DNA of 25,404 bases from a virus: positions 1-25,404 of the IMG/VR virus record IMGVR_UViG_3300025000_001427. One strand, 5' to 3'. The position numbers and the translations under genes are program-made. Position 1 is the first letter of the stretch, and every line of letters begins with the position of its first letter. This document shows positions 1 to 25,404 of the stretch, piece after piece. The notes beneath the pieces are model-generated. The model was not told the DNA's origin. It ran no database searches and was given only the letters and a program-made list of their open reading frames with translations.

Positions 1-1838
1 GCCCCATTGGAGAAAAGCTGTACATATCCACCAATGGGGCTATTAACTACAGGTGGGACAAGTATTACTACATCACCGGGACGGCTGCATGTGCTGGCGG
101 GACTGCTACGGTCACGGGTACGGGTACGGCATGGTCTGGTAGCCTGATACTGCCGGGAGACACAATATATTTCAGACCTGCCGATGACTGGTGGACGGCT
201 GCGTATTACGTCGAGAGCGTTGACAGCACCACGCAGATAACCTTGACCGGCAACGGGCCCAACACAGGCGGCAGCGTCGATTACATAATCGTTCGGACTC
301 ACCCGGTGGGTATCCCTGCTCCCTCACAGGCTCTTACGGGTAATGCGGTTACAGGCACTGGGCTTGGCACTGGGGTATACAAGTACCTGTTCACCTACGG
401 CAATTCCCACACAGGGGTGGAGTCCAATTTTGTGTCTACTCCGCTGACGGTGACTACCACGGGCGCAGATGCCATTGTCGATCTAGGCAACCTGAACCAG
501 ACGCCTCCGCAGTTACAGATAGACAAGATTTACATCTACAGGACACTCGTAGGCGGATCGATCTACTACTACTTGGACTACATTACACGCGATCAGGCAG
601 GGTACACGTTCACGGATGAGTACATAGACAACAATGCGGATAGCACTCTAGACACTACGAGGACACTGCCTACCAGCCATGATATGCCACCGGGCGGGAC
701 TACGTTCCACTTGTGGAAAGATCGGCTGTACGGCTTCGGCGTATCAGGCACGATAGACGTAGCGACCTATCCCGCTGCTGATGTTGTCGAGGGGCAAAAT
801 CAACTCTGCTTCTCAACGCTCGGCTATCCGGAATACTGGCCGCGTACCAATTTCGGGACGGTTGACGCTATTTCGATAGATCCGACTCTCGGCGGTTACG
901 TGACGGTCGGCTCGATGAATGCGCCTATCGTGTCCGTGTGCGGAGAAGGGCTGTCCAGCGATAACACGTACGCCTCGCAATCAACGCTTCTCGTCCTGAA
1001 GCGGGGAGACAAAAGCTACAGGTGGCATGGCAGCAACTGGAACGACTTCCAACTGAATGAAGCCGTAGACACCGATTGCGTGAGTAATACTGCGGTCAAC
1101 TCGTCGGGACTGCTCGCGTGGATATCGAGTAACGGGCCTGTAGTGCTTACCGCTGGCGCGTCAAAGGTCGTACCGATCTACGAAAAGATATGGCCCAGTG
1201 GCTCGAACCCGTTTTATCAGGCTATGGATTTGACGGACACCGGAAAGCCGTGGCGCATGACCGCAAAGGCGTGGCGGGATTATATCCTGTTCTCGGTGCC
1301 AGCCGTACCGACTGATGGATTTCCAAGCAACAACAACACGTATGTTTTCCACGTCCCGAGCGGCACATGGTTTCATATGCTGTACGGCTTCTCGGCGTTC
1401 GAGGTATACGACAGCCTCCCCGACGATGGCAGCCTCTACGCCATGAACTACGCAGCCGAACAAGTGAAGATGTTCACGAAAACGTCTACCAGCACCTATT
1501 GGACTGGTACAACGGGCGTGTCGTGGCTGTACGTTAGCCCACTGTTTGGGATAAACGGCAACCGGAAGCACGTTGGCGAGGTTCGGGTGTTCCTACGGAA
1601 TCCACTTGTTCAGCAGACGCTATCAATGCAGATCGTGCCGGACGGTGGAACACCACAGACGGCGCTCACAAAGACCATACCCGCGAACTCGAACCCTAAC
1701 AGGGTGGTAGCGCGGTTCAATCCGAACTGTCACGCTATGGGCTTCCAGGTGATGCTGTCAGGCACTTGGACGAGTCAGGCGATCATCGACAAGATAGAAG
1801 TTGATCTCGTAGACGATGGGAAATCTACAGGAATATAA
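1..1838 (+). CDS. Large virion structural protein, 5' end outside window
   Basis: The frame is open from base 3 to the TAA at 1836-1838 with no stop, so the gene begins to the left of the window; the in-frame TTG at 243 is not a convincing start. At least 611 residues are visible. The protein is rich in Gly, Thr, Tyr and Trp with short beta-type repeats (for example TGTGTGTAW early, and LWKDRLYGFG near the middle), and has no signal peptide or membrane segment in the visible part. This suggests an all-beta, possibly propeller-like, virion protein. It is followed by two Gln-rich proteins, a giant protein and tail fibres, so by synteny it could be a head-completion or tail-hub protein such as the P22 gp10 class. 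That role is inference; no signature motif was recognised. Confidence 0.6.
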   Translation, partial: PIGEKLYISTNGAINYRWDKYYYITGTAACAGGTATVTGTGTAWSGSLILPGDTIYFRPADDWWTAAYYVESVDSTTQITLTGNGPNTGGSVDYIIVRTHPVGIPAPSQALTGNAVTGTGLGTGVYKYLFTYGNSHTGVESNFVSTPLTVTTTGADAIVDLGNLNQTPPQLQIDKIYIYRTLVGGSIYYYLDYITRDQAGYTFTDEYIDNNADSTLDTTRTLPTSHDMPPGGTTFHLWKDRLYGFGVSGTIDVATYPAADVVEGQNQLCFSTLGYPEYWPRTNFGTVDAISIDPTLGGYVTVGSMNAPIVSVCGEGLSSDNTYASQSTLLVLKRGDKSYRWHGSNWNDFQLNEAVDTDCVSNTAVNSSGLLAWISSNGPVVLTAGASKVVPIYEKIWPSGSNPFYQAMDLTDTGKPWRMTAKAWRDYILFSVPAVPTDGFPSNNNTYVFHVPSGTWFHMLYGFSAFEVYDSLPDDGSLYAMNYAAEQVKMFTKTSTSTYWTGTTGVSWLYVSPLFGINGNRKHVGEVRVFLRNPLVQQTLSMQIVPDGGTPQTALTKTIPANSNPNRVVARFNPNCHAMGFQVMLSGTWTSQAIIDKIEVDLVDDGKSTGI

Positions 1839-1847
1839 GGAGTCACA

Positions 1848-2037
1848 ATATGAGTTAACTTGGTGCTGTATCTTGCGTTTCTTCAAAAGTTCACGAGGAC
1901 AAAACCGCACTTTTTCAACGAGTGGTGGCAAACTGGACTCGTTAGCCATTTGAGTGTCCTGATTCGTTGATTTCTTGTTTACAGCGAGCAGGTTGTATAA
2001 AACGGCGCGATCAATGATACATGGGGGGGTACATTAT
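1848..2037 (+). other. Intergenic insert separating an old gene start from the present one
   Basis: A good ribosome site (TAAGGAGT, 1836-1843) precedes ATG-AGT-TAA at 1850-1858, a two-codon reading frame. The bases from 1848 resemble those around the real start of the next gene at 2036: both read ATATGAGTTnnCTTGGT, 15 of 17 identical. About 188 bases lie between the two copies, including the inverted repeat at 1869-1951. A weak promoter-like pair (TTGTTT 1975-1980, TATAAA 1996-2001, 15-bp spacer) and a G7 run (2023-2029) also lie inside. The likely reading is that an insertion or duplication displaced the original start. Confidence 0.4.
1869..1951 (-). repeat. Dispersed inverted repeat, copy A
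   Basis: Read on the - strand, this 83-base segment aligns with 15762-15845 on the + strand: 68 of 84 columns identical with one gap. Conserved blocks include TCCAGTTT, CCACTCG, GAAAAAGTGCGGTTTT and ACTTTTGAAGAAAC. Differences fall about equally at all three codon positions of the shared small frame, which argues against a conserved protein and for a DNA or RNA element. This copy lies between two late genes, in the antisense orientation to them. Confidence 0.75.
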
Positions 2038-3009
2038 ATGAGTTTGCTTGGTTATATTACAGGTAGAGACGCACGTAAAGCGGCAAAAAAAGCACAGGCC
2101 GCCGCAGACGCGCAGAACGCTTTGAATCAGCAGCGATTCGATCGGTGGGCCGCACCATACCTTGATATGCAGTTAGACCAGACAAAGGCGAATCAGCCAA
2201 CACAAAACTACATGCGGGGGTTGGCCAATAACATGCTTGGGATGCCGGATGCCAACGGCACTGTGCCCTCCGCATCTCAGCCCTGGTTCATGCAAGTACC
2301 GCAGGATATGGGCAACTTCCCGGGCCTGCAATCAGGCATGACAAGCGGGAATATGGCACCTCCTGAGTTACAGACGCTCTCCGGCCTCACAGGGGGAATG
2401 CCCGAGGTACAGGACTGGCGCACCCCGTTTACTCCTGAGCAGATCAGCAGCTACATGGATGTGGCGAACCTGAACATGAACAATGTCGCTCAGCAGATGG
2501 GGAATCAGCGCAGGGCGGATATGTCGGCTCGTGGGCTTGGCGGGTTGGGTTCTACTTCCAGTCTCGATGCAAGCCTACTCCCTCAGCTCCAGATGTGGCA
2601 GATGGGGCAGACTGCACAGGCGAAACAAGCACTAAATCAAGCACAGATGGCGCGATCGGATCAGCTTTGGAATCAGGCCGACCAGCGTTCAAAGTACGAG
2701 CAAGACCAGTCTAAGTACCTTTGGAATCAGTCGAACGACCGTTCGAACTACCTGTGGAATCAGGCCAATACCGTGGGATTGCAGCAGGAGGACATAAACC
2801 GCAATCGACGGGGAGAGGCTACTAACAACTTCTGGAATATGTACGGCGCGGCGAACTCGCCTACACCTACCGGCCAATATTCGCAGTACATGCCGACGTT
2901 CAGCAACCAAGCACAGAATATGCAGAATCAGGCCAATATGCAAAGCCAAGCGGCGGGTAACGCTTTTGCGAATCTCGGCAGCGCGATCGGGCAGATGTTC
3001 GGCGGATAA
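2038..3009 (+). CDS. Gln/Asn-rich virion protein, candidate DNA-ejection protein
   Basis: A 323-aa protein. The start at 2038 is chosen for the G7 run (2023-2029) about 8 nt upstream; an in-frame ATG at 2014 and a TTG at 1975 are weaker. The N-terminus is short and hydrophobic (MSLLGYITG), then an Ala/Lys/Gln helix, then long Met/Gln/Asn-rich stretches with a repeated SKYLWNQSNDRSNYLWNQ-type motif at about residues 215-250. The composition is typical of phage internal virion or ejection proteins that pass through the portal. It sits between a large structural protein and a second Gln-rich protein, in the position of P22 gp7. The function is inferred from context and composition only. Its original start appears to have been displaced (see 1848-2037). 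Confidence 0.5.
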   Translation: MSLLGYITGRDARKAAKKAQAAADAQNALNQQRFDRWAAPYLDMQLDQTKANQPTQNYMRGLANNMLGMPDANGTVPSASQPWFMQVPQDMGNFPGLQSGMTSGNMAPPELQTLSGLTGGMPEVQDWRTPFTPEQISSYMDVANLNMNNVAQQMGNQRRADMSARGLGGLGSTSSLDASLLPQLQMWQMGQTAQAKQALNQAQMARSDQLWNQADQRSKYEQDQSKYLWNQSNDRSNYLWNQANTVGLQQEDINRNRRGEATNNFWNMYGAANSPTPTGQYSQYMPTFSNQAQNMQNQANMQSQAAGNAFANLGSAIGQMFGG

Positions 3010-3021
3010 GGAGTATATGAC

Positions 3022-4560
3022 ATGGCAAATGGTTTTGTATCGGCAGGAATAGTGAGCGGGCTGGCGAGTGGCTTGCAGTCATATCTCCAAGGCAAGCAGC
3101 AGAAAGCGGCACTCGCAAAGCAGGACGCTCAACAGCAGTTCCAGAACGCGAATGTTACCGCGAATATGGACTTGCAGCGGCAGGAGTTCGACGCTCGGAA
3201 GAGTCAGCAGGAATGGGAGCGCACACGGTACAAGGCCGAGCAGGGCGACTCGGCAGCACAGGCCGCTATGAAGTTCTACGTAACGGCCACAGACCCGCAG
3301 AATATGCGTAACGGGCAGTCGTACTATGATTCGGTGATGAAGCCCGCCTACGAGCGACTGAGAGCCACCGCAAAGGGTTACGGCGTTGCCGACTTGCCGG
3401 AACTGCCTCCGTGGTCTATGCCTCAGTACACACCCGATCAGCAGATAGGCAACATGGGTAAGCTCGCGGGTATCGTCGGGGCTGGCGTACCGGGTGAGCA
3501 GGTGACGGGCGCGGCAAGACAGCTTGCACCGATGTTTGCACCGCCAGCACAGCCTATGCCGCAGATGCAGCAACCGAACGCTCAACCGGGCGCACCGTGG
3601 CTGAATCCACAGCCTCAACAGAAACCGCAGCAGACGGCGTACCTGCCGGGAGTCGATTTCATGGACGCCATCACGGGGCGAACCCAGCAACCGACACCAC
3701 AGGGGATGCCACAGGCTAACCCCGTTCCCGCAGCAGAGTCCGAAAACTGGTTCGGGCCAACGGCAAAGGCGAAGGCCGACGCATTGAAGGCTATCAACGG
3801 TCTGCCGGATATGGTATCCAAGGCGATTCTGGCGGGCGGGAACAAACAGGCGATTATAAACAATCTGCTGGTCACTATGCCAAAGGCTTACGAGGCCGCA
3901 GGGTTGCCGTACAGCCCTAGTCTGGTGACGGATATGGTGAACGGCGCTTCGACACTCACAGGCAATCAGGCGGCTACACTGGGCTTCAAGACCGACAAGG
4001 CGAAGAAGGACGAAGCATACAGGCAAGAGACATTGAAGCTTAAGAAGAACCTGACAGCGGCGCAGCTTACGCACTACAACGCATTGAACAACAAAATCTA
4101 TGCCGACATTCAGAAGGTCAAAGCGTCTGTAGGCACTGGCGGCAAGGACATTACGCGCAGTCAGACCGCATACAGCCAAGCTATGAACCGAATGAACAAG
4201 CTGAAAGACGAGATCGGCAGCATTGACGCTATGCTCAAGACGGGTGTAGGCACTGACGGCGAGACATTGAGCGACGATCAAAAGAGGCTGTATACGGCTA
4301 TGAGGAACAGCGCGGCGAACAGTTACAACGACGCTAAGACACAGTTAGAGGCCATGACAAAGCCTACAGGCGGTCAAGGTGGCACTGGAGACCAGATAGC
4401 CGATAAGGTTAGGCAATGGTCTGCCGACCGCAGCATGAACGGCACTGAGGCAGTCCGTAGGCTTCGGGCGGCTGGCGCGAATACGGCAGAAGTCGATAAG
4501 TACATGAATAGCTACTTCTGGGGGCAGAACGGCAGACCTAAGCCGAAAGCCGGAGGATAG
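3022..4560 (+). CDS. Gln-rich coiled-coil virion protein, candidate ejection protein
   Basis: A 512-aa protein. The ATG at 3022 follows AAGGAG at 3008-3013 with normal spacing and lies 12 nt after the previous stop. The first 20 residues are Gly/Ala/Ser-rich and weakly hydrophobic (FVSAGIVSGLASGLQSYL). Residues about 22-75 are a charged, Gln-rich coiled coil. A Pro/Gln-rich linker follows at about 175-230, then mixed helical segments to the end. No enzymatic motif was seen. Length and position match the second internal ejection protein of P22-like phages (gp20 class), but this is a synteny argument. A 400-aa open frame on the opposite strand is a shadow of this gene's codon use. Confidence 0.5.
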   Translation: MANGFVSAGIVSGLASGLQSYLQGKQQKAALAKQDAQQQFQNANVTANMDLQRQEFDARKSQQEWERTRYKAEQGDSAAQAAMKFYVTATDPQNMRNGQSYYDSVMKPAYERLRATAKGYGVADLPELPPWSMPQYTPDQQIGNMGKLAGIVGAGVPGEQVTGAARQLAPMFAPPAQPMPQMQQPNAQPGAPWLNPQPQQKPQQTAYLPGVDFMDAITGRTQQPTPQGMPQANPVPAAESENWFGPTAKAKADALKAINGLPDMVSKAILAGGNKQAIINNLLVTMPKAYEAAGLPYSPSLVTDMVNGASTLTGNQAATLGFKTDKAKKDEAYRQETLKLKKNLTAAQLTHYNALNNKIYADIQKVKASVGTGGKDITRSQTAYSQAMNRMNKLKDEIGSIDAMLKTGVGTDGETLSDDQKRLYTAMRNSAANSYNDAKTQLEAMTKPTGGQGGTGDQIADKVRQWSADRSMNGTEAVRRLRAAGANTAEVDKYMNSYFWGQNGRPKPKAGG

Positions 4561-4563
4561 AGA

Positions 4564-7500
4564 ATGCCTATCAACTTGGACAAACTGAATAGCTTCGATG
4601 CTCCTGCAAAATCTGGTATCGATCTAGATGTGCTGAATAGCTTCGATAAGCCGACTAAGAAGAAAACCTACAAGCCGGGTGATACCGTGGCGAATATGCG
4701 GATAGTTGCGGCTCAGTCGAAAACCCCTATTCACTACGGAAGCCATGACGGGCCGGGTGTGCTGGACATAACCGAGCGTGAAGCGGTGGCGAAGTATGGC
4801 TCAATGGAGAAAGCCGCCGAAGCACTATCGAATCAAGGGTATGTCGCTATGGTCCGGTACAAGGGGCAGCGCGGCATAACCAACAACCATATCCATTTTG
4901 CCGATCCTGCCATAGCAGACCCCAAGGAAGTGGCACGACTCAAGAAGCAGGGTGCAAGGCAAAAGCAAATAGGGCAGTTGAAGGGCAAAGAGTGGCAGCA
5001 GGGTTACAAAGACGGCAAGATTCCGCTACTCGCTCTCCCCGGTGCTGGCGCGTATGCCATCGGTGAAGCTGTGTCCAAAGTACCCGGTATCATCGGCAAG
5101 GAAATCGACGCTCTCCACCAGAACGCACAGCAGCAGCAAGCCTCTGCACCGAAGAAGCCGGGACTGGTGAACGCCATCAAGAGCGCAGGTAGAACCGCTC
5201 TGCGTGACGCCGAAGGGCTGGCGCGTCCTGCTATGGAAGGGCTGGCACTGCTGAACCAGATAAAAGTCGGCCAAGATATTTCCAGTCCTGAAGAATATTT
5301 ACAACAGAGAGATAAAGATATTCAGTCGATAAGAGACATTGGCAAGTTCGGCAAGGAAATGGGTGCTGGACTCGCAAAGGGCGCGGTGGCCTTCCCAATC
5401 TACGCGGCGAAGCATCCCGGCGAAGCACTCTCGCAGTACCCTGTCATATCGGCATTAACGATTCTCGGAGGGTATCACGGCGTCAAGCGGGTCACCAAGG
5501 CGAGAGCCGCGAAGCTGACGACACCGCAGCTTGCAGAAGCGTCCAAGGCACTGAATGAGCACGTCAAGGCGAACCCTGACACGGCTACTCCTGCGATACT
5601 CAGGGCGAACAAGCTCTTAGGCGAGGAACTGGCGACGAGAAAGGCACTGCCGACACCCAAGCCGGCCGCACTCGGAGAACCGATACCGCTCCGGGGTACT
5701 GTCGATGAATCGTATGTGGCGCCAAGAGTGCAGCCGACTACGGCAGAGGCTCCAACTGTTGCAGAAAATGCACAGGTTGCGCCTGTTTCAGCTTCAGAGG
5801 TTGGCGTAATTATTCGTGATGGTGTCAAATATCGAAACGCAAAACCAGCCAAGGCGGGCTCAAGTGCGCCTGGTGCATGGGAGTTCGAGTATAACGGGCA
5901 GTGGCGCGAAGTCAAGAATCTACAGATTAGCTTCGACTTGGATAAGATGCAGACCGCCGTCCCCACGCCAAAGCCCGTAGAATCGCCTACAGCCGCACTA
6001 CCGACTACCGAGCCGCTTGCAGTGCCGGAAGCCGCTCCTGCCGCACCTGGCAAGGTTGCCGGGGATTCTGGCGGGTCGGCTGTGCCAGTAGAATCGAGCG
6101 TGTACAATCCTGCTGCCGATATCGCGATTTTCAAGCGGAAACTCGAAGGCGCAAAGCAGGTTGTGAAGTCGAAACGCGGCAGTCTGGACGTTAATCCGGA
6201 GTTCGACGTCGAGTTCTACGATGCAGCAAAGCGACTGGCAAGGCACTACGCGGAGACTGTCGGCGGGAGTGCTGGCGGTTGGGTTCGTCAACTCAAAGCG
6301 GAGTTTGGTGATATCGGCGTCGAACTTGCAGACAGTCTACCGAGAATCTACGCAGAGGCACAAAACGAGGTGAAGCGTCAAAGGCCAGCGGGCGCGATTG
6401 CTCCCAAGGCCGTGACAGAGTCCCCAGCGGCCACACCATCGACACGTGTTCCCGATATGTCGAATCCTGCACCGAAAATCGACACGATGCCCGATAACAC
6501 GTTTGGCGCGAAGAACGCAGCGACCGAAGCGGCAAGGGCTGAGATTGGCTTGAATGCCAAGGTTACAAAGCGCAGCATCGGGAACGCTCAAGATATGCTG
6601 AATGTAGGCAAAGAGGCCGTAGACAGCGGCAGGGTTAGCCCTGATAGATTGGTGCTGGACTTGCAGCGAGACAGTAGGCCGCTCTCAGACGTGGAAACCT
6701 CTGCGCTGACCTACCAAGGGCGAAAGCTCCAAAACATGCGGAGCACGCTTGCCGATGCCATTATCGAAGCTGATGCGGCGGGTGACACGGCACGAGCGGC
6801 GAAGATGCGTACTGAGGCCGATTACATTCAGCGGCAATTTGACGACCTGACAGACGCTCTGCAAAAGGCCGGCACTGAGTGGAGCGCAGCGGGTAGGGCG
6901 CGTCAGTTCCTCATGGACAACGAATACAGCCTTGCTCATGTGCTGAAACAAGCGCAGATTGCAAAGGGCGCTGAAAAGCTCACGCCCGAGGAAGTCGGCA
7001 AGTATCAAGAGTTAGTCACGAAGTACGAGACGGCCACAAAGCAGCTTGCCGACTACGAAGCACAGAAAGCAGAGCTTCAACAGCAGCTTGCCGATGCCCG
7101 AAAGAGCCGACCCGTGAAGGTCGAGCGAAACCCACGTAAGCCGGGATTTGGCGAGAACAACACCCGCGTTACCAAGGTCCAGTTCATGGAAGATGTGGCA
7201 TGGCTTCGCGAGAAGTCGGCGGGATTGTCGGAATCACTCTCCAGTAAGCGCGGAAGTGTGAATATCAATCCCCAGATCGATGCTGAGTTCATATCACGCG
7301 CTGGCCGGGTGATGGAATACTACGTGGAGGCCGCTGGTAGGCATTCATATGCTGAGTTGCGGTCGTTCATGAAGCAGATTATACCCGGTATCACCGATAA
7401 GGCTATTGAGGCTATCTACCGCAACACCAATGACGGGAAGCGGATGGAGACGGCCAAGGAAATGGCTAGGGTTCGTGATGCTGAGTATGAGCGATACATC

Positions 7501-8847
7501 AAAGAGCAGCAGCAGTTACCCGTGAGTGAACGCACTATGCCAGCACAGGGGCCGCCGAAGTTGCAGCCTGACCCGGAGTTGTACAAGCTCCGTAGAGATG
7601 CGGCAGAGCTTAGACAGGCACTCGATAAGGTAGTGCATCCGATCAGCAAGAAGCAAGCGGCGAAGAACATAGCGCTAGACGTGCTGAACACTGGCCGAAC
7701 GCTACAGACGACCTTAGACGTAAGCGCACCCGGGAGACAGGGTATCATGCTGGCCGCTGGTCATCCGAAGGCGTTCGGCAGGGCATTCGTCAATCAGATG
7801 AAGGTGCTGTTCAGCGAGAACAACTTTCAGGCGCTTGACGACATGATACGCGGTGACGAGCATTACGACCTTGGACAGCAAGCCAAGTTGTACCTTGCGC
7901 CTACTGAGGGTTCGGCTCGGATCTCTTTGCGTGAAGAGGCGTTCATGGCGCGACTGGTGCAGAAAACTCCCGTGTTAGGCTCGGTAATCAGAGCATCGGA
8001 ACGGGCTTATGTCGGATTCCTGAACAATCTACGGCAAGGTGTGTTCTCGGAGTACGCGAAGGCGTTCGGTGACAGCATCACGCTACAGGACTATCAGGAG
8101 ATTGCCAAGTTCATCAACGCGGCAACCGGGCGCGGGAATCTCGGGGCGCTGGAAGCCTCTGCGCCGATACTGTCACAGATAGGGTATTCTCCGAGGTTCT
8201 TCATGTCGCGGATTCAAGCGCCGTTGTCGCTCATCAGTGATAGCAAAGTAGCCCGAAAGGTTGCGGCTAAAAATCTGGTAGCGTATACCGGGGCAAGCAT
8301 AGCGATGATGGCGATAGCAAAAGCATCAGGGGCAAAAGTCGAAACCGACCCGCGTTCATCGGACTTCGGCAAGATTCGGGTTGGCAAGACCCGCTTTGAT
8401 ATCGGGGCTGGCAATCTGCCTATCATCAGGTACACGGCACAGCTAATCACCGGGGAACGGAAAGACACTCGCACCGGCAAAATCAAAGAGGCAAACCGGG
8501 CTGATACGCTGGGTAGGTTCGTTAGGTCGAAAGCGTCTCCGCAGGTTGGGCTTGCTTGGAGTGCGCTTAAAGGCAAGGACTTCGCCGGGGAAGACGTTGA
8601 CATGTCCGAAGAGAGCTTGAAGAGACAGGCGTTCAACCAGTTCTTGCCTATGTCGATTCAAGATATCTATGACGCCGTGAAGTATTCCGGGTGGGGTGTC
8701 GGCGCGGCTGCTGCTCCACTGGCGCTGTCGGGTATCGGGGTGCAGTCCTACGACAATAAGCCGAAGGGCAAGCGCGTTAGCCCTGCGAACCTGGGGCGCT
8801 CCTTGCAACGGAAGCTCACGCCGAAGATGCCAAAGATCAACATGTAA
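4564..8847 (+). CDS. Giant 1427-aa internal virion protein with duplicated module
   Basis: The ATG at 4564 follows GGAGG and lies 3 nt after the previous stop. The N-terminus carries a tandem motif, LDKLNSFDAPAK then LDVLNSFDKPTK, 16 residues apart. Residues about 45-115 contain GSHDGPGVLDI and NNHIHFAD, whose His/Asp pattern loosely recalls M15 zinc peptidases (weak). Pro/Ala linkers occupy about 380-520. A module beginning SKRGSLDVNPEFDVEF (about 534-600) recurs as SKRGSVNINPQIDAEF (about 893-955), similar to modules seen in large polyvalent phage proteins. A long helical part follows, with a hydrophobic segment near residue 1250. It is the last of three large proteins before the tail fibre, so an ejected channel or enzyme protein (P22 gp16 position) is the best guess. 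Confidence 0.55.
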   Translation: MPINLDKLNSFDAPAKSGIDLDVLNSFDKPTKKKTYKPGDTVANMRIVAAQSKTPIHYGSHDGPGVLDITEREAVAKYGSMEKAAEALSNQGYVAMVRYKGQRGITNNHIHFADPAIADPKEVARLKKQGARQKQIGQLKGKEWQQGYKDGKIPLLALPGAGAYAIGEAVSKVPGIIGKEIDALHQNAQQQQASAPKKPGLVNAIKSAGRTALRDAEGLARPAMEGLALLNQIKVGQDISSPEEYLQQRDKDIQSIRDIGKFGKEMGAGLAKGAVAFPIYAAKHPGEALSQYPVISALTILGGYHGVKRVTKARAAKLTTPQLAEASKALNEHVKANPDTATPAILRANKLLGEELATRKALPTPKPAALGEPIPLRGTVDESYVAPRVQPTTAEAPTVAENAQVAPVSASEVGVIIRDGVKYRNAKPAKAGSSAPGAWEFEYNGQWREVKNLQISFDLDKMQTAVPTPKPVESPTAALPTTEPLAVPEAAPAAPGKVAGDSGGSAVPVESSVYNPAADIAIFKRKLEGAKQVVKSKRGSLDVNPEFDVEFYDAAKRLARHYAETVGGSAGGWVRQLKAEFGDIGVELADSLPRIYAEAQNEVKRQRPAGAIAPKAVTESPAATPSTRVPDMSNPAPKIDTMPDNTFGAKNAATEAARAEIGLNAKVTKRSIGNAQDMLNVGKEAVDSGRVSPDRLVLDLQRDSRPLSDVETSALTYQGRKLQNMRSTLADAIIEADAAGDTARAAKMRTEADYIQRQFDDLTDALQKAGTEWSAAGRARQFLMDNEYSLAHVLKQAQIAKGAEKLTPEEVGKYQELVTKYETATKQLADYEAQKAELQQQLADARKSRPVKVERNPRKPGFGENNTRVTKVQFMEDVAWLREKSAGLSESLSSKRGSVNINPQIDAEFISRAGRVMEYYVEAAGRHSYAELRSFMKQIIPGITDKAIEAIYRNTNDGKRMETAKEMARVRDAEYERYIKEQQQLPVSERTMPAQGPPKLQPDPELYKLRRDAAELRQALDKVVHPISKKQAAKNIALDVLNTGRTLQTTLDVSAPGRQGIMLAAGHPKAFGRAFVNQMKVLFSENNFQALDDMIRGDEHYDLGQQAKLYLAPTEGSARISLREEAFMARLVQKTPVLGSVIRASERAYVGFLNNLRQGVFSEYAKAFGDSITLQDYQEIAKFINAATGRGNLGALEASAPILSQIGYSPRFFMSRIQAPLSLISDSKVARKVAAKNLVAYTGASIAMMAIAKASGAKVETDPRSSDFGKIRVGKTRFDIGAGNLPIIRYTAQLITGERKDTRTGKIKEANRADTLGRFVRSKASPQVGLAWSALKGKDFAGEDVDMSEESLKRQAFNQFLPMSIQDIYDAVKYSGWGVGAAAAPLALSGIGVQSYDNKPKGKRVSPANLGRSLQRKLTPKMPKINM

Positions 8848-8856
8848 TCGAATATC

Positions 8857-8907
8857 GCGCGCTGCTCCGACGCGCATACACAGAATATCGGGCTCCTCCA
8901 ACAGCCC
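8857..8907 (+). promoter_or_regulatory. Tandem hairpins ahead of the fibre-gene terminator
   Basis: Two small inverted repeats lie just after the giant gene: GCGCG/CGCGC (8857-8861 with 8871-8875) and GGGCT/AGCCC (8890-8894 with 8903-8907). The second shares bases 8904-8907 with the left arm of the terminator hairpin at 8904-8934, so the two cannot form together. That is the geometry of an attenuator, but no antiterminator or leader peptide is apparent. Confidence 0.35.
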
Positions 8908-8940
8908 GCCGGGAAGTCATGCACCCTGGCGGGCATTTTC
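8904..8940 (+). terminator. Rho-independent terminator-like hairpin before the fibre genes
   Basis: GCCCGCC at 8904-8910 pairs with GGCGGGC at 8928-8934. An inner GGG/CCC pair (8911-8913 with 8924-8926) extends the stem, and ATTTTC follows. The stem is strong but the U-run is short, so termination may be partial. It would separate the ejection-protein transcript from the fibre and lysis genes. Confidence 0.5.
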
Positions 8941-8955
8941 ATGAAAGGTTTGGCT

Positions 8956-9681
8956 ATGGGTGTATATGATTCCGCGAAAAGCCTTTACAACCATTTAGGC
9001 CAGCGGTGGACAAACAACGAGACCAACGAGCCATGCACACCGGGCGCGGTGCTGGTCTCATACCGTAACGACTCCTGGCAGGGTGGCGTATTCGGCACTG
9101 TGCGAGGGGCGCTTGATTATCTGTTTAGTAATGCCTTCTCAAACGTTATGACCACGCTCGGAGATATCATTTACGGCGGTGCAAGTGGCGCTCAAACAAG
9201 ACTGCCGGGCGATACATCGAACACGCGCAAGTTCCTGCGTGGACAGGCTTCGGGAGGGGTCGCGCAAGCTCCTGCGTGGGACACTCTAACCACTGCCGAC
9301 TTGCCGAGTAATACCTCAATCCGCTCAATTAGTTACGTGATTGATGGCGGTGGCAGTGCAATCACTACAGGTTCAAAGGGATTCTTGCGGATACCCTTTG
9401 CCGGGACTATCACCGGATGGACGATATTAGCCGATCAATCAGGTTCGATAGTGGTGGATATCCAGAGCAGCACTTATGCAGGATTTCCAACCAACGCAAC
9501 GATATGCGGCACTCATAAGCCTACGCTTAGTTCGGTGCAGAAGAACGAGGATACCGCTCCGGGTACGGGCGGTACACCTATGACGGTTGCCGTTACCGCT
9601 GGCGACATACTGGAGTATATCGTCGATTCCGTGGCTACGGTTACGCGGGTGCTGGTGTCGATAGATATGGTGGTGAGCTAA
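8956..9681 (+). CDS. Tail fibre / receptor-binding protein
   Basis: A 241-aa protein. The start at 8956 is preferred because GAAAGG lies 6-7 nt upstream; the in-frame ATG at 8941 has no ribosome site and abuts the terminator hairpin. Near residues 70-115 is a stretch of the form GDIIYGGASGAQTRLPGDTS followed by KFLRGQASGGVAQAPAW, a pattern widely seen in phage tail-fibre shafts and C-terminal repeats. The remainder is Gly/Ser/Thr-rich, beta-type and short, consistent with a trimeric distal tip. Its stop overlaps the next start by one base, so the two are translationally coupled. The short length suggests either a small fibre or a distal segment carried by another virion protein. The host receptor cannot be predicted. 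Confidence 0.7.
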   Translation: MGVYDSAKSLYNHLGQRWTNNETNEPCTPGAVLVSYRNDSWQGGVFGTVRGALDYLFSNAFSNVMTTLGDIIYGGASGAQTRLPGDTSNTRKFLRGQASGGVAQAPAWDTLTTADLPSNTSIRSISYVIDGGGSAITTGSKGFLRIPFAGTITGWTILADQSGSIVVDIQSSTYAGFPTNATICGTHKPTLSSVQKNEDTAPGTGGTPMTVAVTAGDILEYIVDSVATVTRVLVSIDMVVS

Positions 9682-10361
9682 TGGCATGGTCTGCGAGAAC
9701 GTCTACAACAGCGGCGAAAGCTGGCGGTGCGCCAAGCCTTAAGATAACTAAGCCCACAGGAACAGCAGATGGCGATTTGATGGTATTGGCGCTTACCCTG
9801 TCTGCTGCTAATACGCCTACTATGCCTGCTGGTTGGACATTGTTAGAAACCGTGGCTGCTAATGGCGTGTACCTGAAAGTATACTACAAGGTTGCTGCCA
9901 GCGAAGCGGCTGACTATACCATATCAGGGTTGCCGTTTGCGAGCACTGGCGGCGCTGGCTTGATATCTCTCTACGGCGAAACCCTGACGGCTACACCGTT
10001 TGACAAAGACGGTGTGCAGAGCAATTCATTTGCCGCTAGTCCTGCAACAGTATCGACGCCATCTCTGGCTAGTGTCTCTGCCGGGAATGCGGTAATCACG
10101 GTGTTTGCGTCATCGTCCTTATTGTCGAGCGTCTCCCAATCGCCTCCATCCGGGGAGACCGAGCTAGTTGATGTTATATTCGCGGCAAGGCACTTGGCTA
10201 TCAATTACGAGACACAGGCGGCCAGTGGAGCGACAGGCGCAAAATCAGCGACTTTGACGGCTGTAGGCGGAGTTAGCACTACCTACGACTATGGATACAT
10301 AGCGTCTTTCAATGCTGTGGCTGCGGCTGCTGTCTCGCGGTCACAAGGCTATATTTTCTAG
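9681..10361 (+). CDS. Fibre- or decoration-type beta-sandwich virion protein
   Basis: A 226-aa protein with a TAATG overlap with the fibre gene. It contains PTGTADGDLMVLAL (about residue 24), MPAGWTLLE (about 48) and VYYKVAASEAADYT (about 66). This layout recurs in phage tail appendage and structural proteins with an Ig-like or jelly-roll fold. The sequence is strongly biased to Ala, Ser, Thr and Gly, with no catalytic motif. It ends in a short Gln-Gly-Tyr-Ile-Phe tail. Placed directly after the fibre, it is probably a fibre tip, an adhesin accessory or a decoration protein. Family assignment is by pattern memory and should be taken as moderate. Confidence 0.6.
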   Translation: MAWSARTSTTAAKAGGAPSLKITKPTGTADGDLMVLALTLSAANTPTMPAGWTLLETVAANGVYLKVYYKVAASEAADYTISGLPFASTGGAGLISLYGETLTATPFDKDGVQSNSFAASPATVSTPSLASVSAGNAVITVFASSSLLSSVSQSPPSGETELVDVIFAARHLAINYETQAASGATGAKSATLTAVGGVSTTYDYGYIASFNAVAAAAVSRSQGYIF

Positions 10362-10371
10362 GAGGTATTCT

Positions 10372-10725
10372 ATGTTAGAGAAATCGGTTGAAACCGTGTA
10401 TGGGGATAGTGCGATTTATTGGAGTATAACCACGATCAACGTCGACGTTCCGACTATGACGGCGGTGGTCATCCTGGGCGGGTGGACGAGTCAAGTGTAT
10501 TTCGCCGAAGGTAGGCCGCCGATCACGTTCCAAGAGTTTCGATTCACGCCGGACAACCTGCCGGGCGCAAATGAGCTATGGGGGCTGGCACTTGGGGTGC
10601 TCGAACAGGGGATACAGGCCGATATCGCATGGAATCCCCCGCCTGTCGAGGAAGTTGTTCCTGTTGAGCCAATCATCGAAACTGTTATCGAGCCTCCCGT
10701 GGAGACTACCGAAACCGTGGAGTAA
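10372..10725 (+). CDS. Small acidic late protein of unknown function
   Basis: A 117-aa protein. The ATG at 10372 follows GGAGG (10361-10365) with good spacing. The body is mixed beta with aromatic residues (IYWSITTINV, FAEGRPPITFQEFRF), then LPGANELWGLALGVLEQGI. The last 30 residues are a Pro/Glu/Val/Thr tail (PPPVEEVVPVEP...). No transmembrane segment or catalytic motif is visible. It lies between the fibre genes and the lysis cassette, so a tail-fibre assembly or minor virion role is possible. I do not recognise the family. Confidence 0.6.
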   Translation: MLEKSVETVYGDSAIYWSITTINVDVPTMTAVVILGGWTSQVYFAEGRPPITFQEFRFTPDNLPGANELWGLALGVLEQGIQADIAWNPPPVEEVVPVEPIIETVIEPPVETTETVE

Positions 10726-10787
10726 CATCAGTGCAATCGCCACACGGCGTTTACATACCAAAAATCTACACACATGAGGTTACGATC

Positions 10788-10988
10788 ATGACGGACAGCG
10801 ATCAGAGATTAGCAAGGATTGAGGGCAAGATCGACACACTGGTGGAACACAGCACAGTCACACGCGCAACACAGGCGGCGCACAATGAGCGGATCAAGAT
10901 GCTGGAAACCGCTGCTCGTTGGGTAGCTGGGATTCTGGCGTCAATGCTGGCGGGGTTGGGGCTGCATTTCACAATAGGGAAATCATAG
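10788..10988 (+). CDS. XhlA-like lysis-associated membrane protein
   Basis: A 66-aa protein starting at 10788, with GAGG 8 nt upstream; a longer in-frame start at 10731 lacks a ribosome site. Residues 4-40 form a charged coiled coil (RLARIEGKIDTLVEH, NERIKMLETAARW), followed by one membrane segment (about 43-62, VAGILASMLAGLGLHFTIG). This coiled coil plus C-terminal TM plan is that of hemolysin XhlA-type proteins, which sit beside holins in phage lysis cassettes. It is the first of four lysis-region genes. It probably anchors or tunes the holin at the cytoplasmic membrane. Confidence 0.65.
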   Translation: MTDSDQRLARIEGKIDTLVEHSTVTRATQAAHNERIKMLETAARWVAGILASMLAGLGLHFTIGKS

Positions 10989-11000
10989 GAGGTTAGACAC

Positions 11001-11225
11001 ATGAACAAATCAACGGCATATAGGATGGCTGCAACAGCGGCTAAAACCTTCTTCTCTGCGGTGATACCATTGCTGATTATCGCCTTGGAGTCGGGGCAGG
11101 ATATCACGGCAAAAGTGGTGTGGCTACCCGCCGCCATAGCAGGGGTTAAGGCGCTCTGGAAGTGGTACGAATTGACTGGTATTAGCAAAGATGGGGAGGC
11201 TGTAAATGAAGATCAAACCGTTTAA
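11001..11225 (+). CDS. Candidate holin
   Basis: A 74-aa protein whose ATG follows a near-perfect AGGAGG (10987-10992). Two hydrophobic segments are visible: about residues 12-30 (ATAAKTFFSAVIPLLIIAL) and about 38-56 (KVVWLPAAIAGVKALWKW). A charged C-terminal tail (KDGEAVNEDQ) follows. Size, two TM segments, the charged tail and the position between an XhlA-like gene and the amidase are those of a small phage holin, which forms the membrane lesion that starts lysis. The last 20 bases overlap the next gene. Confidence 0.65.
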   Translation: MNKSTAYRMAATAAKTFFSAVIPLLIIALESGQDITAKVVWLPAAIAGVKALWKWYELTGISKDGEAVNEDQTV

Positions 11226-11418
11226 AAAGAATGTGCTGGGTATCAAAGTGACAATCGGCTCTCGCAGGATTCGCGAAGCTGTCACCAATCTAGTAGACCA
11301 GATCAACACCGACAAGCTGACCAAGTACCTGTGCAGCGAGGGCGTACCCGACGAGTACGCGCAGAAGGCGGCGCTGGGCGTCAAGGCGTGGCTGGTCAAG
11401 GAAATCACGGAGGAATAG
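11206..11418 (+). CDS. Small protein of unknown function in lysis cassette
   Basis: A 70-aa protein. The ATG at 11206 lies inside the holin gene and follows GGGGAGG (11192-11198). It is basic at the N-terminus (MKIKPFKKNVLGIKV), then helical (RIREAVTNLVDQINTDKLTKYL and AQKAALGVKAWLVKEITEE). There is no membrane segment and no signal peptide. The next gene, the amidase, starts 2 nt after its stop, so the two are probably coupled. An antiholin or a small accessory protein are possible roles, but no family was recognised. Confidence 0.6.
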   Translation: MKIKPFKKNVLGIKVTIGSRRIREAVTNLVDQINTDKLTKYLCSEGVPDEYAQKAALGVKAWLVKEITEE

Positions 11419-11419
11419 C

Positions 11420-11878
11420 ATGAAACCCAAGGCTATCGTAGTCCACACATCAGCGTCAACGTGGGGCGATGCGGCGGCAATCCGAAGCTGGCACACGGCG
11501 AAAGGCTGGGTAGACATCGGCTATCATGCGGTGATCCTGAACGGCCACCGAACATCGAAAGCGGCATATCTCGCGGTGCTGGATGGCAAGATCGAACCGG
11601 GCAGGGCAGAGAACCGGGTAGGCTCACACTGCAAGAGTGACGGGATGAACTACAAGGCACTCGGAGTATGTTTGGTCGGTATGCCGGGGCAGGGTGGATA
11701 TCCGACAAGGCGTCAACTTGATGCACTGGTGCATTACTGCGTTGTGAAATGCAGACAGTACAACATACCCGCATCGGCAATCACACAGCACAGCGACCAT
11801 GAACCGGGTAAGCCGCTTTGTGCTTCGCTGAACATGCACGAGATCCGTTTGAAAGTGATGGCAAAACTCAAGGGTTAA
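11420..11878 (+). CDS. N-acetylmuramoyl-L-alanine amidase endolysin (T7 lysozyme type)
   Basis: A 152-aa protein. Its ribosome site (GGAGG) lies within the end of the previous gene. The layout follows the amidase-2/PGRP family: VVHTSAS with H9, SWHTAKGWVDIGYH with Y35, GSHCKSDGMNYKALGVCLVG (about 68-87), and QHSDHEPGKPLCAS with H124, K131 and C134. By analogy with T7 lysozyme, H9, H124 and C134 bind zinc, and Y35 and K131 assist catalysis. The length equals that of T7 lysozyme (151 aa). There is no signal peptide or SAR anchor, so release depends on the holin. It cleaves the bond between MurNAc and L-Ala in peptidoglycan. It is the last rightward late gene before the convergent integrase. Confidence 0.92.
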   Translation: MKPKAIVVHTSASTWGDAAAIRSWHTAKGWVDIGYHAVILNGHRTSKAAYLAVLDGKIEPGRAENRVGSHCKSDGMNYKALGVCLVGMPGQGGYPTRRQLDALVHYCVVKCRQYNIPASAITQHSDHEPGKPLCASLNMHEIRLKVMAKLKG

Positions 11879-11980
11879 AGGTCTCGAAAAAGTTGCTAGA
11901 CCGTCCGCATGTGGAGTTGCCGGGGTGGAAACGGTTCGTGTAATGGTCTCGAATCCGCCACCTTTAGAATCCACTCAACT

Positions 11981-12034
11981 TAAGTTGTGCCAACCTTACA
12001 ATACTTTCCTGCTGTGTACGGTTGGCACAACGTA
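11981..12034. other. Candidate attP site for the serine integrase
   Basis: GTTGTGCCAACC (11984-11995) and GGTTGGCACAAC (12020-12031) form a perfect 12-bp inverted repeat. Two further pairs after one mismatch extend the arms. The spacer is 24 nt, so the dyad centre falls between 12007 and 12008 with a central TC. Total span, even centre and outer-arm placement match attP sites of large serine recombinases. The site ends a few bases from the integrase stop codon. The spacer is too long for a normal terminator and no T-run follows. Confidence 0.6.
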
Positions 12035-12036
12035 TT

Positions 12037-13497
12037 TTACCGCGTCCCAGGTGCATATTTACGGAGTGGGCCTTCCACTCTCACTGTACCTAGTCCTATC
12101 GTGGTGGACATTTCCAGCCACAAGGGGCGTTCGCCGGTGTTCACGATCAGCCTCGCTCCGAGTATCAGCAGCAATTGCCTCTTAGCCTCTACGGGTGCAT
12201 CCATCCACACCTCTCCAGCGTCACGAATCAACACCTGTGCTTGTTCTGCGGTGATATGTTGCGGCTGCATCTCGGGCTTATTCACCGGGACAATCTGCGC
12301 GTCGATCTCTCCAATCCTCCGTATCAATTCCCCATCGTCAATCAATCCCAACTCATGTTGCCTTAGTACCGCTGTGCGCCTTGCCTCTAATCGCTCATGC
12401 GTGGAATACTGCGCGGGCTTCGATTCCAGTGGCTCAATGTCCACCATGTCGGATGCCAGCGTATCGGGCGCGTTCTCGATCAGCTTCACTAACGCCTCTT
12501 TCACCAGCCAGTCAAGCCACTTCTCCGAGACGCGTTTTGCGTCACACACCCCAAGCTTACGCGACTTGCAGCGCCAGCCACGGCAGGGATCGGCTTCCTG
12601 TGGCCGCGAGTCGTTGGAGTTCAGCATATCTCCGCATCGGCTACAAAAGAGCAGACCGGAATAGGTTCGGGTAGTGCCGTGTTGCCTCGGCTTAAACTCG
12701 CGCTTGCGAACAAGGAGTGAGTCGGCTTGTTGCAGGAGTTCATCCGGTAGAATCTTCTCGATGATACCGGACCCGTCAAAGGTTTCTTCTCTCATCGACA
12801 GCATCTGCCTATAGGCGCGAGAGCGGAGCATGTGAAACAGCGTCCGCGGGTGCCATAGTGAGTTCTTCGACGTGGGTATGCCCTGCGCGTTCAGCGTCCG
12901 GGCGGCAAGTGAGACATTTCCGTTACACTCCACGAATATTCGAAAGATCGTCACCACATCGGCGGCGCGTTCGTTTGCCGTGACCATACCCGTCTCGGTG
13001 CTGTAGGTGAGGCCAAGAGGCGCCATGCCTCCCGGCCATTTGCCTTGCATGGCGTTGGCCTTGTTGTGCTCACGGATACGCATCCCCAGTTGCTTCGATT
13101 CAAACTCTCGCAGTTCTCGGAGTACGCCGTGGAGCAGGTTGCCGTGTGGGGTGCTTCGGTCGTAACCGTCTCTCACGCTGATAACGTTGCATCGGTGTTT
13201 GTCGAGCAGTGCCAGTGTGACTACCTCGTTGAATGAGCCTCGGAAAGCGCGGTCGAACGACAGCACAAGGATGGCGTCGAAGTCCCTCCGAGTCGCAATA
13301 ACATCAGCGAGTAGCCTAGACCCGGAAGGTCGGCGCTCAAATGGGATCTTCGATGCTGATACGTCCTCGTCCACATACTCGCGGATTATGGTTAGGCCGT
13401 GGGCGGCGGCATACTCGCGGCAGAGTGTGGCCTGGGTGATGGTGGAATCTTCTTGTAAGTCGGTGCTTGCTCTCAGATATAAAACGCAACGTGTCAT
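12037..13497 (-). CDS. int: Large serine recombinase / phage integrase
   Basis: A 486-aa protein. The N-terminal resolvase domain (about 1-150) has YLRAST with catalytic S11 and R9, DEDVSAS, FERRPSGSRLL, and the LSFDRAFRG motif (R83, R86). A recombinase domain follows (KWPGGMAPLGLTY, about 153-165). A zinc ribbon with C285, C288, C310 and C318 comes next, then a coiled coil (about 368-402). This is the standard order for large serine integrases of temperate phages, which join attP to attB without needing long homology. The ATG at 13497 has no clear ribosome site, so expression may be low or regulated. It is convergent with the amidase and carries a candidate attP directly after its stop. No excision directionality factor was identified, though a small early gene could serve. 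Confidence 0.93.
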   Translation of the reverse strand: MTRCVLYLRASTDLQEDSTITQATLCREYAAAHGLTIIREYVDEDVSASKIPFERRPSGSRLLADVIATRRDFDAILVLSFDRAFRGSFNEVVTLALLDKHRCNVISVRDGYDRSTPHGNLLHGVLRELREFESKQLGMRIREHNKANAMQGKWPGGMAPLGLTYSTETGMVTANERAADVVTIFRIFVECNGNVSLAARTLNAQGIPTSKNSLWHPRTLFHMLRSRAYRQMLSMREETFDGSGIIEKILPDELLQQADSLLVRKREFKPRQHGTTRTYSGLLFCSRCGDMLNSNDSRPQEADPCRGWRCKSRKLGVCDAKRVSEKWLDWLVKEALVKLIENAPDTLASDMVDIEPLESKPAQYSTHERLEARRTAVLRQHELGLIDDGELIRRIGEIDAQIVPVNKPEMQPQHITAEQAQVLIRDAGEVWMDAPVEAKRQLLLILGARLIVNTGERPLWLEMSTTIGLGTVRVEGPLRKYAPGTR

Positions 13498-13557
13498 TGG
13501 TATGGTTCAGCTTTCGTTTTGGTTGTAGCTCAATCGCGCCACACACGGCGAGAAACA

Positions 13558-13600
13558 GCCTCTACCCCCATCGGATGGCCACTGTGACAGGGGTAGAGGC
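13558..13600 (-). terminator. Strong inverted repeat, likely leftward terminator
   Basis: GCCTCTACCCC (13558-13568) pairs perfectly with GGGGTAGAGGC (13590-13600) across a 21-nt loop. Read leftward it is followed by TGTTTCTC. It lies just after the stop of the leftward membrane gene (13636) and before the integrase start, so it could end the repressor transcript ahead of int. The odd loop length makes it a poorer attP than 11981-12034. Confidence 0.5.
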
Positions 13601-13635
13601 GTAGAATCGCGAACATGGGCGCTTTAGTCACGGAT

Positions 13636-14367
13636 TTAGACAATGTTAACATCGGTTGGCAATTCTGCAACTGTGTGTTTCGCCGAGATAATCAATGCGC
13701 CCACAACAACAATCGGCATGACGATGGCCTCAAAGTCATTGATTCGCCCGGCGATACCAAGTATCCATACCAACCAAGTCGCCTGATAGGCGCATTCGTT
13801 TGCACGATTCCACGCTAGCCAAAATATACAAATATACAACGCTATTCGCGAAAGTTGAAGCAACCAAGCAAACTCTATGGCGGCGTCTTTTAAAACCGCC
13901 TTGAGCAATAGAACAATCGCTATATAAGCTGCTACTGCGAGCAGCATTCCAAATACAAATGCGCTTTTCTCCATATCTATCATTATGCTTCGCATCGGAG
14001 AAGAAACGTCATATGATGATGAACGAGGGAAATTGTCAGGTAATCGAATCCGTATGAAAGGGTACATTAGAATGCTGCCAACTTTCTCGGATATGCCTAA
14101 TGTTGCCAGAGCCAGGCCAATAATGCAGATCAATAGGCCGTACTGCCAGTTTAGCACCAGGATAGCTAATTTCAATAGATTATCTGTGACGTAGAATAGT
14201 AACCAAACCCATGCTGGGACTGGCAATATTTCTTTTGGCAAGACACCAGTGTTCTTGTGTTGGTCAATTCTCTTGATATATGTATCTGCCGAAGTGGTGA
14301 AAAGAAAAGCAATCGTGAGCCATCCCAACAACGGTGATTGGAATGCTGCAAGTAAGCGATGTTCCAC
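13636..14367 (-). CDS. Multi-pass membrane protein in lysogeny block
   Basis: A 243-aa protein starting with GTG at 14367, 7 nt after AAAGGAG. About six hydrophobic segments are visible: about 12-26, 46-70, 75-92, 135-158, 165-185 and 197-232. No signal peptide is evident. A charged, Ser-rich stretch (RLPDNFPRSSSYDVSSPMRS) lies between the third and fourth segments. I do not recognise the family. It is leftward, downstream of the repressor and the zinc-domain gene, in the region where temperate phages keep genes expressed from the prophage. Superinfection exclusion or another lysogenic-conversion role is plausible but inferred. AT content looks higher than in the flanking late genes, which fits a laterally acquired cargo gene. 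Confidence 0.6.
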   Translation of the reverse strand: MEHRLLAAFQSPLLGWLTIAFLFTTSADTYIKRIDQHKNTGVLPKEILPVPAWVWLLFYVTDNLLKLAILVLNWQYGLLICIIGLALATLGISEKVGSILMYPFIRIRLPDNFPRSSSYDVSSPMRSIMIDMEKSAFVFGMLLAVAAYIAIVLLLKAVLKDAAIEFAWLLQLSRIALYICIFWLAWNRANECAYQATWLVWILGIAGRINDFEAIVMPIVVVGALIISAKHTVAELPTDVNIV

Positions 14368-14395
14368 GCCTTTACTCCTTTAGGTGCTGAACTTC

Positions 14396-14728
14396 TCATA
14401 TAGGATCTGATATAGGGTTTACTATTGGGTCTGGCACAATATTTCTGAGATCTTCTAGCGGGTCGGGCATTATGTTCCCCAATATGCTGTAGCACTTACT
14501 ACACCGCCTGTAATGCTTGCGGATTGCAGCAGCTCTGCGAATCGGTATCTTGCTGTGCCTTAGAGAACTGCACGAACCACGATGATAACATTCCCCGGTT
14601 CGTGTGATGTATACAATTGGCGTTTTGGTGTCAGCTTTGGCCCGACCATAAAGGACGTATGTAAAGCTGATGATGAGTAGGAGTATTGCAACTGCAAGTA
14701 GTGCGTGAGTCGAACGTCTGTGTTGCAT
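14396..14728 (-). CDS. Membrane-anchored protein with Ada-like zinc-binding domain
   Basis: A 110-aa protein. The start at 14728 is chosen because AAGGAG lies 10 nt upstream and a membrane segment follows at once (ALLAVAILLLIISFTYVLYG, about residues 9-28); a longer frame to 14857 lacks support. After a linker comes VYITRTGECYHRGSC..., then LRHSKIPIRRAAA and YRRCSKC. The family pattern is Y-H-x(3)-C-x(2)-L, then I-P-I, then C-x(2)-C. This small zinc-binding module resembles the Ada N-terminal type and is found at the ends of nucleases and cell-surface proteins. The C-terminus has a repeated PDP motif. The TM plus zinc domain suggests a surface or periplasm-facing factor, possibly altering infection of the lysogen (inferred). 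Confidence 0.65.
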   Translation of the reverse strand: MQHRRSTHALLAVAILLLIISFTYVLYGRAKADTKTPIVYITRTGECYHRGSCSSLRHSKIPIRRAAAIRKHYRRCSKCYSILGNIMPDPLEDLRNIVPDPIVNPISDPI

Positions 14729-14780
14729 AGTGCATGTTCTCCTTGGTTGCGTATACGACGAGCCTACGGCCCGGTATTGC

Positions 14781-15302
14781 CTATAGAAGATCTTCGGGCA
14801 GTAAGCGCACGTGTTTGAAATCTTCGTACATTCTGACGATCGAGAGCTTGGCCTCAATGGGGAGTTTTTTCATTACTGAGCTGCCAAACTTAACGGATTT
14901 GTCTGAACGAACATATTCAAAAGCAAGTTCGATCTTGCCCGTGCGTGTCTGCGCCTTGTTGATGGCACGCAGGACGGTTGGGGGAATCGCCGTATAAGTG
15001 GCTTTGGGTTCGGCGACCTTGTCTGCTAACTGCGCGATCTGGTCTTGAAGTTTCTCCATTTGGTCTTGAACTGTGAAATCTCTATGGAGGACGGCCTCTT
15101 CACGCAGGAAGTACTCTACGGGGTGCCGCGTGATAATGGCATAATCTTCCAGATCGTCAATGCCGGGCGTGCGTGTGCCGTTCCACCAGCGACGTACCAA
15201 CGCGCCGGTTTTGTGTAATCGTTTCCCTATTTGTTCAGAAGAGAGTTCGGCGGCCTCTGCGGCCTCCCTCATCCTCTTCGCTCTCCATTCAATTTCTGGC
15301 AT
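14781..15302 (-). CDS. XRE-family phage repressor candidate
   Basis: A 173-aa protein. The start at 15302 is chosen because a consensus -10 (TATAAT) lies only about 20 nt upstream, with GGGGAAG between; an earlier ATG at 15335 would lie upstream of that -10. Residues about 5-62 form a helix-turn-helix: RAKRMREAAEAAELSSEQIG, then KRLHKTGALVRRWWNGTRTPGI..., then HPVEYFLRE. A coiled-coil linker (about 75-95) leads to a helical C-terminus ending KLSIVRMYEDFKHVRLL. There is no LexA/S24 peptidase domain and no ImmA-type protease neighbour, so induction by self-cleavage looks unlikely. It is divergent from the early operon, with operator-like repeats in between, as expected of the lysogeny regulator. 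Confidence 0.75.
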   Translation of the reverse strand: MPEIEWRAKRMREAAEAAELSSEQIGKRLHKTGALVRRWWNGTRTPGIDDLEDYAIITRHPVEYFLREEAVLHRDFTVQDQMEKLQDQIAQLADKVAEPKATYTAIPPTVLRAINKAQTRTGKIELAFEYVRSDKSVKFGSSVMKKLPIEAKLSIVRMYEDFKHVRLLPEDLL

Positions 15303-15320
15303 ATCCACTTCCCCGTATAG

Positions 15321-15349
15321 ATTATAACAGGCCATTACAAGCACCTCAA
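15321..15349 (-). promoter_or_regulatory. Leftward repressor promoter
   Basis: On the - strand, TTGAGG (15344-15349) and a perfect TATAAT (15321-15326) are separated by 17 bp. Transcription would start about 15314, immediately before the GGGGAAG and ATG of the repressor, giving a very short leader. Confidence 0.6.
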
Positions 15350-15378
15350 ACAATTTTAAAGCATTTTTGAAAAAAGAC

Positions 15379-15407
15379 TTGACAAAGCTGTGACTCTAAG
15401 GTACACT
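15379..15407 (+). promoter_or_regulatory. Rightward early promoter
   Basis: TTGACA (15379-15384), a 17-bp spacer and TACACT (15402-15407) make a strong sigma70-like promoter reading into the early operon. The -10 lies inside the first operator-like repeat (15389-15416), so a bound repressor would block it. Confidence 0.75.
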
Positions 15408-15416
15408 ACCTGTGAC
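15389..15416 (+). repeat. Operator-like repeat 1
   Basis: A 28-bp element that begins TGTGACTCTAAGG and ends TGTGAC. It matches 15451-15478 at 26 of 28 positions. It contains the palindrome AGGTA-CAC-TACCT, centred over the -10 of the rightward promoter. This is a likely binding site of the repressor or of a Cro-like protein. Confidence 0.65.
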
Positions 15417-15450
15417 GCTAACGAAAAGCGTTTATTATTTTGGTTTCGGG

Positions 15451-15478
15451 TGTGACTCTAAGGTACACTGCCCGTGAC
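15451..15478 (+). repeat. Operator-like repeat 2
   Basis: The second 28-bp copy, 62 bp downstream in the same orientation, differs at two positions that weaken the inner palindrome (TGCCC instead of TACCT). It lies in the leader, 12 nt before the first early gene. It could be a lower-affinity operator that acts as a roadblock or for cooperative looping. Confidence 0.6.
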
Positions 15479-15490
15479 CAAGGAAAGGCA

Positions 15491-15715
15491 ATGCACATGA
15501 GTATAAGCAAGGAAGACCTGGCTTTCATTCAAGAAGTTGATAAGCAACTCCAAGAAACCGGATCGCTTTCAAGAGTTGTGATGCACAAAGAGAACGGCGA
15601 AATCATGCCGTACGAGACCCTTTATAGCCGATTAGTGACTGCCGGTTACGAAATCGAGACAAGCAGGCGCCTAGTACCCAAGAAACCTGCACCCGATCTT
15701 GATTCGGCGGCCTAA
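15491..15715 (+). CDS. First early gene, Cro-position protein of unknown family
   Basis: A 74-aa protein, or 72 aa if the ATG at 15497 is used; the AAGGAAAGG at 15480-15488 suits either. The sequence is charged and largely helical: SKEDLAFIQEVDKQLQETGS, then MPYETLYSRLVTAGYEIETSRRL, and a Pro/Ala tail. No canonical helix-turn-helix is obvious. It is the first gene after the repressor-controlled rightward promoter, the usual place of a Cro-type antirepressor, an excisionase or a directionality factor. Its role is therefore suggested by place only. Confidence 0.6.
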   Translation: MHMSISKEDLAFIQEVDKQLQETGSLSRVVMHKENGEIMPYETLYSRLVTAGYEIETSRRLVPKKPAPDLDSAA

Positions 15716-15761
15716 CCCAGTATACCGCACAGGGACGCTGTTTCATGAATCTAAATCACCC

Positions 15762-15845
15762 AAATGGTTAGTTACTCCAGTTTAGCGCCACTCGCGGAAA
15801 AAGTGCGGTTTTTCCTTCGTGGACTTTTGAAGAAACACCAAGATA
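15762..15845 (+). repeat. Dispersed inverted repeat, copy B
   Basis: The partner of 1869-1951. In this copy GGAAAAA (15795-15801) and TTTTTCC (15808-15814) form a perfect 7-bp stem with a GTGCGG loop, and outer CCAC/GTGG can pair around it. In copy A the loop is identical but the stem is imperfect. The element lies in the gap between two early genes, directly before a ribosome site (TAAGGAGTCA at 15844). Because the copies are inverted, rightward early and late transcripts carry about 81% complementary 84-nt segments. Confidence 0.75.
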
Positions 15846-15857
15846 AGGAGTCAGACA

Positions 15858-16046
15858 ATGGCAAAGAATCCGAACTCACCACTTGAAGCAATAAAGGCGA
15901 AGTGCCGAGACTGCGTTTGCTTCCAAATTGCAGAGGTTGCGAAATGCACAATCGACACATGCCCGCTTCATTCATTTAGATACGGCAGACGGCCAACTAC
16001 TCAGCGCAAGCGGGATGCCGAGAAGTTAACCAAGGTCACAGTCTAA
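15858..16046 (+). CDS. Small cysteine-rich phage zinc-finger-like protein
   Basis: A 62-aa protein with TAAGGAG well placed before the ATG. The pattern PLEAIKAKCRDCVCFQIAEV, then KCTIDTCPLHSFRYGRRP, is that of a common small phage protein family: A-I-x-x-K-C-x-D-C, then E-V-x-x-C, then C-P-L-x-x-x-R-x-G. The cysteines probably bind one zinc ion. The C-terminus is basic. Family members occur in the early regions of many phages, but no biochemical role is established to my knowledge. The repeat copy B lies directly upstream. Confidence 0.75.
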   Translation: MAKNPNSPLEAIKAKCRDCVCFQIAEVAKCTIDTCPLHSFRYGRRPTTQRKRDAEKLTKVTV

Positions 16047-16106
16047 GTATAACACAGCAGAGGCCATTTAAACCCGGTAACTATACGAGTTTAACGAGGG
16101 AAAATG

Positions 16107-16244
16107 ATGAACAGCCAAACACAGCCATTTAAAGCAAGCGCCGAACCAGTGACCGCAGAGCAGACCAGGCAGAAGGTCAAGCTGCTGGCGCGGTGGCTGG
16201 TCGAGACGGCTACCAAGCAGGGGCGAATCACGAAGCCGACTTAG
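16107..16244 (+). CDS. Very small early protein
   Basis: A 45-aa frame beginning MNSQTQPFKASAEPVTAEQT and ending in a basic helix (QKVKLLARWLVETATKQGR). GAGGG at 16096-16100 is 6 nt before this ATG; an adjacent ATG at 16104 would add one Met. It is supported by the ribosome site and by lying in an otherwise empty gap within the operon. No family was recognised. Confidence 0.5.
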   Translation: MNSQTQPFKASAEPVTAEQTRQKVKLLARWLVETATKQGRITKPT

Positions 16245-16288
16245 ATCGGCGCGACATGAGGACGCACTAGCACCAACTAGGGGGCGCT

Positions 16289-16462
16289 GTGGCAGTTGCA
16301 GAGGTCGAGAGGCCAGTAGTTGAGGTCACGGACGAATGGTATTGCAAGCAGGACTATTTGGAGTTAGCAGAAGGGCTTCGGAAACGGGGCGCGGTCAAGT
16401 GGGATGACCCGGTAGCTATGATTAACCGAGTGATGAAATCGACGGAGGTATCCACAAAATGA
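16289..16462 (+). CDS. Small early protein, GTG start
   Basis: A 57-aa frame starting with GTG at 16289 after AGGGGG. It carries DEWYCKQDYLELAEGLRKRG, then VKWDDPVAMINRVMKS; the protein is acidic then basic and probably helical. Its stop overlaps the ATG of the next gene in an ATGA junction, the standard linkage of this operon, which supports it. The function is unknown. Confidence 0.5.
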   Translation: MAVAEVERPVVEVTDEWYCKQDYLELAEGLRKRGAVKWDDPVAMINRVMKSTEVSTK

Positions 16463-16554
16463 CACCAGCGGCAATACACGAGATTGGGATGATTGTCTAC
16501 GACCTTTGTTGGTTGGCGATCATAGTGTTCGGAATCTGGAGGTTCACAAAATGA
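16459..16554 (+). CDS. 31-aa single-pass membrane micropeptide
   Basis: MTPAAIHEIG is followed by a strongly hydrophobic span (MIVYDLCWLAIIVFGIW, about residues 11-27) and a basic end (RFTK). GGAGG lies 10 nt upstream, and both ends are joined to neighbours by ATGA overlaps. It is probably a real membrane micropeptide, because the overlaps and ribosome sites are conserved along this string of small genes. Its function is unknown. Confidence 0.5.
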   Translation: MTPAAIHEIGMIVYDLCWLAIIVFGIWRFTK

Positions 16555-16631
16555 CCTACGCAATCGCAATCATAGCCGTGGCAGGGGCGTTCGTCTGGAC
16601 GCTGTGCCGGGCTGGGAGGGACGAGGGATGA
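16551..16631 (+). CDS. 26-aa single-pass membrane micropeptide
   Basis: MTYAIAIIAVAGAFVWTLC is a membrane segment and RAGRDEG a charged end. GGAGG occurs 9-10 nt upstream, and ATGA junctions link it to both neighbours. It resembles the previous micropeptide in plan (a single TM with a charged C-terminus), though not in sequence. A membrane-active early peptide is possible. Length alone limits confidence. Confidence 0.45.
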   Translation: MTYAIAIIAVAGAFVWTLCRAGRDEG

Positions 16632-16849
16632 ACAGCAATCGACTGACGGATGAGCAGGCGCAAAAAGTGAGGGCACTTAACAACAAAACTGAACTCGCAA
16701 GCACAATGACCAAGCGAGAGGCATTCGCGGCGCAGATCATGGCGGGATTGGCGAGTAATCCTCATGTCGCTTGGGACACCACATACCTAACTGCTTACTC
16801 GGTGCAGTTTGCCGATGCACTGCTCCTAGAACTGGAGGCAGAGGGATGA
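16628..16849 (+). CDS. Small early protein
   Basis: A 73-aa protein. The ATG at 16628 overlaps the previous stop and follows GGGAGGGACGAGGG. It has a polar N-terminus (NSNRLTDEQAQKVRALNN), then helical segments (KREAFAAQIMAGLASNPHVA, then VQFADALLLELEAEG). No cysteines, membrane segments or known motif are present. It is translationally coupled to the cysteine-rich gene that follows. Confidence 0.6.
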   Translation: MNSNRLTDEQAQKVRALNNKTELASTMTKREAFAAQIMAGLASNPHVAWDTTYLTAYSVQFADALLLELEAEG

Positions 16850-17025
16850 GGATTACAACCGAGGACATAAGCCACGAGAAGGCCGTGGAGTTGCTAGATA
16901 GGATTCAGCGCTCCGGGTTATGCCCAAGTACGTTGGGTTTGCCTGAACCCAGTTGCCGTGACAGTGTGTGCCGCGAGTGTCTAGCATTGGCATTCAAAGA
17001 GTTCGGAGAGGAGGCCACCAAATGA
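16846..17025 (+). CDS. ISHE-family cysteine-rich small protein, paralogue 1
   Basis: A 59-aa protein: MRITTEDISHEKAVELLDRI, then GLCPSTLGLPEPSC and CRECLAL. It shares the plan T-x-x-ISHE-x-A-(V/I), then CP, LP, C and C-x-x-C with the proteins at 20303 and 20509, and more distantly with the next gene. Four or five cysteines suggest a single zinc-binding knuckle. It is joined by ATGA overlaps on both sides. The function is unknown; the paralogues bracket the recombination cassette. Confidence 0.65.
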   Translation: MRITTEDISHEKAVELLDRIQRSGLCPSTLGLPEPSCRDSVCRECLALAFKEFGEEATK

Positions 17026-17204
17026 TTAGCGACAAGACAGCGGCGGAGTTGTTCCGCAAGGTTGCGAAGAACGGCGGGGCGAGTTGCCCTTGGAGGATAG
17101 GCTTGGTAGGACTAGCAACTGGTGACTGCCACGCCACCAAATGCCGCAATTGTTGGAACGAGGCGGCAGAGAAGTACCAAGCAGAACTGGAGTCCAAACC
17201 ATGA
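17022..17204 (+). CDS. ISHE-family cysteine-rich small protein, paralogue 2 (diverged)
   Basis: A 60-aa protein: MISDKTAAELFRKVAKNG, then CPWRIGLVGLATGDC and KCRNCWNEAAEKYQ. The ISHE motif is lost, but the order CP, L-x-x-x-x-C, C-x-x-C and a following acidic helix is retained, so it is probably a diverged tandem copy of its upstream neighbour. It is linked to both neighbours by overlaps. Confidence 0.6.
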   Translation: MISDKTAAELFRKVAKNGGASCPWRIGLVGLATGDCHATKCRNCWNEAAEKYQAELESKP

Positions 17205-17341
17205 ACATGAGACAGTTTCTTGACCGCCACTATCAACTCTGGTGCGAGGCCATAGACGACGACTCGCGGCCATACGGCGCGGTGCTGTGCGGTGTGCTGT
17301 TTGCCGCGGCGGTGGTTGTGTGGATGGCGGTGGCGAGGTGA
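17201..17341 (+). CDS. Small tail-anchored membrane protein
   Basis: A 46-aa protein: MNMRQFLDRHYQLWCEAIDD is soluble and acidic, and AVLCGVLFAAAVVVWMAVAR forms a C-terminal membrane helix with almost no tail. It has an ATGA junction with the previous gene and a GTGA junction with the next. The topology suggests a tail-anchored peptide facing the cytoplasm. The function is unknown. Confidence 0.55.
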   Translation: MNMRQFLDRHYQLWCEAIDDDSRPYGAVLCGVLFAAAVVVWMAVAR

Positions 17342-17550
17342 CAGGACTTTGTGCACAACTGCTTTGGAATAGCATGTGTTGGCATACCCTAGGGGTGGAC
17401 TGCGAAGGAGAAGTGGCTCAGCAGTTAACCTCCCTAGGAGGCGCGGCGATAGCGCGGGATGTGCCCACATACATTTCAGGCACACGGCAACGCGGAGAGG
17501 TAGCGGCGTTCCTCAGGCAATGGGCGGACGATTTGGAGGCCGACAAATGA
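17338..17550 (+). CDS. Small early protein, GTG start
   Basis: A 70-aa frame from the GTG at 17338, overlapping the previous stop; an ATG at 17374 is an alternative start. The body includes GEVAQQLTSLGGAAIARDVP and ends GEVAAFLRQWADDLEADK, an amphipathic helix. No motif was recognised. Operon spacing is preserved, with an ATGA overlap to the next gene. Confidence 0.5.
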   Translation: MTGLCAQLLWNSMCWHTLGVDCEGEVAQQLTSLGGAAIARDVPTYISGTRQRGEVAAFLRQWADDLEADK

Positions 17551-17747
17551 CCAACACACTCACATCCGAGCCACTCACGACCTGCGCGAAGTGCGGTCTA
17601 GCACTCGAAATGCGCTCCGGTTATGTCGGCGACAGGGGCTATGTTCGATACATGGTCTGCCCGGCGCACTGGCAGGAGGACGAGGCAGAGGGGCACACGG
17701 TTCGGGAGGCAGTGCCGGGAGATTACGAGAAGGGAGAAGCGGCGTGA
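17547..17747 (+). CDS. Small zinc-ribbon-like protein
   Basis: A 66-aa protein beginning MTNTLTSEPLTTCAKCGLAL, with C-x-x-C at residues 13-16 and a second pair in VCPAHW (C and H at the end of the knuckle). It is acidic toward the C-terminus. The layout C-x-x-C, about 25 residues, C-x-x-H suggests a small zinc ribbon. It is directly upstream of, and overlapping, the exonuclease gene. The role is unknown. Confidence 0.6.
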   Translation: MTNTLTSEPLTTCAKCGLALEMRSGYVGDRGYVRYMVCPAHWQEDEAEGHTVREAVPGDYEKGEAA

Positions 17748-18664
17748 ACATTGATCTTGAAAAACTACAGATGCGACCTGTTAAAGATTCATGGGTAGCA
17801 GACAGAGCCACATATTTAGGCGGTACTGACATAGCGGCTATTTTGGGGCTTCACCCATACAAGACGCCACGAATCGTTTACATGGAGAAGAAGGGCTTGA
17901 AAGCTGGCCCTGAACTGAATCAGGCCATGCTCCACGGTAGCAACCTGGAATTGTACGTGATGCAGTTGTACCGACTGCACACCGGAAAGACGCTGCACAA
18001 AAGCAAGTTGTATCGAGACAAGAACATTCCCTTCTTCGCGGCAAATCCAGACTACGAGATTCGTGGAGAACCGGGGTTGTTGGAGTGCAAAACCACTAAT
18101 CAATTCATGGCCGAAGAGTGGGGTGATGAAGAGGACGCCGTTCCGAATCAATACAACGTTCAGACTCAATGGCAGATGGCTATTACAGGTCGAATGTTCG
18201 TTGATCTTGCGGTGTTGATCGGCGGTCAGCAGTTCCGAGTCTACCACATCGAGCGAGACGAAGAACTGATCGAGACTCTGAAGTTCAGGGCTTACGACTG
18301 GTGGACTACCTACATGGAGTCAGATTGCCCTCCACCGCTTACGGGCAATGAGCCGGATTGCAGGATGGTTAAGGAGCAGTTTCCCGACTCTTGCAGCGAA
18401 GTACGTTATGCCACTCCCGAAGTTGAAGAACTGTGCAACCAATTGAACAAGATAACGGCCATGTGCAAGACCACGGACACCGAGAAGAAGCGATTGCAGA
18501 ATCTTATCAAGGTTGAAATGGAGAACTGCGGAGAACTGCACTTCGCTGGCGGGAAGATCATTTGGAGAACAGACAAAAACAACGTTAGGGCATTTAAGCC
18601 CACATTCAAGGAGGAAAAGACATGTCAAGCAATCAGCCAGCAGCAAACTCAAATGGTAGTTTAG
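17744..18664 (+). CDS. YqaJ-type viral recombination exonuclease
   Basis: A 306-aa protein starting with GTG at 17744, which overlaps the previous stop and follows AGGGAG. The conserved YqaJ layout is present: YLGGTDIAAILGLHPYKTP (about 24-42), HGSNLELYV with E69, NPDY with D103, GEPGLLECKTTN with E114 and K116, and QYNVQTQWQM (about 137-145). D103, E114 and K116 are the expected metal-binding and catalytic residues of the PD-(D/E)XK fold. The enzyme digests one strand of double-stranded ends to give single-stranded tails for annealing. Its natural partner, RecT, starts inside its 3' end (43-bp overlap), the classic exonuclease-annealase pair of phage recombination. Confidence 0.92.
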   Translation: MNIDLEKLQMRPVKDSWVADRATYLGGTDIAAILGLHPYKTPRIVYMEKKGLKAGPELNQAMLHGSNLELYVMQLYRLHTGKTLHKSKLYRDKNIPFFAANPDYEIRGEPGLLECKTTNQFMAEEWGDEEDAVPNQYNVQTQWQMAITGRMFVDLAVLIGGQQFRVYHIERDEELIETLKFRAYDWWTTYMESDCPPPLTGNEPDCRMVKEQFPDSCSEVRYATPEVEELCNQLNKITAMCKTTDTEKKRLQNLIKVEMENCGELHFAGGKIIWRTDKNNVRAFKPTFKEEKTCQAISQQQTQMVV

Positions 18665-19659
18665 TTATCCGACAAGCAGGGATGGGAGAGTTCGGAAAGT
18701 TCATCCAGAAGCAGCAGAAATCCATAGAGGCGATAGCAGCCTCTAGCGTCAAGCCGGAGAGGTTCGCCAAGATCGTGTTTTCTTGCGTGTCGCGCACACC
18801 GGGATTGCAAAACTGCACGATGCTATCAGTTGTCAGGGCGGCACTGCAAGCCGCTGAACTTGGACTAGAGCCGGGTAGCGCACTCGGAGAGGCATATCTA
18901 GTGCCTTATGGCAATCAGTGCCAGATGATACCGGGATACAGGGGGCTGGTGAGCCTAGCATATAGGAGCGGCCATATCCTGAGTATTTCGGCGCGGGAAG
19001 TCTATGAAGATGATGAGTTCTTCGAGCTGGAATTCGGTCTTGAACCGAAGTTGAAGCACATCCCCGGCGCTAATGATCCCGATGTCGCAAAACTTACTCA
19101 TGCCTATTGCGTCATTCGCCTAAAAGACGGCGGTCTTCTCTATGACGTTATGACTCGCAAAGAAATTGACCGCATAAGAGCTAGAAGCAAATCCGGCAAC
19201 AACGGACCTTGGGTTACAGACTACGCGGAGATGGCAAAGAAAACCGTTACCCGGAGGACGTTGAAGTATGCGCCGATGAGCGTTGAAATGTCTAAGGCTT
19301 TGGCGGCAGATACGGCAGCAGATACCGGAGACGCTTCGATGCTGGAGTTTGACGGAACGCTGATTGATGGGGAAACGGGCGAAGTCATTCAGGATGCCAA
19401 GGAACAGCCTTCGCGCAAGAACGGCACTGATGCCATCAAGGATAAGCTAGGTGTCACCAAATCGGCGGCGGCTGAAGAACCTGTAATCAGCAGAGAGACA
19501 TACCTAAGCACTATCGGCGCAATGTTCGAGCAGTTGGGTTGGAGTAAGGCCAAGCAGTTGGCAACCATCCACGACAAATACGGCAAGGCTATTGCCGATC
19601 TGACAGACGCGGAGTTGAAAGAGTTGCACGAGTCATTAGAAAAGGAGATTGACGGCTGA
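18622..19659 (+). CDS. recT: RecT-family single-strand annealing protein
   Basis: A 345-aa protein. AAGGAGG lies close upstream, inside the exonuclease gene. After a polar N-terminus the RecT domain runs from about residue 30 to 225: ERFAKIVFSCVSRTPGLQNC, then AALQAAELGLEPGSALGEAY, then QMIPGYRGLVSLAYRSG, then GPWVTDYAEMAKKTVTRRTL. These are hallmark segments of the family. A Ser/Ala/Asp-rich linker leads to a C-terminal helical region (YLSTIGAMFEQLGWSKAKQ, and later ELKELHESLEKEIDG), longer than in classical RecT (269 aa). It anneals complementary single strands made by the YqaJ exonuclease. The extended C-terminus may bind a host partner such as SSB, but that is speculation. Confidence 0.93.
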   Translation: MSSNQPAANSNGSLVIRQAGMGEFGKFIQKQQKSIEAIAASSVKPERFAKIVFSCVSRTPGLQNCTMLSVVRAALQAAELGLEPGSALGEAYLVPYGNQCQMIPGYRGLVSLAYRSGHILSISAREVYEDDEFFELEFGLEPKLKHIPGANDPDVAKLTHAYCVIRLKDGGLLYDVMTRKEIDRIRARSKSGNNGPWVTDYAEMAKKTVTRRTLKYAPMSVEMSKALAADTAADTGDASMLEFDGTLIDGETGEVIQDAKEQPSRKNGTDAIKDKLGVTKSAAAEEPVISRETYLSTIGAMFEQLGWSKAKQLATIHDKYGKAIADLTDAELKELHESLEKEIDG

Positions 19660-20312
19660 TGGAACTCTTTCTTGACACTGAAACGAGTGGGCTTCCTTTA
19701 TGGAGGGAGCCCTACAATCACCCAGGACAGCCTTGGGTAGTGCAGTTGGCGGCTATTCTGTCGGATTCTGAGCGGGTGTATGGTTCGCTTAATGTGTTGA
19801 TAGCGCCATTAGGCCGAAGGATTGAGCCGGGCACAGTGGAGATACACGGGATCACCGAGGAAATGGCTAGAGATTTTGGGATACCCGAACAAGTAGCCTG
19901 CAGGACTCTTTATCAACTAATGCGCTCGGCTGATGTTGCGGTATGCCACAATACCGAGTTCGATATTGCCAGAGTCGCATGCATGTTCGATAGAAATGAC
20001 GGCGACAATCGCAACGTAGCTGCATTAATGCTTTCTAAACCCTCATATTGCACCATGAAATCAAGTATGAACCTATTGCAATTACCGGGGCAGCGCAAGT
20101 GGTGCAAAGATTGCCGAATCGAACACGAGCCGGGCCCGAAATGTCCGCAATGCGGGACGGTCTACGAATACAAATGGCCGAAGCTGACGGAGCTTTACAG
20201 CTTTCTGTTTGGCAAAGAGCTTGTTGACGCGCATGATGCTTGGGGTGACGTGGTGGCAACAAGAGAGTGCTATTACGAGATGAAACGGAGGGAGGACGAG
20301 CCATGCGACTGA
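19659..20312 (+). CDS. DnaQ-like DEDDh 3'-5' exonuclease with zinc-ribbon insertion
   Basis: A 217-aa protein with a TGATG junction after recT. Exo I is FLDTETSG with D6 and E8. Exo II is VCHNTEFDIA with D102. Exo III is AHDAWGDVVAT with H192 and D197, so the DEDDh set is complete. A zinc-ribbon-like insertion lies between Exo II and Exo III: WCKDC and KCPQC (C149, C152, C162, C165), followed by KWPKLTELYSFLFG. Related phage and proofreading exonucleases normally lack this ribbon. It probably degrades or trims single strands during replication or recombination; its place next to exo and recT supports a recombination role. Confidence 0.88.
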   Translation: MELFLDTETSGLPLWREPYNHPGQPWVVQLAAILSDSERVYGSLNVLIAPLGRRIEPGTVEIHGITEEMARDFGIPEQVACRTLYQLMRSADVAVCHNTEFDIARVACMFDRNDGDNRNVAALMLSKPSYCTMKSSMNLLQLPGQRKWCKDCRIEHEPGPKCPQCGTVYEYKWPKLTELYSFLFGKELVDAHDAWGDVVATRECYYEMKRREDEPCD

Positions 20313-20521
20313 CCACCGAGACTATCAGCCATGAGGACGCAATTGCGTTATGCGAGTTGCTGGCGAGAGAACACATCGTGCCATGCGAATATATTGCTGA
20401 TCTGCCACCAGCAGTTGAATGTATGTTTGACACTTCATGCGGCAAGTGCCGAGCCGAACACCTGCCGGAAATCCTGGCAGAGTACAAGCGGCGAAAGGAG
20501 AGCGAATCATGCTCACAGTAG
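20303..20521 (+). CDS. ISHE-family cysteine-rich small protein, paralogue 3
   Basis: A 72-aa protein: MRLTTETISHEDAIALCELL, then VPCEYIADLPPAVEC and CGKCRAEHLPEIL, then a basic tail. The first 12 residues are nearly identical to paralogue 1 (MRITTEDISHEK), and the LP, C, C-x-x-C order is kept. GGAGGACGAG precedes the ATG, and the gene overlaps the exonuclease by 10 bp. It is a likely zinc-binding small protein of unknown function. Confidence 0.65.
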   Translation: MRLTTETISHEDAIALCELLAREHIVPCEYIADLPPAVECMFDTSCGKCRAEHLPEILAEYKRRKESESCSQ

Positions 20522-20682
20522 ACACGATCAGCCATGAGGGTGCGGTCAAGGTGCTGAACAAAATAGCCGACCACGGAACATGCCCTGACAGCAACGGACT
20601 GCCACGGCGCAAATGTGAAAATCATGATGATTGCAGAGAGTGCAATAAAGCCGCTTTCATCGAATACGCGAAGGAGGACTAA
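20509..20682 (+). CDS. ISHE-family cysteine-rich small protein, paralogue 4
   Basis: A 57-aa protein: MLTVDTISHEGAVKVLNKIA, then CPDSNGLPRRKCENHDDCRE and CNKAAFIEYAKED. It aligns along its length with paralogue 1 (ISHE, CP, GLP, C, C-x-x-C, acidic end). The gene overlaps paralogue 3 by 13 bp, with AAAGGAG upstream. Tandem paralogues on both sides of the exo-recT-exonuclease cassette suggest duplication. Confidence 0.65.
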   Translation: MLTVDTISHEGAVKVLNKIADHGTCPDSNGLPRRKCENHDDCRECNKAAFIEYAKED

Positions 20683-20687
20683 TCAAA

Positions 20688-21023
20688 ATGACACAACCGA
20701 ACATGGACGAGCTACGCGCAGAGAAGGTGCGCTCCGACCACGAGGATGGCGAACGGGCAGAGGCGCGAAGGGTGGAGGCCGAGAGCGAATTGGTTGTTGA
20801 GTTATCCGCAATCGCCCGCAAGTGTCAAATGCACGATATCCCGTTTCTGGCGATATTCGTGCAGCATGGCGATGTAGGCGTATGCCGTGTGTCTGTGTTC
20901 CCTGATGGGACTCCTAGCGGCATGTATTACGCTTCTAGAGTGGCAGGGCAAAGAGACAACCCCATATTACTGGCAATAAACCAAGAACTGGAAGAGGTCG
21001 AGAGACAGCAAAGCGACGAGTAA
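20688..21023 (+). CDS. Early protein of unknown function
   Basis: A 111-aa protein with GGAGG about 10 nt before the ATG. Residues 5-50 are a charged helix (DELRAEKVRSDHEDGERAEA, then LVVELSAIARKCQMHDIP). A beta-type section follows (FLAIFVQHGDVGVCRVSVFP), and an acidic C-terminal helix ends EELEEVERQQSDE in character. No catalytic motif was seen. It is the last gene before an 84-nt gap, so it may end a transcriptional or translational unit before the replication genes. Confidence 0.55.
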   Translation: MTQPNMDELRAEKVRSDHEDGERAEARRVEAESELVVELSAIARKCQMHDIPFLAIFVQHGDVGVCRVSVFPDGTPSGMYYASRVAGQRDNPILLAINQELEEVERQQSDE

Positions 21024-21045
21024 CCAGTCGCGTACCGGGAGCAAG

Positions 21046-21064
21046 GCGGTCTTTTTTTGACCGC
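21046..21064. other. Hairpin with T7 loop before the replication genes
   Basis: GCGGTC (21046-21051) and GACCGC (21059-21064) flank seven T residues. The T-run is in the loop and no T-run follows the stem, so it is not a standard terminator. It lies in the gap between 21023 and 21108. A weak promoter-like pair begins at TTGACC (21057-21062). Confidence 0.4.
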
Positions 21065-21107
21065 AGACCTAGCAATTTTAACAGGCGCAACGACATGAGG
21101 GGTAACA

Positions 21108-21932
21108 GTGGACAAGAGCGAGGTGTTCATAAAAATCATGATTGAGTTTAGGGACCACATCAAAGACCTGAAAGGGCCGCAGGTCTCCGTGTTGCTGGTT
21201 ATCGCACTGCACAGCAACGGCAAAGACTCATGGCCGTCACTGTCCACAATCTGCGACAAGACAGGGTACAGTCGGCCAGCAGTTTGCGAGGCATTGAGAG
21301 ACTTGGAAAAAGGAGGATGGATTAAGGTTAAGAGGACTAACAGAAAGGTTAATCACTACGCACTTTCTACCAATTTGATCGGTATGGGAGACATATCAAA
21401 AGCGGGTCAAACTAGTAAACCTAGTTTACCAGACCTAGTTAACTCAGTTAACCACCCTAGTCAACGTAGTTTACTAGCGCTAGTTAACGAGGTTAACTCT
21501 AAGAAGAAACCAATTGAAGAAGAAACCAATGAAGAAGATACCCCTTATATTCCCCAAGGGGAAAAGAGTGAAATATACTCTCCAGACTTCAACGCGTTCT
21601 GGTCAGTATATCCAAGACCGTGTTACCGCAAACGTGCCTGGAAATGCTGGTGTACTCTCATCAATCGAAAGGTTGACCCTCAGAGGCTAATCAAGGCAGC
21701 GGGGAACTACGCGAGGCAATGCGCCGACAAAGGCACGACTGAGGGGTATATCAGCCACCCGGCTACGTTCCTCGGGCCAAGCGATCTATGGACAGAACAC
21801 GAAACCTACACGAAAGAGGTGAGCAAGGATGCAGGAAACAGCACTAAGGGTTTTAGAGGGCGCAAGGAGACAGCCTCAGAGCAAGGATACAGCAGGGCTA
21901 TTGACAAGCTATTCGCCCAGGGCGCACAGTGA
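21108..21932 (+). CDS. Phage replication initiator with N-terminal helix-turn-helix
   Basis: A 274-aa protein starting with GTG at 21108 after GAGGGG. Residues about 22-88 form a winged helix of the HTH_36 type: QVSVLLVIALHSNGKDSWPS, then LSTICDKTGYSRPAVCEALR, then DLEKGGWIKVKR. A low-complexity linker (about 98-150) is encoded by the iteron array. The C-terminal part (FNAFWSVYPRPCYRKRAWKC, then LIKAAGNYA, then YISHPATFLGPSDLW) is the domain common at the ends of phage initiators and DnaD/DnaT-like loaders. It should bind the iterons inside its own gene and recruit the DnaC-like loader encoded next. The plan is that of lambda O with P downstream. Confidence 0.82.
   Translation: MDKSEVFIKIMIEFRDHIKDLKGPQVSVLLVIALHSNGKDSWPSLSTICDKTGYSRPAVCEALRDLEKGGWIKVKRTNRKVNHYALSTNLIGMGDISKAGQTSKPSLPDLVNSVNHPSQRSLLALVNEVNSKKKPIEEETNEEDTPYIPQGEKSEIYSPDFNAFWSVYPRPCYRKRAWKCWCTLINRKVDPQRLIKAAGNYARQCADKGTTEGYISHPATFLGPSDLWTEHETYTKEVSKDAGNSTKGFRGRKETASEQGYSRAIDKLFAQGAQ
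21412..21540 (+). other. Candidate phage origin of replication: four iterons plus purine-rich tract
   Basis: Four tandem units start at 21412, 21435, 21457 and 21480 (period 23, 22, 23). Each follows CTAGTnAACnnaGTTnAC, an 18-bp near-palindrome with dyad GTnAAC-N3-GTTnAC. The third unit has one dyad mismatch and the second and fourth vary outside the core. Directly after them, 21498-21540 is almost all A and G and contains GAAGAAACCAAT twice (21503-21514 and 21519-21530). Iterons inside the initiator gene, followed by an asymmetric purine-rich region, match the layout of lambda ori. Confidence 0.75.
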
Positions 21933-22743
21933 CCCGTCAATCTGGGACGAGGTCGAGGAGACGCCAAGCGCCTATCACTGTAGCGATTGCGGAGTTATCC
22001 TCCCTTACAGAACGCGAGCTATGGGTACTAGATTCATGCACAGCCGCGAGGAGTGCGCTTGTGAGGTAAGAACGCGGGAATTGCGTGACGAGGCACGTAG
22101 AATGGATTTGGCGCGGCGTGTGTATATCAGCGAATCAGGCATCAAAGGCGAGCTTGCCGGGTATCGGTTGGCGCAGATCCAGAACAAGCCGAAAGAGGGA
22201 CTCGTTCCGGCAGGGTTTCGCGGCAAAGTGGTTGCAGTCGGCGAACTCAAGGCGATTGCTCAGAGGTACATTGACGGATTCCCGGACGATATGCCAAGAG
22301 TGTTGTTGCTGTCCGGTAGCGTAGGGTGCGGCAAGACTCACGTAGCTTGCTCAATCGCCAATGCGCTGCTCGACATGCCGTATCAGGTCCGGTATGTGAA
22401 CATGGTTAAGCTGTGGGCTATGCTCCCGCAGACTTGGAGTAGAGGCAAGGACGAATCGAAACCGAGCGACCCGATACCGGGACTCCTGGACGCAACGCTG
22501 TTAATCATGGACGAGTTGGAAAAGCTCACGAAAGATTGGCAGACAGCAGAGCTTTACCGAATCATCAACGGACGATACGAGAGCGGAAAACCGTACATCG
22601 TGACTACGAACATATGCAGCATGGAAGATATGAGGGCGGCAATCGGAGACAAGATCATGGACAGGTTGCTGCATCGGGCAGAGTGGTACTTCGTGGACGC
22701 CACGAGCCACCGATTAGCGGAGTTCGCGGGAGGGGCGAGATGA
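21829..22743 (+). CDS. DnaC-like helicase loader, AAA+ ATPase
   Basis: A 304-aa protein. Walker A is GSVGCGKTH (163-171), Walker B is LLIMDELEK (224-232), sensor-1 is VTTN (N261), and a likely arginine finger lies in IMDRLLHR. Ahead of the ATPase is a zinc knuckle, CSDC (51-54) and CAC (76-78), as in phage and Firmicutes DnaC/DnaI-type loaders. The chosen ATG overlaps the initiator gene by 104 bp; a TTG at 21901 would shorten the overlap, but its ribosome site is weak. The protein should load the replicative helicase at the origin bound by the upstream initiator. No helicase gene is seen in the window, so it may use the host DnaB or a gene further right. Confidence 0.88.
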   Translation: MQETALRVLEGARRQPQSKDTAGLLTSYSPRAHSDPSIWDEVEETPSAYHCSDCGVILPYRTRAMGTRFMHSREECACEVRTRELRDEARRMDLARRVYISESGIKGELAGYRLAQIQNKPKEGLVPAGFRGKVVAVGELKAIAQRYIDGFPDDMPRVLLLSGSVGCGKTHVACSIANALLDMPYQVRYVNMVKLWAMLPQTWSRGKDESKPSDPIPGLLDATLLIMDELEKLTKDWQTAELYRIINGRYESGKPYIVTTNICSMEDMRAAIGDKIMDRLLHRAEWYFVDATSHRLAEFAGGAR

Positions 22744-22988
22744 ACAAGAAGCACGAGGACCGTACCGAGTTACTAGCGGAGTTATGTAGTGTGCTGATAA
22801 CGGCGGGGAGATTCACCACGGAGCAAGGTACGTCTATGGGTGTCAAGAGGGCTATGTTGAATCTTAGGGACTTACGGCGCGAGGGGTTAGTTTCAAGGGA
22901 TTTATGGTTGAAGTTCTACAAGGTTTTTGGATATCGGTTAGACCCTGAGGACATAAGCGACGACAGCATGGACGAGGTGGAGATATGA
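22740..22988 (+). CDS. Small early protein of unknown function
   Basis: An 82-aa protein with an ATGA junction after the helicase loader and GGAGGGG upstream. It is helical: DRTELLAELCSVLITAGRFT, then GVKRAMLNLRDLRREGLVSR. A strongly acidic end follows (DPEDISDDSMDEVE). The DNA-mimic-like acidic tail is notable but short. It lies between the loader and the RusA-like gene. Confidence 0.6.
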   Translation: MNKKHEDRTELLAELCSVLITAGRFTTEQGTSMGVKRAMLNLRDLRREGLVSRDLWLKFYKVFGYRLDPEDISDDSMDEVEI

Positions 22989-23440
22989 GGCAAATCACAC
23001 TGACCGGGGAAGACGTCCGCAAGGCGACCAAGCCGAAGCCGAGGTTCGTGATACCCGATGAGCCTGTGAGGTACGAGGTGCACGGCGATACGCTGTACAT
23101 CATCATACCGGCATTGCCGCCGAGCAAGAACCAATACATCCGCAAGCACTGGCGGACTCAGCAGAGGTTGTGGTTCAAGCCGTGGGAAGAGATGATGCGG
23201 AACACGGTTGGGAACAGCATCAAGTTCAAGGGCGTTGTGGCAGTCGAAATAGAGCTACATTTCCCGAACAAGATGCAGAGAGATGTGTTGAATCTCGTGG
23301 GATTCCCTCCACTGATGGACTGTCTGAAAGACGCGGGCATCATTGAGGACGACAACAGCCGCATGTGCAAGATCGCGATTGCCGAGCCAGTGATTGACTG
23401 CACGCGGCGAACGCTGCTGACGATACGAAGCGCGAAATAG
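22985..23440 (+). CDS. RusA-like Holliday junction resolvase with altered active site
   Basis: A 151-aa protein with an ATGA junction. The fold marks of RusA are present: IPALPPSKNQYIRKHW (about 41-56), QRDVLNLVGFPPLMDCLKDA (98-117) and GIIEDDNSRM (118-127). In E. coli RusA the core motif is R-D-x-D-N followed by a lysine. Here it reads R-D-V-L-N, so the second aspartate is Leu102, and the lysine position is not kept. D100 and the EDD (121-123) remain. Loss of one of three catalytic aspartates raises doubt about cleavage activity, or the family may use another residue. The place among recombination and replication genes fits junction resolution. Confidence 0.75.
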   Translation: MRQITLTGEDVRKATKPKPRFVIPDEPVRYEVHGDTLYIIIPALPPSKNQYIRKHWRTQQRLWFKPWEEMMRNTVGNSIKFKGVVAVEIELHFPNKMQRDVLNLVGFPPLMDCLKDAGIIEDDNSRMCKIAIAEPVIDCTRRTLLTIRSAK

Positions 23441-23453
23441 TGGAGGCATGGAC

Positions 23454-23591
23454 ATGGAGAGTGTACCCTGCAATGCGTGTTGTGGCACTGGCGAGATTGA
23501 GGCGGGTTGTTATTGCTTTACGTGTGATGGCACAGGATTTGTGCTGGCCGACCTCAGCGACGAGTACGACGACCTGCTGGACGAGGCGTGA
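23454..23591 (+). CDS. Mini-protein with DnaJ-type double zinc finger
   Basis: A 45-aa protein. The ATG at 23454 is 7 nt after GGAGG; an ATG at 23448 is too close to it. CNACCGTG and CFTCDGTG are two copies of the DnaJ cysteine repeat (C-x-x-C-x-G-x-G), separated by a short spacer. An acidic tail follows (DLSDEYDDLLDEA). The DnaJ motif favours this frame over the overlapping longer frame that starts at 23440. It probably binds zinc, and may bind unfolded protein or RNA, but its role is not established. Confidence 0.65.
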   Translation: MESVPCNACCGTGEIEAGCYCFTCDGTGFVLADLSDEYDDLLDEA

Positions 23592-23592
23592 C

Positions 23593-23703
23593 ATGGGCAT
23601 AGGCATCGGCCTCGCAGTCATGGCACTGGCATGGCGGTGGAGCATGGTGGTGGATGGGACTGCCGTGGTGATGTGCGGGAAACCGCAGAGAGGAAGGAAA
23701 TGA
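23593..23703 (+). CDS. 36-aa hydrophobic micropeptide
   Basis: MGIGIGLAVMALAWRWSMVV forms one short hydrophobic helix, followed by a basic tail (CGKPQRGRK). The ATG lies 1 nt after the previous stop, and the stop lies 1 nt before the next start. No strong ribosome site of its own is present, so it depends on translational coupling. It is possibly a membrane peptide. Confidence is limited by its size. Confidence 0.4.
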   Translation: MGIGIGLAVMALAWRWSMVVDGTAVVMCGKPQRGRK

Positions 23704-23704
23704 A

Positions 23705-24571
23705 ATGAGCATGACAAGCACGAGGATTCCGTATTTAGCCGCTGTTGAAGCCGTTCGGTGGGACCCGATTACCGGATGTTCCAACGGCCCCGACATATGC
23801 GCTGTGTCGGCAGAGTGTTGGGCGCGGAAGATGGAAAAGATTCAATCCTGTATGAACTCGGAATGTGAGGCTGCATTAGGGGATGCGGATTGCATTTGGA
23901 GAGAAACCAACGGAGGTGGGGCATGTTGGCCTGACCTGTTTGTTCCGACATTTCACCCCGAGACATTACAAGCTCCGCTCCGCACCCGAAAGTCACGCGT
24001 GATAGCGGTCGGCTTCGGTGGCGATATGTGGAGCGATGTGGTTGACCCTGAGTGGCGTCGGCAGGTGTTTGAGGTCGAGGAACGGTGTCCGGGGCATGTG
24101 TTCGTCCACCTAACTAAGAATCCTGACAAGATACTTGAGAAGGAGTTGCCTAACCAGGATCATATTTGGATAGGCGCGAGCGTCTGCCGGACAGAAGACG
24201 TTGCACGAGTTTGGGCCATTGGTCAGGGTTACACTTATCTGACTCCTAAAGTTCATCGGTGGATTTCGTTTGAACCTCTCATTGGCCCTTTGGATATGGA
24301 GTCTGAGCCTTGGCTGGATTCACTGCCGTACATCCAGTTTGTCGTCATCGGCGGCCTCTCAAACGGTGCAGGTCAAGTTGTCCGTCCCGAGGACTGCGGT
24401 ACTCGTCCAGAGTGGGTACAGCCGATCTTGGATGCAGCGCATGAGACAGGATGCAAGGTGTTCCTGAAGAATCTCCAGCCGATCATCAAACAGTTGATCG
24501 ACCCGCGAACAGGCAAGGCGTTCACGAATCAAAACGAGTGGCGAGAAGTGCCGGAGGAATGGAAGCTATGA
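23705..24571 (+). CDS. Phage Gp37/Gp68 family protein (DUF5131)
   Basis: A 288-aa protein with GGAAGG upstream. The family layout is clear: WDPITGCSNGPDICAVSAEC (about 19-38) then WARKM, TFHPETLQAPLRTRKSRVIA, FGGDMWSD, HVFVHLTKNPDKIL, IWIGASVCRTEDVAR, WISFEPLIGPLD, FVVIGGLSNGAGQVVRPED, and CKVFLKNLQPI. This matches the DUF5131 pattern of W-x-P-x-x-G-C, then LTK, then EPL-x-G, then FxK, found in many phages and in some bacterial genomes. The fold is thought to be a TIM-barrel-like, radical-SAM-related architecture. The biochemical role is not established to my knowledge. An insertion with extra cysteines (CMNSECEAALGDADC) near residues 49-63 is unusual. Confidence 0.85.
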   Translation: MSMTSTRIPYLAAVEAVRWDPITGCSNGPDICAVSAECWARKMEKIQSCMNSECEAALGDADCIWRETNGGGACWPDLFVPTFHPETLQAPLRTRKSRVIAVGFGGDMWSDVVDPEWRRQVFEVEERCPGHVFVHLTKNPDKILEKELPNQDHIWIGASVCRTEDVARVWAIGQGYTYLTPKVHRWISFEPLIGPLDMESEPWLDSLPYIQFVVIGGLSNGAGQVVRPEDCGTRPEWVQPILDAAHETGCKVFLKNLQPIIKQLIDPRTGKAFTNQNEWREVPEEWKL

Positions 24572-24804
24572 CACAAATCAAGGCATTCGAGACCGGCGAG
24601 GCGGCGGCAACGTGGATACGCGAGAACTGCCGTCGATGCGTCAACGCTGAGGGTGGTATCGGCTGGGATGGTTGTGAATGGGGCATCAATGTGACGATCA
24701 GCACAAACGAGGACGGCCGCATCTCCGAGGAAACCGCCGAGGCGATCGGCTACGATCCATTTGCGGCGTGGGGGTGCAAGATGCGAGTGGAGGAGGAGGG
24801 GTGA
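24568..24804 (+). CDS. Small cysteine-containing early protein
   Basis: A 78-aa protein with an ATGA junction after the DUF5131 gene and GGAGG upstream. It has WIRENCRRCVNAEGG (C-x-x-C), then WDGCEWGINVTIST, NEDGRISEETAEAIGYD, and WGCKMRV near the end. This order of cysteines and the DG-x-IS-x-E segment recalls a small phage hypothetical family, but I cannot name it. It probably binds zinc. Confidence 0.6.
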   Translation: MTQIKAFETGEAAATWIRENCRRCVNAEGGIGWDGCEWGINVTISTNEDGRISEETAEAIGYDPFAAWGCKMRVEEEG

Positions 24805-24989
24805 GCGAGATTAAGACATGCGAAATTGTTAACAAGAAGCGTCAACATGCAGAAGAAGCATATGCGAGAGGCGACAGTTGTTGTGTTTCTTTTAACCCAG
24901 AGGCTATAGGCAAGGCTTGCGGAAATCACTGCGCTACAGATTGGAAAACATGCCAAGCGACGATTCGTAGAACGATTGAGGAGAGGTAG
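24801..24989 (+). CDS. Small cysteine-rich early protein, GTG start
   Basis: A 62-aa protein with a GTGA junction after the previous gene and GGAGGAGGGG upstream. Cysteines occur as CC (about 30-31) and in ACGNHC and TCQ. A basic helix ends the protein (QATIRRTIEER). It is possibly another zinc-binding small protein; the resemblance to the ISHE paralogues is too weak to assign. Confidence 0.5.
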   Translation: MSEIKTCEIVNKKRQHAEEAYARGDSCCVSFNPEAIGKACGNHCATDWKTCQATIRRTIEER

Positions 24990-24993
24990 CAAA

Positions 24994-25275
24994 ATGACCG
25001 AGATGACACCGGAACGATTGCGAGAGATTGAGGCGCGACTAGAGGCAGCAACGTACACCTGGCATGACGCCCACGCACTCCTGGCCGAAGTCCACCGACT
25101 GCGAGGGGAGGAGGTTGCGCCCGTGGCCGTGGAGACGGTGCAGACGTGCGGGAATTGCGGACATGGCGAGCCGTACAAAGTGGAGTGTGATGTGGACGAG
25201 TGCATATGTTTAGCGAAGGAAGGGTGCATCTACGAGCATAGTCAGTGGACACCAAAGGAAGGGGCGAAATCATGA
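24994..25275 (+). CDS. Small early protein with C-terminal zinc finger
   Basis: A 93-aa protein with GAGAGG before the ATG at 24994; a longer in-frame start at 24976 lies inside the previous gene. The N-terminal part is a coiled coil (TPERLREIEARLEAAT, then AHALLAEVHRLRG). After a short linker comes CGNCGHGEPYKVECDVDECI with CLAKEGC, a likely zinc finger. A short end follows (SQWTPKEGAKS). This coiled-coil plus cysteine-cluster plan occurs in many phage small proteins without known function. Confidence 0.6.
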   Translation: MTEMTPERLREIEARLEAATYTWHDAHALLAEVHRLRGEEVAPVAVETVQTCGNCGHGEPYKVECDVDECICLAKEGCIYEHSQWTPKEGAKS

Positions 25276-25404
25276 GCAGGATTGACGAGATACGGGAGAG
25301 GATGGAGGGGGCAAAAGCCAAATACATTTATGGCGGCGTACTGTCAACAACGGATTTTCAACGGCAGGAAATTGACCTGCAATACCTCCTGGACGCACTG
25401 GAGG
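25272..25404 (+). CDS. Early protein, 3' end outside window
   Basis: The ATG at 25272 overlaps the previous stop, and the frame is open to the right edge. It begins MSRIDEIRERMEGAKAKYIY and is charged and helical. Only 44 residues are visible, so no family can be given. It shows that the rightward operon continues past the window. Confidence 0.5.
   Translation, partial: MSRIDEIRERMEGAKAKYIYGGVLSTTDFQRQEIDLQYLLDALE

Follow-up and report, generated by a model that had tools for sequence, protein, structure and literature searches.

The window analysed here, a 25.4-kb virus record examined over its full length of 25,404 bp, is a fragment of a tailed phage that very probably carries a theta-type replication origin inside the gene for its own initiator, of the kind known from lambda O/ori/P and SPP1 gene 38. 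This origin would consist of an array of four iterons and the easily melted tract that follows them (Table 1). The intragenic layout itself is known from lambda, and the iteron belongs to a broadly shared class that we did not find described in a limited search of the open-access literature. The phage is probably temperate, and among the genes recognised by profile in the window are those for a serine recombinase, RecT, a YqaJ exonuclease, the DnaC-like loader and a RusA-like resolvase. A DUF5131 gene (phrog_2045, function unknown; 23705-24571, + strand) is also found within this replication and recombination cluster.

Table 1. Features of the initiator gene, the putative origin and the adjoining loader gene (positions in the window)
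Feature	Position	Strand	Description
Initiator gene, O-like replication initiation protein	21108..21932	+	GTG start, 274 aa
Initiator domains			N-terminal wHTH, ~aa 1-90; disordered linker, ~91-157; helical C-terminal domain
Array of four iterons	21412..21497	+	consensus CTAGTNAAC-N3-GTTNAC, steps 23/22/23 bp
Iteron 1 dyad	21415..21429		GTAAACCTAGTTTAC, codon frame 1
Iteron 2 dyad	21438..21452		GTTAACTCAGTTAAC, codon frame 0
Iteron 3 dyad	21460..21474		GTCAACGTAGTTTAC, codon frame 1
Iteron 4 dyad	21483..21497		GTTAACGAGGTTAAC, codon frame 0
Putative unwinding tract, AT/purine-rich	21499..21559	+	14-bp direct repeat, two copies
DnaC/IstB-like AAA+ helicase-loader gene	21829..22743	+	PF01695, 1.3e-15; phrog_50 (DnaC-like helicase loader), 4e-40

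The iteron array

A preliminary description of this DNA had placed tandem units of 22-23 bp in the linker-coding part of a helix-turn-helix initiator gene, and this was confirmed. The units start at 21412, 21435, 21457 and 21480, CTA precedes each dyad, and the whole array is located within codons 102-130 of the open reading frame, in the linker part. All four dyads fit GTNAACNNNGTTNAC exactly, although the N base of unit 3 departs from perfect symmetry (GTCAAC..GTTTAC). No further copy of this pattern is present in the window, for which dinucleotide shuffles gave a mean of 0.01 copies and a maximum of 1. When the linker was recoded synonymously with the phage's own codon usage, 0, 1 or 2 copies were obtained in 20,000 trials, and never four. 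The array far exceeds both chance and what the peptide requires. As the steps are of 22 and 23 bp, the reading frame alternates from unit to unit (1,0,1,0), and the linker peptides that they encode are SKPSLP/SQRSLL and LVNSVN/LVNEVN.

The initiator protein

The winged helix of the initiator (aa 20-76) was recognised in Pfam by PF13730 (HTH_36; 1.7e-8) and MarR_2 (7.5e-8), while neither PF04492 (Phage_rep_O sensu stricto), which is matched by two other initiators of our set, nor a RepA_N domain gave a match in the same database. Among the PHROG profiles, phrog_270 (8.6e-25) covers aa 9-230, and a match that spans both the wHTH and the C-terminal domain places the protein in the O-like, phrog_270-678 superfamily. 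The O-like profile phrog_678 is matched by lambda O (1.7e-35), P22 gp18 (2.5e-38) and the window initiator (1.4e-11), and phrog_345, the best family of P22 gp18, matches the window initiator too (4e-5). Profiles are thus common to lambda O, P22 gp18, ST64B Sb42, the Acinetobacter O protein and the window initiator, and the fold, previously described as unrelated to that of lambda O, must be considered part of the same family of wHTH O-like initiators. The proposal that the phage made independent or strongly diverged use of the lambda design is consequently not supported.

The structure predicted with AlphaFold2 has a pLDDT mostly above 80 in the wHTH and below 50 in the linker, with lower confidence for the helical C-terminal part, and the predicted disordered linker coincides with the stretch that encodes the array. 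Searches of the PDB returned no credible sequence relative of the window initiator or of lambda O, and Foldseek found only generic MarR/wHTH matches there for the window protein. In BFVD, by the same method, phage HTH, replisome-organizer and GpO-like proteins were matched. The TM-scores of these matches are low because the linker is disordered.

The adjacent tract and the helicase loader

An easily melted, AT-rich tract lies directly after the iterons, as in lambda. The least stable 100-bp duplex of the entire window begins at 21480/21481, and the 60 bp from 21492 are at the 99.96th percentile of duplex weakness in the window. The purine-rich direct repeat reported after the array is indeed present, its length being 14 bp instead of the 12 bp initially given (AAGAAGAAACCAAT, at 21501-21514 and again at 21517-21530). 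Likewise, the loader gene stands directly downstream, as previously indicated, with the correction that its start at 21829 overlaps the initiator end at 21932; its product is DnaC-like rather than P-like. GC skew, suggested earlier as a check, has no minimum or turning point at 21.4 kb and follows gene direction, so that it weighs neither for nor against the origin.

Relatives that carry the dyad

Used as a single protein query for related loci, the window initiator returned no close relatives, and the array, as a nucleotide query against phage records, produced only two weak matches, both from Acinetobacter. Pattern scans of IMG/VR, in which two dyads at 22-23 bp or similar spacing were sought, identified 53 tandem-dyad loci. 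Inspection of their open frames located the array inside a wHTH initiator ORF, usually right after the wHTH, in 47 of them (duplicates and a few genes that are truncated or split being counted), just 3′ of a wHTH gene in two (L006 and L022) and elsewhere in the remaining four (L023, L031, L033 and L047).

The comparison set was made of 33 distinct complete initiator genes, that is, 32 plus that of the window. At 30% identity they fall into 14 single-linkage clusters, and therefore represent at least 14 lineages; by BLAST, the window initiator recovers only two of the others, with 26-33% identity. Phrog_270 (replication initiation protein) is matched by 26 of the 33 and phrog_678 likewise by 26, with related initiation families also represented, and the genes downstream include 13 DnaB-like helicases and 10 DnaC-like loaders. 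The dominant iteron steps are of 21-24 bp. The 60 bp 3′ of the last dyad are rich in AT when ranked within the gene that holds them (mean percentile 0.86, p=3.5e-6), and a mild purine enrichment is also seen (0.69, p=0.002), values obtained from relatives that are not fully independent.

The dyad is found in more than one reading frame in 31 of the 33 genes; of the 114 iterons, 58, 48 and 8 are in frames 1, 0 and 2, respectively. Since every one of the three frames is used across phages, with unrelated peptides such as VNxVN, SKQSL and VSTTLT as the result, what is conserved is the DNA and not the peptide. Additionally, the base at the free position of the dyad depends on the frame. T is never found at the left N (N3) in frame 1, where the right N (N13) is invariably T or C, and in frame 2 only C or T occupies the left N, a frame-dependent choice by which stop codons are avoided locally and which is unlike the behaviour of a protein repeat. 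The comparison of iterons among relatives, which had been proposed as a way to refute the origin should the protein linker be kept and the DNA repeats lost, came out the opposite way, with the dyad kept and the frames differing. The dyad hence illustrates how a DNA element may persist within protein-coding sequence.

One of the two arrays placed 3′ of a wHTH gene (L006, IMGVR_UViG_3300049276_000003, 670-809) is intergenic and has five dyads of unit CTAGTTAACGTGGTTAACTA, four of them at 22-bp steps, beside two DnaA boxes (TTATCCACA) at 764 and 777; from its sequence, it looks like a plasmid-style iteron origin. Some arrays (L034, L041, L042 and L053) have, beside the usual 22-23 bp, steps of 17 bp in which the dyads nearly abut. 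In several AT-rich relatives (L001, L018, L020, L029, L034, L041 and L045), AATAATATAGATAATAAT-like tracts of TAA/TAG triplets follow the last dyad. These may recall DnaA-trio elements, and they are encoded as N/I/D runs, for which a coding bias is possible.

Comparison with known origins

The layout that had been likened to lambda O/ori/P, with intragenic iterons, an easily melted tract and a loader gene, is well supported by comparative evidence. In lambda, O is bound at the iterons and unwinding takes place in the AT-rich tract (PMC7466680). The linker part of the lambda initiator gene holds four dyadic iterons of 18 bp, at 20/24/23-bp steps, and lambda also has a purine/AT-rich tract past iteron 4, the loader gene next and an initiator of the wHTH O-like family, all of which resemble the window. 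By contrast, the iteron sequences differ (ATCCCTCAAAACGAGGGA vs CTAGTNAACNNNGTTNAC), the window loader is a DnaC/IstB-like AAA+ protein (phrog_50) and not lambda P (phrog_109), and the window initiator scores to HTH_36 instead of PF04492.

In SPP1, the direct repeats of oriL, which are bound by gp38, lie in gene 38, and the helicase is brought in by gp39/gp40 (PMC6316719). The likeness here is by description: direct repeats and an AT-rich unwinding element within the initiator gene, together with a loader and a DnaB-type helicase (PMC6316719). SPP1 also has a second origin, oriR, whereas none was seen in the window fragment.

Intragenic repeats of ~22-24 bp are also present in P22 gene 18 and in the gene for replication protein O of the Acinetobacter Vieuvirus Ab1656-2, although the product of P22 gene 12 resembles DnaB and is not a loader. 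The Acinetobacter protein scores to PF04492 and, below the curated cut-off, to HTH_36 (PF13730), and its gene contains a very similar 15-bp dyad, TAGTAAAAATTTTTTAC, which has the same outer GTNAA-N5-TTNAC frame as the window and different inner bases. Outside phages, pDSM4216 of Bacillus smithii (complete and circular, 12.5 kb), for which no Rep gene is annotated, has tandem CCTAGTGAAC..GATTCAC units at 23 bp inside an HTH-domain gene. Unlike the window it is a plasmid, it has one core mismatch (GATTCAC for the GTTCAC half) and no DnaC-like gene is annotated adjacent to the array. PLE RepA, a RepA_N protein with dyadic iterons near a poly-A tract (PMC7145576), is similar to the window only in design.

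Proposed origin function and alternative explanations

By analogy with lambda and SPP1, each 15-bp dyad would most likely be the binding site for a dimer of the initiator, through its N-terminal winged helix. With successive sites about two helical turns apart, four such dimers would assemble into a nucleoprotein complex (an "O-some"), which, as in those phages, might strain and open the easily melted DNA next to it, at 21.50-21.56 kb. The host DnaB helicase could then be delivered to the separated strands by the initiator, through its C-terminal part, by the DnaC-like loader encoded beside it, or by both, following the same two models.

Other functions for the array must also be considered. 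The initiator, or another phage repressor, could bind within the gene solely to control transcription of the replication operon. Its wHTH does resemble MarR-type repressors, and in Bacteroidota chromosomes the core dyad occurs between genes, in inverted pairs that are likely to be regulatory. However, all four dyads are in the middle of the gene, with no copy on the promoter side or near the repressor-like gene at 14781-15353 and no convincing promoter at the array, and an operator leaves unexplained the weak tract, the association with helicases and loaders, and the plasmid and DnaA-box cases. We consequently regard a purely regulatory array as highly improbable; autoregulation could nevertheless coexist with origin function. 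There is an even fainter chance that the array functions in partition/incompatibility or copy control and is not the core of an origin. In iteron plasmids, iterons often act in copy control as well as in initiation, and TubR plasmid-partition wHTH proteins were among the Foldseek matches. Against this, the array adjoins the easily melted tract, its neighbours are loaders and helicases, and none of the genes recognised near it encodes a partition ATPase or GTPase.

That the repeats are a peptide feature, in which a linker such as LVNSVN/SKPSLP is selected as protein and the symmetry of the DNA is a by-product, is scarcely credible. The linker peptide does appear repetitive and of low complexity, but the unit is read in alternating frames in the window and in all three across phages, with unrelated peptides as the outcome, synonymous recoding destroys the array, and in L006 the array lies outside any gene.

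If the array and tract are taken as an origin, the combination of this dyad and an easily melted tract in a wHTH initiator gene would allow origins to be placed in uncultured phages at the sequence level. We further propose, quite tentatively, that GTNAACNNNGTTNAC may be an origin "word" that is widely shared, a single class of iteron serving many diverged wHTH initiators in phages and plasmids alike, in which the free N is set by the reading frame and which is read by an S/T-R conserved where the recognition helix begins. This S/T-R is present in 25 of 35 initiators of the class and in 2 of 11 outside it (p=0.0036, with sequences that are not independent). Were this the case, both the origins and the initiator specificity of uncultured phages could be read from sequence.

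Other iterons and other dyads

A protein-selected sample from bacterial genomes (13 loci, some with mis-picked ORFs) serves as illustration only. Relatives found by protein usually have tandem linker units of ~20-24 bp, or multiples, with other sequences, for instance in ST64B, Pseudomonas, Arthrobacter and Vibrio PVA1. In the initiator genes of L134, L135, L138 and L139, intragenic tandem repeats of 22-23 bp or multiples were observed, again of differing sequence, and L136, L140 and L141, found by protein, had no clear palindromic 22-bp repeats. From such sequences, the intragenic-repeat design appears common to O-like initiators, and the GTNAAC iteron one of several classes, which could be matched to recognition-helix residues.

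Most of the pattern matches in bacterial chromosomes were pairs located between genes, in Bacteroidota and a few other groups, and we considered them a separate phenomenon. Since the core dyad also occurs in these chromosomal pairs, the core alone is no proof of an origin. Inverted pairs of the form GTAAAC..GTTGAC-N7-GTCAAC..GTTTAC (L057-L129, e.g., L058, L062 and L087) are found in many Mucilaginibacter, Pedobacter and other Bacteroidota, in which they probably serve as operators for a regulator whose core dyad is similar. A GTCAAC..GTTGAC pair recurs in Actinoplanes.
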